NCBI GenBank assembly: GCA_007693325.1 | Contig: REDW01000077.1 | Span: forward strand, 1 to 64,000 | DNA length: 64,000 nt | Reading direction: 5' to 3' | Source of the DNA: Spirochaetaceae bacterium | GTDB lineage: Bacteria > Spirochaetota > Spirochaetia > DSM-27196 > PWMO01 | Position numbers and translations under genes: made by a program | Shown: piece by piece, positions 1-64,000 of the stretch | Layout: each line of letters begins with the position of its first letter | Numbering within the stretch: the stretch's first letter is position 1 | The notes under the pieces: model-generated | The model's input: only the letters and a program-made list of their open reading frames with translations | The model's database searches: none | Told to the model about the DNA's origin: nothing

Positions 1-2326
1 GCTGGCCGGCTGCGCCTGGAATCTGAACGATAGTGACCAGCTCGGAAGCCTGACAATCAATCTTGGCGAAGGCGACGGCATCGGAGTGCTCAACCTGGCA
101 GGCACCTTCGACGAAGTGACGTTCTTCGTTGTAGAAGCCGAACATTTCCGACGTTCGGGGCGTACGGTTCGCGTTGGACCAGGCGGAAACCCCGACGACA
201 TGCGCTCAAATCTGCTGGCACAGAATCTGCACGCCGCGGTGGCGTTTGCAGGTGTAGAAGCAGTTGAGGTAAATCCGGGCGTGACGAACGAAGCGCAGAA
301 TATAGCGGTACCCGGCGGCAGTGCGAAGTCCTATGTGTTTGCTGTCAACGAAAGCCCGCCACAGTTTTCGAGCGTGCAGTTCGATAACCTTGTAGTTGGA
401 ACAGAATACGTCGTGTGGGCCGACGCTCTGCCTTGGGAAGGCCCGCCGCGCCTCGGCTTCGGGACCGTCCGTGTCCGCTCTGGTTCGGATTCATCGGTTT
501 CGATCAATCTGACCGACGATCGTTTTCCGCAGTTTGTAGACCTTCTCTACAGCAGCTACGTTGAACCATCCCTGCAGCCGATCAATCTGGCCGAGTTCAG
601 TTCTGTACTCTACGCCGGGGTGGGCTCCGCAGATATCTCCATTATTGACGCGGGCTCCGGTCTGGCGGAGTTCGTTGGCGCCGTGGACTACGATAGTGTT
701 ATGGTCGGACGCTTTGAGTTCCCCGAAGAGAACGTAACGCTGTTCTTTCTGCTGTTCTTTGAAGCAGGCGCCGGAGAACAGCCCGGCCTGGTGGTATCTC
801 TGATCGAGCACGACGGAGTGCTCGAACCTGCCCGTACGTCGTACAGTCTGGCACTGTTTGATCCCGAGTCACCGACGTTTATCCCGACCGGAACGATTGG
901 CGGTGTCGACGGTTTCCTCGAGCCGGAAGGTGCGGTGGACTTCCACATGGATTTCGATCCGCTCGATCCACCGATTCTCGACCAGGCCGGTTTTGCCGCA
1001 GGCGGACCCAGCGATGGGGGCACCTTCAGTCTGGGCATATCAGGTTCCGGATACCTCGAATACCAGGATTTCGGCGACGGTCCGATCGCGGCAGAGATCA
1101 CCGTTGCAGATCTCTCATTCACCTTCGGCCCGGTGCTGGAGACCTTTGAAGGCATCGAGTTCGAATACGACAGCCCGATTGGCGATCCTGAGCGTGAAGA
1201 TGATCCTCTGTTCAGCGCGGGCAGTCTCAGCGGACAAAGCCTGGCAACCGGATTCTTTCATTCAGCCGTGATCGATGAATCAGGCGCACTCTGGGGCTGG
1301 GGTGGCAACGACGGCTGGTACGAACTGGGATTCGATATTGCGCCGGCACAGCCTGCCGCCGTGCCAACCGGTGAGCTGAACGGCGCCGTTTCGGTAGCCG
1401 CCGGCGACTCCTGGACCCTATTTGCACTGGAGGACGGTACCGTGTGGGGCCTGGGTGGCAATAGCTACGAGACTCTCGGCGTGGAGGATCCGAATGCAAG
1501 TCTGGAAGAGCCACAACAGATCCCCAATCTGGGCTCGGTAACCCGCCTCGAGAGCGACTTCTTCCAGGTGTACGCCTTGACTGAGCAGGGCAATGTCTAC
1601 AGCTGGGGACTGGATTTTGACTACCTGCTTGCACGCGATCTCGGGCTGACACCCAACTACGAGCCGGGTCAGATTACGGGCAACGGATTCGAAAGTGCCG
1701 AAATCGTTGCGATCGCGGCCGGGGAGATGTTAGGTGCAGCAGTCGACGTGCAAGGTGGTCTCTGGCTCTGGGGAGACAACAGAAACGGTCTGTTAGGACT
1801 GCCGCTGCTGGATTTCACCACGCGTCCGGAGCAGCTTGAAGTTGTAGATGAGAACCAGAATCCGGTCTATTTCGTCGACGTGGCAGCAGGACGACATCAC
1901 ATCGTGGCTATGGCTTCCGACGGTACACTCTACGCGTGGGGCCGCAACAACGAGGGCCAGCTGGGCTTGGGAGACTCAACCGACCGGACGGAGCCTGAGG
2001 CTATCCAGGGACTCGGCCCGGTTGCGTCCGTGGAGGCGGGCCTCAACACAAGCTTCGCGATCGACGGCGCCGGCCAGGCGTGGAGCTGGGGCCATAACGG
2101 CAACGGAAAGCTCGGTCAGGGTATCTTTGAAGAGACCGCTACGGTCGAGCAACCAGAGCAGATTTCCGAACTGCCGGCGGTGGTTGAAATAGCCTCGTGG
2201 TATACTCACGTGTTGGCCATGGATAGCAGCGGCAATATCTGGTCATGGGGTGCAAACTACAACAACCAGCTGGGACGCGATGTGGAAGACTACAGTCCTG
2301 TGCCCGGGTTGGTGGAGTTCGACTGA
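1..2326 (+). CDS. Lipoprotein with C-terminal RCC1 beta-propeller repeats (5' end outside window)
   Basis: The reading frame is open from base 2, and the first codons read LAGC, a lipobox, so only the start codon and the first part of the signal peptide are missing. The lipidated Cys implies membrane anchoring. The N-terminal half closely matches the next gene (shared EVTFFVV, VPGGSA, YVVW, DRFPQFVDLLY, TIGGVDGF and FTFGPVLE stretches). From about nt 1230 onward there are some seven RCC1-type repeats with the pattern aaG..h..al...G.vw.WG.N..gqLG, enough for one seven-bladed propeller, probably a ligand or protein-binding surface. No catalytic motif was seen. The family of the N-terminal half is not recognised. 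The gene is followed by a hairpin at 2335-2373. Confidence 0.85.
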   Translation, partial: LAGCAWNLNDSDQLGSLTINLGEGDGIGVLNLAGTFDEVTFFVVEAEHFRRSGRTVRVGPGGNPDDMRSNLLAQNLHAAVAFAGVEAVEVNPGVTNEAQNIAVPGGSAKSYVFAVNESPPQFSSVQFDNLVVGTEYVVWADALPWEGPPRLGFGTVRVRSGSDSSVSINLTDDRFPQFVDLLYSSYVEPSLQPINLAEFSSVLYAGVGSADISIIDAGSGLAEFVGAVDYDSVMVGRFEFPEENVTLFFLLFFEAGAGEQPGLVVSLIEHDGVLEPARTSYSLALFDPESPTFIPTGTIGGVDGFLEPEGAVDFHMDFDPLDPPILDQAGFAAGGPSDGGTFSLGISGSGYLEYQDFGDGPIAAEITVADLSFTFGPVLETFEGIEFEYDSPIGDPEREDDPLFSAGSLSGQSLATGFFHSAVIDESGALWGWGGNDGWYELGFDIAPAQPAAVPTGELNGAVSVAAGDSWTLFALEDGTVWGLGGNSYETLGVEDPNASLEEPQQIPNLGSVTRLESDFFQVYALTEQGNVYSWGLDFDYLLARDLGLTPNYEPGQITGNGFESAEIVAIAAGEMLGAAVDVQGGLWLWGDNRNGLLGLPLLDFTTRPEQLEVVDENQNPVYFVDVAAGRHHIVAMASDGTLYAWGRNNEGQLGLGDSTDRTEPEAIQGLGPVASVEAGLNTSFAIDGAGQAWSWGHNGNGKLGQGIFEETATVEQPEQISELPAVVEIASWYTHVLAMDSSGNIWSWGANYNNQLGRDVEDYSPVPGLVEFD

Positions 2327-2334
2327 GCGTGCAT

Positions 2335-2373
2335 CAGAAGCGCAGCCGGCTGAAAGCCTGAGCTGCGCTTCTG
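2335..2373 (+). terminator. Stem-loop after the RCC1 lipoprotein gene
   Basis: A perfect 12-bp inverted repeat (2335-2346 with 2362-2373, core AGAAGCGCAGC) with a 15-nt loop begins 9 nt after the stop codon. It lacks a T-run, so it could be a weak terminator or a 3'-end stabiliser. Confidence 0.5.
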
Positions 2374-2694
2374 CATTGGAATGCGATATAGCATACTTTT
2401 GCGGTAGGTTATATCGGTCCGAATGGTGTATACTTTCTCTGTCCTACACAACAGGCGCATACCGTGCGTCTGCCCGTGGACGCTGTTACTTCTGGGATGC
2501 TTCTGTGGTATTCCCGCCTCCGGTGTTATCCAACCCGCCGGCGCGAGCACCTGGAACATCGGGCTTGTCTGCCTGGGCGACACGCGGATCGTAACGGTCC
2601 GTGGCCGCGTATTCAAGGTCGATCGACTGGCTTTGCTCCAGCCGCGCGCGTCATAACGACGCACGGTGATCACTGAAAACAGGAGGGGTGCCAC
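2374..2694. other. Intergenic region between the lipoprotein paralogues
   Basis: About 320 bp separate the stem-loop from the next start. It contains AT-richer patches with -10-like boxes (TATACT near 2428) but no convincing -35. A 77-codon frame at 2423-2656 has a hydrophobic stretch but no ribosome-binding site. The leader of the downstream lipoprotein probably lies here. Confidence 0.4.
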
Positions 2695-4302
2695 ATGAGT
2701 TCCCCAATCTCCCCTATGGCGAGTTCGTATAGCCGCCCCCGACACGTGGGAACGGCCCTTGCAGTAGCGAGTCTGGTAGTGCTCCTCATGGCCGGCTGTG
2801 CCTGGGATCTCGATGGCAGCCGAAATGCCGGAAGCCTTACTATCAGTTTTGGTAGTGCCTCGGGCATCGGCACGCTCGATCTCGGTGACGCGTTCGAGGA
2901 GGTAACCTTCTTTGTGGTAGATGCGGACCATTTCCGCAAAGGTGGCCGTACCATTCGGCTGGGACCAAACGGAGATTCTTTCAATGAAGGCCCGCCGCTG
3001 CGCAGTCAGTTTCTTGAGACAGATATCGTACTATCCAGCGAATTTGCGCTTCAAACGATCGACGTCATTGACAGTGATCAAACGATTGCAGTGCCCGGCG
3101 GAAGCGCTCGCTACATCGGCGCAAATGCAATCTTCGGCGTATCGTCAGTAGCGTTTGAGAGGTTAATAGTAGGCAAAGAGTACGTGGTGTGGGTTGACGC
3201 TATTGCATGGGCCGACAACGGTGCAGGCGGGCAACGCCTCGGCTTTGGCACTGTGCGTATCCGTTCGGGGGCGCCATCGAGCATCACCATTGACCTGACT
3301 CAGGATCGCTTCCCACAGTTTGTGGACTTGCTCTACAACAGCTACGTCAAGCCGTTCCTGAAGCCGGTGGACCTGGCGCAGTTCAGCACAATTCTCTACG
3401 CCGGTGCGGGCTCGGCCAGCGTGACCGTTGATGATGGATTTGAACCGTGGTTTGACAGCCCCAGCTACAACCGGGCGCTCGTTGCCAGACTTGCCTTTCC
3501 TGAAGCCGACGCCAGCATATTCTTTCTGGTGTTCTATGACGAGTTTGACGAGTTTGGTGGTGACGCGAGCCTGGTAGTCTATCTCTTTGAACAGTCCGGG
3601 GTACTCGAGCCGAGCCGCACCTCGTACGGGCTTGCGCTGTTTGATCCGGATTCAATGGAGTTCAGCTGGCCGGCCGGCACAATTGGCGGTGTCGACGGTT
3701 TCCTTGACGACGGCCCCGAATTCTTTATGGAGTTTCTGACCACCGATCCACCGCTGCTGACGCAGGCCGGATTCAGTGGTGGCGCCCCGAGCAGCGGCGG
3801 AACCTTTGGACTGTCCATCAGCGGCCCCGGGTTCATCTACGGAGAAGGCGAGGTTCCCGCTACCATCGAAATCAACGGGCTGAACTTCACCTTCGGCCCG
3901 GTTCTCGAAGTGTTTGAAGGATTCGAGTTTGATGGTGATTTCAGCTTCCGCGAGCCGCAGGAGTTTGTCGTCGAAGATCCGATCGACTGGTACACCGCGC
4001 TCGACGATCTGGAATACGACGAAATTCTGCCTTCTCTGGTAGTGGGTGATCTGGTCACCGTTACCCTTGGGCCTGCACCGGCCGGTTACGCCGACGTTGC
4101 AACGCTCTGGGGTGAGGACATCTACACGGATGACTCCGAAATTGGCGGCGCCGCCGTGCACGCCGGGGTTCTGACGCTGGCGGGAGGAACGGTAACGCTG
4201 GAGGTACTCCCCGGCGAGGATAGCTACCCGGGTACAACCAGTAACGGCATTACCTCAGAGGAGTGGGATCAGTGGTACCGCAGCTACCGGTTTGTGGAGT
4301 GA
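2695..4302 (+). CDS. Lipoprotein paralogue with C-terminal LCCL-like domain
   Basis: The 535-residue product starts at ATG 2695 behind a strong AGGAGGGG site. Signal peptide of about 36 residues ends in lipobox LMAGC. Residues about 35-430 are a diverged copy of the preceding gene product. The C-terminal 110 residues differ. They carry WGEDIYTDDSEIGGAAVHAG, then a GG turn, SYPGTTSNGITS and a final aromatic strand, which is the recognisable pattern of the LCCL fold (WG..vY.ddS.i..AAvHAG). LCCL domains are best known from animal extracellular proteins but occur in bacteria, where they are thought to bind lipid or polysaccharide. The usual LCCL cysteines are absent. The likely location is the outer face of a membrane. 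Confidence 0.82.
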   Translation: MSSPISPMASSYSRPRHVGTALAVASLVVLLMAGCAWDLDGSRNAGSLTISFGSASGIGTLDLGDAFEEVTFFVVDADHFRKGGRTIRLGPNGDSFNEGPPLRSQFLETDIVLSSEFALQTIDVIDSDQTIAVPGGSARYIGANAIFGVSSVAFERLIVGKEYVVWVDAIAWADNGAGGQRLGFGTVRIRSGAPSSITIDLTQDRFPQFVDLLYNSYVKPFLKPVDLAQFSTILYAGAGSASVTVDDGFEPWFDSPSYNRALVARLAFPEADASIFFLVFYDEFDEFGGDASLVVYLFEQSGVLEPSRTSYGLALFDPDSMEFSWPAGTIGGVDGFLDDGPEFFMEFLTTDPPLLTQAGFSGGAPSSGGTFGLSISGPGFIYGEGEVPATIEINGLNFTFGPVLEVFEGFEFDGDFSFREPQEFVVEDPIDWYTALDDLEYDEILPSLVVGDLVTVTLGPAPAGYADVATLWGEDIYTDDSEIGGAAVHAGVLTLAGGTVTLEVLPGEDSYPGTTSNGITSEEWDQWYRSYRFVE

Positions 4303-4311
4303 GCCGGCAGG

Positions 4312-4944
4312 CTACGCGCTAATCGGGACACCAATATGGCTGTGGGCATTGAGGTACCACATCATCGTAGCGTGATCGCGAAACTCCAGATGCGAGATTC
4401 CGCAGTTGTACATTCGCAGCCAGTTGGTCTCGACCTGGCGACGCGAGAACCCCAGCGCTACTGAAATCAGATAGCCGGAGAAATGGGCATGAGTCACCAG
4501 CGCTACCGTACCAGAACCGTTTGGATACTCAGCACGCAGCGAGCGCAACACGCGCTGCGCCCGCTGGTAGAGCTCATCGCCGGACTCTTCGTTACGCTCG
4601 CGGGCCCAGCCGCTGTCGGGGGCAAACTCAGGGCCAACGCGCAGGCCGGGGCAGAGTTGGGCCATTTCACGGCCGCTGAGGCCGGGATCGTCATAGAGCC
4701 AGTTGCGCTCGCAGATGTCAGAGCGCACAATCGGGGTCAGCCGGAGCGCTTTGCTCAGGATACCGGCTGTCTCCAGTGTGCGCCTGGTTGGGCTGACGTA
4801 GAGCGTATCAATAGGGATATCCGCGAGTGCCTCAGCGGTGGCCTGCGCCTGGTGAACGCCCAGTTCTGTAAGCCCGCGATCACCGGCCTGGATTGCTTCA
4901 GCGTTATCTTTGGATTGCCCGTGGCGAATAATGTAGAGTTTCAT
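4312..4944 (-). CDS. Histidine phosphatase superfamily protein
   Basis: A 210-residue protein beginning MKLYIIRHGQS, the RHG phosphohistidine motif of the phosphoglycerate mutase/acid phosphatase clan. Other conserved elements are LTELG..QA, a YVSPTRRTLETA arginine segment, and the second histidine in ALVTHAHF. The frame is open 50 codons further upstream, but ATG 4944 is chosen because the superfamily motif starts there and a TTGGCC-N17-TATACT promoter sits with its -10 box 8 nt before it. No Shine-Dalgarno is present, suggesting a leaderless message. The substrate cannot be told; cofactor-independent small-phosphoester phosphatase activity is most likely. Confidence 0.85.
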   Translation of the reverse strand: MKLYIIRHGQSKDNAEAIQAGDRGLTELGVHQAQATAEALADIPIDTLYVSPTRRTLETAGILSKALRLTPIVRSDICERNWLYDDPGLSGREMAQLCPGLRVGPEFAPDSGWARERNEESGDELYQRAQRVLRSLRAEYPNGSGTVALVTHAHFSGYLISVALGFSRRQVETNWLRMYNCGISHLEFRDHATMMWYLNAHSHIGVPISA

Positions 4945-4952
4945 CGCTTTAG

Positions 4953-4981
4953 AGTATAGCCGAATACGCCGCCGGGGCCAA
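4953..4981 (-). promoter_or_regulatory. Sigma-70-type promoter of the histidine phosphatase gene
   Basis: On the minus strand: TTGGCC (4976-4981), 17-nt spacer, TATACT (4953-4958). Only 8 nt separate the -10 box from the ATG, so transcription should begin at or within two bases of the start codon. Confidence 0.65.
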
Positions 4982-5039
4982 TCGGCCGCGGGTCCGCGGC
5001 GGGAGCGTTGCGCCGTCTGAGCACTTACCCTCCGCATCA

Positions 5040-5078
5040 TACTTGAAAAATGGAAGACTGTCTTCCATTTTTCAAGTA
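5040..5078. repeat. 39-bp perfect palindrome
   Basis: Arms 5040-5058 and 5060-5078 are perfectly complementary over 19 bp (core TTGAAAAATGGAAGAC) around a single central T. It lies 17 bp after the fpg stop and upstream of the phosphatase promoter. It could be a terminator for fpg (a run of T lies inside the stem), a binding site for a dimeric regulator, or a cruciform. No second copy was noticed in the window. Confidence 0.7.
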
Positions 5079-5094
5079 CAATACCGAGGGGCAC

Positions 5095-5967
5095 TCACAA
5101 TTCAGGCGCGGGCTGGCAGCGCGGGCAGAAGTGTGTCGAGCGCTGCGCCACCACAATGCGCTGGATCGGTGTGGCACATTGCCTGCACGGCAGGCCGGTA
5201 CGTCGAAAGACGCGTAACGCCTGCTGGTTGCCGCCCGACGCACCGTTGGGCAGACGGAAATTGCTGTGGCCGTTGCCCAGACTGACGCCGAGGTTGGCCA
5301 GCCCCTGCCGCAAAACCCGCTGGATTGCGTTGTGCAGTACAGCAACCTCGGCTGCTGTCAGCGAATCGGCGCGCCGCAGCGGATGCAGGCGCGCGCAGAA
5401 CAGCGCTTCGTCAACATAGATGTTGCCCAGCCCCGCGATCACCCCCTGGTCCAGCAGTGTCGGCTTGAGCGCGCGCCGACGGCCGCCCAGCACTGCCCCC
5501 AGTACCTCAGCTGTGAAATCCTGCGCCAGCGGCTCGGGGCCCAGCTTATCGAGCATCAACGCCGGGTTGGTACTCAACAGAAAACGGCCGAACTTGCGCG
5601 GATCCACAAAGCGCAGCTCTCGCCCGGATGCGCACTGCAGCACCAGCCGCTCGTAGCCCCCACGCGGCTCGGCGGGACCCACCAGGTGCAAGCGGCCGCT
5701 CATGCGCAGGTGGCAGATCGCCCACAACCGGGCAGGCCCGTGGCCTCCAGCGCCGGCGCCGGCGCCGTCGTGCAGCGCACAGATGATATACTTGCCGCGA
5801 CGTGCCAGCGCAGCTATGCGCCGCCCGCGGATTGCCGCGGCAAACGCGGTGCTGTCTCCGCCTACGGTGCGCGGCCAGCCCACCTCGGCAGCAACGATCT
5901 GCTCACCGATAATGCCCGAGGCAATCAGATTATCAATGGTGGTCTGGACTTCAGGTAGTTCCGGCAT
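5095..5967 (-). CDS. mutM: Formamidopyrimidine-DNA glycosylase
   Basis: A 290-residue bifunctional glycosylase/AP lyase that removes 8-oxoguanine and FapyG. The sequence starts MPELPEVQT, so Pro2 is the Schiff-base nucleophile and Glu3 the general acid. The beta-hairpin lysine segment RRGKYI, the helix-two-turn-helix region with GLGNIYVDEALF, and a C-terminal zinc finger (CRQC...CPRC) are all present, so the enzyme should be active. Length is typical. The start lacks a ribosome-binding site. A TATACT box 8 nt upstream, with TTGCGG 16 nt further, suggests leaderless expression. Confidence 0.95.
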   Translation of the reverse strand: MPELPEVQTTIDNLIASGIIGEQIVAAEVGWPRTVGGDSTAFAAAIRGRRIAALARRGKYIICALHDGAGAGAGGHGPARLWAICHLRMSGRLHLVGPAEPRGGYERLVLQCASGRELRFVDPRKFGRFLLSTNPALMLDKLGPEPLAQDFTAEVLGAVLGGRRRALKPTLLDQGVIAGLGNIYVDEALFCARLHPLRRADSLTAAEVAVLHNAIQRVLRQGLANLGVSLGNGHSNFRLPNGASGGNQQALRVFRRTGLPCRQCATPIQRIVVAQRSTHFCPRCQPAPEL

Positions 5968-5975
5968 TCAAACGC

Positions 5976-6003
5976 AGTATACCCATCCGCACGAGGTCCG
6001 CAA
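5976..6003 (-). promoter_or_regulatory. Promoter of mutM
   Basis: Minus strand TTGCGG (5998-6003), 16-nt spacer, TATACT (5976-5981), then 8 nt to ATG. It follows the terminator of the upstream transporter operon directly. Confidence 0.6.
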
Positions 6004-6009
6004 ACCAAG

Positions 6010-6036
6010 CGGGCCCACCGCTCTGCGGTGGGCCCG
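6010..6036 (-). terminator. Terminator of the sugar ABC operon
   Basis: Perfect 12-bp GC-rich stem (CGGGCCCACCGC and its complement) with a 3-nt loop, followed on the minus strand by a T-rich stretch. A smaller 6-bp hairpin (6045-6060) lies between it and the stop codon of the binding-protein gene. Confidence 0.7.
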
Positions 6037-6072
6037 AGCAGCAAACGGTCCGAAGACCGTCGCGGCGCTGCA

Positions 6073-7179
6073 TCAATCGTAGAGCAGCCCCTCAATCTGG
6101 GGATCGTCCATGTTCTCGTGGGTGTAGAAGCGTGCTCCGGTATCAACATCGGAGACCGGCTGTCCCTGGTAGGCAGCGTACGCCAGCTGCACGGCCTGGT
6201 AGCCGATGGAGTACGGATCCTGGGTGACCGAACCGAGGAAGTACTGGTTGCGAACCGCATCCTTCTGCGCACGGCCGGCATCAAAACCGATAGCAATCAG
6301 ACCGGGATAGTCAGACGGCAGCGCGGCACCGTCATCGGTGGCCGACAGAAGACCACGTACCGTACCTTCGTTGCTCATGAAGATACCGCGGATGTTCTGG
6401 TCGCGCACGCGGCCCAGCACCGCCTGTGCCGAAGAGGTAGCATCCTGTGCATCCGCGGAAGCCGGAACGACCATCTCGATGATCACCCGATCCCCGTCGG
6501 TGGGATTATGGCTGGCGATGAATGCGGGGTTGCCGGTAACGCGGATGTGGCGCTCGCTGTGCGGCGTGCGTTCGACAATCAGATCAACCATGGTGTCGCG
6601 GAAACCGCGTCCACGGCTGAGCAGCGACTCACCACGCGCGTCCTGGTTCAGAACCACTATTCTGACCGGAGTTGCCGAGCCAGCGTTTCGAATATCGGAT
6701 TCCAGCGCCTCGAACATCATCTCGGCCGCCATTCCCGCCGCGGCAAAGTTGTCGGTTGACGCGTTGGCATAGATCACGCCTTCGGGAGCATCGGGCACAC
6801 CGGAGTCAAAACCAATCACCGGTATATTCTGACCTCCCAGCGATGTCAGTTGATCCATGACGGCGTTGGTATCAAGCGCCGCAAGCGCCACGGCAACCGG
6901 ACCGCGTGCTATCGCGCTATTGAGCATCTCGACCTGGATCTGCACGTCACTCTCTGAAGGCGGGCCTTCAAAGGTAATCTCCACTCCAACCTCGTCGGCC
7001 GCGGCGCTGGCGCCGAGCCGCACCTGCTGCCAGAAGTCGTGTTGCTCACCCTTGGAAACAACCGCGATGTAGGGAACGTCTTCGCGTTCTGCGCGCCCTC
7101 CGGCGAATACCGGCACCGCCATTGCCATAACAAGCGCCAGCGTCACCAGCACCATCAGAGTTCGTCTTGAACCTCTCAT
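6073..7179 (-). CDS. Periplasmic sugar-binding protein of ABC transporter (RbsB-like)
   Basis: A 368-residue type I periplasmic binding protein (Peripla_BP_4). The signal peptide reads MRGSRRTLMVLVTLALVM then AVPVFA, with a signal peptidase I cleavage site before GGRAE. The mature protein has the RbsB/XylF-type pattern: IAVVSKGEQHDFWQQV at the N-terminus, IPVIGFDSG, NAAST-like hinge and IAIGFDAG. It starts at ATG 7179 behind AGGAGGTTT. It is the last gene of ATPase-permease-binding protein, 33 bp after the permease, and ends at a strong terminator. The sugar is not determinable; a pentose or hexose is likely given the neighbouring XylFII-like sensor. Confidence 0.9.
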   Translation of the reverse strand: MRGSRRTLMVLVTLALVMAMAVPVFAGGRAEREDVPYIAVVSKGEQHDFWQQVRLGASAAADEVGVEITFEGPPSESDVQIQVEMLNSAIARGPVAVALAALDTNAVMDQLTSLGGQNIPVIGFDSGVPDAPEGVIYANASTDNFAAAGMAAEMMFEALESDIRNAGSATPVRIVVLNQDARGESLLSRGRGFRDTMVDLIVERTPHSERHIRVTGNPAFIASHNPTDGDRVIIEMVVPASADAQDATSSAQAVLGRVRDQNIRGIFMSNEGTVRGLLSATDDGAALPSDYPGLIAIGFDAGRAQKDAVRNQYFLGSVTQDPYSIGYQAVQLAYAAYQGQPVSDVDTGARFYTHENMDDPQIEGLLYD

Positions 7180-7212
7180 AAAAACCTCCTGAACGTCTTC
7201 GTCATACCGGGG

Positions 7213-8502
7213 CTACGCCTCGGCCTCTCCCTTGTGGGAATCCTGTTTCAGCAACTCGCGGAACTCGCGCTCGGCGGCTTTCTCTTCGGCCTGAATGCGA
7301 GCCGCCTCCTCCTTTTCTTCAGCCTTCATGCGCTTGAAGTTTTCTTTCAGCTCTTTCTGCAGCCCGCGTATTTCCGAGCGCAACGCGCCGGCCTGCTCGC
7401 TTGTGAGCTGCGCCCTCTCGCTGGACAGCCGCTGCTTCAGCGAGCTGATCTTGTCTACCATCGACGCCTTGTACTGATCCGCGGCGGTCTGGATCTTGAC
7501 CTCGGAAACCTTCTTGTTGCGGTAGATGTCCAGCAGCACCGCACCTATGACCACAACGCCGGTGAAGAAGGTCTGGTAGTGAGCCTGCAGATTCATCGAC
7601 GGCAAACCGCTGCGCAGCACCGCCATGATGAACACACCGATCAACGTGCCGAATACCGAACCTACCCCCCCGGAGAGCGACGTACCGCCGATAACCGCAC
7701 CGGCAATGGCAAACAGCTCGAATCCCTGCCCCTGGGCCGGCATGACGGTTGTGTAGATGGCCGCAAACGCTACACCGCTGATTCCGGCAGCAAAGCCGCT
7801 GATGATGTAGGCGGCCATTTCCCAGCGGTCCACGCTGACCCCCGAGAGGCGCGCCGCCTCCTTGTTGCTGCCGATGGCAAAGATGTAGCGCCCCATGCGG
7901 GTTCTGGTGAGGATAATGTGGAAAATAATCGTCGCGCCAAACAGAACCAGCGCCCCGGTAGGGATCGAGGTGCGCTCGGGGGTGATAATCTTGAAGATGT
8001 CGCGGAACCAGCCCGAGGCATCGGTGCGCGGCGGGAAGGCGGCACTGCGCACGTTTGACACAATGGAGCCGACACCCATTGAAATCATCATAGTACCCAG
8101 GGTCGCAATGAACGGGGGCAGCTTGAGCTTGGCGACCATCAAACCGTTGAAGATGCCAAAGGCAATCGCCACGCCCATGATCAGCAGCAGCGACGGTGCC
8201 ATAGCCCAGCCCCAGGTCCGGAAGGCAGTTCCCCCGACTATGGCCGCGCACATTGCCACAGTCCCAACCGAGAGATCAATACCGCCGGTGATAATCACAA
8301 ACGTGACCCCCAGCGAAAGAAACCCGATGTAGTAGGAGGCATCCAGAATATTGACCAGCATGGTGTAGGTGAAGAAATTGCGGCCGAAAAACCCGAAAAA
8401 GAGGTAGATCAGTACCAGCGCCAGCGGGGCCAGCAGCTTCTGCAGACTCTGATCGCGCAGCTTACGCGCGGTATCCTTCTTGATTAGCGTTGGAGCAATC
8501 AT
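7213..8502 (-). CDS. Sugar ABC transporter permease (RbsC-like) with C-terminal coiled-coil tail
   Basis: A 429-residue inner-membrane permease (BPD_transp_2). Transmembrane helices fill residues about 25-325, with the family's GGIDLSVG, GxxNGLMVAKLKLPPFIATLGTM and GGTSLSGGVGS signatures. After the last helix comes an unusual tail of about 100 residues rich in Lys, Glu, Arg and Ala (SLKQRLSSERAQL, KAEEKEEAARIQAEEKAAER), predicted helical and coiled, facing the cytoplasm. Typical family members end at 320-340 residues. ATG 8502 is chosen over the TTG 9 nt upstream because AGGAG is spaced correctly for it. It follows the ATPase stop within two bases. Confidence 0.9.
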   Translation of the reverse strand: MIAPTLIKKDTARKLRDQSLQKLLAPLALVLIYLFFGFFGRNFFTYTMLVNILDASYYIGFLSLGVTFVIITGGIDLSVGTVAMCAAIVGGTAFRTWGWAMAPSLLLIMGVAIAFGIFNGLMVAKLKLPPFIATLGTMMISMGVGSIVSNVRSAAFPPRTDASGWFRDIFKIITPERTSIPTGALVLFGATIIFHIILTRTRMGRYIFAIGSNKEAARLSGVSVDRWEMAAYIISGFAAGISGVAFAAIYTTVMPAQGQGFELFAIAGAVIGGTSLSGGVGSVFGTLIGVFIMAVLRSGLPSMNLQAHYQTFFTGVVVIGAVLLDIYRNKKVSEVKIQTAADQYKASMVDKISSLKQRLSSERAQLTSEQAGALRSEIRGLQKELKENFKRMKAEEKEEAARIQAEEKAAEREFRELLKQDSHKGEAEA

Positions 8503-8503
8503 C

Positions 8504-10018
8504 TCACGCAACTCCTGCCTGCCGTTGTGTGGCGTACTTCATGATCTCCTCCTGACTGGCCTCGGCAATGTCGAGCTCTCCGGTGACACGGCCTTCACAC
8601 ATCACGATGATGCGGTCACTCATGCGCAGCACTTCGGGCAGCTCCGAGGAAATCATGATGATCGATTTGCCGCTGTGTGCCAGTTCATTCATCAATGAGT
8701 AGATTTCGCTCTTGGCCCCAACGTCGATGCCCCGCGTGGGCTCATCAAAGATCAGGATCTCACTGTTGCGGATCAGCCACTTGGCAATAACCACTTTCTG
8801 CTGGTTTCCGCCGGAGAGATTGCGCAGAATCTGATCCAGCGATGGCGTCCTGATACTGAGCTTCTGCACGTACTCTTCGGTTGCCTTCTCGACCTTGCGG
8901 GCATGAATGAATAGCCGCTTCTGAAACCTCTCGTAGGAGGCCAGTACGGCGTTCTCCTTGACACTGAGGTTCAGCGCGAGACCAAAACGTTTGCGATCCT
9001 CCGAGAGATAGCCAATGCCGTGGGCAACCGCATCTGCCGGTGTGGCGTTGCGCACCGGGCGGCCGCGAATAGCAATAGAGCCGCTCTGAACCTCATCGGC
9101 GCCGAAGATAGCGCGCGCGGTCTCGGTACGCCCGGCACCCATAAGTCCGGCAAAGCCGAGGATCTCGCCCTGCCGCAGTTCAAAGCTTACGTCTTTTACC
9201 AGCCGCCCGGCATTGAGCCGGTCTACCTTGAGCACCACCGGTGCATCGGCCGCGACGTTGCTCTCGGTCTTGGGCTTCTCGTAGATTACACGGCCAACCA
9301 TCATGCTGATGATCTCACTCTTGCTGACTTCCCTGGCATCACGCGTACCGACGTACGCACCGTCGCGCAGGACAGTGACACGGTCCGCAATCCGGCCAAT
9401 TTCATCCATGCGGTGCGAGATGTAGATCATGCCGACACCTTGCCTGGCCAGATCACGCATGATAGCGAACAGCTCGCTGATCTCGGCATCGGTCAGCGCC
9501 GCGGTAGGTTCGTCCAGAATCAATATTCGCAGGTTGTGTGATACCGCCTTGGCGATCTCTACCATCTGCTGTTTGCCGACGGTCAGCTTGCCGAGCGTCT
9601 CGGTGGGATCGATGTTCATGTTGAGTTGCTCGAGCAGCTCGGAGGTGCGGCGGTTCTGCTGGCGCTCATCGAGCAGCAACCCACCGCTTCGCAGCGACTC
9701 GCGGCCGATGAAGATGTTTTGCGCCACGGTCAGGTGATCCATCATGTTCAATTCCTGATGGATGATACCGATGCCCATTTCCAGAGCGTGTCTCGGACTG
9801 CGCGGCTTGAACATCCGGCCAAGATAGATTATCTCGCCGGAATCTTTCTCCACAATACCAGTCAGCGCCTTCACCAGCGTAGACTTGCCGGCGCCGTTTT
9901 CGCCTACCAGAGCGTGGATCTCGCCGCGGTGCAGATCGAAGTCAACGCCCTTGAGCGCGTGCACGCCGGTGAAGCTCTTTTCGATGTTTTTCAGCGCGAG
10001 TAACAGCTCAGCCGACAC
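8504..10018 (-). CDS. Sugar ABC transporter ATP-binding protein (RbsA/XylG-like)
   Basis: A 504-residue duplicated ATPase. The N-terminal half has Walker A GENGAGKST, signature LTVGKQQMVEIAKAV, and Walker B LILDEPTAAL. The C-terminal half has the characteristic degenerate Walker A (GLMGAGRTE), LSGGNQQKVVIAKWL and LIFDEPTRGIDVGAK. This is the layout of monosaccharide importers such as RbsA, MglA and XylG. Translation starts at GTG 10018 after a strong AGGAGG. It is followed immediately by the permease. The 118-bp gap upstream separates it from the sensor operon and may contain a regulated promoter; no clear sigma-70 boxes were found there. Confidence 0.93.
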   Translation of the reverse strand: MSAELLLALKNIEKSFTGVHALKGVDFDLHRGEIHALVGENGAGKSTLVKALTGIVEKDSGEIIYLGRMFKPRSPRHALEMGIGIIHQELNMMDHLTVAQNIFIGRESLRSGGLLLDERQQNRRTSELLEQLNMNIDPTETLGKLTVGKQQMVEIAKAVSHNLRILILDEPTAALTDAEISELFAIMRDLARQGVGMIYISHRMDEIGRIADRVTVLRDGAYVGTRDAREVSKSEIISMMVGRVIYEKPKTESNVAADAPVVLKVDRLNAGRLVKDVSFELRQGEILGFAGLMGAGRTETARAIFGADEVQSGSIAIRGRPVRNATPADAVAHGIGYLSEDRKRFGLALNLSVKENAVLASYERFQKRLFIHARKVEKATEEYVQKLSIRTPSLDQILRNLSGGNQQKVVIAKWLIRNSEILIFDEPTRGIDVGAKSEIYSLMNELAHSGKSIIMISSELPEVLRMSDRIIVMCEGRVTGELDIAEASQEEIMKYATQRQAGVA

Positions 10019-10136
10019 CCTGCCTCCTGATTTGCCTTCTCGATAGTGCCACGGAAGCGTGAACGGGTAAATGGAAAATCGTCCATGAAGTGGTCGTGAT
10101 CATGCAGCCGCCGGCGCACGGCGCGGCCGGCCGACG

Positions 10137-11126
10137 CTATCGCTGCTGCACAATCGGAAACAGCAGCTTCTGATTCTCCTCAGTGAACATGTCACTCTGG
10201 CGTACCAGCACCGCATCGGTATGAATCACTGCGTCCACCGGCTGGCGCCGTATAGCGTGTGCCAGCGTTCGAATGCCGAGGTAGCCCATGTTGAACGGGC
10301 GCTGCACTACCAGTGCCTTGACCACGCCCTTCTCCAGAAACTCGATCTCCTCGCGCGAGTTGTCAAATCCCACCAGGTGAATGCGATCGTAGATTCCCAG
10401 ATCACGCAACGCGCGTCCGGCACCCACGGTAGAGTTCTCATTCAGCGCCACGATCCCGCCCAGATCCGGATAGGTCTCGATAAGCTCGACAACGGTATCG
10501 TACGCCAGCTCCGGTTCGTTCTGGCTGTAGTAGGTTCCCAGAATCTTCTGCGGATTGCGCCCCTTTAGAGCGGAGCGCACGCCCTCTTCGCGCTCGATGG
10601 CAGTAGCCACGCCCTCGATGTGCGATATCAGAGCAACACGCCGGTCAGCGGGCACCAGGCGCTCGATCTCCAGGCCGGCTTTGCGTCCAGCGCTGAGGTT
10701 GTCGGTAGCCACAAAGCTCACAGGCACCTCGCTGTTCAACGCCGAGTCGAGCGTCACCACGATTATGCCGCGGGCGGCTGCCCGTTCAGCCTCGGGAACC
10801 AGGCGATTGTAGTCCGAAGCTGCCAGCAGAATTCCGCGTGGGTTGCTGTCTATCACCTCGGCCAGGATCTCTATCTGGTGGTCGATATCCTTCTCCCAAC
10901 GGGGACCGACAATCACCGGATCAACGTCGAATTCGGTGGCGGCGGCCTCCATCCCGGCGCGTACGATCTGCCAGAACTCCATATGAGGTCCGGTAGTCTT
11001 GAGCACAACGTAGACGGTCTCGCCACCGCGCGGCTCTATCATCGGCTTGATGCGCGGCCAGGCCAGCCCCGCTGTCACCAGGCTGACCGTCAGCATCACG
11101 ACCAGCGTCCACCGTCCACTACTCAT
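10137..11126 (-). CDS. Membrane-anchored sugar-binding sensor protein (XylFII/AraP-like)
   Basis: A 329-residue protein. It has a short N-terminal hydrophobic helix (WTLVVMLTVSLVTAGLAW) with no lipobox or clear cleavage site, followed by a full type I periplasmic binding domain (TGPHMEFWQIVRAGMEAAA, GILLAASDYN, VVTLDSALN, HLVGFDNS). The start at ATG 11126 overlaps the kinase stop by 8 nt (ATGAGTAG), so it is translated with the kinase rather than with the transporter. In Clostridium and Geobacillus, anchored binding proteins encoded like this (XylFII, AraP) dock on a LytS-type kinase and signal sugar presence. The same role is inferred here. Alternatively it could be a second uptake binding protein. 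Confidence 0.8.
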   Translation of the reverse strand: MSSGRWTLVVMLTVSLVTAGLAWPRIKPMIEPRGGETVYVVLKTTGPHMEFWQIVRAGMEAAATEFDVDPVIVGPRWEKDIDHQIEILAEVIDSNPRGILLAASDYNRLVPEAERAAARGIIVVTLDSALNSEVPVSFVATDNLSAGRKAGLEIERLVPADRRVALISHIEGVATAIEREEGVRSALKGRNPQKILGTYYSQNEPELAYDTVVELIETYPDLGGIVALNENSTVGAGRALRDLGIYDRIHLVGFDNSREEIEFLEKGVVKALVVQRPFNMGYLGIRTLAHAIRRQPVDAVIHTDAVLVRQSDMFTEENQKLLFPIVQQR

Positions 11127-12912
11127 TGCTGTCTCCGTTGGGCTCGACAACCGGCAGGTGAACCTCAACCAGCGTCCCGCTGCCGTTATTACTGTGGAAC
11201 GAGAGCCCGTACTGCGTACCAAAGTAGAGCTGGATGCGCTCGTGCACGTTGCGCACACCCACCCTACTACGACTTCCGTTGATCAGCACGCGCGCCTGGT
11301 GCGTGCGGGAATCGGTATACAGCGGGTTGTGACGCAAGCCCACCCCGTCATCCGCTACCGCCAGCACAACCTGACCGCCGGAGAGCGCACCGCTGACGGT
11401 AACCCGGCCGCCGGCTTGCTTATTCTTGATACCGTGGTAGATGGCGTTCTCCACCAGCGGCTGCAGAACTACCTTGGGCGTTCTCAGGTGCATGATCGAC
11501 GCGTCAACGTCGATTGCGAAGTCGAGCGTATCGCGGTAGCGAATCTTCTGGATAGTCAGGTAGTTCCTGATATGCTCGATCTCGTCGCGAATAGTGATGA
11601 GCTCGCTGCCACGGCTCACCGAAAGCCGCAGCATGCGCGCCAGCGCCGAAACGGTCTTGACTACGTTGGCGTGCTGGCGGCCCTCGGCCATCCAGATGAC
11701 CGAGTCCAGCGTGTTGTAGAGAAAGTGCGGCGTAATCTGATTCTGCAGCGCCAGCAGCTCGTTCTTGCGCTTGAGTTCCTGTTCCTCGGCGTTACGCCGC
11801 ATCAGATCCTTGATCTGCGAGATCATTATGTTGAAGTCGCGCGCCAGGTCTCCGATCTCATTCCTGCTCGAGATGTCGGCTGAAATGTCGAAGTCACCGC
11901 GCTCAACAGCTTGCATCGAACCGCGCAGGCGCAAAATTGGCCGCGAGAGGCGATGAGACACCACCAGCGAAACTACCAGAGCCACCATCACACACAGAAG
12001 CGCCGCGTAGACGTAGTAGCGGCTGATCGTATCGCGGTTGCGCACCATCTCGGCGGCGTAGTTCACGCCAACAATCCGCCAGCCGGTGTTGCGCGAGGAA
12101 CTCACGCTGTAGATGCGTCGCCCGCGCTGATCACCGATCTCAAATGAACCGCCGCTACGCTGCAGCACCAGATCGATGTATTCATGCTCCAGGTTGCTGT
12201 AGATGAGTTCCTGGCGCGGATGATAAACGATCCTGCCTTGCGGATCAACGATAAACAGGTAGCCCTTCTTGCCCAGGCCGATGCGGCTTACCAGTTCGTT
12301 GATAACCGAGAAGTTGAGGTCTACCAGCATGACCCCGTACTCCGCATCACCCAGCGGATCGTTGATTGTGCGGCTGAGCGTGATCACCCAGCGGTATTCG
12401 CCTTCGACTACATTCTGCACGTGCGACGAGGAGACTACCGCCTGCCCGCTGTTCTGACGCGCCGCCCGATACCAGCCCTGATTTGTCAAATCTACAACCG
12501 GATTCAGTGTGATTTGGGCGTCGTGGGTCAGGACCTCGCCTTGATCGCCGACAATCAGGATCAGCGATATGTCTTCACGGGTGCGCGAAATGGAGTTCAG
12601 AAATGACGTTATGCGTGCACGATACAGCGCCTGCTGCTCGGCTGAGAGCTGCTCTCGTTGCCCGAGGTAGATCTGCACCTGCTCGTTCAGCTGGACAACC
12701 TCGGCGATGTTCTGCATATGGGTAATATAGGAATCGATGTTGGTCTGAACCTGGCCGATGAGCTGCTCGGTGTAGTCGCGCGAGGTCCGCTGTACCGCCT
12801 CTTCAGTAAAAGAATACGATAACAGCGCCATCATCAGCGCGGTAGCGAAGACGATAGCACCAAACGCCAGTGCGATAGTAGTCTGTATCCGACTGCGTGA
12901 AGCACGTCTCAT
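11119..12912 (-). CDS. LytS/YesM-type sensor histidine kinase
   Basis: 597 residues. TM1 at about 13-33, a large extracytoplasmic Cache-type domain (contains KGYLFIVDPQGRIVYHP), TM2 at about 295-318, HAMP, then a His_kinase domain with the phospho-acceptor in QITPHFLYNTLDS (His about 396) and a HATPase domain (LVENAIYHGI N-box, DDGVGL G-box, final GSGTLVEVHLP). All catalytic residues seem intact. The ATG overlaps the response-regulator stop by ATGA. Together with the flanking regulator and anchored binding protein it forms a three-component sugar sensor that presumably switches on the adjacent transporter genes. Confidence 0.93.
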   Translation of the reverse strand: MRRASRSRIQTTIALAFGAIVFATALMMALLSYSFTEEAVQRTSRDYTEQLIGQVQTNIDSYITHMQNIAEVVQLNEQVQIYLGQREQLSAEQQALYRARITSFLNSISRTREDISLILIVGDQGEVLTHDAQITLNPVVDLTNQGWYRAARQNSGQAVVSSSHVQNVVEGEYRWVITLSRTINDPLGDAEYGVMLVDLNFSVINELVSRIGLGKKGYLFIVDPQGRIVYHPRQELIYSNLEHEYIDLVLQRSGGSFEIGDQRGRRIYSVSSSRNTGWRIVGVNYAAEMVRNRDTISRYYVYAALLCVMVALVVSLVVSHRLSRPILRLRGSMQAVERGDFDISADISSRNEIGDLARDFNIMISQIKDLMRRNAEEQELKRKNELLALQNQITPHFLYNTLDSVIWMAEGRQHANVVKTVSALARMLRLSVSRGSELITIRDEIEHIRNYLTIQKIRYRDTLDFAIDVDASIMHLRTPKVVLQPLVENAIYHGIKNKQAGGRVTVSGALSGGQVVLAVADDGVGLRHNPLYTDSRTHQARVLINGSRSRVGVRNVHERIQLYFGTQYGLSFHSNNGSGTLVEVHLPVVEPNGDSNE

Positions 12913-14540
12913 TGGGCCTGTTGCCGCGCCAGTTCGCGGTACTCAGTGGGACTGAGGCCGGTCTGCTTCTTGAACGTCAGGCTGAAGTAGTGAGCATCGC
13001 GGAACCCTACTCGCTCAGCTACCTCGTAGCTTCTGAGGTTATCGTACGACAGAAGCTCCTTGGCCCGCTCCATCCTGACGGAAGTCAGGTACTCCACAAA
13101 GGTCATCCCGGTGCAGTCCTTGAACATCGAACTGAAGTAGCTCTTGCTGACCGACAATGCGCTGCAGACGCGCTGCAGTGAGAGGTCAGGCTGATGGAAG
13201 TTGGCCCGAATGAACTCCTCGGCGGCCACCGCCTTCCATTTTGAATGCTGCTGCTGCCTTTGGTCAAGCAGCGTGTGTGCCCGATCCTGCAGGCCCAAGA
13301 ACCAGTTGCGCATGTCTTCCAGCGTCTTCAGCCGACCCAGCTGCGCAAACGGATTCTCCGGCTTCTCGGTGATCTGTGTTGCGTCAACACCCAACGCCTC
13401 GAGCCCGTTGAGGGCGTCGGCCAGCAACCGCTGCATCACCAGATATCGCGTCTCCATGCTGCCCTCGCTGAGCTGCAGCGATTCAATAATCTCGTGCAGC
13501 GCGGACTGCGCAGCGCCGCGGTCACCAGTTCTGAGCGCACGGACGAACGCCGCGCGCGACTCGGCATCCGGCCGCGAAACCTCAGTGATGCGGACTCCAC
13601 CAAGCTGTTGCGCGGTAATAATCTGTGCCGGCCCCAGCACCAGGCGCTGCTCGAGCGCGGTCGAGGCATCGCGGTAGGTCTGCGGCATGTTCTCCAGTCC
13701 AACTACCGCGTCGCCGGCGCCGATGGAGACACTGCGACCGAGCTCACGGCTGATCCGCTCTGCAATCAGCTCGGCGCACTCCAGCGCCTGAGACAGGGCG
13801 GTGGATTCATCGGAAGCGGAGACTATCACTACCGACTGTTCGCGTGGCGTCGTGAACGCCACGCTGCCGGAGCGCTCTGCAGCTATCTCGGCGATAGTCT
13901 TGTGTACCGCAAGGTTGACGATATGATCCTGCGGTTCGGCCTGGTCCAGGTCGCATACCAACGCGACGTAGGCGGGTCCGGCAAGGCTCAACTCCAGAAA
14001 GGCCATGCGCTGCCGGATTTCATTGGGATCGAGCGCCATTCTGACCAGCCGGTTCAGAAAGCGTTCGCGCAGTAACGGCAGACTCTCTTGGAGCTGCTGT
14101 TGCAGCAGCTCCAAGCGCCGATCACGATTGCGTTCCAGGTCGAGCTCCACGCGGATCTTCTCCAGAATTCCGCGCAGCTCGTCGGCGGTGATCGGCTTGA
14201 GCAAGAAGTCACTGACTCTCAGCTTGACCGCCTCCTGCGCATACTCAAACTCATCGTAGCCGGTCAGAAGCACTGTCCTGGTACCCGGATACCGTTCCGA
14301 GATCCAGGCGGCGAGCTCGAGGCCATCGACAAACGGCATGCATATGTCGGTCAGAACCACGTCCGGCTTCAGGCGTTCCAGCGCCTGAAGCCCCTCGCGT
14401 CCATCACGGCACGCACCAACCAGTTCAAAACCGTGTGCGGCCCAGTCTATGATCTGTGAGATTCCCTCGCGAACTACGGGCTCATCGTCGATAATCAGGA
14501 AGCGGTACCTCTGCTGCTGCGCGGTGTGCTGAATGGCCAT
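12909..14540 (-). CDS. AraC-type response regulator (YesN-like)
   Basis: 543 residues: receiver domain (IIDDE at about 16-20, phospho-acceptor Asp65 in VVLTDICMP, Lys in LLKPIT), a long central region of about 300 residues, and two C-terminal AraC helix-turn-helix units (VCSALSVSKSYFSSMFK and VAERVGFRDAHYFSLTFKKQTG). It is the first gene of the regulator-kinase-binding protein operon and likely activates the sugar transporter. No Shine-Dalgarno precedes ATG 14540. A consensus TATAAT lies 8 nt upstream, so the message should be leaderless. Only 21 bp separate it from the divergent FapA-like gene. Confidence 0.92.
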   Translation of the reverse strand: MAIQHTAQQQRYRFLIIDDEPVVREGISQIIDWAAHGFELVGACRDGREGLQALERLKPDVVLTDICMPFVDGLELAAWISERYPGTRTVLLTGYDEFEYAQEAVKLRVSDFLLKPITADELRGILEKIRVELDLERNRDRRLELLQQQLQESLPLLRERFLNRLVRMALDPNEIRQRMAFLELSLAGPAYVALVCDLDQAEPQDHIVNLAVHKTIAEIAAERSGSVAFTTPREQSVVIVSASDESTALSQALECAELIAERISRELGRSVSIGAGDAVVGLENMPQTYRDASTALEQRLVLGPAQIITAQQLGGVRITEVSRPDAESRAAFVRALRTGDRGAAQSALHEIIESLQLSEGSMETRYLVMQRLLADALNGLEALGVDATQITEKPENPFAQLGRLKTLEDMRNWFLGLQDRAHTLLDQRQQQHSKWKAVAAEEFIRANFHQPDLSLQRVCSALSVSKSYFSSMFKDCTGMTFVEYLTSVRMERAKELLSYDNLRSYEVAERVGFRDAHYFSLTFKKQTGLSPTEYRELARQQAQ

Positions 14541-14547
14541 ACAGTGG

Positions 14548-14554
14548 TATTATA
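14548..14554. promoter_or_regulatory. Symmetric -10 element serving divergent genes
   Basis: The heptamer TATTATA reads as TATTAT on the plus strand (14548-14553, preceded by TGG, an extended -10) and as TATAAT on the minus strand (14554-14549). Each is 8 nt from its start codon: ATG 14562 on the plus strand, ATG 14540 on the minus strand. Neither has a good -35. Confidence 0.55.
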
Positions 14555-14561
14555 CCGGATT

Positions 14562-16241
14562 ATGGAGCAACGATCAGGATCACAGGACGGCACCTTCGAG
14601 CTCTACTACCGCAAGGGGTGGGCGTACCTGGTGGTCAGGCCGCCCTTGGCCAGAGGCCGGCCGGTCTATCCCGAGCAGATCGAAAACCGCATGAAGATCC
14701 TGCGCATTCCGCGGGTCAGCGGCCGCAGAATCCGCGAAGTAATCGAGGAGGCCACAGCTGAACCGGTAGCGCTGGTGGAGTGGCCCGAGGGCCGCCGGCT
14801 GGCGGCGCGGGTTGAGGTAGAGATTGCAGAGGATGAGATGAGCGCCTGGGTGACCCTGGAGGCGCCGCACAAGGGTGCCGGTACGCCCACCGTTGAAGAC
14901 ATCGACGACGAACTGAACCAGTGCGGCGTCATCTTCGGCATCGATCGCCAGGCGGTTCAGCGTCTTGCCGTACAGCAAGCGTATGGCGTGCGTACGCTGG
15001 TAGCCGAAGGCGATCATCCGATTGCGGGGACCGGCAATCGCGTTTACTACCACTTCAATACCAACCGCGGCAAGCCCTACCTCGAGATGGACTTTGGCCG
15101 CATCAACCTCAAAGAGCTGAACTTCATAGACAACCGTGAAGCCGGAGATCTGCTGGCCGCGTTGCTGCCGCCGATTGAAGCGCGCGACGGCAGGACCGTC
15201 ACCGGCCGGGTTATCGCCGCCGAGCGTGACACGCGCCCGGTAGAGCTCAACGGCGGCGCCAACACGCGCCTTAACCCTGAGCGCACCGAACTCTACGCTA
15301 CCTGCGACGGCAACGTCAGAATCAGTGCCCGCAAAGTAATTGTGGAACCGGTTGTCAAGGTCAAGAACGTCAACTACGAGACCGGCAACATCCGTTTTGA
15401 CGGCTCGGTAGTGGTAGAGGGCAGCATCGCCGACGGCTTTGTGATTGAAGCCAGCGGCGACATCCAGGTAGGTAAGGGCGTGGGCAAGGCAACCCTGAAG
15501 GCCGGCGGCAATATCCTGCTCAAGACCGGCATCAACGGCAACGGCGCCGGTCAAATCGAGTGCGATGGCGACCTCTTTGCACGCTACGTGGAGAGCTGCA
15601 GCGTTACCTGCCGCGGCCACCTGCTGGTGGAAGAGGCCATCATGCATTCGCATCTGCGCGTCTGGAAGCACTGTGTGCTCAACGGCCGCCGTTCCGAGTT
15701 CATTGCCGGCGATATTATTGTGGGCGGCACTCTATGGTGCAAGAAGCTGGGTAACTTCAATGAGGCGCCGACCCGCGTCGCCATCGGCGTAGTGCCGAAG
15801 CTCCTGCTCACCTATCGCTCGACTCGCCATGAACTCGACGAGAAACAGGACCAGCTGGACCAGACCGACGCCAAGCTGGAACAGCTGGAAAAGGCCATCC
15901 ACGACGGAAACAATGACCAGCGCGTGCTGCAGGCCCGCGAACAGCTGCGCGCAACCGCGGGCAGCCTGCAGAACGAGATCAACACCCTGCGCCGACGCGT
16001 CCCCCAGCTGCGTGAACAGCTGAAGGCATCACGCAAGAGCCTGCTGGTTGTTGAAGACACTTTGTTCAAGGGCGTGGTGCTGACCTTCGGCAAACTCGAA
16101 TACCGCGTGCCGGACAACGGGGTGCGCAAGACTATCTTCCACGCCGGCGAGTACGAGATCCAGGAATCCGGCTACGACTACCACAACCGCCCCGAGCTTG
16201 ATTTTGAGTATGACGAGGCCGAAGATGCACCCCGGGTGTAG
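14562..16241 (+). CDS. FapA-like DUF342 domain protein
   Basis: A 559-residue cytoplasmic protein of the FapA/DUF342 family. Evidence is the central right-handed beta-helix type repeats (NVNYETGNIRFDGSVVVEGSIADGF cut here as two motifs: NVNYETGNIRFDGSV and IEASGDIQVGKGVG, then NILLKTGING). The C-terminal part contains a coiled coil (residues about 425-490, many Gln, Glu and Leu). Family members are widespread in spirochaetes and Bacilli and of uncertain function, some being linked to cell-surface or polysaccharide biology. ATG 14562 is preferred to an in-frame GTG at 14526, which lies inside the opposite gene. There is no ribosome-binding site, and the extended -10 box 8 nt upstream suggests leaderless translation. 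Confidence 0.82.
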   Translation: MEQRSGSQDGTFELYYRKGWAYLVVRPPLARGRPVYPEQIENRMKILRIPRVSGRRIREVIEEATAEPVALVEWPEGRRLAARVEVEIAEDEMSAWVTLEAPHKGAGTPTVEDIDDELNQCGVIFGIDRQAVQRLAVQQAYGVRTLVAEGDHPIAGTGNRVYYHFNTNRGKPYLEMDFGRINLKELNFIDNREAGDLLAALLPPIEARDGRTVTGRVIAAERDTRPVELNGGANTRLNPERTELYATCDGNVRISARKVIVEPVVKVKNVNYETGNIRFDGSVVVEGSIADGFVIEASGDIQVGKGVGKATLKAGGNILLKTGINGNGAGQIECDGDLFARYVESCSVTCRGHLLVEEAIMHSHLRVWKHCVLNGRRSEFIAGDIIVGGTLWCKKLGNFNEAPTRVAIGVVPKLLLTYRSTRHELDEKQDQLDQTDAKLEQLEKAIHDGNNDQRVLQAREQLRATAGSLQNEINTLRRRVPQLREQLKASRKSLLVVEDTLFKGVVLTFGKLEYRVPDNGVRKTIFHAGEYEIQESGYDYHNRPELDFEYDEAEDAPRV

Positions 16242-16245
16242 CGGT

Positions 16246-16274
16246 TTGCCATCGTATATGAAAAGATATATATT
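16246..16274 (+). promoter_or_regulatory. Sigma-70-type promoter of the DUF2156 gene
   Basis: TTGCCA (16246-16251), 17-nt spacer, TATATT (16269-16274), starting 5 nt after the FapA-like stop codon. The ATG at 16281 is 6 nt past the -10 box, i.e. at the expected transcription start. Confidence 0.7.
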
Positions 16275-16280
16275 GTGGCC

Positions 16281-17219
16281 ATGAGCGTTCCAGTCTACCC
16301 CGATTTTTCCCCGTTAGAACTCTCGATGCGCGAAGACCTCATCCCGGTGCTGCGCTCGGCTCGCTCCGGCGGCGTTGCCGACGGTGTCTCAGAGTTCACC
16401 TTTGCAGGGCTCTACCTGTTCCGCGAGCAGTACGGCTATCAGGTAGCGATGCTGCCCTCCGGCGAACCGGTGGTAAGCGGCAGTTATAATGAGGCGCCGT
16501 TCTTTCTGCTACCGCTGGGCTTGCCGGATGACAGCGGGCTGCTGCAAGGGCTGTTCGACCACGGCTATCTCAAGAACCTGTCGCAGTCGGATGTAGAGCG
16601 CGCGCAAGAGAGCTTGGCCCCGTCCGGCTACGTTATAACCGAGGACCGTGACAACGCAGACTACCTCTATCTCACCTCGGATCTGGCCGACCTCCCCGGC
16701 AAACGGTTTCACAAGAAGCGCAACCACGTAAACGCGTTCCGTTCCCACTACCAGCACGTTGAGCGCGCCATAGACCGCGAGACCGTGGCCGATGCGCAGC
16801 AGGTGCTCGAGACCTGGCGCGAGGGACGCGACGACATTGCCGATTATCGCGCCTCGCGCGAAGCCCTCGAGCTGTACCGCGAGCTTGGTCTCTCGGGCAT
16901 GGTAGTCTACGTTGATGACCAGCCGGTAGCCTATACGCTCGGTGAACCGCTGCCCGCGGGCAACTCCTTTGTGATCCACTATGAGAAGGCAATCGATGGG
17001 TACCGCGGCGCCTACCAGTACGTCAACAGCGCATTTGCCGCCACTCTGGTGGATCGCTTCCGCTACATCAATCGCGAGCAGGACCTCGGCAATCCCGGAC
17101 TGAGACAGGCCAAGATGACCTACCGGCCGGCGGCGTTCGTAAACAAATTCCGCGTTACAGCACCGGTATTACGCATGCAGGCGACAACGCTGCAGGAGCG
17201 CGCCTGCTGCAGCGGTTAA
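16281..17219 (+). CDS. DUF2156 / phosphatidylglycerol lysyltransferase C-terminal-like protein
   Basis: A 312-residue protein with the double acyl-CoA N-acyltransferase-like fold of the LPG_synthase_C (DUF2156) family. Evidence: LSMREDLIPVL near the N-terminus, RFHKKRNHVNAF, LYRELGLSGMVVYVDDQPVAY, and YQYVNSAFA.....INREQDLGNPGLRQAKMTYRPA, the motif run typical of these proteins. There is no transmembrane flippase domain, so this is the soluble version. It could transfer an aminoacyl group from tRNA to a lipid or small molecule; the substrate is unknown. ATG 16281 fits a leaderless start; an in-frame GTG at 16275 directly abuts the -10 box and is unlikely. Confidence 0.8.
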   Translation: MSVPVYPDFSPLELSMREDLIPVLRSARSGGVADGVSEFTFAGLYLFREQYGYQVAMLPSGEPVVSGSYNEAPFFLLPLGLPDDSGLLQGLFDHGYLKNLSQSDVERAQESLAPSGYVITEDRDNADYLYLTSDLADLPGKRFHKKRNHVNAFRSHYQHVERAIDRETVADAQQVLETWREGRDDIADYRASREALELYRELGLSGMVVYVDDQPVAYTLGEPLPAGNSFVIHYEKAIDGYRGAYQYVNSAFAATLVDRFRYINREQDLGNPGLRQAKMTYRPAAFVNKFRVTAPVLRMQATTLQERACCSG

Positions 17220-17237
17220 TTCGGCTCAGCCGTGCGG

Positions 17238-18065
17238 TCAGTCCGGCGGCAGTGCGGCTGATTCAGTATCTACGCTCTCTGCCGCGGCAGCGGCACGGGT
17301 CAGAACCATCGTTGCAAATACGCTGGCCACGTAGGTCCAGGCCGACGCCACGTAGGACGCCGGATGCACGTACTCACCCAGACCGCCGATGTCGTAGATA
17401 TCGGCGATTGGCAGAAACCCCGGCACCAGGAACACTATCAGTGCCAGCGCCCAGGTCTTGCGCCGATTGTTGAGATACATCGACTGGCCGTAATGCATGG
17501 CCCACAGCGGTGAATCACCGTTGATCACCGTGAAGTAGAGCCCCCAGCCAAAGCGCACAAACGCCAACGCCATCAGCAGCATAACCGGAGCCGAGAACAG
17601 AACGCTGGCCAGCAGCGAAGACTGTGCACCGATGCCGAGCAGCGAGAACAGTATCAGCAGCGGTACCGCCATCAGGCCCCATAGAATCACGCGCAGAAAG
17701 CAGAGAAGCGACGTGGCAATGTAACGCGCCAGCTGGCGCACGCTCTCATCAAGAACGCTGCCGTAATCCGATCGCTGCTGTCCAACGGCTGCCAGCCGGG
17801 CCAGGTGAACCACAAACACAAATCCGGCCGCCCCGATCAGCGCGGTAGTTACAATGTACATCGAGTAACGGAACGAGTCTGCGCCCTCGCCGGGGCCGGC
17901 GTTGGCCCACGGCGGATAGAGAACCACGTAGGCTATCGATGAAAGCAGATTGGTCAGAAACCAGACGGTCAGCAGCGCCTTCCAGTGCCGCGTCATGAAT
18001 GCACGCGCCTGGCTCCACGCCGTTGACAATTCGATGCTGATGACTATGTGTGGATCGTTCTTCAC
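17238..18065 (-). CDS. Multi-pass membrane protein of unknown function
   Basis: 275 residues with about six hydrophobic segments (VWFLTNLLSSIAYVVLY, IVTTALIGAAGFVFVVHL, LICFLRVILWGLMAVPLLILFSLLGI-like region, VMLLMALAFVRFGWGLYF, ALALIVFLVPGFLPI, YVASVFATMVLT). This resembles DUF4013/YciC-like integral membrane proteins, but the match is not firm. The GTG start at 18065 overlaps the helicase stop as GTGA and has GGGGGAG well placed; an ATG at 18095 has no such site. It is translationally coupled to the AddA-like gene, but no functional link is evident. Confidence 0.65.
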   Translation of the reverse strand: MKNDPHIVISIELSTAWSQARAFMTRHWKALLTVWFLTNLLSSIAYVVLYPPWANAGPGEGADSFRYSMYIVTTALIGAAGFVFVVHLARLAAVGQQRSDYGSVLDESVRQLARYIATSLLCFLRVILWGLMAVPLLILFSLLGIGAQSSLLASVLFSAPVMLLMALAFVRFGWGLYFTVINGDSPLWAMHYGQSMYLNNRRKTWALALIVFLVPGFLPIADIYDIGGLGEYVHPASYVASAWTYVASVFATMVLTRAAAAAESVDTESAALPPD

Positions 18066-21000
18066 TCGTACTCCCCCGTCTGTGCTGCCTGCCATAATGC
18101 GTCATAGGAGCTGCGCTTGACAACACGCAACAGTTGGCCCAGATCAGCGTGCGCGTCGTGGTAATCCAGCCATAGTCCATCACGCAGGTAGCAGACCCAC
18201 GCTGCCACCGGTGTTCCAAAGAGTGCCTCGGCGGCCTCGCGGTAGAGAGCAAGCTGCACCGCGTACTCTCCAGGCACAGCACAGTGGTTGGTCTTGAAGT
18301 CAATCAGCACCCCCCCGGCGGCTGCATGACCGGCAGCCGCATGCGGAACAAACAGGTCGATCTGACCGTAGACGATGATCCCGGGAGCGCTCTGCGGGCA
18401 CAATACAAATGCGTGCTCCACCTGGTAGCGCGCGCGATCTACCACACCAACCAGCTGCTGATACTCCGGCGAACCGAAGAAGCGGCGCGACAGCCGCAGC
18501 GCATCCTGCAGCAGCAGCGCCCGCTCTGCGGCAGGGGCCTCGGCTAACAGGGTATCGGCTACGCGTTGCAGTTCTTCCGCCGCAGGCGGGTGGCCGCGGC
18601 GCAGCTGATGCTCGATGGCGGCGTGACACAGCGTACCGAAACTCTGCTCAAGCCCGTGCTCTTCGATAAACGAGTCACTCTCGATAGCGCTGAGCGTACG
18701 CCCCTGCAGGCCGCTCTCGGGCGCCAGCGCGTTGAGCTCGGTGGCGCTGTACTCACCGCGGGCGACCGCACGCTGGACTACCGGCAGGTCCTGGTAACGC
18801 CGGGCAGCGGCGGTTGCGTCCACCGTGCTGCGGTACTGATGGTGGCGTGTCAGCTCGCTCTGGGCTACCTCGGGCATCTGCTCTACGGTCACAATCGGGT
18901 GCGGTCGCCCGCCGGGGCTGCCGTCCTGCGGCACGCCGAGCGCGTTCAGCAGCATGCGCAGATGGACGTGCTCGGCATTCTGGTTGTTGCGATGGAAGTA
19001 GCCGGTGATTAACAGGTGGCAGCGCGCGCGCGTCAGCGCCACGTAGAGCAGCCTCTTGGCCTCGGCCAATTCCTGGCGCTTCTCTTCGGCCCTGCCCTGG
19101 GTGAAGAACCAGTTGACCGCGGTCTTGACTCCGGCTGCGTTGGTAACCGGCATGTTGAACGTCAGGCCGTGCTGTTGCGAAAGGTAGAACGGCGCGCTCC
19201 CGGTGCCCTCGCTGCGGCCGGCGTTGCCGCTATTGCCCAGTATGACCACCGGGAACTCCAGGCCCTTGGCTTTGTGGACCGTCATAATCTGAACGCCACG
19301 GCCGTGCTCCTGAATCACCTCCAGTTCGGGAAGCCGGCCGTATTGGCCCAGGTTGGCCCTCAGCACGTCCAGGAACTCAACCAGCGGCGCGCCGTCATAG
19401 CGGCGCGCAAGCGCAAACAGGTGCTCATAGTACTCCAGGTACGGATGATACGCGCTGCTGCGCAGCAGCGCGTAACGATAGCCCCAGTGGTACCAGATGC
19501 GCGATACCAGCTGCGACGCGCTGACGCGGTCGATCTGCGCGGCAATATCGCTATAGAGCTCGGCACCGGCGGTGTAGCGCTGCTTCTGCGCTGGGGACAG
19601 CTCCGCGCAGGCAACAAACGGAGCCTCGTGGCGCAGCAGTACGGTCACCAGCGCATCATCGCTGAGGTTTACCAGCGGCGAACGCAGCAGCGCGGCGTAC
19701 GCCTGCCGATCTTCGGGGTAGCAGGCCAGCTGCAGCAGCTGGTAAATGTCGTAGGCTGGTGCCTCCAGAAACAGGCTGCGCACCACCTGCGACTGGTAGG
19801 GAATCCCAAAGCGGCGGAACATCCGCTCAAAGCGCATCTGGTTACCGGAAGAACGCAGCAGCAGCGCGATGTCGTCAAATCCGGCGGCGCGGACCTCATC
19901 GCCATCGGTAATTGCGAGTGATTGATCCGAGACAGCCTGGTGGATCCACCGCGCAACGCAGAACGCCTCCACGTCTTCGTTCTGCAGCGGCTGCTGGTCA
20001 GCGGTATCGCTGTCGGCCGCGGAGCCGCTGTAGGGCTTGAACAGCAGCCGCACCGACGGGTCAACCCGATGCGCAGCACCCTGCTGCAACGGCGAGAAAT
20101 CCGCCTCCCACGGCTGGCCCTCATTTGCCATTACGCCGGGAAAAACCCGGTTGAAGAAGTCTATCAGCTGCGGCTCGCTGCGGTAGTTGGCACTCAACTC
20201 CACCGGCCGGCAACCGCTGGCTGCGGCCAGCTCGCCGGCGAGCTGCTTGAAGACGCTGACATCGGCACCGCGGAAGCGGTAGATCGACTGCTTCTCGTCA
20301 CCGACAAAGAAGAGTTTGCGCGGGGCAAGGTCCGCGGCGCCGACATCGGCAAGTCGGCCATCGTGCTGCAATTTTTCATCGCTCAGCGCCAGCAGGTAGA
20401 GCAGCTGCTTCTGCCGCTGGTTGTTGTCCTGAAACTCATCGATCATGATGAAGCGAAAGCGGCGGTTGTAGTAGCGACGTAGTTCAGCGTCGTGCTGCAG
20501 CGTGGCAATCGACATCTCCATCACATCGGCGTAGGTCAGAAGCCCGCGCGCGCGCTTGGCGCTCTGCAGACGTGTGTCAAAATCTGCTACCATCTCCAGC
20601 AGGGCGCGCACGTCGTTCTCCATCAACAGTGAACCCACCAGTTCCAGAAGCTCGGCTGCGGCGGTCCGGATCAGGTCGAGGTGCTGTTTGAACAGCACCA
20701 GCTCTGTGTTGCTGCTGCTGCCGCCGGGCTTCTTCACCTTCTGCAGCATCTCGAGCTGCTGCTGCAGTTGCTGCAGTCCGACGCCGTTGCGGTGAGGCTG
20801 CAGTTCAGCCTGCTGCAAGCCCTCGATAGCCTGCAACGCGGTCCGCGTAGTACCGATATCGAGCGCCAGCGCCGCGGTTACCGCCCGGCAGAGCGAATCC
20901 AACCCGGCGTTGAGCGCCGCTATCAGCGTGGCGTGCTGACGCTCGGCGATATCGGCGGCGTCAATCGGGCGCGTTATCAGGCAGTAGTCCTCGGCAATGC

Positions 21001-21484
21001 AGACCAGGCACTCGCGCCACACTTTCTCAAAATCATTGGCGGCGGTGAAACGTGCCACCGCGTCCACGGCCAGGTGGTCCAGCAGCACATCCAACGCCAC
21101 TTCATCCGCCAGACGGCGATGCTCTTCCTCGTCGCTGCGGAAGTCAGGAGATACCCCGAATTGGGCAGCCGAGGAGCGCACCAGCTGGGCACAGAAGCTG
21201 TCCAGCGTAGATATCGGGGCGCGGTCAAACTGCTCGAGCTGCTCGGCTATGAAGGAATCATCGTCTAACTGACGCAGGCGCTGGTATATTCGTTCGTGCA
21301 TCTCGGCGGCGGCCTTGCGCGTAAAGGTCAGCGTCAGGATAGTGCCCACCGGAGCTCGCTGAGCGCGCACCAGGCGCAGGTAGCGCTCGGCCAGGACCGT
21401 AGTCTTGCCCGATCCCGCTCCCGCCGCCACCACGGTGTTCTCGATGATCTCTATGGCCTGCTGCTGGCCGCTGTCAAACTGCAT
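18062..21484 (-). CDS. addA: AddA-type UvrD helicase-nuclease
   Basis: 1140 residues. N-terminal Walker A AAGAGSGKTTVLAERY, motif Ia TLTFTRKAAAEM, motif II with DEFQDNNQ, motif III FVGDEKQSIYRFRGAD, motif V QIMTVHKAKGLEFPVV and motif VI YVALTRAR define a UvrD-family 3'-5' helicase. The C-terminal PD-(D/E)XK nuclease has YGQIDLF and GVLIDFKTN, then a QLALYREA helix. This is the AddA layout for processing double-strand breaks for recombination. The start is ATG 21484 with AGGAG 7 nt upstream; an 18-codon upstream extension is open but overlaps the preceding gene. It lies 2 nt after the AddB-like gene, forming an addBA operon. Confidence 0.9.
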   Translation of the reverse strand: MQFDSGQQQAIEIIENTVVAAGAGSGKTTVLAERYLRLVRAQRAPVGTILTLTFTRKAAAEMHERIYQRLRQLDDDSFIAEQLEQFDRAPISTLDSFCAQLVRSSAAQFGVSPDFRSDEEEHRRLADEVALDVLLDHLAVDAVARFTAANDFEKVWRECLVCIAEDYCLITRPIDAADIAERQHATLIAALNAGLDSLCRAVTAALALDIGTTRTALQAIEGLQQAELQPHRNGVGLQQLQQQLEMLQKVKKPGGSSSNTELVLFKQHLDLIRTAAAELLELVGSLLMENDVRALLEMVADFDTRLQSAKRARGLLTYADVMEMSIATLQHDAELRRYYNRRFRFIMIDEFQDNNQRQKQLLYLLALSDEKLQHDGRLADVGAADLAPRKLFFVGDEKQSIYRFRGADVSVFKQLAGELAAASGCRPVELSANYRSEPQLIDFFNRVFPGVMANEGQPWEADFSPLQQGAAHRVDPSVRLLFKPYSGSAADSDTADQQPLQNEDVEAFCVARWIHQAVSDQSLAITDGDEVRAAGFDDIALLLRSSGNQMRFERMFRRFGIPYQSQVVRSLFLEAPAYDIYQLLQLACYPEDRQAYAALLRSPLVNLSDDALVTVLLRHEAPFVACAELSPAQKQRYTAGAELYSDIAAQIDRVSASQLVSRIWYHWGYRYALLRSSAYHPYLEYYEHLFALARRYDGAPLVEFLDVLRANLGQYGRLPELEVIQEHGRGVQIMTVHKAKGLEFPVVILGNSGNAGRSEGTGSAPFYLSQQHGLTFNMPVTNAAGVKTAVNWFFTQGRAEEKRQELAEAKRLLYVALTRARCHLLITGYFHRNNQNAEHVHLRMLLNALGVPQDGSPGGRPHPIVTVEQMPEVAQSELTRHHQYRSTVDATAAARRYQDLPVVQRAVARGEYSATELNALAPESGLQGRTLSAIESDSFIEEHGLEQSFGTLCHAAIEHQLRRGHPPAAEELQRVADTLLAEAPAAERALLLQDALRLSRRFFGSPEYQQLVGVVDRARYQVEHAFVLCPQSAPGIIVYGQIDLFVPHAAAGHAAAGGVLIDFKTNHCAVPGEYAVQLALYREAAEALFGTPVAAWVCYLRDGLWLDYHDAHADLGQLLRVVKRSSYDALWQAAQTGEYE

Positions 21485-21486
21485 GC

Positions 21487-24309
21487 TTACTCCTGTTGCA
21501 CCGCAAACCGCGCCCGGCATATTCCGCGGAAGCGGCATTCGCTGCAGCCGGTAACCGCTTCAGGGAACCGATAGTCCCCACCGCGCAGGCCGCTGGCCAC
21601 GTCGTCGATCAGCTGCACAACGTAGTCCAGCAGCCGACGCCGCTGATCGTCGCTGAGGCTGTAGCGGCGCGAGTCCGGCGCCAGCACGGTGACGATCTTG
21701 CCGGTCTCGACCTGGAAATAGTAGGCCCGTTCTACACGGCGGCCGTCCTGTTCGAGCAGCAGCATGTACAGCGGCAACTGTACCGTTGTAATTGTAGCCG
21801 GATCGCCATCGCGGCCGACCACCTGGGTACGGCCGGCACTGCCGCGGCGCTTGTAGTCCACCAGGATACAGCTGTTATCCTCGGCGTACCTGCTGACGCG
21901 GTCGATGCGCCCGCTCAGCTGCACCCCCGCGCGGCTGAATACGCGCGAAAGCTGAAGCTCGGTGTGTTCGACGCGCTGCGGACCGATCAGTTCCAGCTCG
22001 GCGCGCAGCAGCCGCCGCACCCCGTCGCGCGTGATACGGCTCACCAGAGCGGCCACCGGCCGCGGCAGTCTGCGCGTAGCCGAGCGCAACAGGCTCTGGT
22101 CGCGCAGTACCTCATCCAGTATCTGCTCGTAGCGCTCGATCAGCTCGGGGCGCAGCAGCGGGGCCTCCTGTGCAATGCGGCGATAGAGCGCCTCGAGCAC
22201 CGCGTGCTGGTGCGTCCCCACCGCCAGCGCCGGCTGGACCGCTACGCTGAAGTCCAGCTCTTCGATCTTCAGCGGATGCTGCAGCAGGTGACCAAACGGA
22301 CAGCTGCGGTAGCTGTCGATGCGGTTGGCCGAAAGTGCCAGCAGCGCGTCCGCACCACCGGCATCCACTTCGTCCTCGGCGCCGGTAGCGCCGGAAACGG
22401 GCGCTTGTGCCATCGAGCGCTGCAGCAAGCGCTCGCGCAGCGTACCGGCGGGTACCGCCCGGCGTGAGAAATCAGTGCCGCGCCGCTGCAGTCCGGTACG
22501 CGCTATCGACGCCAATCCCCGGGCTTGATCCGGATAGAGCCGCGGCGGAACGTGCTCAAGACCGCTCTCCCACCGTTGGCGCTCTAAACGGTACAGGTCA
22601 TCGCTCTCCGCGGAAGCCGGCTCCACGCTGCCGGCCAGGTAGCCCGCGGCGAAGCGCGGTCCGGCGAAGCTCTGCACGCTGTACGAAAACTGCACCGTCT
22701 CTCCGGACAGGGCGTAGGCGCGCAGAAAAGCGTCCGAGAAGTCCTTCTCGCTGAGGCCGAGCCGCTCGCGCAGGTCTTCGCGCACAAAGCTGAACGGATT
22801 CTCCAGCACGCGCGTTCCGTCGTGCGACGCGTTGATCACAAAGTGATAGCGCGGCCGCGCACCGGCGGCAACCCGATAGGGAAAGACCGCCACGCCGCCG
22901 TGCTCGCTGCGTGCTACGTAGAGCGTCTGATCCAGCAGGTCCAGCCAGAGCGCGTAGCTGTCCTCAATCTTGACGCCGAGTGACGCTTCAGCGGCAGCCA
23001 GCTGCTTCAGCTCCTCGAGCGCCCGCTGGAAGCGCTTGAGATTATCCGGATCCCAGCTTTCGCTGTCCAGAAACCGGCGCACAAACGCCAGCAGACGCTG
23101 CCGCAGCTCGGTTGCCCCGCGCGCTGAAGCGATGCCGCTGAGCGAGTCGCGCAGACCCAGGTAGTACTGCTTCAATTCAGCGCGCTCTGCGCTCGAGACA
23201 GCGATTGCGCGCAGCCACTCCTCGCCGGCAGCGGGTCCGGCAGCCGGCCCGGCGGCTGGACCGCCGGCGCTGCCCTCGCCGGCGCTGAGGGACCGGCTTC
23301 CGAGCCGCTGTTTGAGGCAGCCGGCCTCGATAGCCGCCCGCACCAGCTGCCGGCCGTAGTGCGGCTTGCGCCACGGTACCGCCTGGTCCAGCAGCAGGCC
23401 GCGCAGTGCGTCAAAGGCAAAGCCGCTGGAAACCGCGGCGGATAGCCCGCGAATGAAGCGGCCGGCTGCCGATTCGGAGAGCGGCCGGCCGCTGCGGAAC
23501 AGCAGCGGAATAGCGTGCAGATCGGCGTAGCGCTGCAGGAACGGCTGATACTGTTCCAGCTCGGCCACGCTTATGGCAATCTCATCTGCCTCGACGCCCT
23601 GATCCAGCAGCCTTTCCACCTGTGACAGTACCGCCGAGACTTCCTGGTGAGCGTTGCTGTACTCGTAGACCGCCGGTGCTGCACCCACGCCGTCCGCCGC
23701 CGCAACGGCGGTCAGCGGAATCGTTGAGACCGTAGCCGCGCTTGCCAGGTCCGCGGCAAACTCGGCGTAGTCTTCGATCAGTTCTGCAAACACAACCGTG
23801 TGGTCGGACCGGGGCGCGGATATCCCCGCCCGGTGCCACCCGGGCTCAAACAGCCCGTTTGCGCCGAGAAAGGCCGAGTAGCGTTGATACACTGTGGCCA
23901 GATCCAGCAATAGCGGCTCGTCGGTGCGTTTTAGTGCGCCCCGATCGGCCAGCACCTGCAGAGCGGGCAGACTGCGCTGGACCAGTCCAACGAAGGCTGC
24001 CGAGTTGTCGCGGTAGGCGGGGTTGACTATGGCACGCAGAAACGGCGCGTTCTGGTTTTCTCGCAGCAGCTGCGTGACAAAGATGCGACGCACCGTGGCG
24101 TTGACTGGCCGCGCCTGGGCGCGGATCTCAAACACTCGCTCCTTGAAGGCGTCCCACGAGATGACGCGCTCGGCGGAGAGCGCTCGGCGCCCGGGCTGCT
24201 GCAGCGCAGAGCGGCGCCAGAACCGCGCCACCACCTCGGACGGGAATACCAGCACGGACTGTTGCCGGTCGAGAACGTTCAGCAGCAAATCGGGCATATC
24301 TGTTTTCAC
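21487..24309 (-). CDS. addB: AddB-like PD-(D/E)XK nuclease/helicase-like subunit
   Basis: 940 residues. The C-terminal 260 residues carry the AddB/RecB-type nuclease: first cysteine in RSCPFGHLL, GTHQHAVLEALYRRI, SGRIDRV, CILVDYKRRG and QLPLYMLL, ending in CSECRFRGICRARF. The isolated Cys plus the C-x2-C-x5-C group fits the iron-sulphur-stapled nuclease of AddB proteins. The N-terminal two thirds resemble the inactive helicase-like part of AddB; no intact Walker A was seen. It is encoded directly before addA, which supports the assignment. The start GTG 24309 lacks a ribosome-binding site; a TACACT box lies 7 nt upstream. ATG 24297 is an alternative. Confidence 0.85.
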   Translation of the reverse strand: MKTDMPDLLLNVLDRQQSVLVFPSEVVARFWRRSALQQPGRRALSAERVISWDAFKERVFEIRAQARPVNATVRRIFVTQLLRENQNAPFLRAIVNPAYRDNSAAFVGLVQRSLPALQVLADRGALKRTDEPLLLDLATVYQRYSAFLGANGLFEPGWHRAGISAPRSDHTVVFAELIEDYAEFAADLASAATVSTIPLTAVAAADGVGAAPAVYEYSNAHQEVSAVLSQVERLLDQGVEADEIAISVAELEQYQPFLQRYADLHAIPLLFRSGRPLSESAAGRFIRGLSAAVSSGFAFDALRGLLLDQAVPWRKPHYGRQLVRAAIEAGCLKQRLGSRSLSAGEGSAGGPAAGPAAGPAAGEEWLRAIAVSSAERAELKQYYLGLRDSLSGIASARGATELRQRLLAFVRRFLDSESWDPDNLKRFQRALEELKQLAAAEASLGVKIEDSYALWLDLLDQTLYVARSEHGGVAVFPYRVAAGARPRYHFVINASHDGTRVLENPFSFVREDLRERLGLSEKDFSDAFLRAYALSGETVQFSYSVQSFAGPRFAAGYLAGSVEPASAESDDLYRLERQRWESGLEHVPPRLYPDQARGLASIARTGLQRRGTDFSRRAVPAGTLRERLLQRSMAQAPVSGATGAEDEVDAGGADALLALSANRIDSYRSCPFGHLLQHPLKIEELDFSVAVQPALAVGTHQHAVLEALYRRIAQEAPLLRPELIERYEQILDEVLRDQSLLRSATRRLPRPVAALVSRITRDGVRRLLRAELELIGPQRVEHTELQLSRVFSRAGVQLSGRIDRVSRYAEDNSCILVDYKRRGSAGRTQVVGRDGDPATITTVQLPLYMLLLEQDGRRVERAYYFQVETGKIVTVLAPDSRRYSLSDDQRRRLLDYVVQLIDDVASGLRGGDYRFPEAVTGCSECRFRGICRARFAVQQE

Positions 24310-24369
24310 TCAGATCAGTGTAAACCAGGATCGCCGGAATGCCGATAGGAAAGCAGGGAGAGATAGCGT

Positions 24370-24603
24370 ATGTACGGGCCATATCGTATGAAGCAGTTCC
24401 GCGTAAAGGGCGTTTCCGGCGTGGAGACCTATCTGAGACTCATCGGCGAGAACAGCGACGGCTATGTAATCCTCATCACCAGCGTTAACGAGGCCGGCAT
24501 CCGCGAGACCGAGGAGACCATCAGCCGCCACCTGTTTGATGCCTGCGTACGCACCGGCTACCTCAGCGAGTGCGAAGAGCCGGTGGCCGCTCACATCGCC
24601 TAG
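24370..24603 (+). CDS. Small hypothetical protein
   Basis: 77 residues starting at ATG 24370 after GGGAGAG, with an alternative ATG at 24388. The sequence (FRVKGVSGVETYLRLIGEN, VILITSVNEAGIRETEETI) is soluble and mixed alpha/beta with no transmembrane segment. Its synonymous pattern and ribosome-binding site look real. The family is not recognised. It is divergent from addB and convergent with the next gene. Confidence 0.6.
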   Translation: MYGPYRMKQFRVKGVSGVETYLRLIGENSDGYVILITSVNEAGIRETEETISRHLFDACVRTGYLSECEEPVAAHIA

Positions 24604-24650
24604 ATGCACCCGGCGGTGACGTCAGCGCCGCGTCTCTGCAAGACCCGCGA

Positions 24651-25202
24651 CTAGTCTTCAAATAGCCGCTCCAGGCGAGCGCGATTGGCGCGCACCGCTG
24701 CTACATCGGCCTCGGGAGCATCCCAGACCTGCGACATCGTACCCATGGCCTCTTCCATCTGCCGGCGCATCATTGCGCGCGTTTCATCGTCAAAATGTGG
24801 GTTGTCTTCGAGCTCGTCGAGCTGCCGCTGCATCTCGCTGCGATACTCCGGGGCCTGCTCGCCCATCTGCACAGCACCGTAGGCGCGCATGATCCGGGCC
24901 CCGATCTGAGCCCACTCGGCGCCGTCTGAGAATCCGTGCCGACTGATGATGCGGCGGATTTCGGCGTGCTCGCGAGCCGCCTGCGCAAAAGCGGTCTCAA
25001 AGTCCATGGGATCATCGTAATCATCGTAATCGTCATCGAAGCTGTCCAGGTCCCCCTGCGCTTCGCTCCAGCGCTCGAACTCGTCCATCGAGTCAGCCCA
25101 GCGGTTGATTGTGCCGCGGTCCAGCGGACGTTGGGCATAGACAAGCGCGCCGACGCACAGCAGCAGCACCATCACCGTTACCAGTACACGAGTAGTTTTC
25201 AT
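24651..25202 (-). CDS. Secreted acidic hypothetical protein
   Basis: 183 residues with a signal peptide (VLVTVMVLLLCVGALVYA, cleavage before QRPLD). The mature protein is strongly acidic, with a Asp/Tyr cluster around residues 52-66 (SFDDDYDDYDD), then alpha-helical with many Met, Arg and Glu (MRRQMEEAMGTM). The start at ATG 25202 has AGGAGGTT. It probably lies in the periplasm; the acidic stretch might bind cations. No family is recognised. It stands 33 bp after the glycosylase gene in the same direction. Confidence 0.7.
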   Translation of the reverse strand: MKTTRVLVTVMVLLLCVGALVYAQRPLDRGTINRWADSMDEFERWSEAQGDLDSFDDDYDDYDDPMDFETAFAQAAREHAEIRRIISRHGFSDGAEWAQIGARIMRAYGAVQMGEQAPEYRSEMQRQLDELEDNPHFDDETRAMMRRQMEEAMGTMSQVWDAPEADVAAVRANRARLERLFED

Positions 25203-25235
25203 AGCAACCTCCTGTTGCCCAGTGTAGCACCTGAA

Positions 25236-25856
25236 TCAGTAGACGACCGGCTCAGCGTCGAGATCACGCCAGATATACCAGGTAGCGACCGTGCGCCACG
25301 GCCGCCAGCGCTCGGCATGTTCGCGCAGCCGTTGGGCACGGCGATCCTGTTCCCAGCCGTAGAGGCGTGCCGCGGCGTTTACCAGGCCAATATCCCCCAA
25401 CGGCAGGACATCGGGCCGGTGCAGGTGAAAGATCAACACCATGTCGGCGGTCCAGGGACCCACCCCGCGCAACGCGGTCAGCTCCTGGTGCACCTCGCGG
25501 TCCGGCATCTGATCCCAGGCGGCCGGATCGATGGCTCCCTCGGCAAACGCGCCGGCGATACCGCGGATGTAGCCGGCCTTCTGCGTCGACAGCCCGACAG
25601 CGCGCAGCGAGGACTGTTCGGCGGCCGCCAGCGACCGGGGCGCAAGGCCGGGAAACGCCGCCTTCAGGCGGCCCCAGATACTGTCGGCAGCCGCTACCGA
25701 AATCTGCTGCCCGACTATGGCGTTCAACAGCGTCTGAAACGCGTCACCGCTGCCGCACAGCCGGTCATCGCGATGCGCGCTGATAAGCGCGGCAATCACC
25801 GGGTCGCGGTCTGTGAGCTCGCGGCACGCCTGTTGCCACCACGGGATCGATTTCAT
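25236..25856 (-). CDS. alkA: DNA-3-methyladenine glycosylase II (AlkA-type HhH-GPD)
   Basis: 206 residues of the helix-hairpin-helix GPD superfamily. Motifs are AIVGQQISVAAA, the hairpin LRGVGPWTADMVLIF and the catalytic Asp in DVLPLGDIGL, followed by a Trp/Arg-rich end (WRPWRTVATWYIWR) typical of AlkA-type enzymes. There is no iron-sulphur cluster. It removes alkylated purines from DNA. It lacks the N-terminal TBP-like domain of E. coli AlkA, as do many bacterial relatives. A TTGCCG-N18-TAGACT promoter has its -10 box 12 nt before the ATG, giving a very short leader. Confidence 0.9.
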   Translation of the reverse strand: MKSIPWWQQACRELTDRDPVIAALISAHRDDRLCGSGDAFQTLLNAIVGQQISVAAADSIWGRLKAAFPGLAPRSLAAAEQSSLRAVGLSTQKAGYIRGIAGAFAEGAIDPAAWDQMPDREVHQELTALRGVGPWTADMVLIFHLHRPDVLPLGDIGLVNAAARLYGWEQDRRAQRLREHAERWRPWRTVATWYIWRDLDAEPVVY

Positions 25857-25868
25857 AACGCGGGGCCG

Positions 25869-25898
25869 AGTCTACCCCGATCACGGCGGTCTCGGCAA
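25869..25898 (-). promoter_or_regulatory. Promoter of the alkA-like gene
   Basis: Minus strand TTGCCG (25893-25898), 18-nt spacer, TAGACT (25869-25874). The leader would be about 5 nt. Confidence 0.5.
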
Positions 25899-25963
25899 CC
25901 GTGCGGCGTACTGACCGGGGCATCGATGGTGTTCAGCGCGATGTTTGTACGCCGCCGCGGCAC

Positions 25964-27043
25964 TCAGCGCTTCACGCGCGCGTTGCCGCGCCAGATATCC
26001 CAGACCTGGTCTTCATCGGCAGGCTGGCCGTAGTCGGTCAGAAAGGTAGTAGCCAGCGCACCGCTGGCCCAGCCGAACTGTACCCACGTCCGCGGCTCCC
26101 AGCCCCTGAGGATCGCGTAGAGCATGCCACCGACAAATCCGTCTCCACCACCGATGCGGTCCAGCACCGTGATCTCGCGCGGTTCGGCAAGGTGCCAGTT
26201 CCGGCCCTCGGATACCAGCGCACCCCACAGATGCACGTTTGTACTGACAACCTCGCGCAGGGTGGTTCCGTAGACGGTTGCGTTGGGATAGCTCTGCTTG
26301 ACGGTTGCTATCATGCTCTTGAAACCGTCCATCTTGGCTGCCAGATCCGTGCCGCCGGCCTCGGGACCGTCCAGGCCCAGGCTGAGCTGGAAGTCTTCCT
26401 CGTTGCCTACCAGAATATCCGAGAGCGCGGCAATCTCCTGAAACGCCTGGCGCAGTTCAGCCTCTCGGCTCTCCCAGAACGATGCGCGGTAGTTGAGGTC
26501 AAATGAAATGCGTGTTCCGTGCTGCCGGGCAAACCGCGCCAGGTCCACGCACAGCTTGCCGGTCTCGGGTGACAGCGCGGCAAACAGCCCCGAGAAGTGC
26601 ATTATCTGCACGCCTTCACGCGCGAAGATTCTCTCCAGGTCAAAGTCTGCGGTCCTCAACGTGCGCCCGACCTCGCCGGCGCGGTCGTTGTAGACCCGCG
26701 GGCCGCGCGATCCGTAGCCGCTGTCGGCGATATTGATCTGATGGCGGTAGCCCCACGGGCCGCCCTGCTCACGCTCGGGGCCTTCGTAGTCGATATGGCG
26801 GCCGGAAAGATCGTCCCTGATGAAGCGCGAGATCGGACTGTCTTTGATGAAGGCCGTGAGAACCTTGGCGCGTAGTCCGAGGTACGAGACAACGCTCAAG
26901 ACGTTGGACTCGGCACTGGTTGCGTGCATGAAGAAGGTATCGCTGCTGTGAACCGGCTGGCCGGCCGGCGGCGTGAGACGTACGCCCATGCTGGTGGGCG
27001 TCAGCAGCGCGTAGGCGCAATCCTGTCGAAGCTCAACACTCAT
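25964..27043 (-). CDS. PfkB-family sugar kinase (2-keto-3-deoxygluconate kinase-like)
   Basis: 359 residues. PfkB features are SAESNVLSVVSYLGLRAKVLTAF at the N-terminal substrate region (read as two motifs), FDLNYR, the NEED-type sequence LVGNEEDF, and the C-terminal DRIGGGDGFVGGM that carries the anion hole and catalytic Asp (normally DTxGAGD). FDLNYR with NEED is most like KdgK, which phosphorylates 2-keto-3-deoxygluconate from pectin or uronate breakdown. The substrate is an inference. GGGGGAAG precedes ATG 27043. It appears monocistronic, with its own TTGGCT-N17-TATTAT promoter. Confidence 0.85.
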   Translation of the reverse strand: MSVELRQDCAYALLTPTSMGVRLTPPAGQPVHSSDTFFMHATSAESNVLSVVSYLGLRAKVLTAFIKDSPISRFIRDDLSGRHIDYEGPEREQGGPWGYRHQINIADSGYGSRGPRVYNDRAGEVGRTLRTADFDLERIFAREGVQIMHFSGLFAALSPETGKLCVDLARFARQHGTRISFDLNYRASFWESREAELRQAFQEIAALSDILVGNEEDFQLSLGLDGPEAGGTDLAAKMDGFKSMIATVKQSYPNATVYGTTLREVVSTNVHLWGALVSEGRNWHLAEPREITVLDRIGGGDGFVGGMLYAILRGWEPRTWVQFGWASGALATTFLTDYGQPADEDQVWDIWRGNARVKR

Positions 27044-27061
27044 ATCTTCCCCCTGCCGCCG

Positions 27062-27090
27062 ATAATAGTCGATTGCAACCGAACAGCCAA
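27062..27090 (-). promoter_or_regulatory. Promoter of the PfkB kinase gene
   Basis: Minus strand TTGGCT (27085-27090), 17-nt spacer, TATTAT (27062-27067). It lies back-to-back with the tRNA promoter. Confidence 0.6.
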
Positions 27091-27104
27091 GTCAACGCGC
27101 TGCC

Positions 27105-27134
27105 TTGACACAACGCAGCGCAATTGCGTAGGAT
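27105..27134 (+). promoter_or_regulatory. Promoter of tRNA-Ala
   Basis: Consensus TTGACA (27105-27110), 18-nt spacer, TAGGAT (27129-27134). The expected start, near 27141, precedes the tRNA by about 10 nt. Confidence 0.6.
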
Positions 27135-27150
27135 GGCAGCTGTCTCACGC

Positions 27151-27223
27151 GGGGGTGTAGCTCAGTTGGTAGAGCGCTTGAATGGCATTCAAGAGGTAAC
27201 GGGTTCGATTCCCGTCACCTCCA
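27151..27223 (+). tRNA. tRNA-Ala (GGC anticodon)
   Basis: A complete 73-nt cloverleaf. The 7-bp acceptor stem (GGGGGTG with CACCTCC, one G-T pair), D arm GCTC/GAGC, anticodon stem CTTGA/TCAAG with loop ATGGCAT (anticodon GGC at 27184-27186), and T arm ACGGG-TTCGATT-CCCGT all fold. The discriminator is A. The CCA end is not encoded. Confidence 0.96.
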
Positions 27224-27320
27224 ATCGTGACCTGGAAAACCGTCGCGGCACGTGGTACCTTGATGGGCGTTGGCGGTAGTTCCGTAACAACTCCTTGACG
27301 TGTGGCCTTCGGAGAATCCA

Positions 27321-28976
27321 ATGAGCAGCGATTCCAGACAGAACCGCGGCAGCATGTTTGCCGGAGACATCGATCCCGAGGTTGCCGATCTGATCGGCGT
27401 ATCGACGGAATCCGCTTCCGACGATGTCCCGGACTTCTCAGATCTCTTCGATGAGCCCGATGACTCAGACGCTGCAGCGCTGGAAGACGCTCCCGACTTC
27501 AGTCTGCGAAGCTTTGTTGTTCCCGAGGCGCTCGACGAGGACCCCAAGCCGTTCTTTGCCGACAAGAACTACTACAAGAACGTACTGACCGGCGAGGGTG
27601 AGGTATCCCAGCGTGTCCACTCTATTCTCGGCTCGTTCCTGAACGCCAAGGACCCCCAGGACCGCTCGATGTATCGCTCGCGTCTCATTCCGGCGTACTG
27701 GGAACTGGTCTCCAAGATGGCACCCAGGGTGGTTGGAGCCGGGGCTACGCCCAAGACCCTCACTCTGCGTTTTGCCGCACTGCTGCCGACGCTGCTGACG
27801 GCTGAACAGCGCACCATGCTGTCGCGCACGATCTTTGATAACAAGACCGACGAGCCGATCCATTACGTGGACGAGTGGGTAACGCTGATTGCCCGTGGGC
27901 GAGTCAACCCATCTGCAGTGGATGAAACCAAGGCATCGAGCCAGAACAGTAACCAGAAGCTCAACGCCCAGCTGGAGAAGACCCGCGGCCGCTACGAGGC
28001 CCAGCTCTCGCTGATCCGCAATCAACAGACCGAGATTCAGGACCAGGAGACGCTGCTCTCGCAGCATCTGCAGGAGATCAGCCACCACGAGCCGCAAGAG
28101 GCGTACAACGGATTGTGGGGACCGTACAGTGACAACCAGAAGAACTCGCTGTCCGAGATGGGCAACGTCATCCGCCGCCTGCTCACGGTGAACAAGGAGC
28201 TCCGGCGCCAGTTCTCCGAACTGGCTACTATCCAGGACCAACTGGACGATCTACGGCGCAAGGAGTCGGAGAGCGGCGGCAGCAGCGTTGACAGCCGCGT
28301 TGTGGTCACCGAAATGAACACCGTACGCCAGATGGCCAAGATGTGTATCGGCCGCCAGGGAAACCACTTTCCGGTCCTGATGAAGCAGTACTTTCGCGGC
28401 GGCCTGCACGATCTGTGCACCCGTGAGAATGTCATCCGCCAGCTGGCGCAGGTCGAGTATCTCGATCCGGGCGTCTTTCTGCGCACGTTCAAGATGCAGA
28501 CCAATCGCATTGTTCCCAATATCATTATCGTTCCGTGCTACGGAGACAGCGGTATCTGCTGGGAGCCGTTTGAACGCTTCAACCGCGCCTCCAGCCGCGG
28601 GCGCCTGGCAGTCCCCATGTATCCCAAGGACGTAGCCGTTGCCATCATCGGTGCGCTCGGTGATCTGCGCTGGCAGGTGGCCAAAGAGAAAGCTCAGCAC
28701 TACTGGATGGAAGAAGGTCTTACCGGCTGGTACTACCAGTGGTTCAGCGACACCAAGCAGAAAGGCGACGTCAAGGACGCCTTCATCCAGGACTACATCC
28801 TGTGGATAACCCGCGAGAGCGAAGGCACGCAGAAACTGGCGCGCGAAGTGCGAGACATCTTCTGGCGCTACCTGCCCTTCCCGCAGGACGTCAAGGACAA
28901 ACTCAAGAACCGCGGCTACGTCTACAACGAACTGTACAAGAAGGATCAGAACCGGGCGATGTCGGACGGTTACTGA
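27321..28976 (+). CDS. Unrecognised 551-residue cytoplasmic protein with central coiled coil
   Basis: Starts at ATG 27321 with GGAG 6 nt upstream. The N-terminal 70 residues are acidic and low-complexity (Asp, Ser, Pro). A helical region follows, then a clear coiled coil at about residues 205-320 (Gln, Glu and Leu heptads such as LEKTRGRYEAQLSLIRNQQTE). A well-conserved-looking globular C-terminal domain of about 220 residues follows, with IVPCYGDSGICWEPFERFN, RGRLAVPMYPKD and HYWMEEGLTGWYYQWF. There is no signal peptide or membrane segment. No catalytic motif is recognised. It could be a structural or scaffold protein specific to spirochaetes, but that is speculation. It lies 97 bp after tRNA-Ala. 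Confidence 0.8.
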   Translation: MSSDSRQNRGSMFAGDIDPEVADLIGVSTESASDDVPDFSDLFDEPDDSDAAALEDAPDFSLRSFVVPEALDEDPKPFFADKNYYKNVLTGEGEVSQRVHSILGSFLNAKDPQDRSMYRSRLIPAYWELVSKMAPRVVGAGATPKTLTLRFAALLPTLLTAEQRTMLSRTIFDNKTDEPIHYVDEWVTLIARGRVNPSAVDETKASSQNSNQKLNAQLEKTRGRYEAQLSLIRNQQTEIQDQETLLSQHLQEISHHEPQEAYNGLWGPYSDNQKNSLSEMGNVIRRLLTVNKELRRQFSELATIQDQLDDLRRKESESGGSSVDSRVVVTEMNTVRQMAKMCIGRQGNHFPVLMKQYFRGGLHDLCTRENVIRQLAQVEYLDPGVFLRTFKMQTNRIVPNIIIVPCYGDSGICWEPFERFNRASSRGRLAVPMYPKDVAVAIIGALGDLRWQVAKEKAQHYWMEEGLTGWYYQWFSDTKQKGDVKDAFIQDYILWITRESEGTQKLAREVRDIFWRYLPFPQDVKDKLKNRGYVYNELYKKDQNRAMSDGY

Positions 28977-29012
28977 GCGGACCGGCGGCCGAGGGCACCC
29001 AGCGCCACCGAC

Positions 29013-29288
29013 TCAGCGCCGCCGCTTGCCGAAGATGGGATCGAAATACTTTTCCATATCGACTTTTTGCTGCAGCACCATGATCAGCCGGTGATAGATG
29101 AAATAGGTACCAACGATCGAGACAAGCAACAGCGCCAGCAGAACAAACTGCCCCGCTTCGGGCGCCATTGCCGGCGCAACAAAGCGCGCAAACAGCACAA
29201 AGAGTATCAGGAACAGCACTACCATCAGCAGCACGTTGACCACGGTGGCTCCCAGCACAAACAACACAGTATTCATCTTTCTATTCAC
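29013..29288 (-). CDS. Small two-helix membrane protein downstream of lspA
   Basis: 91 residues with two hydrophobic helices (VLFVLGATVVNVLLMVVLFL and FVLLALLLVSIVGTYFIY), separated by a short Pro/Ala loop, and a basic C-terminus (FGKRRR). GTG 29288 overlaps the lspA stop by 8 nt and has GGAGGAG well placed; ATG 29276 is the alternative. It is the third gene of a nif3-lspA operon. Function unknown. Confidence 0.7.
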   Translation of the reverse strand: MNRKMNTVLFVLGATVVNVLLMVVLFLILFVLFARFVAPAMAPEAGQFVLLALLLVSIVGTYFIYHRLIMVLQQKVDMEKYFDPIFGKRRR

Positions 29289-29805
29289 CGTGCCGCCTCC
29301 TCTCCTCCACAAAAACTGATACAATCAGCAGGATACCGCAGATAACCACTGCTGCGTCGGCCACGTTGAACGTAGGCCAGCGCTGCATGCCGAACAGTCC
29401 GTAGATCCTGACATCGATGAAGTCCACTACGCCGTCGGGGCGTAGAACTCTATCGATCAGGTTGCCGATTCCGCCGCCCACTATACCGCAAATGGCCCAC
29501 CGCTGTGTCCGCGTCAGCTCATCGGTTCTCAGGTAGTACCACATCAGGCCGCCCAGCACGGCCAACGGAAGCAGCGTGAACGCTACCATCCGCACACGGT
29601 CGGGCAGGTCACGGCCGATGCTGAACGCCACCCCCGGGTTACGCGCGTGGATTATGCGCAGGAAATCTCCAATTACCTCGATTGTGTGGCCGCTGTCGTA
29701 GATGGGCTCGACTGTGGCTACAATAGCGATCTTGGTGATCTGGTCGGCCAGGATTACAGCCAGGCTCAGCAGAAGCGGCAGCAGGCGCTCGCGGTTAAAA
29801 CTCAT
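29281..29805 (-). CDS. lspA: Lipoprotein signal peptidase
   Basis: A 174-residue integral membrane aspartyl protease that cleaves prolipoproteins before the lipidated Cys. The two catalytic aspartates are visible in GGIGNLIDRV and FNVADA, together with the family's ARNPGVAF segment and four transmembrane helices (LLPLLLSLAVILADQI, MVAFTLLPLAVLGGLMWYY and others). The start ATG 29805 directly follows the nif3-like stop codon. The window encodes at least five lipoproteins that would be its substrates. Confidence 0.95.
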   Translation of the reverse strand: MSFNRERLLPLLLSLAVILADQITKIAIVATVEPIYDSGHTIEVIGDFLRIIHARNPGVAFSIGRDLPDRVRMVAFTLLPLAVLGGLMWYYLRTDELTRTQRWAICGIVGGGIGNLIDRVLRPDGVVDFIDVRIYGLFGMQRWPTFNVADAAVVICGILLIVSVFVEERRRHGE

Positions 29806-30567
29806 TCACAGGCCCGTGGGTACGTCGATGAAGAGCGTTTCCAGGTCCGACTCGCGTGCCACCCGTTCGCCCAGCAGCCGCACCCCCCATGTCTCGGTCA
29901 GGTAGTGTCCACCAAAGATCACGTTGATGCCGGTTTCCATTGCCCGGTGATAGACCTGGTGCGCGGCATCACCGGTAACGTAGAGATCGAGGTGCTCGCC
30001 AATTGCCTGTTCTACCTCGAGCGGGGCACCGCCGGAGACCAGTCCTACCGACTGGATCCGGCGCGGGCCAAACGGCAGCACGCCAAGGGTCTGTTCGGTG
30101 CCGCCGAAGAGTGTCTGCGCGATCTCCTCGATAGATTGCGCCTCGGGCAGCAGCCCTGAGCAGCCGATCTGCTGCCCCTTGTAGGTCCCAAACGGACGAA
30201 CTTCGCGCAACCGCAGCGCGGCTGCCATTGCAGCGTTGTTGCCGAACTCCGGATGCATATCCAGCGGCAGGTGCACCGCGTAGAGCGCCAGATCGTTCTC
30301 CACCAGGTACCGTATCCGCTGGTAGTGCGCCCCGGTCAGACGAGACTCGCGTCCCCAGAATATTCCGTGATGCACCAGCAGCATATCAGCGCCCTGCTCC
30401 ACCGCGCGGCGGAATGTCTCCATGCAGGCGTCTACCGCAAACGCAATCCGCGAGACCTCGCTATTGCGCCGGGTAACCTGGATTCCGTTGAGCGATGGAT
30501 CAATGCCTTCCAGATCCGCGATGCGCATGATGTCGCGAAACCAGGCGTCCAGTTCTACTAGTTGCAT
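29806..30567 (-). CDS. Nif3-like dinuclear metal centre protein
   Basis: A 253-residue member of the NIF3/YbgI family, which forms hexameric rings with two metal ions per subunit. Metal-ligand motifs are LLVHHGIFWG near residue 65, YAVHLPLDMHPEFGNN near 100 and, at the C-terminus, INVIFGGHYLTE. Function is unresolved in the family; GTP cyclohydrolase 1 type 2 is an often-used label. ATG 30567 is chosen because the in-frame ATG 9 nt upstream forms part of the -10 box TATAAT; the transcript would begin at 30567. It heads the nif3-lspA operon. Confidence 0.88.
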   Translation of the reverse strand: MQLVELDAWFRDIMRIADLEGIDPSLNGIQVTRRNSEVSRIAFAVDACMETFRRAVEQGADMLLVHHGIFWGRESRLTGAHYQRIRYLVENDLALYAVHLPLDMHPEFGNNAAMAAALRLREVRPFGTYKGQQIGCSGLLPEAQSIEEIAQTLFGGTEQTLGVLPFGPRRIQSVGLVSGGAPLEVEQAIGEHLDLYVTGDAAHQVYHRAMETGINVIFGGHYLTETWGVRLLGERVARESDLETLFIDVPTGL

Positions 30568-30574
30568 GCGTGCC

Positions 30575-30602
30575 ATTATATCGACACAGACCGAATTTGC
30601 AA
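30575..30602 (-). promoter_or_regulatory. Promoter of the nif3-lspA operon
   Basis: Minus strand TTGCAA (30597-30602), 16-nt spacer, consensus TATAAT (30575-30580). The first downstream ATG is 7 nt away, with no Shine-Dalgarno. Confidence 0.7.
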
Positions 30603-30693
30603 CCAAGCGACGGCACGCCTTGTATCTCGGCGGAGGAAGTACTATCTTAGACAGGCAACCGAATACGCTTCCCGATAGGGCTACCATACGATC

Positions 30694-33171
30694 ATGACCA
30701 GAAACCCGAACGCCGCCATCCCCGCTACGGCGGCCACACCTGTCAATCCTTCCCCGGACGTGGACCAGCATCTGCGCAGCGCGCTGCTCGACCCCAAGCT
30801 GGTTCGGTTTGGCATCAGCGAAGAGGACGTGCGAGCGCTCGATGACGCGGAGCGTGGCTTTGATATCATTGGCCAACCGCGTGCACTGCGGGCGCTGCAC
30901 CTGGCGGTGCAGATGCGCGGCAAAGGCTACAACCTCTTTGTAACCGGCATGCCCGGCACCGGAAAGCGATCGGCGATCCGCCAGGTAACCGAGCAGTACC
31001 GCGGGGACCTCTCGCGCTTGCGAGACTACGCATACGTGTACAACTTCCACCGCCCGGACCGGCCGCGGCTGCTGACCTTTGCCCCCGGGGCGGGGACGCA
31101 GTTTCGCGATTCCATGCACGCCCTGGTAAAGACCGTGCGTCAGAACCTGGAGGCGTTGTCCCAGAATGAGCGTTTCACCAGCAAACGCGACCAGATCATC
31201 ATCCAGGCCGAGGGTCACGAGAACAAGGCCCTGAGGGATTTTGAGGGTCGAATCGGGCGCGAGGGCTTTCAGATCGTCCAGGTCGAGGACAGCGATGAAC
31301 AGCAGCGCACCGACATTGCACCGGTCTACGACGGCGAGACAACCAGCTTTGACGCCATTCAGAAGCGCGTCAACGGCGGAGAGATCGACGAGTCGTGGTG
31401 GCGCAGCGCGCGCGAGAAATACTACCAGTACATGGATGAGATGAACCAGATCTTTCTGCGCCTGCGCAGCGAGCGCGGCCGTATCGAGCAGAAACTGAAA
31501 GAACTGCGCGTGGCGGCAATTGAGCCCGGCATTGATCAGGCGTTTGCCGAAATCAAGGCCGGCTTCGCCGATCCGGCAATCCATCGCTACCTGGACGAAG
31601 CCCGCAGCGACATCCTGGAGAACGTTGACTGGTTCATGCCGCCGCACAGTGACGCCGCACGTGACGAACCGGAAAGCCTGCCGATAGAACGCTACGATGT
31701 CAACGTGATTGTGAATCACCGCGACAGTACCGAGGCACCGCTGGTCTTCGAGAGCCACCCCGATTACCAGAAGCTGTTCGGCCTGCAGGAATACGCCATG
31801 GAACCCGGCGGCGAAACGCGCACCAGCTTCATGATGCTGCGCGCCGGGGCGCTGCTCAACGCGTCCGGCGGATTCCTGGTTCTGCGCGCCGAGGACATCA
31901 TACCGCACGACGATCTATGGAACGCGCTCAAGCGTGCCATCGGCGACGCCCGGGCGGAGATTCGCCCCACGCCCGGTCCGCTGCCGGTGCCGGTCGGCGC
32001 GCTCAAGCCCGAGCCGGCGCCAATCGACGTCAAGGTGATTCTCTCCGGGCCGGACTCGCTCTACGATATTCTCTACAATCAGGACGATGAGTTCGGCAAG
32101 CTGTTCAAGGTTCCCGCCGAGTTTGACTCGATGATGGAGCGCAGCCCCGAAACGATGCGCGAATACGTAGGGTTTGCCCGGTTGATTGCGCGCGAAGAGC
32201 AACTGCTGCCGCTGCATCCCTCCGCGCTGGCCGCCATTATGGAATACGGCGTGCGCCTGTCCGAGTTCCGCGACAAGCTCAGCACGCGCTTCTCGCAGAT
32301 AGCCGATCTCATCCGCGAGGCCGACCACTGGGCACGCGGCGAGGGTATGAGCGAGATCAACCGCGACATGGTTGACCGCACGCTCAACGAGCGCCGCTAC
32401 CTCTATAACCTGCCCGAAGAAAAGATCGATGAGCAGATCCTCTCCGGTGAGCTGCTGATCGACGTACGCGGCAGCGCTGTGGGGAGAATCAACGGACTGG
32501 CAATAGTTGACCGCGGCTTCTACGCCTTTGCGCGCCCGATGCTGATCACCGCGCGTACCGCACCCGGCAGCGACGGCATCATCAATATCGAACGTGAATC
32601 GGGGCTTTCCGGCGAATTGCACGATAAGGGCATCTACATCCTGGAGGGCTTCCTGCAGTCAAAGTACGCGCACGATTTTCCGTTGTCGATCACCGCCAGC
32701 GTCTGTTTTGAGCAGTCATACGTTGAGGTTGACGGAGACTCCGCATCATCGGCCGAAGTTTACGTCCTGCTGTCGGCAATTGCCGACGTTCCGCTGCGCC
32801 AGGACATCGCGGTTACCGGATCGGTCAATCAGATGGGCGAGATTCAGCCGGTTGGCGGCATCAGCGAAAAGGTCGAGGGCTTCTACCAGGTGTGTCTCCA
32901 GATGGGCATCACCACTACCCAGGGTGTCATTATTCCACGCCAGAACCTGCCCAATCTGATCCTGTCGTATGAGGTTCAGCAGGCAATTCAAGAGGGCCGC
33001 TTTCACATCTGGACCGTTCAGACCATCGATGAAGGCATGCAGATCCTTACCGGGGTCCCTTCGGGCAACCGGGGGCCGCGCGGAGGATTCGAATCCGGCA
33101 GCGTCAACGCGCTGGTTGAGAAACGGTTACGCTCGATGGCCCATCAGGTCAAGAGCTTTGGCGGCAACTGA
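30694..33171 (+). CDS. Lon-like ATP-dependent protease (AAA_32/LonB-type)
   Basis: 825 residues. Walker A GMPGTGKRS is near residue 88, followed by a long inserted helical region (about 150-300) that is typical of the AAA_32 Lon-like family and not of classic Lon. The C-terminal Lon protease domain has catalytic Ser683 in DGDSASSAEVY and Lys726 in GGISEKVEG, so the protease should be active. There is no N-terminal LON domain and no membrane segment. It degrades or remodels cytoplasmic proteins in an ATP-linked manner; the substrate is unknown. The start ATG 30694 has no ribosome-binding site. A weak TACCAT box lies 6 nt upstream. Confidence 0.9.
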   Translation: MTRNPNAAIPATAATPVNPSPDVDQHLRSALLDPKLVRFGISEEDVRALDDAERGFDIIGQPRALRALHLAVQMRGKGYNLFVTGMPGTGKRSAIRQVTEQYRGDLSRLRDYAYVYNFHRPDRPRLLTFAPGAGTQFRDSMHALVKTVRQNLEALSQNERFTSKRDQIIIQAEGHENKALRDFEGRIGREGFQIVQVEDSDEQQRTDIAPVYDGETTSFDAIQKRVNGGEIDESWWRSAREKYYQYMDEMNQIFLRLRSERGRIEQKLKELRVAAIEPGIDQAFAEIKAGFADPAIHRYLDEARSDILENVDWFMPPHSDAARDEPESLPIERYDVNVIVNHRDSTEAPLVFESHPDYQKLFGLQEYAMEPGGETRTSFMMLRAGALLNASGGFLVLRAEDIIPHDDLWNALKRAIGDARAEIRPTPGPLPVPVGALKPEPAPIDVKVILSGPDSLYDILYNQDDEFGKLFKVPAEFDSMMERSPETMREYVGFARLIAREEQLLPLHPSALAAIMEYGVRLSEFRDKLSTRFSQIADLIREADHWARGEGMSEINRDMVDRTLNERRYLYNLPEEKIDEQILSGELLIDVRGSAVGRINGLAIVDRGFYAFARPMLITARTAPGSDGIINIERESGLSGELHDKGIYILEGFLQSKYAHDFPLSITASVCFEQSYVEVDGDSASSAEVYVLLSAIADVPLRQDIAVTGSVNQMGEIQPVGGISEKVEGFYQVCLQMGITTTQGVIIPRQNLPNLILSYEVQQAIQEGRFHIWTVQTIDEGMQILTGVPSGNRGPRGGFESGSVNALVEKRLRSMAHQVKSFGGN

Positions 33172-33194
33172 AAACGTATGCACCGCTACAGAAT

Positions 33195-33223
33195 TTGACA
33201 GGCCCGGCTCTGGCCACAATACT
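33195..33223 (+). promoter_or_regulatory. Promoter of the ATPase-HDOD gene
   Basis: Consensus TTGACA (33195-33200), 17-nt spacer, AATACT (33218-33223). Leader of about 50 nt. Confidence 0.55.
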
Positions 33224-33280
33224 ACCGATTAGGGTACAGTAGGCAGCGACGAGAAACCATGCAGCTTAGGCGGCGGAGTA

Positions 33281-34771
33281 ATGGCAAAAAAAGTGGACGT
33301 AGGTAAAGTTCTGCAGGCGGCGCGCAGTTCGATTCCGCTGACGGTCAAGTCCTACACACTGCCGCACGAGACCGAGATGTACCTCGAGGAGATTCTGGGA
33401 CATTTCCTGAGGGAAATGGGTCAGGAGAAACTCAAGGATCCGCTTGCGTACTGCCTGCGCGAGCTTGCCGTCAACGCCAAGAAAGCCAACACCAAGCGTG
33501 TCTTCTTTGAAGAGAAGCAGCTGAACATCGACGATCCCAACGACTACCAGCAGGGCATGCAGAACTTCAAGCAGGAGACCCTGGACAACATCAATCACTT
33601 TCTCGAGCTGCAGAAGAACGCCGGACTCTTCGTCAAGGTCATCTTCCACGCCAAGGGGCGTGATCTGCACCTCTACGTGGTCAACAACGCGCTGATGACG
33701 CGCAAAGAGCAGATCAGGATCTACGACCGCATCGCACGCTCGCGCGCGTTCAGTTCACTCGAAGAGGCGCTGACTACCGTGCTGGACGATTCCGAGGGCG
33801 CCGGGCTCGGGATAGTCATCCTGGTACTCATGCTGAAGAAGATCGGCCTAGACGAGGACGCCTTCGACATCGATGTAGACGGTAATGAGACAATCGCCAA
33901 GGTGGTTATACCGATGTCCAAGGTTCGCCTCGAGAGCCTGGAGCTGATCTCCGAGCAGATTGTGCAGGAGATAGATTCCCTGCCGCGGTTCCCCGACAAC
34001 ATTGTGAACCTGCAGAAGATGATCAGCGATCCGGACACCGAGATCACCCAGATTGCACGCCAGATCAGTACCGATCCATCGTTGACCGCCGACCTGCTGA
34101 AAGTAGTGAACTCGGCGGCCTTCATGCTGCCCAAGAAAGTTGACAACATTGTAGAAGCGGTCAAGCTGGTGGGAATGCGCGGTCTGCGCAACCTGCTGTA
34201 CTCCTACGGAACGCAGAAGATTCTGGGTGCGGAGACCGCTGAAACCAAGAAGCTGTGGGAACACAGCTACCGCACCGCGTTCTACGCCTACAACCTGGCC
34301 AAGAATCTCAGCCGCAAGAAAGAGATTCTCGACGATGTCTACGTTGGCGGTATTCTGCACGATATGGGCAAGATCATCTTCTCTTCGGTGCACCCCGATC
34401 TGATGAGCAAGATCAACTCGTTCTGCCACGAGAAGGCAATTCCGTCGGAGATTTTTGAAGACCTGGCTGCCGGCCTCAACCATTCAGAGATCGGCGCCAT
34501 GATTGCCGAAAACTGGAACTTCCCCGAAGCGCTGGTTGACGCAATCAAGTACCACCACACGCCGCACTCGGCTCCGCAGCCGTACCGCGACGTGGTCTAC
34601 ACGGTCTACCTGGCAAACGCGCTGTGCCACGTTCGTGACGCGGGCCTCGGCATCGAGCAGATCGACCCGCAGGTACTCTCCTCTTTCAAGATCAGCAGCG
34701 AGGAGCAACTCAAAACCATCGAATCACGGCTTGATGCGGCCTTTGCAAAAGAGTCGATTTCGCACGGGTAA
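33281..34771 (+). CDS. Histidine-kinase-like ATPase domain fused to HDOD domain
   Basis: 496 residues. Residues about 1-215 look like a GHKL ATPase: N-box CLRELAVNAKKAN, G-box DDSEGAGLGIVI and VDGNETIAKVVIP. No phospho-acceptor dimerisation domain is present. Residues about 225-490 form an HDOD domain (LPRFPDNIVNLQKMISDPDTE is cut here to LPRFPDNIVNL; then ISTDPSLTADLLKVVNSAAF). It retains HD-type residues GGILHDMGK, LNHSEIG and YHHTPH, which many HDODs have lost. HDOD proteins act in signalling and motility or stress regulation. The fused ATPase suggests nucleotide-controlled switching. ATG 33281 is preceded by GGCGGAG at short spacing. Confidence 0.82.
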   Translation: MAKKVDVGKVLQAARSSIPLTVKSYTLPHETEMYLEEILGHFLREMGQEKLKDPLAYCLRELAVNAKKANTKRVFFEEKQLNIDDPNDYQQGMQNFKQETLDNINHFLELQKNAGLFVKVIFHAKGRDLHLYVVNNALMTRKEQIRIYDRIARSRAFSSLEEALTTVLDDSEGAGLGIVILVLMLKKIGLDEDAFDIDVDGNETIAKVVIPMSKVRLESLELISEQIVQEIDSLPRFPDNIVNLQKMISDPDTEITQIARQISTDPSLTADLLKVVNSAAFMLPKKVDNIVEAVKLVGMRGLRNLLYSYGTQKILGAETAETKKLWEHSYRTAFYAYNLAKNLSRKKEILDDVYVGGILHDMGKIIFSSVHPDLMSKINSFCHEKAIPSEIFEDLAAGLNHSEIGAMIAENWNFPEALVDAIKYHHTPHSAPQPYRDVVYTVYLANALCHVRDAGLGIEQIDPQVLSSFKISSEEQLKTIESRLDAAFAKESISHG

Positions 34772-34864
34772 GAGGGGAGACGACATCGGCTGAACGGCCG
34801 CTTGACGTTTGCCTCGCAATATATTACTTTCACTATATACAGCTATCCGTTCAGGGGGAAACAT

Positions 34865-35095
34865 ATGGCAGTACGACTCTACAGCACGCCAACGTGCGGC
34901 TACTGCAATCAGCTCAAACAGTACTTCCGCGAACACCAGGTTCCGTTTACCGAGTACAACGTAGCCAGTGACCTGCGCAAAGCCGACGAGATGGTCAAGA
35001 AATCGGGTCAGATGGGTGTCCCGGTAGTTGATATTCATGGCAAGATCATTGTTGGCTTCAACAAAGCCGAGATCGACCGAGCACTCAAGAGGTAA
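34865..35095 (+). CDS. Glutaredoxin-family protein
   Basis: 76 residues: beta strand VRLYSTPTCGYC with redox motif CGYC at residues 11-14, then the cis-Pro loop MGVPVVDI and IIVGFN. This is the NrdH/YruB-type minimal glutaredoxin. It starts at ATG 34865 with GGGGGAAA. The OsmC-family peroxidase gene follows after 3 bp, a redox pair suggesting the glutaredoxin may reduce the OsmC cysteines. TTGACG with AT-rich boxes upstream (34802-34840) probably holds the promoter. Confidence 0.9.
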   Translation: MAVRLYSTPTCGYCNQLKQYFREHQVPFTEYNVASDLRKADEMVKKSGQMGVPVVDIHGKIIVGFNKAEIDRALKR

Positions 35096-35098
35096 GCG

Positions 35099-35515
35099 AT
35101 GAGCTACGACACACGCGCAGTATACAAAGACGGGATGGCCTTTGACATTGAGCTCGGCAGGCACCAGCTGCACGCCGATGCCGACGCCGATCACGGAGGC
35201 CGGGACTACGGGCCGTCACCCAAATCTATGATGCTGGCGGCGCTTTCAGGCTGCACCGGTATGGATGTGGTGGCCATTCTCGGTAAGATGCAGATGCCGT
35301 TCGACAGCTTTGCGCTGGAGATCAGCGCCGAGAGCGCCGAGCAGCATCCCCACGTCTATACCGCGGTTACTATCCACTACATCTTCAGCGGGGCGGACGT
35401 GGCCCGCGAAAAGGTCGAGAAAGCCGTTAAGCTCTCGCTCGAGAGGTACTGCCCGGTGGCCGCAACGCTCAAGCACACCGCCGAGATCGACTACGAGATT
35501 GTGATCAACCGCTAA
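35099..35515 (+). CDS. OsmC-family peroxiredoxin-like protein
   Basis: 138 residues of the OsmC/Ohr fold. The two redox cysteines are in LAALSGCTGMD (about residue 52) and ERYCPVAATL (about residue 115), the arrangement needed for thiol reduction of organic hydroperoxides. It is translated with the upstream glutaredoxin (AGAGGTAAGCG before ATG). It ends 11 bp inside the 3' end of the convergent methyltransferase gene. Confidence 0.9.
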   Translation: MSYDTRAVYKDGMAFDIELGRHQLHADADADHGGRDYGPSPKSMMLAALSGCTGMDVVAILGKMQMPFDSFALEISAESAEQHPHVYTAVTIHYIFSGADVAREKVEKAVKLSLERYCPVAATLKHTAEIDYEIVINR

Positions 35516-36347
35516 GCGCGCGCCACCAGTGGTAGAGCACGATGCCGGCGGCAACGGCAACATTCAGTGAGCCCTTGGCGCCGGCGGTGGGAATCGAGAC
35601 CCTGCCGGCGGAGGCCTGCGCCAGAACCAGGGCTTCCGCGCTGACCCCCAGTTCTTCCGAGCCTATCACCGCCATCCCGACCGGCGGAAACCTGAATTGC
35701 TCCAGGCTCACCCCGCCTGTTTCAACCGCCAGCAGCGAAGGTTGAGTCGCACGGTCCTGCTCAATATCGCGCAGCGCCTGAGGCAGAGCGGCGCAGCGCC
35801 ACGGTATCAGCTCTACGGCCCCCATCGAAGAACGTGCGGCGCGCGGGTGCTCGGGTGAAGCGCAGCCCTCGGAGAGAAAGATCTCGCGCACACCAAACGA
35901 ATCAGCGGCGCGGAAGATTGCCCCGACGTTAAACGGTGAGCGGATGTCATCGAGGTACAGATAGATGTCCTGCACCCGACGCTCGCTGCGATCGAGCTGC
36001 CCGGACTGATAGAAGTCCCAGTCCGCCGGGGTGTGACCGAGGTAGTTTTGGAGTCCGTAGCGGATATCGCTGATCGGCCGGATCAGATCGGCACTGAGTG
36101 TTGCGTTGGGCCGCGCGCTAATCTCGCAGTAGTTCTGCGCGCGCTGCCGCAGCGACTGCGGCAGCTTCTGCTCCCGCGCCAGCATGCTGAACAGGCCACA
36201 GAGATATTCGCAGTCCGGCAACCCGGTTTGGTCGCTGTCCGGAGACCGCAGGCCGCGCAGGTGGTACTCCAGCCGCAGTAGAATGCGCGAGATCTTGCGC
36301 AGCCGGGTCTTGCCTGGAAGCTCGGACAGCTTCCTGAGCGTGATCAG
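35505..36347 (-). CDS. SpoU/TrmH-family RNA 2'-O-methyltransferase
   Basis: The C-terminal SPOUT domain has all three motifs: NVGAIFRAADSFGV, VIGSEELGVS and the knot SIPTAGAKGSLNVAVAAGI. Target is an rRNA or tRNA 2'-hydroxyl. The first common start codon in frame is TTG 36221, but the frame is open and clearly coding-like further upstream (LRKLSELPGK, ISRILLRLEYHLRGL), with no in-frame ATG or GTG. CTG 36347 would overlap the previous gene's stop as CTGA with AGGCG upstream. I choose it, giving 280 residues. This start is uncertain. Confidence 0.78.
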   Translation of the reverse strand: MITLRKLSELPGKTRLRKISRILLRLEYHLRGLRSPDSDQTGLPDCEYLCGLFSMLAREQKLPQSLRQRAQNYCEISARPNATLSADLIRPISDIRYGLQNYLGHTPADWDFYQSGQLDRSERRVQDIYLYLDDIRSPFNVGAIFRAADSFGVREIFLSEGCASPEHPRAARSSMGAVELIPWRCAALPQALRDIEQDRATQPSLLAVETGGVSLEQFRFPPVGMAVIGSEELGVSAEALVLAQASAGRVSIPTAGAKGSLNVAVAAGIVLYHWWRALSG

Positions 36348-37492
36348 AACGCCTGCTTGACCAGCTCGTAGAGGTCGCTCTCGGACAGCGACACCGGCCC
36401 GAAACTGATCATCTCGAAGCGCGCGGCAACCTCGGCAATCTCGGCCACGTCATCGAGCGACAGGTCAAAGTCGCGCAGCCGCCCCGGTAGTTCGAGTTTG
36501 GCGATAATCCTGCGCGCTACCGTAGAAGCAAGATCAGCGTCCTCGCCTTCGTGTAATCCCGGTACATCCTCGCCGAGGGCGCGGGCAACCTTGGCTATCT
36601 TGGCCGGCCTGACGCCGGCGAAGTGATCGAGCATGTGCGGCAGCAGCGCAGTGGCCACCCAGCTCTTGGGCACGTTGTGGAGGCTGTTGATGGCGTAGGT
36701 AAGCGCGCCGCCGGGCCCCTGGCTGCTCAGCGAAAGGCCGATGGCGCACAGCAGCCCCGCCTCGCCGGCGCGCACCCGCGAAGCGATCTCGCCGGGATCG
36801 CGGCTCAGCTCATCGATTGACTCTTTCAGCGTATCGATGGCGCGCAGAAACAGCGTATCGGAGAGAAAGGTACTGCGCGACGAAACGTAGCCTTCAATGC
36901 ACGCCAGCAGCGTATCCATCATGGTTGCAGCGGCGTACTTGGCCGACATCGAAGCCGCCAGGTTAGGATCCAGGAACACGGCCTTGACCAGGCCTGGTGC
37001 GGTTCGCACCAGGCGGGCGTGGCCGTTCTCGGTATCCGAAACCACAAACTCGTTGCGCAGCATCACGTGGTTTCGGAATGACGTCGGGATCTCCACGTAG
37101 GGAATAGCCGGCTTGCCGGGTTGCTGGCCGTCGAGAATCCGATAGATCGAGACATCGGCTGCGGCGGCAACCGCGGCACAGCGCGCGGCCGACAGCACCT
37201 TCATACCGCCGAGCCCGATGACCACTCTGGCCTGGCTGACACGCACCAGGGAGATCAGCTCATCGATAGTGGCGTTGGATCCACCGGGGCCTACGTGATC
37301 AAACAGAATGGTGTGCACGCCCTTCTTGGACAGCAGCTCCTCAACGCGCTCGACCAGCTTGCCCTGATGGTGAGCAGATTCGGTAACCAGCAGCGCCCGC
37401 GAGCCGAGTTCGGCCACGGTCTGGCCAACGCGGTTGACCACGTCAGGACCGAAGAAGATCTTAGTCGGGATATGCAGCAGAAGATCAGACAT
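36344..37492 (-). CDS. Degenerate iron-containing alcohol dehydrogenase family protein
   Basis: 382 residues with the overall Fe-ADH layout: FGPDVV, glycine-rich loop, central AATMMDTLLACIEGYVS and VATALLPHMLDHF. However, the nucleotide loop GGGSxxD is replaced by GLGGMKVLSAA. The PTTAGTGSE segment reads PTSFRNHVMLRNE. Of the four metal ligands only the Asp is kept: the paired His is Ala, and the later PHG His is Lys (NVPKSW). It is therefore probably not an alcohol dehydrogenase and may be a binding or regulatory protein. The gene lies between flgM and the SpoU methyltransferase, just after the flgM terminator. Confidence 0.75.
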   Translation of the reverse strand: MSDLLLHIPTKIFFGPDVVNRVGQTVAELGSRALLVTESAHHQGKLVERVEELLSKKGVHTILFDHVGPGGSNATIDELISLVRVSQARVVIGLGGMKVLSAARCAAVAAAADVSIYRILDGQQPGKPAIPYVEIPTSFRNHVMLRNEFVVSDTENGHARLVRTAPGLVKAVFLDPNLAASMSAKYAAATMMDTLLACIEGYVSSRSTFLSDTLFLRAIDTLKESIDELSRDPGEIASRVRAGEAGLLCAIGLSLSSQGPGGALTYAINSLHNVPKSWVATALLPHMLDHFAGVRPAKIAKVARALGEDVPGLHEGEDADLASTVARRIIAKLELPGRLRDFDLSLDDVAEIAEVAARFEMISFGPVSLSESDLYELVKQAF

Positions 37493-37507
37493 TGGCCAAC
37501 TCAATGC

Positions 37508-37532
37508 AAAACGGCGGCAACTGGTGCCGCCG
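37508..37532 (-). terminator. Intrinsic terminator downstream of flgM
   Basis: Perfect 8-bp stem CGGCGGCA/TGCCGCCG with a 5-nt loop, followed on the minus strand by TTTT (37511-37508). It ends only 16 nt before the next start codon, so expression of the following gene would depend on read-through or on an embedded promoter. Confidence 0.7.
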
Positions 37533-37594
37533 AAATTTGCGATGGATATCTGGAGCTAGAAGCTGTCCAAAAGGGAGTGACCCGGAAGGCGATG

Positions 37595-37879
37595 TCAGAT
37601 TCCGAAGGCGTCCATGATTCGGTCTGCAACACTGTCGATTACCGTGTCGTTGATGTACCCGGGATCCTCTAGTTTGCGCTTTACCTCGGCCACACGGTCG
37701 GCTCGAACCTCAGGAACACTCCTGACCCGCTCGGCCATCTGATACAGCTCGGCCTTCAGCTTCGCTTCATCAGAAAACGATACCGAATCGCTGCCCGGCT
37801 TCTGCTGGGGCTTGGCGGTCTTATTCGTCTGATTTAACCGTTGGACCGGGTCTATTGGACCGAGCCGTTCAATGGACAT
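37595..37879 (-). CDS. flgM: Anti-sigma-28 factor FlgM
   Basis: A 94-residue protein with the FlgM pattern: polar flexible N-terminus, then SVSFSDEAKLKAELYQMAERV, cut here as DEAKLKAEL, followed by VPEVRADRVAEVKRKL and the terminal helix DSVADRIMDAF. FlgM binds FliA and is exported when the hook is complete, releasing late flagellar genes. It starts at ATG 37879 behind AAGGAAGG. The near-consensus sigma-28 promoter just upstream supports both the call and autoregulation. This is the only flagellar gene in the window. Confidence 0.9.
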   Translation of the reverse strand: MSIERLGPIDPVQRLNQTNKTAKPQQKPGSDSVSFSDEAKLKAELYQMAERVRSVPEVRADRVAEVKRKLEDPGYINDTVIDSVADRIMDAFGI

Positions 37880-37905
37880 TGCAGAACCTTCCTTCCTTCA
37901 CTACC

Positions 37906-37932
37906 TTATCGACACACTTCAAGTCAATTTTA
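37906..37932 (-). promoter_or_regulatory. Sigma-28 (FliA) promoter of flgM
   Basis: Minus strand TAAA (37932-37929), 15-nt spacer, GTCGATAA (37913-37906), against the enterobacterial consensus TAAA-N15-GCCGATAA: one mismatch. It is positioned about 27 nt before the flgM start. Confidence 0.8.
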
Positions 37933-38610
37933 ACCCTTTTTGGCGGGGGATACAAGGACTGTACACTCACCCTTGATAGCCGCCCTGCCGCCCAATTGCT
38001 CCAGCACTTCGGCCACCGGACCGAACAGATATTCCTCATGCAGCTTGGTCATCTCCCTGCCCACCAGCACCGTAGCTTCACTCTGTATATCGAGCACATC
38101 CTGCAAAAGCTGTACTATCCGATGCGGTGATTCGTAGAAAACCGCTATTTCGCCGCGCTCAAGCAGTTCGGCCAGACGTTTGCGCCTGCGGCCCTTCTTG
38201 GGCGACAGAAACCCCTCAAACAGTACCGCTTTGCCCGCAACACCGGCTATGCTGAGCAGCGCCGCCAGTGCCGATGGACCGGGAATTGGTACAACCGCCA
38301 GGCCGTGTGCACGCACCGCCGCCACCACCTGCCCTCCGGGATCGCTGATTCCAGGAGTGCCGGCATCGGTCACCATTGCGCCGCTATGGCCGGCCTGCAT
38401 GCGCGCGACCACGTCGCCGACCACACGCTCCTGGTTATGCGCGTGACACGCCAGCAGAGGCTTGCGGATATCGAAATGCGCCAGCAGCCGCCCGGAGTGG
38501 CGCGTATCCTCGCACAGCACAAAATCAACGCCCTTGAGGGTGTTCAACGCGCGTATCGTGATATCTTCCAGGTTGCCGATTGGTGTTGCAACTACATAGA
38601 GCGCCGCCAT
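37930..38610 (-). CDS. rsmI: 16S rRNA (cytidine-1402-2'-O)-methyltransferase
   Basis: 226 residues of the tetrapyrrole methylase superfamily. Diagnostic motifs are YVVATPIGNLEDIT at the N-terminus, CEDTRHSG, VTDAGTPGISDPG, IPGPSA, and FYESPHRI. It methylates C1402 in the ribosomal P site. It is shorter than E. coli RsmI (286), lacking the small C-terminal extension. The start ATG 38610 has a TAGACT box 6 nt upstream and no ribosome-binding site. Its 3' end overlaps the flgM promoter. Confidence 0.93.
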   Translation of the reverse strand: MAALYVVATPIGNLEDITIRALNTLKGVDFVLCEDTRHSGRLLAHFDIRKPLLACHAHNQERVVGDVVARMQAGHSGAMVTDAGTPGISDPGGQVVAAVRAHGLAVVPIPGPSALAALLSIAGVAGKAVLFEGFLSPKKGRRRKRLAELLERGEIAVFYESPHRIVQLLQDVLDIQSEATVLVGREMTKLHEEYLFGPVAEVLEQLGGRAAIKGECTVLVSPAKKG

Positions 38611-38667
38611 CGACTCAGTCTACTCATTGTTCCGCTCATCGGATAGTATCTTCCACGGAGCCGTTCT

Positions 38668-39105
38668 ATGTATGTTCTGGTCATCGCTTTGACCGCTGCA
38701 GTGATCGTCTATCTGCTGCACGTCATGGCCCGCCTCAGTAAGGACGACTACTCAGCGTTGGCAAACCGCATGGCGCGCAGAAGCCGCTCGTCGCTGACGC
38801 TACTCAAACCGTGCCCCCTGTGTCACACCATGCTCTCGCGCGGCGAGCGGGTTCACACGGTGGTGTTCTCCAAGGACCCGGTAGGCGTCGACGGCAGGCC
38901 ACGGCCGGCAAGGATAAAAGAGAGCATGGTACACATGTTTGGCTGTGCCTACTGCCGGCCGCCGAACGGCACTCAGCCACGCATATGTCCGGTCTGTAAG
39001 CGCCAGATCCGCGACGACGGCTTTGCGATTGCGCGCATGTTTGAACGCGACGGGCGCAAACACATGCACGTACTCGGATGCACCGAGTGTCGTCACGGCC
39101 GCTGA
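38668..39105 (+). CDS. Membrane-anchored protein with four CxxC pairs
   Basis: 145 residues. One N-terminal transmembrane helix (VLVIALTAAVIVYLLHVM) is followed by a basic linker and then a cysteine-rich cytoplasmic region with CPLC, CAYC, CPVC and CTEC, which could make two zinc-ribbon modules. His residues near the pairs (HMF, HMHVL) may also bind metal. CGGAG precedes ATG 38668. No enzyme motif is present. It could be a metal-binding or RNA/protein-binding membrane factor. Family not recognised. Confidence 0.75.
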   Translation: MYVLVIALTAAVIVYLLHVMARLSKDDYSALANRMARRSRSSLTLLKPCPLCHTMLSRGERVHTVVFSKDPVGVDGRPRPARIKESMVHMFGCAYCRPPNGTQPRICPVCKRQIRDDGFAIARMFERDGRKHMHVLGCTECRHGR

Positions 39106-39130
39106 CGCATCAAGCCCAACCGGCTATACT
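39102..39130 (+). promoter_or_regulatory. Promoter of the GPH symporter gene
   Basis: CTGACG (39102-39107), 17-nt spacer, TATACT (39125-39130). The tandem ATGATG at 39136 begins 5 nt later, so the message is leaderless or nearly so. Confidence 0.6.
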
Positions 39131-39135
39131 ACGCC

Positions 39136-40509
39136 ATGATGCGAAGAGCCACATCGCTACCGCTTAAGGTGAAGGTTGGATTCGGGATCTGCGATCTCGG
39201 TGGTAATCTGTTCTTCACTATCATGGGTTTCTACCTGCTGTTCTTTCTCACCGACGTGGTCGGATTACGCGCCGGGCTGGCCGGTACCGCGCTGATGATC
39301 GGCAAGCTGTGGGATGCGGTCAGCGATCCGGCGGTCGGTTACCTTTCTGACCGCACCTCCACCCGCTGGGGGCGCCGCCGGCCGTACATCTTTGTCGGCG
39401 CGATCACGCTGTTTCTCAGCATGATCTGGATGTTCACGCCGTTGCGCGTGGAAAACCAGCTGGCCCTGTTCCTCTATGTTGCACTTGTCTACTGCGCACT
39501 CAACACCACCTACACGCTTGTCAGCATACCGTACGGTGCATTGACCCCCGAGCTCACCACCGACTTTGACGAGCGCACCGTTCTCAACGGCTACCGCATG
39601 GTCTTTGCCGTGGTGGGGACCTTCATCGGCGCCGCAACGGTACTGCCGATCGTACAGCTGGGTGGCGGCGCAGACAGCGGCTGGACTATCATGGGCGGCG
39701 CGATGGGTGCGGTCATGATGGCAACCGCGCTGATAACGTTCTTCACCGTCCGCGAAACCTACACCGCGCGCGCGGTTGAGAAAATCAACGTGTTTCGCAG
39801 TTATCTTCAGGTGCTGAAGATGAAGCCATTCCTCACGGCACTGATTCCGTGGTCACTGCACATAACCGGCATCAACATCATCCAGGCCGGTCTGCTCTAC
39901 TACTTCGGCAACATCTACGGTGACGAGGGCGGTTTCCAGATAGCGTTGCCGATCCTGCTGCTCTCGAGCATCATCTTCATCCCTATCTGGGTCAAGATTT
40001 CCGAGCGCCTCGGCAAGAAGCGCTGTTACAACATCGGCATGCTGATCTTTGCCGGTTCGGTGATTGTGTTTTTCTTTCTGGGCCACATTCTGGGCATGCA
40101 GTTCTCGTTTGTAATCATGTTTGTGGCCGGTATTGGCTTTGCAACCCAGTACGTAATGCCGTACTCCCTGGTCCCCGATATTATCGAGTACGATTACGCC
40201 GAGAGCGGCAGCCGCCGCGAAGGGGTCTTCTACGGCATGTGGACCTTTGTAAGCAAGACCGGGCAGGCGTTTGGTATCGCGCTGACCGGCTGGGTACTGG
40301 ACGCGTTCGGATATCGCGAGCCAACCGCGCTGATTCCCGATCCGGTGCAGACCGATGCGGCGCGGCTGGGAATCCGGCTGCTGACCGGCCCGATTCCGGC
40401 GGCCTTTTTCATAGCCGGAGTGATCGTGTTATCCTTTTACCCGATTACGCGCGCGCGCTACAACGAGATAATGGAGACTATCCGCCGCCGTGACGCCGAG
40501 CAATCCTGA
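39136..40509 (+). CDS. GPH-family sugar:cation symporter (MelB-like)
   Basis: A 457-residue, roughly 12-helix transporter of the glycoside-pentoside-hexuronide:cation symporter family. Signatures include GFGICDLGGNLFFTIMGFY, GKLWDAVSDPAVGYLSDRT with TRWGRRRPYI (the cation-site aspartates and loop 2-3 motif), and SIPYGALTPELT. Relatives carry melibiose, xylosides or glucuronides. Two ATGs are in tandem; the first is annotated. The HIT gene follows after 13 bp. The sugar is unknown. Confidence 0.9.
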   Translation: MMRRATSLPLKVKVGFGICDLGGNLFFTIMGFYLLFFLTDVVGLRAGLAGTALMIGKLWDAVSDPAVGYLSDRTSTRWGRRRPYIFVGAITLFLSMIWMFTPLRVENQLALFLYVALVYCALNTTYTLVSIPYGALTPELTTDFDERTVLNGYRMVFAVVGTFIGAATVLPIVQLGGGADSGWTIMGGAMGAVMMATALITFFTVRETYTARAVEKINVFRSYLQVLKMKPFLTALIPWSLHITGINIIQAGLLYYFGNIYGDEGGFQIALPILLLSSIIFIPIWVKISERLGKKRCYNIGMLIFAGSVIVFFFLGHILGMQFSFVIMFVAGIGFATQYVMPYSLVPDIIEYDYAESGSRREGVFYGMWTFVSKTGQAFGIALTGWVLDAFGYREPTALIPDPVQTDAARLGIRLLTGPIPAAFFIAGVIVLSFYPITRARYNEIMETIRRRDAEQS

Positions 40510-40522
40510 AGGAGAAGGCCGC

Positions 40523-40870
40523 ATGTCCGAGCAGACACTTTTTGAAAAGATCCTCGCCGGGGAGATCCCGTCCGACGCCGTCTACGAAGACGAGCACGTC
40601 TACGCGTTCCGCGACATCAACCCGCAAGCGCCCACTCACGTGCTTGTCATCCCCAAGCGCAAGATGCAGAGCTTCGCCGACATCAGGCAGGCAGACGCCG
40701 CCGACGTGGGTGTGTTCATGCAGGGCGTCTCGCGCGTGGCCGCCCAGCTCGGCCTGGAAAAGGACGGCTATCGAGTTGTCTTCAACACCGGAACGCACGG
40801 CCAGCAGACCGTGCACTACATCCACGCCCACATCCTCGGCGGCCGGCAGTTGCAGTGGCCGCCGGGATAG
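40523..40870 (+). CDS. hinT: HIT-family nucleotide hydrolase (HinT)
   Basis: 115 residues with the histidine triad VHYIHAHILGG near the C-terminus, preceded by FRDINPQAPTHVLVIPK and VFNTGTHGQQ, as in purine nucleoside phosphoramidases. AAGGAG precedes ATG 40523. It is probably cotranscribed with the symporter gene, and aspS follows from its own promoter. Confidence 0.93.
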   Translation: MSEQTLFEKILAGEIPSDAVYEDEHVYAFRDINPQAPTHVLVIPKRKMQSFADIRQADAADVGVFMQGVSRVAAQLGLEKDGYRVVFNTGTHGQQTVHYIHAHILGGRQLQWPPG

Positions 40871-40884
40871 GCATCCGCAGCGCA

Positions 40885-40914
40885 TAGACCCAACCGCGGG
40901 GGCCGTGGTAGATT
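40885..40914 (+). promoter_or_regulatory. Probable promoter of aspS
   Basis: TAGACC (40885-40890), 18-nt spacer, TAGATT (40909-40914), then 7 nt to the aspS ATG, which has no Shine-Dalgarno. Confidence 0.45.
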
Positions 40915-40921
40915 TGGCCCT

Positions 40922-42700
40922 ATGGAACAGTTGAAACGCACCGCCACGTGTGGCGAGCTGAGCGCTGCTCGCGCCGGCGATGCAGTGGTCTTGAACGGTT
41001 GGGTGCATCGCTTCCGCGATCACGGCGGCGTCAAGTTTGTCGGGCTGCGCGATCGGTACGGCATCACCCAGGTGGTGGTTGATGAAGACGCAGACCGCAG
41101 CTTGAAGGCCACCGCCGAAGGGCTCAAGAACGAGTACTGCATAGCGGTGCGCGGGACGGTGCGTTCCCGCCCGTTGGACATGGTCAACCGCGAAATGGCA
41201 ACCGGCGAGATCGAGGTAGCGGCCGCGGAAATCCGCGTTTTGTCGAGTTGCGAAACACTACCGTTCATGATCGACGAGCGCTCGGAAGCTCGCGACGAGC
41301 TGCGCATGAAGTACCGCTATCTGGATCTGCGCTCGTTCTCAATGCAGCGCAAGATCAAGCTGCGCCACGACGTCTGCTATTACACCCGCCAGTACCTGCA
41401 CGAGCGCGGTTTCTACGAAATCGAAACCCCAACACTGATAAAATCTACACCGGAAGGAGCGCGCGATTTTCTTGTTCCATCGCGGCTGCAGCGAGGCAGG
41501 TTCTACGCGCTGCCGCAGTCGCCGCAGCTGTTCAAGCAGATCATCATGGTGTCGGGCTTTGACAAGTACTTCCAGCTGGCCCACTGCTACCGTGATGAAG
41601 ACGCGCGTGGCGACCGCCAGCTGGAGCATACCCAGATCGACATGGAGATGAGTTTTGTCGCCAAAGAGGATGTTTTCGAAGTAGTTGAAGGGCTTATGGC
41701 GGCGCTGTTCCAGCGTGCATTGGGCGTTGGCATCGAGACGCCGTTCAGGCGGCTTTCGTACGATGAGGCGATGAATAGTTACGGATCGGATAAGCCCGAG
41801 CTGCGTTTCGAGATGCCGCTGCAGGACTTTGGTGCGCTGGCGGCCGGCAGCGGCTTTGGCGTGTTTGAATCGGTATTGACCGATGGCGGCACCGTCAAGG
41901 CGCTGGTTGCCGGCGGCTGCGGCGACTACTCGCGCAAGCAGATCGGACAGCTGGAAGAAGCCGCCCGCACGTACGGTGCCGCCGGCCTGGCATGGATGAA
42001 AGTTTCCCAGTCCGGCGGCCTGGAAGGCGGCATCAGCAAGTTTTTTGCCGAGCGCGCGGCAGAGGTAACGGGCGCTCTGGGCGCAGTGCCTGGTGACCTG
42101 CTGCTGTTTGTTGCCGACCAGTGGAAGACCGCCTGTACCGCCCTGGGTGCAGTCCGCACACGCCTGGGCCGCGAGCTGGGGCTGTGTGACCCGTCACAGT
42201 TCAGTTTCGCCTGGATTGTGGACTTTCCGCTGTTCGAATGGAACGAGGATGCAAGCCGCTGGGAAGCGGCGCACCACATGTTCACCATGCCGCAGGAGCG
42301 CTTCCTGGCTACACTCGAGAACGATCCCGGCGCGGTAAAAGGGGACCTCTACGACCTGGTGTGCAACGGTTTTGAACTGGCATCCGGTTCGATCCGTATT
42401 CACGATCCGGCGCTGCAGCAGCGCATTTTCAACGTAGTGGGTTTCTCCGAAGAAGAAGCCAGGCGGCGCTTTGGATTTCTGCTGGAAGCGTTTCAGTACG
42501 GCGCACCGCCGCACGGCGGCATCGCGCCGGGACTCGACCGCCTGGTTATGATCATGGCCGGTGAATCCAGTATTCGTGAAGTAATCGCATTTCCCAAGAA
42601 CACCGCCGGTGTTTCTTTGATGGATGATTCGCCTTCACAGGTCGATCAATCGCAGCTCGATGAGCTCGGGCTGCAGATCGTCGAGCGCGAGTCTGGCTGA
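40922..42700 (+). CDS. aspS: Aspartyl-tRNA synthetase
   Basis: 592 residues: N-terminal OB-fold anticodon-binding domain (VVLNGWVHRFRDHGGVKFVGLRD cut as GWVHRFRDHGG), class II motif 1 with FYEIETPTL, motif 2 FQLAHCYRDED and motif 3 GIAPGLDRLVMI. A bacterial-type insertion (GAD) domain lies at about 290-420. Length and domain order are those of bacterial AspRS. Whether it is discriminating or also charges tRNA-Asn cannot be decided here. serA follows after 23 bp. Confidence 0.97.
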   Translation: MEQLKRTATCGELSAARAGDAVVLNGWVHRFRDHGGVKFVGLRDRYGITQVVVDEDADRSLKATAEGLKNEYCIAVRGTVRSRPLDMVNREMATGEIEVAAAEIRVLSSCETLPFMIDERSEARDELRMKYRYLDLRSFSMQRKIKLRHDVCYYTRQYLHERGFYEIETPTLIKSTPEGARDFLVPSRLQRGRFYALPQSPQLFKQIIMVSGFDKYFQLAHCYRDEDARGDRQLEHTQIDMEMSFVAKEDVFEVVEGLMAALFQRALGVGIETPFRRLSYDEAMNSYGSDKPELRFEMPLQDFGALAAGSGFGVFESVLTDGGTVKALVAGGCGDYSRKQIGQLEEAARTYGAAGLAWMKVSQSGGLEGGISKFFAERAAEVTGALGAVPGDLLLFVADQWKTACTALGAVRTRLGRELGLCDPSQFSFAWIVDFPLFEWNEDASRWEAAHHMFTMPQERFLATLENDPGAVKGDLYDLVCNGFELASGSIRIHDPALQQRIFNVVGFSEEEARRRFGFLLEAFQYGAPPHGGIAPGLDRLVMIMAGESSIREVIAFPKNTAGVSLMDDSPSQVDQSQLDELGLQIVERESG

Positions 42701-42723
42701 AGGGTAGAGACAAGGAGAGCACA

Positions 42724-43908
42724 ATGTTCAGTGTACGCACCTACAACAAGATTGCAGAAAGTGGACTGGAGATCCTGCGCACAGCGGGGATTGAAGTGGG
42801 ACCGGATGTGGAGGATCCGGATGGGATCCTGGTACGCAGCGCCTCGCTGCACGAGATGGAATTCGGCTCGAAGCTGAAAGGGATAGCACGTGCCGGGGCC
42901 GGGTACAACAATGTTCCCGTCGAGCGCTGCAGTGAGTCGAGCGTTGTTGTGTTCAACACCCCGGGCGCCAACGCCAATTCAGTCAAGGAGCTCGTCATTG
43001 CGGGACTGTTATTGAGTTCACGCGGAATCATCCAGGGCGTAACGTGGGCTCGTTCGCTGGCCGGCAAGGGCGGCGAGCTTCCCGCACTGGTGGAGAAAGG
43101 CAAGTCTTCGTTTGCCGGACCCGAGATTGCCGGCAAGGCGCTGGGGGTAGTCGGACTGGGCGCAGTGGGCGTCATGGTGTGCAACGCTGCAGAAGCGCTC
43201 GGCATGTGCGTGATCGGTTACGATCCCTTTCTTTCGCTTGAGTCCGCCTGGGGGCTGTCGCGATCGGTTCTGCGTGCCGAGAGCCTGGAACCCCTCTACG
43301 CAAAGAGCGACTACATCTCGCTGCACGCACCGCTGAACGATGACACCCGAGACATGTTGAACGCCGACGCTTTCTCCAGGATGAAACAGGGTGTACGCGT
43401 GCTCAACCTGGCGCGCGGCGGGCTGGTAGACGATAAGGCGTTGCTGGCTGCGATTGAAAACGGAACGGTTGAATCGTACGTCACCGATTTTCCCACCGAC
43501 GAGCTGGTGGCCAACGAGAAGGTGATTCCGGTACCGCACCTGGGCGCTTCGACACCGGAAGCTGAAGAGAACTGCGCGGTGATGGCCGCGCAGCAGCTGC
43601 GCGATTATCTGTTCGCGGGCAACATCGTCAACTCGGTCAACTTTCCCAACTGCCAGATGGCTCCGTCACAGAACGAACGCCTGGTGATAGCCAATCGCAA
43701 CATACCCAAGATGGTAGGACAGATTACCGCAATTCTGGCCGACGAGAACTGCAACATTCTGGACCTGCTCAACCGGCACAAGGGTGAAATCGCCTACAAC
43801 ATCATCGATGTTGACCGCCGCGTCTCGCCCGCGGCGCTGGATCGCATGCGATCCATCAATGGAATACTGATGGTGCGTGAAGTACGCGCATCCCAATCCA
43901 CCGACTAG
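42724..43908 (+). CDS. serA: D-3-phosphoglycerate dehydrogenase with ACT domain
   Basis: A 394-residue D-isomer 2-hydroxyacid dehydrogenase. Evidence: [16 protein letters not shown], nucleotide-binding [14 protein letters not shown], catalytic Arg in [11 protein letters not shown], and His in [16 protein letters not shown], the SerA-type motif. The last 75 residues are an ACT regulatory domain ([19 protein letters not shown]), which would bind serine for feedback control. AAGGAG precedes ATG 42724. It lies in the aspS-serA-cyclophilin-qor-rbsK run of closely spaced genes. Confidence 0.92.
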
Positions 43909-43921
43909 CAAGGAGGCGCCG

Positions 43922-44545
43922 ATGAGACCCGCCATTTCTGCAGCCGCAGCAGCGCTGGCTGCTGCGCTTCTGCTGACAATAGCGCCAGGAGGCTACACAA
44001 TGGATAATCTCCCCGATGGGCTCTACGCTCATATCGAGACCAACCGCGGCACTATTGTGGCCGAACTCGAGTTCCAGCGCGCCCCGATGACCGTGATGAA
44101 CTTTGTCGGGCTGGCCGAAGGAACCATAGAACACAGCCGTGGCAGCGGCGTACGCTTCTATGACGGACTGACGTTCCACCGCGTGATAGACGATTTCATG
44201 ATTCAGGGTGGCGATCCTGAGGGCAGCGGCCGCGGGGGACCCGGCTACCGCTTTCCCGATGAGTTCCATCCCGAGCTGCGCCACGACTCGGCCGGAATAC
44301 TGTCGATGGCCAACGCCGGACCGGGAACCAACGGCAGCCAGTTCTTCATTACCCACGCGCCGACACCGTGGCTCGATGACGCCCACACCGTATTCGGAAA
44401 GGTTGTTTCGGGACAGGATGTGGTCGACTCGATCCAGCGACGCGATCGCATGGAACGGGTCCGGATCGAACGCGTGGGCGCGGATGCAGAAGCGTTTCGG
44501 GCCGATCAGGAGACGTTTGACGCGGCCAGGCGCGCCGCAGAGTAG
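43922..44545 (+). CDS. Cyclophilin-type peptidyl-prolyl isomerase, possible dual start
   Basis: 207 residues from ATG 43922 (AAGGAGG 6 nt upstream). The first 26 residues are a signal-peptide-like Ala/Leu stretch ([18 protein letters not shown]). The rest is a cyclophilin: [31 protein letters not shown] and [14 protein letters not shown]. An in-frame ATG at 44000 (MDNLPDG) has its own perfect AGGAGG (43987-43992) at 7-nt spacing and would yield a 181-residue form without the signal. Both a periplasmic and a cytoplasmic isomerase could come from this gene. Confidence 0.9.
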
Positions 44546-44572
44546 CGCTATCGGCGCACAAGGAGGCCCAAT

Positions 44573-45550
44573 ATGGCAAAGGCCATTCGAATAGAACAGA
44601 CCGGCGGACCGGAAGTAATGAAGTGGGTCGATGTGGAGATCGGCCCACCGGGACCACGCGAGCTGCTGATCCGCCAGACGGCGGTCGGGCTCAACTTTGT
44701 CGATATCTATTTTCGCAATGGGCTCTACAAGTTGCCCGAACTACCGCACGGCCTTGGCGCCGAGGCCTCCGGGGTTGTGGAAGCGCTGGGGTCCGAGGTT
44801 ACCGACTTTGCGGTTGGCGACCGCGTTGCCTACGTGCACTCTCAGCAGGGCGCCTACGCCGAGTCACGCCTGATGCCCGCCGAGCGCTGCGTCAAGCTGC
44901 CGCACGATATCAGCGACGTAGTTGCTGCCGCCATGATGCTGCGCGGCCTCACGGCGCACTACCTGCTGCGCCGTACCTATCGCGTCTCAGCCGGTGAAAC
45001 CATTCTGGTCCACGCCGCCGCCGGCGGTGTGGGCCTGATTCTGTGCAGCTGGGCGCGCGCGCTCGGCGCTACCGTGATCGGCACGGTGGGATCTGCCGAG
45101 AAAGCCGAGCTGGCCCGATCATTCGGCTGTAATCACACAATCGACTACACCCGCGAGAACTTCGTCAGCGAGGTCCACAGTATCACCGAGGGCCGCGGCG
45201 TCCCGGTGGTCTACGACTCGGTGGGCAAGGATACCTTTGAAGGCTCCATCGATTGCCTGAGCCCACTGGGAATGATGGTAACCTTTGGCAACGCATCGGG
45301 GCCCGTAGCGGCGGTGGAACCCGGCCTGTTGGCGCAGAAGGGGTCGCTCTTTCTGACCCGGCCAACGCTGTTTCACTACATTGCGCAGCGCAACGACCTG
45401 CTGGCCGCCACCCAGGAGTTGTTTGAGGTGGTACGCAGCGGCACAGTCAAGATTGCGGTCAACCAGGAGTATGCGCTGATCGATGTAGCCCAGTCGCACC
45501 GCGATCTGGAGTCGCGCAAGACAACCGGATCAACGGTACTGCTTCCCTGA
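44573..45550 (+). CDS. qor: Zinc-free quinone oxidoreductase (Qor-like)
   Basis: 325 residues of the medium-chain dehydrogenase family. Evidence: VGLNFVDIYFRNGLYKLP, GLGAEASGVVEALG, the NADPH-binding ILVHAAAGGVGLILC, and VVYDSVGKDTFEGSI. The zinc-ligand cysteines of alcohol dehydrogenases are absent, as in E. coli Qor. It would reduce quinones using NADPH. AAGGAGG precedes ATG 44573. Confidence 0.92.
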   Translation: MAKAIRIEQTGGPEVMKWVDVEIGPPGPRELLIRQTAVGLNFVDIYFRNGLYKLPELPHGLGAEASGVVEALGSEVTDFAVGDRVAYVHSQQGAYAESRLMPAERCVKLPHDISDVVAAAMMLRGLTAHYLLRRTYRVSAGETILVHAAAGGVGLILCSWARALGATVIGTVGSAEKAELARSFGCNHTIDYTRENFVSEVHSITEGRGVPVVYDSVGKDTFEGSIDCLSPLGMMVTFGNASGPVAAVEPGLLAQKGSLFLTRPTLFHYIAQRNDLLAATQELFEVVRSGTVKIAVNQEYALIDVAQSHRDLESRKTTGSTVLLP

Positions 45551-45563
45551 TGAGGAGTTCCTG

Positions 45564-46484
45564 ATGGCACGCTTCTGCGTTATTGGCAGTCTGAACATGG
45601 ATCTGGTAGCGACGGTCGAACGCTTTCCCCGGCCGGGAGAGAGCCTTGTTGGAACCGGATTTGCCACTTACACCGGAGGCAAGGGCGCCAACCAGGCGAT
45701 AGCCCTGGCGCGCCTGGGCGCCGAAGTTGACATGATCGGCCGGGTTGGAAATGACCCGTTTGGCGTGCAGTACCGTGAGAAGCTGGCCGCCGAGAAGGTT
45801 GCATACGACGCGGTTGAATCCGCGGACGCGCAGCCAACCGGTGTAGCCCTGATCGAGGTCGAGGCCGGCGGCGAGAACCGCATTGTGTGGGTTCCGGGAG
45901 CCAATCTGACCGTGGACAACTCGTATATCGATCGGCATCGTCAGCGGATTTCAAGCGCAGACTTTGCGCTGCTGCAGCTCGAGATTCCGCTGGACGCAAC
46001 CGAATACGCGCTGCAGAGCGCGCAGCAAGCCGGCTGCGTCACCATCCTGGATCCGGCGCCGGCACAGCAGCTGCCGCGTTCGCTGCTGTCGGCGATTGAC
46101 TATCTGACTCCCAACGCCGGCGAAGCCGAGCTCCTCAGCGGCATCGAAGTCAGCGACAGCCGCAGCGCGCGGGCAGCCGCAGAGGCGCTGGTACAGCTGG
46201 GAGCGCGCTCGGTTGTCATCAAAGCCGGACAGCGGGGAGCGTTTGTGCTTCACGACCGGCAGTTTGACCACGTCGCCGGCTACACGATCGATGCGGTTGA
46301 CACCACCGCCGCCGGCGACGCCTTCAACGCCGGGCTGGCGTTTGCGCTTGGACGTGGCGACACCCTGCTTCAGGCTGTGCGCTACGCCAACGCCGTTGGT
46401 GCGCTGGCCTGCCGTGGTGCCGGGGCACAGGCGGCAATGCCCGGTGCGGCCGCGGTGCGGGATTTTATTGAACAGCAGAAATAG
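45564..46484 (+). CDS. rbsK: Ribokinase
   Basis: 306 residues of the PfkB family with ribokinase hallmarks: VIGSLNMDLVATVERFPRPGE at the N-terminus (cut as IGSLNMDLV), GGKGANQAIALARLG, and VDTTAAGDAFNAGLAF containing the catalytic Asp and anion hole. The product would phosphorylate ribose imported by one of the RbsABC-type systems in the window. GAGGAG precedes ATG 45564. It is the last gene of the run that starts at serA. Confidence 0.92.
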   Translation: MARFCVIGSLNMDLVATVERFPRPGESLVGTGFATYTGGKGANQAIALARLGAEVDMIGRVGNDPFGVQYREKLAAEKVAYDAVESADAQPTGVALIEVEAGGENRIVWVPGANLTVDNSYIDRHRQRISSADFALLQLEIPLDATEYALQSAQQAGCVTILDPAPAQQLPRSLLSAIDYLTPNAGEAELLSGIEVSDSRSARAAAEALVQLGARSVVIKAGQRGAFVLHDRQFDHVAGYTIDAVDTTAAGDAFNAGLAFALGRGDTLLQAVRYANAVGALACRGAGAQAAMPGAAAVRDFIEQQK

Positions 46485-46496
46485 CGGCCGCCGGCG

Positions 46497-46505
46497 TGCT
46501 ATACT
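46497..46505 (+). promoter_or_regulatory. Extended -10 promoter of the lipoprotein-ATPase pair
   Basis: TGCTATACT (TGn plus TATACT at 46500-46505), no good -35, located 12 nt after the ribokinase stop codon. Confidence 0.45.
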
Positions 46506-46527
46506 GCTCTGCAGAGGAGTTACGCAG

Positions 46528-47061
46528 GTGAGCAAACGCACAATACGGCTCTTTGTAGTAACTGCGGTGCTGGTGGCAGCCGCAATGGCTACCGGCTGCT
46601 CCAGCGGGCCACAGACCACGCTGGAAGACAGCGGCCGCATCAGTTACCAGGTTCAGACAAGTTCCTCCGGTGAAGACTACGAAGTACACCGGCTGGTCAT
46701 CTACCGCGATGACTACGACAGCGTAGAGCTCGGCGTCCTTTCTCCCAATGACGGATCACCCAACAGCTATGTACTCTCGGTTGTGTACAGCGGCTCGCAA
46801 TGGCGCTTCATGGAAGGCGAAGTGCTGGTGCGCGTGGGAGCGCAGCTGCTGCGTCTGCGCGATAACCGCCCGACACGTGCCGGTGGCCACAACGAGCCGG
46901 TTCGCGAGCGGCTGACCGTGGCTCTGAGCCGGGAACAGTTTCACAGCATAACCGCCGGCTCGCGGGTTGCAGTCGAGTATCACCCGGGCACCATCGCTTA
47001 CGTTGACCGACGTGCCGAGCGAGCCATGCGTCGCTTCTATCAGGAGTACGCGGACGCCTGA
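46528..47061 (+). CDS. Small lipoprotein of unknown function
   Basis: 177 residues starting at GTG 46528 (GAGGAG 8 nt upstream). The signal peptide ends in lipobox MATGC. The mature part is beta-rich and hydrophilic (VHRLVIYRDDYDSVELGVL, RLTVALSREQF, VAVEYHPGTIAYVDR). No family recognised. It stops 3 nt before the ABC ATPase start, so the two are translationally linked. Confidence 0.8.
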   Translation: MSKRTIRLFVVTAVLVAAAMATGCSSGPQTTLEDSGRISYQVQTSSSGEDYEVHRLVIYRDDYDSVELGVLSPNDGSPNSYVLSVVYSGSQWRFMEGEVLVRVGAQLLRLRDNRPTRAGGHNEPVRERLTVALSREQFHSITAGSRVAVEYHPGTIAYVDRRAERAMRRFYQEYADA

Positions 47062-47064
47062 GCA

Positions 47065-48240
47065 ATGATCCTGGTCGACAACCTTGCCAAACGGTATGGT
47101 GACGTCATCGCGCTGCGCGATGTCAGTCTGGCTGTAGAATCGGGTGAGTTCCTGGTTCTGCTGGGTCCCTCGGGATCGGGCAAGACCACGTTGCTGCGCT
47201 GCGTTGCCGGGCTGGAGGTTCCCTCGGGCGGAGAGATACGCCTTGAGGATCGGGTTGTGTTTTCCGAGTACTCCTCGTACGTGGTTCCGCCGCGTGAGCG
47301 CAATATCGGCATGGTGTTCCAGAGCTTTGCGCTCTACCCGCACATGAACGTCTTCGAAAACGTGGCCTTCGGGCTCAAGATCAAGAAGACCGCCCGGGGC
47401 GACATTGCCGAGCGGGTAGAGGCCGCGCTGGAGATGGTGGGCCTGACGGCGCTGGCCCGGCGCCGTCCAAAACAGCTCAGCGGCGGCCAACAGCAGCGCG
47501 TTGCGCTGGCACGCACTATTGCCTCCAGACCGCGGTACCTGCTGTTTGACGAGCCGCTGTCGAACCTCGATCCAAAACTGCGCGTGGCGCTGCGGACACA
47601 GCTCAAGCAGGTACACAAGCGGCTGGGGACCACCTCGCTCTACGTCACCCACGACCAGAACGAGGCCATGATCCTCGCTGACGTCATCGCCGTGCTGCAC
47701 AACGGAAGAATCGCGCAGCTCGATGCGCCGCGCAAGGTCTACCGCTACCCGGCTACGCCCGCGGTAGCCGAATACACCGCCAATCCCAGGACCAATCTGA
47801 TCCGCGGTGAGTTGCATCGCACGGCGGGGCGGCTGCTGCTTATCCCGCGCGATGATCCCTACTGTTTTCTGCCGCTGCCGCAGTGCTGCGCTGCTGCAGG
47901 CGTGCACCACGTAATCCTGCACGCGCGGCCCGAAGACGTGGAGATGGTACGTAACCCCTCGGCAGACGAGGGCAGCCTGTTTGTGGTGCTGGCGATGCCG
48001 CAGGGCTCGGACACGTTTGTCTATCTTGAGTTTGATTCCAGCTCGGTGGCAAGCGACCAGAAACCCACCGCGATTATCACGCGCGGTGAACCCGAGGACG
48101 CAACCAGACTCTCGCGCGGCGACCGCGTCGGCCTGCGTTTTCTACGCGGCAACCTCTACGATCCGGATACCCGCCGGCTGATTGGGTCTTTTGACCGGTC
48201 CGGTCACTACCTGACGGCGCGCACGCCGGACATGCGGTAG
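47065..48240 (+). CDS. ABC transporter ATP-binding protein (MalK/UgpC-type)
   Basis: 391 residues: Walker [15 protein letters not shown]-loop [12 protein letters not shown], signature [13 protein letters not shown], Walker [17 protein letters not shown] and switch His in [11 protein letters not shown]. This is the CUT1/Fe/spermidine importer type, with a C-terminal regulatory (TOBE-like) domain of about 150 residues. No permease or binding protein of that class is nearby. It may therefore energise permeases encoded elsewhere, as MsmX does for several sugar importers; this is an inference. Its last 34 bp overlap the convergent araA gene. Confidence 0.88.
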
Positions 48241-49724
48241 TACGCCTCGTTCCAGCGCAACTCGCGCTTGAAGTCATCTACGCGCGTGTCGGCATCGATG
48301 TGCAGGCATTCGATACCGGCGATGTCGCAGTAATCTTCGATGTACTCGGCCCCGATGGCCTGTGAATAGGCGGTATGATGCGCACCGCCGGCCAGAATCC
48401 AGCTGGTAGCGGCAACCTCGAGGTCCGGCTCCGGCTTCCACAACACGCGTGCCACCGGCAGTCTGGGCAGCGCTTCGGCGGGGGTAACGGCGTTTACCTC
48501 GTTGACCAGCATGCGGAACCGGTCACCCATGTCCACCAGCGACGCGTTGATGGCGGGACCCGGCCGGCCGGTGAACACCAGGCGCACCGGGTCGGACTTG
48601 CCACCGATGGACAGCGGGTGAATCTCCAATGATGGCTTCTGCTGATCGGCAATCGACGGACAGAGCTCGAGCATGTGTGCACCAAGGACCAGCGACTCGT
48701 TGCCCCTGAAGTGGTAGGTGTAGTCCTCCATGAACGAGCTGCCGCCGGGCAGGCCGTGAGCCATGACTTTGACTGCGCGCACCAGCGCCGCGGTCTTCCA
48801 GTCTCCCTCGGCGCCAAAGCCGTAACCGTCCGCCATCAAGCGCTGAACCGCCAGCCCCGGGAGCTGCGCCATTCCGTGCAACACTTCAAAGCTGGAGCTA
48901 AACCCGATGAATCCGCCGTCGGCCAGAAAGCGGCGCAGACCGAGCTCAATCCGCGCCCCTTCGCGCAGCTCCGAGCGGCGGCCGCCCCTGGGACCGAGCT
49001 CAGCGCTGACACTATAGGTGTCGTCGTATTCGCGCGTCAGCGCATCGACCTCGGAATCGCTTACCTGCTGCATCGCTTGCACCAGATCACCGATGCCGTA
49101 GCCGGAAACGCTGTAACCGAGCTCGATTTCGGCTGAAACCTTGTTGCCCTCGGTTACCGCAACGTTGCGCATGTTGTCGCCGAACCGCGCTATACGCGCT
49201 CGCTGTCCGTCGTGCCAGGCGCCGGCCGCGCGGGCCCAGACACCCAGTCTGCGGCGCACAGCGGGATCCTGCCAGTGACCCACCACCACGGTGCGCTCCA
49301 GGCCCAACCGCGAACCGATGAAACCAAACTCACGCCCACCGTGGGCCGACTGGTTGAGATTCATGAAGTCCATGTCGATGGTGGACCACGGTATGTCACT
49401 ATTGAACTGGGTGTGAAGGTGCACGAAGGGCTTGCGCAGGCTCTGCAATCCAGGGATCCACATCCGCGCCGGTGAGAAGGTGTGCATCCAGGTGACCAGG
49501 CCGATGCAGTCATCAGCCAGTTCGGCCTCGATACAGAGCCGTCGAATTGCGTCGTGAGTGGTCAGTACCGGCTTGTAGATGACCTTGACCGGGATTACCG
49601 TTTCAGCATCCAACGCGGCGGCTATGCTACGGGCGTGTTGGGCAACCTGCTGCAACACGTCCTCTCCGTAGAGATTCTGACTGCCGGTGACAAACCAGAT
49701 TTCGTAGTTCGACAGATCGATCAT
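48207..49724 (-). CDS. araA: L-arabinose isomerase
   Basis: 505 residues, the usual length. Motifs include [14 protein letters not shown] at the N-terminus, [39 protein letters not shown] with the metal/catalytic Glu, and [10 protein letters not shown] with the second Glu. The late metal-binding His are also present ([15 protein letters not shown]). It converts L-arabinose to L-ribulose. GGGGGCT precedes ATG 49724. A strong promoter, an AraR-like palindrome and upstream direct repeats indicate tight sugar control. araB and araD are not in the window. Confidence 0.97.
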
Positions 49725-49760
49725 GAGAGCCCCCTGTCCGCGCCATCGGGTGACGGCGCT

Positions 49761-49780
49761 TTGCGTGTACGTTCACGCAA
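49761..49780. promoter_or_regulatory. AraR-like operator at the araA start point
   Basis: Near-perfect palindrome TTGCGTGTACGTTCACGCAA, two mismatched positions in ten pairs, immediately downstream of the -10 box. Its core TGTACGT resembles the TTGTACGTACAA core of AraR sites in Bacilli. A repressor here would block initiation. Confidence 0.55.
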
Positions 49781-49808
49781 TTATCGACCGCACTGGGCAA
49801 TCTGTCAA
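49780..49808 (-). promoter_or_regulatory. Strong promoter of araA
   Basis: Minus strand consensus TTGACA (49803-49808), 17-nt spacer, GATAAT (49780-49785). Leader of about 50 nt. Confidence 0.75.
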
Positions 49809-49823
49809 CTGAGAGTGGTTGTT

Positions 49824-49841
49824 GACTGTTATGGACTGTTA
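49824..49841. repeat. Direct repeats upstream of the araA promoter
   Basis: Two copies of GACTGTTA (49824-49831, 49834-49841) start exactly 10 bp apart, one helical turn, about 15-35 bp upstream of the -35 box. The layout suits an AraC-type activator. Confidence 0.4.
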
Positions 49842-49915
49842 CGAAGCTTGTGAAACGGGGGCGTCGAGGACGCAGCGATCTTCCGATTCGCGTTGCCCGC
49901 AGCGGCAGCCACTGT

Positions 49916-50626
49916 TCAGCCGCCGAGTTCCCAGTAAATCCAGCGCATTTCGGAGGGCTGCGCGGAGGTACGCAGCAGAAAGCGGCCGTCGCGCCCACGC
50001 TCGTAGATCAGCGTCATCAGCACGGCATTCCAGCCGCTCTTCAAGCGCAGGTCTACCTCGCCGCTAACCCCCGGTGCACTGCCGCGCCCGGAGATAGTCA
50101 CGTCCCGGTCGGCGTAGAGCCAGCTCAGCCGCATGGTTGATGAGGCTCCCTCGTGCCAACGCTGCACAAAACCGGCCGAAAGGTCCCCGGCGCTACGTAC
50201 TTCCAACCGCACAAAGCGCTGAATCAGGGCACCATCGTTGGAAACCACGGGGGTCAGCGGGATCGGACCGAAGAATGACTCGGAGAACATTGCACGTACT
50301 TCCGAAGCGTAATCTCCAACCGGGAGCAGGATTTCGGTTGCCGGCGACGGCACCTGAATGTCCAGCTGCCCCGACTCAGCACTGCCCCTGCTCAGGATAT
50401 GGGAGTCCCCGGCAGCGTCGGTCAGGTTGATCTCCAGCCGGTGGCCCGCATCGTTGGTCCAGCGCTGCAAACCGTTGCCTGACAGGTCCTGCTGCATCAC
50501 CGGCCCGCTCAGGCGCAGCTGGTCTCCCAGCCTGGCCTCAGCGGCAGGCGGGGCCGTCTGCCCGTGTCCCACTCCGGCTATCAACAACAGTAGCGTGAGT
50601 AACAGCGAACTACGTGCAAGAGCCAT
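49916..50626 (-). CDS. Secreted protein of unknown function
   Basis: 236 residues from ATG 50626 (GGGAGG upstream). The signal peptide ALARSSLLLTLLLLIAGVGHG is cleaved before QTAPP. The mature protein is beta-rich (VQRWHEGASSTMRLSWLYADR, VDLRLKSGWNAVLM). It contains no enzyme motif and resembles small beta-sandwich secreted proteins only in general character. It follows the mltF-like gene by 34 bp on the same strand. An upstream in-frame extension to 50734 has no ribosome-binding site and overlaps the mltF-like gene. Confidence 0.72.
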   Translation of the reverse strand: MALARSSLLLTLLLLIAGVGHGQTAPPAAEARLGDQLRLSGPVMQQDLSGNGLQRWTNDAGHRLEINLTDAAGDSHILSRGSAESGQLDIQVPSPATEILLPVGDYASEVRAMFSESFFGPIPLTPVVSNDGALIQRFVRLEVRSAGDLSAGFVQRWHEGASSTMRLSWLYADRDVTISGRGSAPGVSGEVDLRLKSGWNAVLMTLIYERGRDGRFLLRTSAQPSEMRWIYWELGG

Positions 50627-50660
50627 GACGGCCTCCCGTTGCAGTATACACCAGGGTGGC

Positions 50661-52067
50661 TCATTCGGCAAAACGGCGGTAGTGCTCGGTGAGTTCCAGA
50701 ACCTTTTCAACAAATTCGACCGGTTCGCGGCCACGCGCGTATCCGAACTGAACTACTTCCTGGTTGTAGTAGTGCGGATCGGCCTTGGCAAGCAAGTAGT
50801 GATCAACGTTGCCGTACCATTGATCGGGGTTGAGCTCGTGCAGCCGGGCCAGCCGCCGCGCGTCCTCCACGTGGCCCTGGCCGACGTTGTAGGAGGCCAG
50901 AACAAAGCGCAGACGCTGTTCAGGATCAGTGATCCGCTCACCCCAGTAGTTCTGCAACCATCCGATGAACGCCACCGCGGCGCGCAGGTTCTCGTGCGGA
51001 TCGTAAAGGTTACGGGCGCCAAAATGGCGCGCGGTTGCCGGCATCAGCTGCATCAGTCCGGTAGCCCCCATCCACGAGCGCGCCCGCGGATTGAAGCGTG
51101 ACTCCTGGTACGCCAGCGCTGCCAGCATGCGCCAGTCCCATTCGATCTTCTCGGCGTAGCGCTGGAAGAGCTCGTCCCAGGGGGAGATGCTGCCGCCGTT
51201 AATCGGAAAGAGGTCGCTCTCCACCCGCGCCCGATACGCCCGATGATCCTGGAAATATTTGCGGTGGATCACAAAGAAGTCCGACTCGCCCTGCGCTTCA
51301 GCCAGCCACTGGTTGACGGCCTGCAGCAGTTCGGGAGTATCCGGGCGCACCGCCCACGAGATCTGCTGTTCCAGCCCTACGGCAGTGTTGACATCAATGT
51401 TACTGTAGTAGCCGCCGATCAAACGCGCGATCTCTTCATCGGCCACGGTATAGTCTATCGATCCGTCGGCTACCCTGGCAATCAATTCTTCGGTCGGCAG
51501 ATCTGCTTCAGCCTCGACAATTGCGATCCGGCCGCCAATCTCGCGTTCAAGATTGCGCAGCCGCGACGCGTAGGCGGCTCCCTTGCGCACGTTAACTTGA
51601 GCGCCGTCGAGCTCTACCGGGTTGCGCACCAGCCGCTCTTCGAGCTCGCGCCGCTGCAGCGTGCGCCAGTCATCCGGTTTACGTTGCACCAGCACCTGGC
51701 GCGTGAAATAGAGCGGCCGGCTGAACTCAACCAGTTCACGGCGTTCGCTGTTGACCGTCAGGCGGTAGGCGATCAGGTCCCCCTCACCGCTGTTGAGCAG
51801 CTCGATCATGTGATCGATGTCTTCAGCGATCACCAGATCAACCGGCAGATCGAGAAACCGGCCAAACCGCTGAATCAACTCGTACTCGTAGCCCATCGGC
51901 TGTCCGCGATAGATGAAGTAGCTTATCGGTCCGAAACTGGTAATCACGCGCAGGCGGCCACGTTCGCGGATCTGCTCCAGATCCACCGCCGGCTCGGGCC
52001 GCGCTGGGCGCAGAAAGCACGAGGAGAGCGTTATCAGTGCCAGTAGAACAAGAATGATCCGTTTCAT
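50661..52067 (-). CDS. mltF: MltF-like membrane-bound lytic transglycosylase
   Basis: 468 residues. N-terminal signal with lipobox LSSC, then an SBP_bac_3-like regulatory domain (about residues 30-270: LRVITSFGPISYFIYRGQPM, GYEYELIQRF). The C-terminal SLT transglycosylase domain has catalytic Glu322 in LAYQESRFNP and GATGLMQLMPATA, LASYNVGQGHV. It cleaves peptidoglycan to 1,6-anhydro products; the first domain senses muropeptides in characterised MltF. Promoter TAGACC-N17-TATATT lies about 55 bp upstream. Confidence 0.92.
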   Translation of the reverse strand: MKRIILVLLALITLSSCFLRPARPEPAVDLEQIRERGRLRVITSFGPISYFIYRGQPMGYEYELIQRFGRFLDLPVDLVIAEDIDHMIELLNSGEGDLIAYRLTVNSERRELVEFSRPLYFTRQVLVQRKPDDWRTLQRRELEERLVRNPVELDGAQVNVRKGAAYASRLRNLEREIGGRIAIVEAEADLPTEELIARVADGSIDYTVADEEIARLIGGYYSNIDVNTAVGLEQQISWAVRPDTPELLQAVNQWLAEAQGESDFFVIHRKYFQDHRAYRARVESDLFPINGGSISPWDELFQRYAEKIEWDWRMLAALAYQESRFNPRARSWMGATGLMQLMPATARHFGARNLYDPHENLRAAVAFIGWLQNYWGERITDPEQRLRFVLASYNVGQGHVEDARRLARLHELNPDQWYGNVDHYLLAKADPHYYNQEVVQFGYARGREPVEFVEKVLELTEHYRRFAE

Positions 52068-52122
52068 AGCAGAACTTTTTCGAATACCGCGTCAGGCCCA
52101 GAAGAGCTGCATCTTACCGTTT

Positions 52123-52151
52123 AATATACGGAAACCTGCGGATTCGGTCTA
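52123..52151 (-). promoter_or_regulatory. Promoter of the mltF-like gene
   Basis: Minus strand TAGACC (52146-52151), 17-nt spacer, TATATT (52123-52128). Confidence 0.55.
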
Positions 52152-52231
52152 CTTCGGCCTGCCGCGTCTGTAAGCGGCGGCGTGTTGTTATGGGCAACAT
52201 GCGACAGAATGGCGATGGACTTAACAAAAAA

Positions 52232-52261
52232 TTGACAAAATTATCCGGCATGGGCGATAGT
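52232..52261 (+). promoter_or_regulatory. Promoter of the second sugar ABC operon
   Basis: Consensus TTGACA (52232-52237), 18-nt spacer, GATAGT (52256-52261). The -10 box is inside the palindrome at 52256-52273. Confidence 0.55.
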
Positions 52262-52273
52262 AGCGCTGCTATC
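52256..52273. promoter_or_regulatory. Candidate operator overlapping the -10 box
   Basis: GATAGTAGCGCTGCTATC is an 18-bp palindrome with one mismatched pair and a central CG, the style of LacI-family operators. Binding would occlude RNA polymerase. Confidence 0.45.
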
Positions 52274-52394
52274 AGCGGCAGGCAAGCCCAACAAGATCAT
52301 CGGTTTCACAAAATGTTCCGGCTAACCAGGTTGCCGGGAGGGTGCTACACTTGCAACACAATATTGACCCGTAAGACGGCCAAAGGAGAGCAGA

Positions 52395-53393
52395 ATGAAG
52401 AAAGCTATTGTGATTGTCACAGTGCTTGTGACGTTGGCAGCCTTGATTTCGTGTGGCGGCCCCGCCGAGCCGGCGCAGAACCAGACAGGGGCGGAAGCGG
52501 CCGAAAGCAGGATGGACCAGCTGTACATCCAGGTCTCGGCGTTGAGTAACATAGATTACTTCTACGATCATCAGCTTGGCATGAGACTGGTAGGTGAGGA
52601 ACTTGGCGTGCGAACCGAGTACGTTGGCCCGGCGGAATACGACATGAACGCAATGATCTCGGCGTTTGAGCAGGCCATTGCAAGACGGCCCAACGGTATT
52701 GTTGTGGTAGGCTTTGAGCCTTCGCTGGATGCCATTGTAGATAAGGCGATTGAAGAGGGGATCCCGGTGGTCACTGTTGACGCTGACCTTCCTACGTCAA
52801 ACCGACTGGCGTTTGTGGGAACCGGTAATTTCAACGCCGGATTCACCGGTGGAAATGCCCTGGCAGATCTGATTGGCGGTAGCGGCAAGATTGCGCTGCT
52901 GACCAAGCCGGGGCAGTCCAACCTGGAGGAACGGATTGCCGGATACCGTGCTGCACTGTCGGAATACCCGGGAATCGAGATCGTCCAGATTGCCGACACG
53001 CAGAGCGACCCGATTGTAGCCGCGCAGGCTGCCGCAACACTGCTGCAGCGATACCCGGATCTCGCGGCCTTCGGCTGTGTTGAAGCCGCCGGCGGTTCAG
53101 GTGCAGCTACCGCAGTCCGCGAAGCCGGCAAAGTGGGAGAAGTCAAGATAGTTTCCATGGATCGCGGCAACGAGGTGCTGGAGGCTATTGAAGAAGGCAT
53201 CATCTCGGCATCAATTGCGCAGCAGACCGCCCTGATGCCCTACTACGCAACCCAAATCCTGTATAACCTCAACAACTCCAACGTGGCGATCTCTTCCGAC
53301 AACGCCTCAGCCGGCGTGCTGGGTATTCCCGAGATGGTGGATACCGGCGTTATCGTTGTTGACTCGAGCAACTATCAGTATTTCGTACGCTGA
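52395..53393 (+). CDS. Sugar-binding lipoprotein of ABC transporter (RbsB-like)
   Basis: 332 residues. Lipobox LAALISCGG makes it a lipoprotein, unlike the soluble binding protein at 6073-7179. The mature part is a Peripla_BP_4 domain (NGIVVVGFEPSLDAIVDKAI, IPVVTVDADLP, RLAFVGTGNFNAG, FGCVEAAGGSGAATAV). It starts at ATG 52395 behind AAAGGAGA. It is the first gene of the binding protein-ATPase-permease-UroD-kinase fragment-regulator series. The ligand is unknown. Confidence 0.92.
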   Translation: MKKAIVIVTVLVTLAALISCGGPAEPAQNQTGAEAAESRMDQLYIQVSALSNIDYFYDHQLGMRLVGEELGVRTEYVGPAEYDMNAMISAFEQAIARRPNGIVVVGFEPSLDAIVDKAIEEGIPVVTVDADLPTSNRLAFVGTGNFNAGFTGGNALADLIGGSGKIALLTKPGQSNLEERIAGYRAALSEYPGIEIVQIADTQSDPIVAAQAAATLLQRYPDLAAFGCVEAAGGSGAATAVREAGKVGEVKIVSMDRGNEVLEAIEEGIISASIAQQTALMPYYATQILYNLNNSNVAISSDNASAGVLGIPEMVDTGVIVVDSSNYQYFVR

Positions 53394-53423
53394 TCTGACC
53401 TGTTCACTGTTACTCTGAAATTC

Positions 53424-53450
53424 CGGCCGCGGCCTGCCAGGCCGCGGCCG
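53424..53450 (+). terminator. GC-rich stem-loop between binding-protein and ATPase genes
   Basis: Perfect 11-bp stem CGGCCGCGGCC/GGCCGCGGCCG with a 5-nt loop. Such hairpins after the first gene commonly stabilise the binding-protein message or partly terminate, giving excess binding protein over transporter. Confidence 0.65.
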
Positions 53451-53481
53451 TGCCTTTCCATACCAAGAGCAGAGGAGCCCG

Positions 53482-55011
53482 ATGGCGGATTACATCTTAG
53501 AAGCGCGTGGGATGGTGAAGACCTTTCCGGGAGTCCGGGCGCTCGATGAAGTGGATCTCCAGCTGAAAACCGGAGAGGTGCACGCACTGGTAGGCGAAAA
53601 CGGAGCCGGCAAGAGTACGCTCATGCTGACCCTGGGTGCAATTCACAAACCCGATTCGGGTACAATACTCATCGACGGCCGGCCGGTTTCGCTTGCTTCA
53701 CCGCACGATGCCAACGCGCAGGGCATCAGCATCGTTTTCCAGGAGCTCAGCCTGGTTCCTTCGCTCAGCATTGCCGAGAATGTCTTTGCAAATCGCCAGC
53801 CGATAAACCGGTTCGGAATGCTCGACCGCAAGAAGCTGCACCGCGACACAAGCGATATGCTCAAGCTTTTCGAACTTGACTGCCTCGATCCGTCAACACT
53901 GGTCAAGGATCTCTCGATCTCCAACCAGCAGGTGGTTGAGATTCTGAAAGCAATGTCCGTCAATCCCAAAGTGCTGATCCTGGATGAGCCCACTTCCTCG
54001 CTTACCGAAACCGAGGTTGAGCAGCTCTTTGTGAATATCAAGCGGCTGAAACAGCAACGAGGTATCTCGTTCATCTATATATCGCACCACCTCGCAGAGG
54101 TTTTCCGTATCGCAGACTCCGTAACGGTGCTGCGCGACGGCAAGAAGGTCTGCGACGCCGAAGTAAAAGACATCGACGAAGATTTCCTGATCACCAACAT
54201 GGTGGGAAGAAAGATCGACAATATGTATGGCGTGCGCGCACCGACCGATGCGATTGGAGACGTGCTGTTTGAAGCCAGAAACATAAGTCGTGGCGACGAT
54301 TTCAAGAATGTGAGTTTCTCGGTTCACCGCGGCGAGATAGTCGGCCTTTCAGGGCTTGTGGGCGCAGGCAGAACCGAAGTTGGCCGAGCCATCTTTGGCG
54401 CTGAGCCGATTGAATCCGGCGAGCTCTACATGGACGGCAAACCATTATCGATCAGAAAACCGCAGGATGCAATAGCCAGACGAGTTGGCTATCTCAGTGA
54501 AGATCGCAAGTCGCAGGGATTGTTCCTGAACTTCAGTATCAAGGCCAACCTGATCGCCAATCACCTGTCGGACTTCACCGGCAACACGCCGTTCATCCAG
54601 GAATCAAAGGTTAACGAGTTCTCACGCGCGTGCGTCAAGGATTACCGGATTGTTTCGCGCAGTGTTGACCAGGAACTCAAGTTTCTGTCCGGGGGCAATC
54701 AGCAGAAGGTTCTGGTTGGGGCCTGGTTTGGCATCAATCCCAGGCTGCTGATTGTCGATGAACCCACCCGGGGCGTGGATGTGGGCGCAAAAAGTGAAAT
54801 ATATGCACTACTGCGCAACCTCGCACGCCAGGGTGTGGGAATTATCATGATTTCATCTGACCTGATGGAGATCCTTGGAGTAAGCGACCGTATTGTGGTG
54901 ATGCAGTCGGGTAGAATCGTTGGGCAGATCGATGGAAAAGATGCAACCGAAGAGAAAGTGATCGCTATGGCTGCAGGATCACTATCAGCAGATGGAGGCT
55001 GTGAAGAATGA
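53482..55011 (+). CDS. Sugar ABC transporter ATP-binding protein (RbsA-like)
   Basis: A 509-residue tandem ATPase. N-terminal domain: GENGAGKSTLM, LSISNQQVVEILKAM and LILDEPTSSL. C-terminal domain: degenerate Walker A GLVGAGRTEVG, LSGGNQQKVLVGAW and LIVDEPTRGVDVGAK. GAGGAG precedes ATG 53482. Its stop overlaps the permease start (ATGA). A diverged paralogue of the ATPase at 8504-10018. Confidence 0.94.
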   Translation: MADYILEARGMVKTFPGVRALDEVDLQLKTGEVHALVGENGAGKSTLMLTLGAIHKPDSGTILIDGRPVSLASPHDANAQGISIVFQELSLVPSLSIAENVFANRQPINRFGMLDRKKLHRDTSDMLKLFELDCLDPSTLVKDLSISNQQVVEILKAMSVNPKVLILDEPTSSLTETEVEQLFVNIKRLKQQRGISFIYISHHLAEVFRIADSVTVLRDGKKVCDAEVKDIDEDFLITNMVGRKIDNMYGVRAPTDAIGDVLFEARNISRGDDFKNVSFSVHRGEIVGLSGLVGAGRTEVGRAIFGAEPIESGELYMDGKPLSIRKPQDAIARRVGYLSEDRKSQGLFLNFSIKANLIANHLSDFTGNTPFIQESKVNEFSRACVKDYRIVSRSVDQELKFLSGGNQQKVLVGAWFGINPRLLIVDEPTRGVDVGAKSEIYALLRNLARQGVGIIMISSDLMEILGVSDRIVVMQSGRIVGQIDGKDATEEKVIAMAAGSLSADGGCEE

Positions 55012-56003
55012 AAGAGTGGATAGCACGCGTAGCGCGGCAGCGGGAGTTCATGATCTTTGTGATTGTGGCCGTTGTTACGGTAGCAATGACCTTCTCGTCT
55101 CCGCACTTTCTTACTACCGGGAACATCCTGGCGTTGCTGCTGGGACTTTCCATTGAGGCGATTGTAGTAGTGGCAATGACCAACCTGATGGTCTCCGGCG
55201 GATTTGATATGTCGGTTGGATCGGTGCTGGCGTTCACCAGTGCAACCACTGCCACCTTCCTGCGCATGGGCATGCCGGTTGTTTTTGCGGTTCTTATCGG
55301 CTTGAGCTTTGGAGCGATAATCGGATTGATCAACGGTTTCTTTGTAGCAAAAGTTGGCCTCAATCCGTTTGTTACCACGCTTTCCGGACTGAGCCTGTAC
55401 CGCGGTCTGACCCTGATTATCACCGGCGGACAGAACCTTGCCGGGCTGCCACGCAGCTTCCGCGCCATCGGCCAGCCGCGCTTCTTCGGGGTACAGACTC
55501 CGATCATCATAGCGCTGGTGTTGATTATACTGGGGGATCTGTTGCTGCGAAACTCGCGGTTCTTTCGCCAGTTCTACTATATCGGGGGTAACGAAAAGGC
55601 GGCGCGGCTCTCCGGCATCCGCGTTGACCGGCTGAAGATGCTCTCCTACGTGCTGACAGGATTTTTTGCTGCTGTTGCCGGAGTTGTGATGACCTCGCGC
55701 CTGGGCGCGGCATCGGTCACCGCAGGTACGGGAATGGAGCTGCGGGTCATTACTGCGGTAATTATCGGCGGCGCCAGCCTGCAGGGAGGCGAAGGGTCAG
55801 TGCTGGGTTCTTTTCTCGGGATTCTGCTGATGGGGCTGATTCTCAACGCGCTGAATCTGCTGGGCGTGAGCGTCTACTGGCAGACCTTTGTAGTTGGGGC
55901 AACGCTACTGACCGCCGTAGTCATCGACCGCCTGGGCAAACTCAAGAACGAGGGTCAGCTGGTCCTGCCACGGTTTCGGTTTGCAAGAAAGACAACGGAA
56001 TAA
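55008..56003 (+). CDS. Sugar ABC transporter permease (RbsC-like)
   Basis: 331 residues, the normal length, with about eight to ten transmembrane helices and the family motifs SGGFDMSVGS, GLINGFFVAKVGLNPFVTTL and GGASLQGGEGS. Unlike the permease at 7213-8502 it has no coiled-coil tail. It pairs with the ATPase and binding lipoprotein just upstream. Confidence 0.94.
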   Translation: MKEWIARVARQREFMIFVIVAVVTVAMTFSSPHFLTTGNILALLLGLSIEAIVVVAMTNLMVSGGFDMSVGSVLAFTSATTATFLRMGMPVVFAVLIGLSFGAIIGLINGFFVAKVGLNPFVTTLSGLSLYRGLTLIITGGQNLAGLPRSFRAIGQPRFFGVQTPIIIALVLIILGDLLLRNSRFFRQFYYIGGNEKAARLSGIRVDRLKMLSYVLTGFFAAVAGVVMTSRLGAASVTAGTGMELRVITAVIIGGASLQGGEGSVLGSFLGILLMGLILNALNLLGVSVYWQTFVVGATLLTAVVIDRLGKLKNEGQLVLPRFRFARKTTE

Positions 56004-56014
56004 GGATGGAACGG

Positions 56015-57184
56015 ATGGAAATGACCAGTTTTGAACGAGTGAAGGCTGCCCTGGAACATCGTGAACCGGATCGGGTGCCATTTGATCTCGGCGGCAGCGT
56101 CCTGACCGGCATGAACCGCCATTGCTACGCCAAACTGCGCAATTACCTGGGACTGTCCGAACGCGAGATCCGGATCCAGGACGCCATGCAGCAGCTGGCG
56201 TGGATCGACGACGATGTGGCTGCGTATCTGAAGACCGACGTAGGCTGTGTTGACCCTCAGCCGCCTTCCAGCCCCGGACTCGCCAGGCCGCCGGAAATCG
56301 ACGGCGACTACTACAGCATGACCGACGAGTGGGGCATCGAGTGGAAGATGCCCGCCAGCGGCGGGCACTACTTTGACATGGCTGACCAGCCGCTGAAAGC
56401 CGCTGTGACGCCGGCGGACCTTGAGGCCTTCCCTTGGCCCGACCCGTCTGACCCTGCCCGCTACGTCGCACTCAAGCAATCTGCGGACCGCTACGTTTAC
56501 GACCAGAAGAAGGCCTACATCCTGGGCCGCCAGTACGCCGGCATCTGGGAGACCGCCCTGTGGATGTCCGGATTCGAGAAGTTTTTCATGGACATGCTGA
56601 CCAACGAATCCTACGCTCACGCTCTGATGAACAAAATTACCGAGCTGAAGATGGAGTACTGGGGCAACGCGCTGGATGCCGTTGGAGACAACGTACTGAT
56701 AATGTCCGAGGCCGACGACCTGGCCACTCAGAGCAGCCTGCTCTGCTCGGTTGACCTTTACAAGAAGATGGTCCACCCCTATCATAAGCGTCTGTTCGAC
56801 TATGTGAAGAAGAAAGCCGCAGCCAAGGTATACATCTTCTACCATAGCTGCGGCGCGGTGAAGCCGCTGATTCCGTATCTAATCGAAGAGGGGGTCGACA
56901 TTCTGAACCCGGTTCAGGTCAACGCCGATGGCATGGACACCAGCGAGCTGAAACGGGAGTTCGGCAAGGAAATCACGTTCTGGGGTGGCGGGATCGACAC
57001 ACAGCAGATCCTGCCGTTTGGGACTCCGCAACAGGTGCGTGACGAGGTCAAGCGGCGGATTGACGACCTGGCCCCCGGCGGAGGCTTTGTGTTTGCGTCG
57101 GTTCATAACGTGCAGAGCGACGTACCACCGGAGAACTTCATGGCGATGTGGGAGACCCTGCGGGAGCACGGTGTCTATCGTTGA
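56015..57184 (+). CDS. Uroporphyrinogen decarboxylase (URO-D) superfamily protein
   Basis: About 389 residues. TSFERVKAALEHREPDRVPF is the usual opening of URO-D-superfamily proteins of the methyltransferase type (MtaA/CmuA-like); later come VLIMSEADDLATQ, FYHSCGAVKPLIPYLIEEGVDI (cut as FYHSCGAV) and FWGGGIDTQQILPFGT. The HxC motif fits the zinc-thiol site of corrinoid-dependent methyltransferases rather than HemE. Three ATGs cluster at 56006, 56015 and 56021; AAGGA is best spaced for 56015. Its place in a sugar-transport operon hints at demethylation or another modification of the imported compound, which is an inference. Confidence 0.82.
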   Translation: MEMTSFERVKAALEHREPDRVPFDLGGSVLTGMNRHCYAKLRNYLGLSEREIRIQDAMQQLAWIDDDVAAYLKTDVGCVDPQPPSSPGLARPPEIDGDYYSMTDEWGIEWKMPASGGHYFDMADQPLKAAVTPADLEAFPWPDPSDPARYVALKQSADRYVYDQKKAYILGRQYAGIWETALWMSGFEKFFMDMLTNESYAHALMNKITELKMEYWGNALDAVGDNVLIMSEADDLATQSSLLCSVDLYKKMVHPYHKRLFDYVKKKAAAKVYIFYHSCGAVKPLIPYLIEEGVDILNPVQVNADGMDTSELKREFGKEITFWGGGIDTQQILPFGTPQQVRDEVKRRIDDLAPGGGFVFASVHNVQSDVPPENFMAMWETLREHGVYR

Positions 57185-57623
57185 AATGACCGAGCAGCGG
57201 AAGAACGAGTTCTTGAGCCTGAGTCTCGCCCACGCCGGTGAGCTGGCGTACGCCGAAGAGGCGGCCGGATCGTACGAGCTGCTCGGACACTTGAACCGCT
57301 TCTTCCGCTACGTTACCCATCAAGCCGACAGGGTAATCCTCAAGGATGAAATCCGCGCCTGCCAGGCCTACGTTTCGATCCAGCAGATCAGTAGCCCCTT
57401 CTCCCTCACGGTTGATTTTGAGCCCACAGACGAAACCGAAGAGGCTCTGGTCTCGCGCTTTGCGGTCATAGACGTGCTGGATGAGTACATTGAAAGCAGC
57501 TCGGGCATGCAGCCTGCCGGTTTGGCGCTGACACTGAGGCTCAGGCGAGAGGGCCCAACGGTGCAGTGCGAGCTGTATGCGCAGGGCAAGGCCACTCCCG
57601 AGACGGTCCGGGCGCTTGCCTGA
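57171..57623 (+). CDS. Degenerate stand-alone LytS/YesM-type kinase domain
   Basis: About 150 residues starting at GTG 57171 (GGGAG upstream) or ATG 57186; the GTG overlaps the UroD-like stop. The sequence HLNRFFRYVTHQADRVILKDEIRACQAYVSIQQI (cut as FFRYVTHQADRV and DEIRACQAYVSIQQI) aligns with the region of LytS-type kinases that follows the phospho-acceptor. The HFLYNTLN-type helix is missing. The N-box LVENAIxHG is replaced by VLDEYIESSS, and no G-boxes are seen. It cannot act as a normal kinase. It may dimerise with the real kinase at 58687-60183 or with the response regulator. Confidence 0.65.
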   Translation: MSIVEMTEQRKNEFLSLSLAHAGELAYAEEAAGSYELLGHLNRFFRYVTHQADRVILKDEIRACQAYVSIQQISSPFSLTVDFEPTDETEEALVSRFAVIDVLDEYIESSSGMQPAGLALTLRLRREGPTVQCELYAQGKATPETVRALA

Positions 57624-57641
57624 AGCCGGTAGAGAGAAGCG

Positions 57642-58709
57642 ATGTATTCACTGCTGATTGTCGATGACGAAGACCTCGCGCGTTATGCCTTGCGCAAGAT
57701 GATCTCAAGACTGCCGGTATCGATAGAGGTGTGTGCAGAGGCAGAAAACGCCGCATCAGCCAGGGAGATAGCTGCCAGACTGAAACCTGACATTGTCATC
57801 ATGGACATCAACATGCCGGGAATCAACGGCCTGGAAGCCGCACGACAGATCCAGGAGGCGAATCCAGACGGGCACATTCTGGTGGTGAGTGCGCACGACA
57901 GTTTTGCTTTTGCACAGAGGGCTGTCCAACTGCAGTTGGACGGCTACCTGCTGAAGCCGGTGCGGGAATCGGATTTTGCCGAAGAGATTGCGCGCATTAC
58001 CGGCAGGATCGAGGCCGGCCGCTGTACCGCACCGGCACCGGATAGCGGCGAGGGCAATAGCGTGCCCTATCCGCACGACGCCGAAACGCGCTTCCTTTCT
58101 CTGCTTGGCCGCGAGGACGAAACCACAGTAACACAGAGTGAGATCGAATCCGTAGTTTCGCAGTTCCTGCGCGGTAATCCCAGCCTGACCACGATGCGCC
58201 GACATGTGATCGAGTTTAGCGTTGTTCTGCAGCGCGAGTTGACCAAACTGCCACACGGGCGCGTACCGGCCATCAAAGGAGACTTCTTTGAGCAGCTCAG
58301 CGGATGTACCACCTCTGCACAAATCACTGCCCTGCTTTCGTCCTCGCTGAGCGATATAGCCAAAGATTTCGAATCACGGGACCAACAGTCGCTGTTGCAC
58401 AAGGTCAGCGGATATCTGGATTCGCACTCGCTGCACGAGGTTTCCCTGGAACGGGTGGCCGATCACCTGGGGATGACCCCGCAATATCTGAGTCGGGTAT
58501 TCAAAGAGCGCTACGGAAAGAAGTTTCTGGAGTTTGCCACCGAGCGGCGGATTGAACGGGCCAAAGAGCTGCTGCTGGCCGGCGAGTGCAGCGTGGCCGA
58601 AGCCGGCCGGATGGTGGGCTACGGCGATCCCCACTACTTCTCACGGTTATTCCGCCAGACAACGGGCTTCTCGCCGAGGGCCTACGTCAGATCGAAGTCT
58701 CTGGACTGA
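57642..58709 (+). CDS. AraC-type response regulator
   Basis: 355 residues: receiver domain with LLIVDDED, Asp55 in IVIMDINMP and Lys in GYLLKPV, a linker region, and two C-terminal AraC helix-turn-helix units (VADHLGMTPQYLSRVFKERYG, cut as HLGMTPQYLSRVF, and AGRMVGYGDPHYFSRLFRQ). GAGAG precedes ATG 57642. It ends 23 bp inside the 3' end of the convergent sensor kinase, its probable partner. It presumably controls the upstream ABC genes in response to sugar. Confidence 0.92.
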   Translation: MYSLLIVDDEDLARYALRKMISRLPVSIEVCAEAENAASAREIAARLKPDIVIMDINMPGINGLEAARQIQEANPDGHILVVSAHDSFAFAQRAVQLQLDGYLLKPVRESDFAEEIARITGRIEAGRCTAPAPDSGEGNSVPYPHDAETRFLSLLGREDETTVTQSEIESVVSQFLRGNPSLTTMRRHVIEFSVVLQRELTKLPHGRVPAIKGDFFEQLSGCTTSAQITALLSSSLSDIAKDFESRDQQSLLHKVSGYLDSHSLHEVSLERVADHLGMTPQYLSRVFKERYGKKFLEFATERRIERAKELLLAGECSVAEAGRMVGYGDPHYFSRLFRQTTGFSPRAYVRSKSLD

Positions 58710-60183
58710 GCAGTGCCGTGCGGTTCAGCGGTATAGCTATTGAGACTACCGTCCCCTGGCCGCGCCGGCTCTCAATGCTGAGAACGTCGCTTCCGTAGAA
58801 CAGCATCAGCCTTCGGCTGACGTTGCTGATCCCGAAATACTGCCGAAATGAGATATGATCCGCCGAGCCATTATTGTTGCGCGTTGCCGCGGTAATCTCG
58901 TCCATCTTCTCCGGACCTATGCCCACACCGTCATCCTGGACGCGCACCAGCGCGTGGGTTGCGCTTCTGCGCGCGGTTACCGTGATTCGGCAAACATTCT
59001 CGCTCGGCTCGAGTCCGTGGACCACCGCGTTTTCCACGAAGGGCTGCAGCACCAGACCGGGTAGCTCACAGTCGAGACACGCGGGCTCTGCGTCAACAGA
59101 AAAGACAAGCCGCCTGGAGAATCTGGTCTGTTGAATCTGAAGGTAGCTCGACACGGTATCGAGTTCCTCACGCAGAGTCACGATCTCCTTGCCCCGTTTG
59201 AGGTTGTATCGCAAAATGTGCGACATGTTGTCCAGGACCTCTTTGGTCCTGGGTGCCGATTCCAGGTCCGCCAGCGCGGAAATGGTATTCAGCGTATTGA
59301 AGAGGAAGTGGGGGTTGATCTGCGCCTGCAGCAGGTCCAGCTCCGACTGCTTCAGCAGGCTCTCCATCTCGAGGCTTTGTTGCCGGTAAACAGCTTCGGT
59401 CTCGGCCTGCTGTCTGGTGCGCTCGATAAGCTCTTTGATTCGACCGGTCATGTTGTTGAAAGAGCGCACCATAACCGATATCTCATCGGTGTCTCCGCTG
59501 TGCAGCGGGGGCAGATCAAGCTGCCCTGCGGCAAACAGGCGAAGGTTCTGTACCAGGTCCTGAATTGGAACCGATATGTGGCGCGAAAACCGCACCGAGA
59601 ACACAACGCAGAGCAGAACAACCAGCGCTATCACCAGAAAGACAATCTGCTCGCCGGTTGCCAGGTTACTGCCGATGCCCGCAAAGTAGACGCGCAGTGC
59701 GCCCAGATCGTGCGTCAGTATGATGCCAATCTGATCGCGCACGTATTGGGGAAGTCGGGACAGCTCTACGGTGGCGCGAGTGAGATAGATCCGTTCCAGG
59801 CGCGCCTCGTAGTCAGCCAGCAGGGAGCTACGCCGTTGATCGAACGTCTGTACGATCTTCTCGATATCCGCGAGAGCGAAGTAGGTTGGCGAGAAGCGCG
59901 GGCGCCGCTGCTTCAACGCCGCTATTCTGGCTTGCAGCTGTTGCATATCGCGAGCGTATGAGTCAATATAGGCCCGGTTTCCGCTCAGGACGTAGTTCTC
60001 GGTATCCGAGAAGATCTGGTCGAAGCGCAACGATACGGCCTGTGCTTCAATCATGTTTGAATAGAAATCAGCTACATTGCCGTAGTGGTAGCGGATCAGC
60101 CAGATTACGGCGATGTTGAGTGACGACATCAACAGGATAATTGTCAGGAAGTAGCGCAGCATCCGGTTTCTCAGAGTCTTCAT
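58687..60183 (-). CDS. LytS/YesM-type sensor histidine kinase
   Basis: 498 residues from ATG 60183 (AGGAG upstream). TM1 about 10-31, an extracytoplasmic helical sensor of about 150 residues, TM2 about 187-210 (QIVFLVIALVVLLCVVFSV), HAMP, a coiled segment, the His_kinase domain with QINPHFLFNTLNTI, and an ATPase domain with FVENAVVHGL, DDGVGI and RRGQGTVVSIAIP. All catalytic boxes are intact, in contrast to the fragment at 57171-57623. The sensor region is all-helical, unlike the Cache domain of the first kinase, so the signals differ; a partner binding protein could supply it. Confidence 0.93.
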   Translation of the reverse strand: MKTLRNRMLRYFLTIILLMSSLNIAVIWLIRYHYGNVADFYSNMIEAQAVSLRFDQIFSDTENYVLSGNRAYIDSYARDMQQLQARIAALKQRRPRFSPTYFALADIEKIVQTFDQRRSSLLADYEARLERIYLTRATVELSRLPQYVRDQIGIILTHDLGALRVYFAGIGSNLATGEQIVFLVIALVVLLCVVFSVRFSRHISVPIQDLVQNLRLFAAGQLDLPPLHSGDTDEISVMVRSFNNMTGRIKELIERTRQQAETEAVYRQQSLEMESLLKQSELDLLQAQINPHFLFNTLNTISALADLESAPRTKEVLDNMSHILRYNLKRGKEIVTLREELDTVSSYLQIQQTRFSRRLVFSVDAEPACLDCELPGLVLQPFVENAVVHGLEPSENVCRITVTARRSATHALVRVQDDGVGIGPEKMDEITAATRNNNGSADHISFRQYFGISNVSRRLMLFYGSDVLSIESRRGQGTVVSIAIPLNRTALLSPETSI

Positions 60184-60282
60184 ACGCTCCTGTCCTGGCA
60201 GCTTTGACCAGGACCTCAGGAACAGCCTACCCGGATAGCAGCAGAACAGCAAGATGAAACCAGAAACAGTGGGGCAAGCCGG

Positions 60283-61494
60283 ATGAGACTTCGCGGCGAC
60301 GGCACCACGGCCCGCTTCAGCGTCCTGCTCTATTGCTTCTGGGCTTCGGTGGTCAGTATCGAGGTCTTCCTGGTCCCGTACCTGGTTGAGACCGGATTCC
60401 GCAGCGCACAGGCCGGCTACGTTATGTCGGCAATCTTCCTGGTAACTATCGTAAGCCAGCCGCTGTGGGGCTACGTCTGTGACCGCACCGGCCGACATCG
60501 CGAAGTGATAGTGGCAGCACTGATTACCGGAGCGCTATCGATGCTGCTGATTCCGGCCGCCGGGACTTCGTTTGGGCTGGTGATGCTGCTGGCGGCACTC
60601 TACTCGGCGTCGGCCAACAGCATGCCCGGTATTATCGACAGCTGGATCATGCAGCTGCGCTCGCGCTTTGGCGGTGTAGAGTACGGGGTGGCGCGCGGAA
60701 TCGGCTCTTTGGGGTTTGCGCTGACCGCGGTTGCGATGGGGCGTATCTACGATAGCTACGGCCTGGCACTCAATTTTCCGGTCTACGCCATCTGTGCGCT
60801 GGGTGCAATCCTGGCCACTGGTTCTATTCACGCCGCACGCTCCGACACGCGCCGCGCACTTGCCGATGGCAGCGGTGGAACGTCGTCGGTTCTTGCTGCA
60901 GCCAGGGAATCGGGAGTTGCTGCCCTGGCGCACTCGATCCTGCACAACCGGGACTATCTGTTTTTCCTGGTTGCGTCGCTGGGAATTGTGATCGGCCTGC
61001 GCGCTGCAATGACGTTTCTTCCGCTGCTGATCTACTCGGTGGGCGGGCTCAACGTGCACGTGGGCCTGGCCCAGTTTGCCAGCGCCGGCAGCGAGATACC
61101 GTTCATGTTTGCTGCAGCGCTGTTGCTGCGGCGTTTCCGGCCTCGGCACCTGCTGCTTTTCGCAATGGCGATATTTGTCCTGCGCCTGGGGCTGCTGGCG
61201 CTGGCACCGTCAGCAGCGGCAATCATTGCCGTGCAGCTGCTGCACGGTGCCTCGTTTGGCCTGTTTCTACCGACATCGGTCTACTATATCGACAGAATCT
61301 CACCGGTGCAGTTCAAGACAGCGTATCAGAGCCTGGCGCCTTCGGTGTACTTTGGCATCGGAAGCGTGGTTGGAAGCTCCAGCGGTGGGCTGATTGTGGA
61401 GCGCTACGGGCTGACCACGCTGTTTCAGGTAATACCGGTGCTGATTGTGGTATCGGTTCTGCTCTTCGGCTACTCGGTGATCCGCAATCGCTGA
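60283..61494 (+). CDS. MFS transporter (LacY/nucleoside-permease-like, MFS_1_like)
   Basis: 403 residues with 12 predicted transmembrane helices. The loop 2-3 motif is GYVCDRTGRHRE. YCFWASVVSIEVFLVPYLVE at the N-terminus, and GASFGLFLPTSVYYIDRISP in the second half, fit the MFS_1_like group that includes LacY and 3-phenylpropionate permease HcaT. The start ATG 60283 is weakly supported (GGGGCAAG upstream). Substrate unknown. It is divergent from the kinase gene with 99 bp between. Confidence 0.82.
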   Translation: MRLRGDGTTARFSVLLYCFWASVVSIEVFLVPYLVETGFRSAQAGYVMSAIFLVTIVSQPLWGYVCDRTGRHREVIVAALITGALSMLLIPAAGTSFGLVMLLAALYSASANSMPGIIDSWIMQLRSRFGGVEYGVARGIGSLGFALTAVAMGRIYDSYGLALNFPVYAICALGAILATGSIHAARSDTRRALADGSGGTSSVLAAARESGVAALAHSILHNRDYLFFLVASLGIVIGLRAAMTFLPLLIYSVGGLNVHVGLAQFASAGSEIPFMFAAALLLRRFRPRHLLLFAMAIFVLRLGLLALAPSAAAIIAVQLLHGASFGLFLPTSVYYIDRISPVQFKTAYQSLAPSVYFGIGSVVGSSSGGLIVERYGLTTLFQVIPVLIVVSVLLFGYSVIRNR

Positions 61495-61585
61495 TAACTG
61501 CCACGAAGCCTGGGGACAGGCGCGCAGCCGCATACTTTCCCAAAGCGTGCGCTTAGGGTAGAATAAAGCGCATACGGAGGGAAGT

Positions 61586-61948
61586 ATGGATTCTGATCTT
61601 ATGAAAGCGATGACCGCGCTGGGCGGTCTGTTGGTAGTCTCGTTCATTGTGATCCTGCTGGCACTGCCGGCGGCGACCGTAGAGGCATCGCAAACCTTCA
61701 GCGGCAGCGCCGAAGGCTACTACGCCGAGCTGACCGTAGAGGTGGGCATAGACGGAGATGAAATTGTCTCGATCCGGGTGACCGAGCACGACGATACTCC
61801 GGGGCTGGCCGACAGTGCTATCGATACCACAATCAACCGGATCATGGATGCCCAGAGTACCGACGTAGACACGGTCAGCGGTGCAACGGCCACCAGCCGG
61901 GGTGTGATCGAGGCGGTGCGCCAGGCGCTCGACCAGGCGGGGCTCTAA
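61586..61948 (+). CDS. Membrane-anchored FMN-binding domain protein
   Basis: 120 residues: an N-terminal hydrophobic helix (LGGLLVVSFIVILLALPA) and an FMN_bind domain outside the membrane. The motif DTVSGATATSRGVIEAV contains the SGATxTS sequence whose Thr is flavinylated by ApbE in RnfG/NqrC-type proteins. It probably carries a covalently bound FMN in extracytoplasmic electron transfer. GGAGGGAAG precedes ATG 61586, with a TAGAAT box at 61559-61564. No ApbE or reductase partner is nearby. Confidence 0.87.
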   Translation: MDSDLMKAMTALGGLLVVSFIVILLALPAATVEASQTFSGSAEGYYAELTVEVGIDGDEIVSIRVTEHDDTPGLADSAIDTTINRIMDAQSTDVDTVSGATATSRGVIEAVRQALDQAGL

Positions 61949-61958
61949 CCCCGAACCC

Positions 61959-63371
61959 TCACTCAACCGGAGACGGCATCTTTCTGCTGAGCCCCAGCGC
62001 GGCAGCGGCGCCGACCACGCTCACAACAAGGTAGAACAGGAATGCCGGTCGATAGCCCGCGGCGCTGATGCCGTGGGCTTCGATGCCTCCGTAGAGCACT
62101 ACCCCACCGATGGCCGCGCCGAGCATCGAGCCGCCAAAGCGTACCATGCTGTAGAGCCCGGCGGCGGTTGCTGACCGATTACGCGCTACCGCGCCCATGG
62201 CGTAGAGGTGCAGCGCCGCCAGGCAGAGCCCGGCACCCAGACCGTGCAGCGCCAGAATAGCAAAGACCCAGTGCAGCGCAGCGCCTGCGGGTAATAGCAC
62301 AAACAGCAGCATCGCCAGCGACTCGATCCCCAGCCCGATAACGATCTGCATCCGGCTGCGCCAGCGGTCTATGATGATTCCGCCGAGCCACATGGTAACC
62401 AGCAGCGCGCCCGCGTGCAGCATCAGCAGACTACCGGTAATCGCCGAGGGAAGCCCGTAGAGGTCGGTAACAAACAGCGGCAGGATGAAGTGGGCCCCTC
62501 CCATCAGCAGCATGCGAATACTGACGCAGATCGACGCCAGCGAGAAGTTGCGGCTGCGGAAAATTGACAGATCGATAAACGGATTGCGGTGGCGCCGCGC
62601 CCAAAGAACAAAACCGGCGAGAAAGAGCAGTCCGGCGGCCAGCAGCCGCACGTCACGCAGCGGCGCTATCCCGGTGATCGGACGGCTGGAGGTGAAAAAG
62701 ACCAGCAGCGCGATGGTCCCGTTGAAAAGGATGACTCCGCCCCAGTCAAACGTGCGCAGCAGCGTGCGCGATGAGACCTTGCGCGCGCTGTGGGGCAACA
62801 GTCTGGCGCTGACAATGATGGTGATGACGCCTATCAGCAGCGCCGGAAAGAGTATCGATCGCCAGCCGAGCGTGTCGATCATTGCGCCGGCAACCAGTGG
62901 ACCCAGGATAGCCGCAACCGGTCCGATAGAGTTCCACGCGCCCAGAGCCTTTCCCTGCTGCTCGGTGGGTGCAAACTGCACGATCATCGCCATCGCCAGC
63001 GGATTGATTCCGGCAGCGCCGGCGCCCTGGACCGCACGCGCCAGCAGGATCATCGGCAGCGAACGTACCACCAGCAGCATGGCGCTACCGAGTACAAACA
63101 GACTGATCCCAAACAGCAGAAGCCTGCGCTTGCCAAGCCCGTCACCCAGCCGGCCGTACAGCGGCATGAGCATCATGAACGGCAGGGTGTATGCCACCAG
63201 CAGCCAGGAGGTGACATCAGCAGTGAGTCCGAACTCAAGGCGGATCACCGGAACCGCTACTGCGAACATGGCCATAGTCATGATCATCATCAAGGTTGGC
63301 GCCATCAGGGCTGCCACAAGCCGGCGGAGCGAGGGCTGTGCAGTAGCAACGCGGGGAGTAACGCTGGACAT
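61959..63371 (-). CDS. MFS drug-efflux-type transporter (DHA2/EmrB-like)
   Basis: 470 residues with about 14 helices. DHA2 features are VPVIRLEFGLTADVTSWLLVAYTLPFMMLMPLYGRLGDGLGKRR (cut as SWLLVAYTLPF and LYGRLGDGLGKRR) and RAVQGAGAAGINPLAMAMI, with GALGAWNSIGPVAAILGPLVAG type motif C. Exports drugs or metabolites by proton antiport. ATG 63371 is chosen over TTG 63377. A TTGCCG-N17-TAGACT promoter ends 8 nt before it and there is no ribosome-binding site. Confidence 0.88.
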   Translation of the reverse strand: MSSVTPRVATAQPSLRRLVAALMAPTLMMIMTMAMFAVAVPVIRLEFGLTADVTSWLLVAYTLPFMMLMPLYGRLGDGLGKRRLLLFGISLFVLGSAMLLVVRSLPMILLARAVQGAGAAGINPLAMAMIVQFAPTEQQGKALGAWNSIGPVAAILGPLVAGAMIDTLGWRSILFPALLIGVITIIVSARLLPHSARKVSSRTLLRTFDWGGVILFNGTIALLVFFTSSRPITGIAPLRDVRLLAAGLLFLAGFVLWARRHRNPFIDLSIFRSRNFSLASICVSIRMLLMGGAHFILPLFVTDLYGLPSAITGSLLMLHAGALLVTMWLGGIIIDRWRSRMQIVIGLGIESLAMLLFVLLPAGAALHWVFAILALHGLGAGLCLAALHLYAMGAVARNRSATAAGLYSMVRFGGSMLGAAIGGVVLYGGIEAHGISAAGYRPAFLFYLVVSVVGAAAALGLSRKMPSPVE

Positions 63372-63379
63372 GAGCAATC

Positions 63380-63408
63380 AGTCTATCCTGAACTGCGACA
63401 GGCGGCAA
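63380..63408 (-). promoter_or_regulatory. Promoter of the DHA2 transporter gene
   Basis: Minus strand TTGCCG (63403-63408), 17-nt spacer, TAGACT (63380-63385), 8 nt to ATG. It interlocks with the divergent radA promoter. Confidence 0.6.
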
Positions 63409-63424
63409 TAGTCTGTAGTATAGT
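63395..63424 (+). promoter_or_regulatory. Probable promoter of radA
   Basis: GCGACA (63395-63400), 18-nt spacer, TATAGT (63419-63424). Leader of about 15 nt with GGGGAG. Confidence 0.45.
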
Positions 63425-63445
63425 ACGCCCACGGGGAGCGCAGTA

Positions 63446-64000
63446 GTGAGCAAACCAAAGACGAGCTATGTCTGCCGCGATTGCGGCCATGTTGAGCCCA
63501 AATGGCTCGGCCGCTGTCCGCAATGCGGCCAGTGGAACAGCCTCGAAGAGCGTGCGCCGAGCTCGGCAGCGGGGCGCGGCCGAACTACAGCATCCGGCAG
63601 CGCTGCGCGCCGGCCGGAAGAAACTGCCGCCGCGGTGAAGCTTTCCGAGGTTTCCACCGCTGCTCACCCGCGCCTGCCGAGCGGGTTCGCCGAGCTCGAC
63701 CGCGTGCTCGGCGGTGGAATCACGCCGGGCAGCTCGATACTGGTTGGCGGCGAACCTGGCATCGGCAAATCCACGCTGATGCTTCACTGCGCCGGGGCGC
63801 TGGCATCGCGCGGCGTCCTGTACGTCTCGGGAGAGGAGTCGCCGCACCAGATCCGCCTGCGTGCCGACAGGCTCGGGGTAGCCGGTGAACAGATCGAAAT
63901 GCTGGCCAGCGCCGAGCTGTCAACCGTTCTACGCGCGCTCGATACGGTGAATCCGGCGGTCTGCATTGTCGACTCGGTGCAGACGCTGCACGACCCTGAA
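63446..64000 (+). CDS. radA: DNA repair protein RadA (3' end outside window)
   Basis: The first 185 residues, from GTG 63446 with GGGGAG 9 nt upstream. The N-terminal zinc finger (YVCRDCGHVEPKWLGRCPQCG, cut as VCRDCG and GRCPQCG) is diagnostic for RadA/Sms. It is followed by a linker and the RecA-like core: LPSGFAELDRVLGGGI, Walker A GGEPGIGKSTL, VSGEES and Walker B CIVDSVQT. The KNRFG motif and the Lon-like C-terminal domain lie beyond the window. RadA processes recombination branch intermediates. Confidence 0.95.
   Translation, partial: MSKPKTSYVCRDCGHVEPKWLGRCPQCGQWNSLEERAPSSAAGRGRTTASGSAARRPEETAAAVKLSEVSTAAHPRLPSGFAELDRVLGGGITPGSSILVGGEPGIGKSTLMLHCAGALASRGVLYVSGEESPHQIRLRADRLGVAGEQIEMLASAELSTVLRALDTVNPAVCIVDSVQTLHDPE

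Follow-up and report, generated by a model that had tools for sequence, protein, structure and literature searches.

The two genes at the start of the 64-kb window (the whole stretch of DNA analyzed here) appear to encode envelope lipoproteins that are paralogues within a head-swapping family, and their exchangeable recognition heads would serve attachment or signaling. We give this reading a probability of roughly 60%. In the proposed mechanism, a base of some 400 residues, anchored by lipid, would bear a C-terminal recognition head that is exchanged among an RCC1 propeller, an LCCL domain, and an Lcl_C-like domain, or is missing altogether. At the outer membrane, the base would dock on or work with the barrel-like and FecR-domain proteins, and the heads, facing outward, would bind polysaccharide or protein ligands. 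If the base gene was duplicated and a copy then received another head, a single platform could come to recognize several ligands. The coordinates of the features are collected in Table 1.

Table 1. Features of the two lipoprotein-like genes and of the sequence between them
Feature	Position	Strand	Remarks
Gene 1, base plus RCC1 head, lipoprotein-like	2..2326	+	Open frame of 774 codons; 5' end cut by contig edge
Shared base of gene 1, residues 1-403	2..1210	+	N-terminal domain, then middle domain; sequence comparison
RCC1 head of gene 1, residues 404-774	1211..2323	+	Seven RCC1 stretches; acidic, net charge -43
Perfect 12-bp inverted repeat	2335..2373	+	Arms 2335-2346 and 2362-2373; read from sequence
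GGAGG, ribosome-binding-site-like	2682..2686	+	8 bases 5' of ATG at 2695; read from sequence
Gene 2, base plus LCCL head, lipoprotein-like	2695..4302	+	535 amino acids
Leader peptide of gene 2	2695..2796	+	By eye; cysteine residue 35 at 2797-2799
Shared base of gene 2, residues 35-430	2797..3984	+	Sequence comparison
Head region of gene 2	3985..4299	+	No cysteine; net charge -18; LCCL match over residues 467-530 (4093-4284)

The first-pass annotation of this DNA had described about 400 shared, unrecognized residues followed by complete divergence, which is what the comparison returned. The two proteins are identical at 206 of 418 positions (49%, E 1e-118), have approximately 400 residues in common, and lose their similarity around residues 403 (protein 1) and 430 (protein 2). 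At E values up to 10, the shared base matched no Pfam or NCBIfam model and thus belongs to no family described there; a base profile reached an E value of only 0.12 among PDB sequences. By alignment, the base is composed of an N-terminal domain and a middle domain, the latter of which is missing from some relatives. The structure model of the base is poor (mean pLDDT of 48.5), and its best Foldseek match was microsomal triglyceride transfer protein (E 4e-3), with none at ≤0.001. For the middle domain (residues 193-377), LpqH and TbpB stood on top of the VIA list, below the tool's distinctive level; with this low-confidence model, LpqH gave Z 7.4 and 7.1 (rmsd 3.8 and 3.5, 109 and 106 aligned) and TbpB gave Z 6.4 (rmsd 4.3, 114 aligned).

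Both window proteins are lipoprotein-like and would be lipid-anchored. The start codon of gene 1 lies beyond the contig, as base 1 of the window is base 1 of contig C147, and its cut start reads LAGC-AW by eye, with the lipobox-like LAGC at codons 1-4. Protein 2 begins with a hydrophobic leader followed by LVVLLMAGC-AW, and such a leader with a lipobox cysteine was also recognized by eye in relatives. Heads and bases are strongly acidic (net charge of -9.8 to -17.1 per 100 residues).

The seven RCC1 repeats claimed for the first gene were all recovered: PF00415 matched protein 1 above the Pfam cut-off in seven stretches (1.1e-47), and the RCC1-like domain PF25390 scored 229 bits (1.3e-67; cut-off 150). 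The head also matches UVR8, HERC2, and RCC1 chains in the PDB, and a propeller is predicted from its sequence. Three PHROGs phage families that bear the name regulator of chromosome condensation matched gene 1 (best 6e-27), a tail protein family matched it weakly, and gene 2 had no match there. When one RCC1 locus per RCC1-bearing genome was compared, the closest head was found in a lipoprotein-like protein of genome G018 (L075:4831-6495, minus strand), 48% identical over 368 residues, and the remaining RCC1 proteins showed ≤31% identity in alignments over 350 columns. The G018 protein shares the propeller and a lipoprotein-like leader with protein 1 but has a short base of its own, and no barrel or FecR gene was found in the 9.5 kb around it. 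Alignment of the two bases with hhalign gave no support for a relationship, and a common origin of their N-terminal domains was therefore set aside. As judged from these comparisons, another family carries a related RCC1 head on a base with no detectable relationship to this one.

The second protein had been credited with a cysteine-free LCCL-like domain, and the profile search of its C-terminal region agreed. PF03815 matched at 2.8e-15 with 56.7 bits against a cut-off of 22.6 and covered model positions 32-95 of 96, with zero cysteines in the head. The solved LCCL domain of cochlin (1jbi) was matched as well (E 1.3e-9), and the structure model of the head is poor (mean pLDDT of 54.9). Cochlin LCCL carries disulfide cysteines. 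In Spirochaetota, 19 of 34 LCCL cores, at 13 of 28 loci, are free of cysteine, counted over the roughly 71-residue core only and for 28 of the 29 loci L026-L054. The presence of cysteine is thus not defining for bacterial LCCL, since forms with and without it are about equally common in the sample, and cysteine loss was dismissed as a special feature of the window domain.

It had also been hinted that RCC1 and LCCL are eukaryotic oddities. This part was not supported: LCCL occurs in 29 of 392 Spirochaetota genomes (a sample from a larger group, with G005 not among its LCCL matches) and RCC1 in 10 of the 46 genomes of the order. Nor did a eukaryotic origin of the heads find support, given how common the two domains are within the phylum or the order. 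In the open-licence literature, a search for the LCCL domain and bacteria gave no bacterial LCCL protein among the matches listed, as far as titles and the beginnings of abstracts tell; LCCL with Spirochaet gave nothing related by title, and LCCL with RCC1 and bacterial gave only Plasmodium work. With cochlin, akhirin, CRISPLD2, and the bacterial LCCL proteins of Spirochaetota, the window protein shares the core at model positions 32-95 and the match to 1jbi; unlike them, its LCCL sits on a lipoprotein-like base that lacks a Pfam model, and it is devoid of cysteine, as are about half of the sampled copies of the phylum.

The modular family proposed from the pair extends beyond it. The first-pass annotation had advised looking for more paralogues upstream of base 1, where the contig ends; a search of the whole assembly yielded one, at C114:1-1092 (minus strand, 44% identity). 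It is closest to a gene of genome G005 that combines the base with an Lcl_C-like head (61% identity in the N-terminal and 75% in the middle domain), and both genes are located at the same position, after FecR. The missing head of the C114 paralogue is therefore predicted to be Lcl_C-like, and the G005 gene is likely its orthologue. On contig C57 of G005, the Lcl_C-like-headed gene lies directly upstream of an LCCL gene, and from this synteny we infer that C114 and C147 join. Furthermore, in G003 and G004 the base lacks the middle domain and carries an Lcl_C head, and G006 and G026 have bases without a head. The Lcl_C-like heads of G005 (22.8) and G023 (25.5) score below the Pfam cut-off of 34.9, and that of G005 matched only 8q4e (HbP1) among PDB sequences (E 3.8e-5). 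In a midpoint-rooted tree of eight bases, the window LCCL base groups with that of G005 (97/96) and the window RCC1 base branches beside this pair (100/99). The split between RCC1 and LCCL forms is thus probably older than the separation of the two genomes. A diversity-generating retroelement acting on the Lcl_C-like head was considered and rejected, as no template repeat was found when the last 240 bases of the G005 gene were searched against three genomes; the best other match, in an FGE/Lcl_C-like gene of G000, reached 75% over 98 bases, and the rest were weaker. Related genomes thus display headless, single-head, and tandem states with different heads, which makes this family a tractable example for the gain of new specificities by envelope proteins.

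The first-pass annotation had named two results that would count against its idea, an absent LCCL profile match and a shared region from a well-described family, and neither was obtained. Its head-swapping interpretation was hence retained, but it had missed the gene neighborhood. Around C114 and in relatives, a barrel-like gene is followed by a FecR-domain gene and a lipoprotein gene. Two observations underlie the name barrel: an aromatic residue at the C-terminal end, and a match to Pfam Alginate_exp that exceeds the cut-off in one of 14 copies scanned. This barrel family is present in 41 of the 46 genomes of the order, and FecR came next in all 26 loci examined, 20 of which were hand-chosen from barrel profile matches and six collected earlier (four of the 26 are CHASE2-linked); in one of them (L120, G000:C68), the barrel gene reads in two overlapping frames. 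Three loci (L124, L131, and L135) stop within FecR. Among the 23 that reach past it, the next gene is a same-strand lipoprotein-like one in 18, a convergent one in one, and signaling genes in four. Two of the 18 lipoprotein-like genes (L122 and L125) fail the lipobox pattern, and the lipobox of L127 lies outside the stretch scanned. No common family could be detected among the lipoproteins of the different module copies, so that "one common base" is valid for the present subfamily only. No barrel or FecR gene was found by profile in the 64-kb window; because the contig ends, we infer this neighborhood for the two window genes from C114, where it is seen, and from the synteny join. The base lipoproteins of the relatives and of C114 follow barrel-like and FecR genes, which suggests that they are part of an envelope assembly rather than free adhesins. 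The repeated module may serve attachment or sensing.

Sensing is the core of a rather unlikely alternative, in which ligand binding by the head would be relayed across the periplasm, through the barrel-like and FecR-domain proteins, to an inner-membrane CHASE2 cyclase that makes a second messenger. All 46 genomes of the order carry CHASE2, and 22 barrel/CHASE2 pairs lie less than 5 kb apart in 21 of the 41 barrel-bearing genomes, against approximately 0.7 expected from a rough density estimate (85 barrel rows with second pieces of a gene omitted, and most but not all CHASE2 rows, with second pieces and weak ones omitted). Sixteen of these pairs are divergent with match ends less than 1 kb apart, but their barrels score only 62-170 bits, compared with 714 for the C114 copy. 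The CHASE2 gene adjoins FecR in G022 and G024; in G007 and G008, FecR is followed by a frame with a GGEEF motif, presumably a diguanylate cyclase, and then by the CHASE2 gene. Speaking against this alternative, the four loci with signaling genes after FecR show no lipoprotein there, and in the window's own genome, whose assembly is fragmented, no CHASE2 match lies on C147 or on any contig with a barrel gene, C114 included. A FecR gene beside a CHASE2 histidine kinase has been described in Burkholderiales and P. aeruginosa (PMC5192318). This BiofilmReg operon likewise encodes a secreted FecR-domain protein (LysM/FecR) with a CHASE2 sensor and is described with a response regulator, a kinase, and a DUF4136 protein, whereas the present loci have a barrel-like gene and head-swapping lipoproteins, with CHASE2 genes in some relatives. 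The open-licence literature returned nothing for CHASE2, adenylate cyclase, and Spirochaet. The broader idea of an undescribed multi-copy spirochaete envelope signaling system, in which CHASE2-domain cyclases receive input from an outer-membrane barrel, a soluble relay protein with a FecR domain, and a lipoprotein with exchangeable heads (RCC1, LCCL, Lcl_C, and other propellers), is speculative and in our estimate unlikely. If it were true, a head swap would redirect a second-messenger pathway to a different ligand outside the cell. With the tie to barrel-like and FecR-domain proteins, the barrel family in 41 of 46 genomes, and its repeated CHASE2 linkage, a testable function is at hand for genes that Pfam mostly leaves undescribed.

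It is still more doubtful that the lipoproteins are periplasmic scaffolds or assembly factors of the barrel, with heads that make protein-protein contacts inside the envelope. The recurrent barrel-like and FecR neighborhood and the headless members would fit; the variety of the heads, which are of kinds found in extracellular proteins, and the occurrence of a related head on unrelated bases argue against it.

For the favored head-swapping family, the heads are probably ligand-binding, as relatives of two of them bind ligands: the C-terminal domain of Legionella collagen-like protein Lcl binds sulfated glycosaminoglycans (as described in PMC11162425), and the LCCL of akhirin binds bacteria according to PMC12839204, which also cites sulfated-glycosaminoglycan binding by cochlin LCCL. 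Lcl is a surface protein with a C-terminal Lcl_C (PF07603), and Lcl_C or Lcl_C-like heads occur on the base in G003, G004, G005, and G023; its N-terminal helix and collagen-like region (PMC11162425) differ from the window genes, which have RCC1 and LCCL as acidic heads. These relatives might point to Lcl-like adhesins for sulfated polysaccharide, which we regard as improbable: the heads contain 0-1 Lys and few Arg, no comparable binding was found for RCC1, and the strong acidity argues against basic patches that would hold glycosaminoglycans in the manner of Lcl. A polymorphic-toxin-like system, which has the same outward logic of a common N-terminus and exchanged C-terminus (PMC3482391), can practically be discarded, as the heads match RCC1 and LCCL and no toxin domain (Pfam, NCBIfam) or PADLOC match was found, and the gap at 2327-2694 holds short open frames only.

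The Rfam scan of positions 1-6000 gave no match at the gathering threshold, and promoter and terminator scans of 1-4500 gave no excess over shuffles. The inverted repeat begins 8 bases past the stop codon of gene 1 and lacks a T run; the fold of 2320-2385 has a z of -3.75, with none of 200 shuffles equally stable, and the repeat is possibly a terminator or an RNA-stabilizing hairpin.

Contig C147 of the window's genome, an assembly of 150 contigs (3.47 Mb), starts at base 1 of the window with two paralogous genes in which a common base is followed by different heads. An alignment of 418 positions gives 49% identity between the two bases, for which neither Pfam nor NCBIfam has a matching model, in agreement with the first-pass annotation of a shared region without a recognized family. 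The head of gene 1 consists of RCC1 repeats (PF00415, seven stretches, E = 1.1e-47). The LCCL identity proposed for the head of gene 2 is confirmed by PF03815 (56.7 bits, cut-off 22.6) and by a match to the solved cochlin domain 1jbi (E = 1.3e-9). The inverted repeat after gene 1 is predicted to fold into a very stable hairpin (z -3.75) that lacks a T run and, as gene 2 is in turn preceded by GGAGG, the two genes may be separate transcripts. The LCCL head also exceeds the Pfam cut-off for the eukaryotic protein Rxt3 (window 4093-4284; 36.7 vs 29.9 bits) and matches the solved Rxt3 chain 8i03 (E = 5.1e-5), and Rxt3 may therefore contain an LCCL-like domain.

Coordinates of the base genes, a module copy and barrel-like genes near CHASE2 genes
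Feature	Position	Remark
Gene 1, base then RCC1 repeats	2-2326	5' end open
Perfect 12-bp inverted repeat	2335-2373	3' of gene 1
Gene 2, base then LCCL domain	2695-4302	
Third base gene of the window's genome	C114:1-1092	contig end precedes its head
Module copy on G000:C31: barrel-like, FecR, two tandem lipoprotein-like genes	L119:101-4706	
Barrel near CHASE2, examples	G015:C1:258640-260992; G006:C204; G037:C238	

The genome has a third base gene, on contig C114, with barrel-like and FecR genes ahead of it. In the related MAG DLM2.Bin48 (G005:C57, L005), a barrel-like gene, a FecR-domain gene, a base with an Lcl_C-like head, and a base with an LCCL head follow each other, and then come phosphoglycerate-mutase-type phosphatase and Fpg genes resembling those of the window (both the names and the match judged by eye). 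The base with the Lcl_C-like head is the nearest relative of the C114 gene (61% identity in the N-terminal and 75% in the middle base domain), which also comes after barrel-like and FecR genes. We therefore infer that the two contigs, C114 and C147, are the sides of a single array whose missing stretch would encode an Lcl_C-like head; this would place the two window genes in the barrel-like, FecR, lipoprotein order. A midpoint-rooted tree built from eight bases groups the two LCCL copies together (97/96) and puts the RCC1 base next to them (100/99), so that the RCC1 copy probably predates the split and is missing from the DLM2.Bin48 array. The base profile has matches in 9 of the order's 46 genomes. 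Lcl_C stays under the Pfam cut-off of 34.9 in G005 (22.8) and G023 (25.5) and exceeds it in G003 and G004 (36.8 each), where the base, cut at its start in G003, lacks the middle domain, and the bases of G006 and G026 are headless.

The heads themselves are ordinary, as 29 of the 392 Spirochaetota genomes sampled carry LCCL (2 of 7 in the family) and, among the 46 genomes in the order, 10 have RCC1 repeats (E ≤1e-6) and 37 have Lcl_C (E ≤0.001), and cysteine-free LCCL cores are frequent (19 of 34 cores from 28 sampled loci; 13 of the 28 loci). The initial view of RCC1 and LCCL as eukaryote-type oddities is thus not supported, and the interest lies in how the heads are mounted. Over 368 residues, the RCC1 head of gene 1 is 48% identical to that of a lipoprotein-like protein of G018, from a different family of the order, vs at most 31% for the other RCC1 proteins compared (alignments over 350 columns). 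Because hhalign detects no relation between the G018 and window bases, related heads are borne by two different bases; the 9.5 kb surrounding the G018 gene contain neither a barrel nor a FecR gene. RCC1 repeats are also numerous in a 1029-codon open frame of G005:C37 (L055) with another N-terminal region (Ig-like by eye), and a 516-codon frame of G000:C133 (L084) has a lipoprotein-like leader and a formylglycine-generating-enzyme-like domain (by eye) apparently fused to an Lcl_C-like end.

Of the 46 genomes in the order, 41 match the profile of the barrel-like gene, at one to several places each; the window's genome has five such places, on five contigs. The protein is termed barrel-like on account of an aromatic C-terminal end and a Pfam match to Alginate_exp, which is above cut-off in one of 14 scanned copies (26.6 vs 25.2 bits) and weak in two more. 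A FecR-domain gene follows directly at all 26 loci examined (PF04773 above cut-off in 4/4 proteins scanned). Among the 23 loci that continue beyond FecR, the next gene is lipoprotein-like on the same strand at 18 and convergent at one; a convergent CHASE2 gene follows at two, and at two others (L130 and L132) an opposite-strand frame with a GGEEF motif, which we take to be diguanylate-cyclase-like, sits between the FecR and CHASE2 genes. The lipoproteins of different module copies are not detectably one family. Those in tandem on G000:C31 (425 and 413 aa, 42% identical) have sub-threshold beta-propeller matches, the G000:C68/G005:C6 pair (498/501 aa) is 64% identical, another has a sub-threshold Big_1 match, and further ones are short and without a recognized head. 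The barrel-like gene of G000:C68 (L120) lies in two overlapping frames and may be frameshifted or contain an assembly error.

The sequences show the anatomy of the proteins, their paralogy, the exchange of heads, and the gene order in relatives and at C114. The best-supported reading is that putatively lipid-anchored bases would be kept at the outer membrane, close to the predicted barrel-like and FecR-domain proteins, on which they may dock, and would there present exchanged recognition heads to ligands. As an alternative lead, the barrel, FecR, and lipoprotein genes could be tied to CHASE2 signalling: barrel and CHASE2 matches lie within 5 kb of each other in 22 pairs from 21 of 41 genomes, where a rough density estimate expects ~0.7, and FecR genes adjoining CHASE2 kinase genes are described for Burkholderiales and P. 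aeruginosa (PMC5192318). However, no barrel of the window's genome shares a contig with a CHASE2 gene, and the 16 of 22 pairs that are divergent (<1 kb between match ends) involve low-scoring barrel relatives (62-170 bits vs 714). The CHASE2 plus cyclase architecture is confirmed by Pfam at one locus, L130; at the others, what is shown is the CHASE2 match. Regarding what the putatively surface-displayed heads might bind, Lcl is reported to bind glycosaminoglycan by basic patches (PMC11162425), whereas the heads here are strongly negative in charge, which argues against binding of that type and points to different ligands or to binding that depends on metal or salt.
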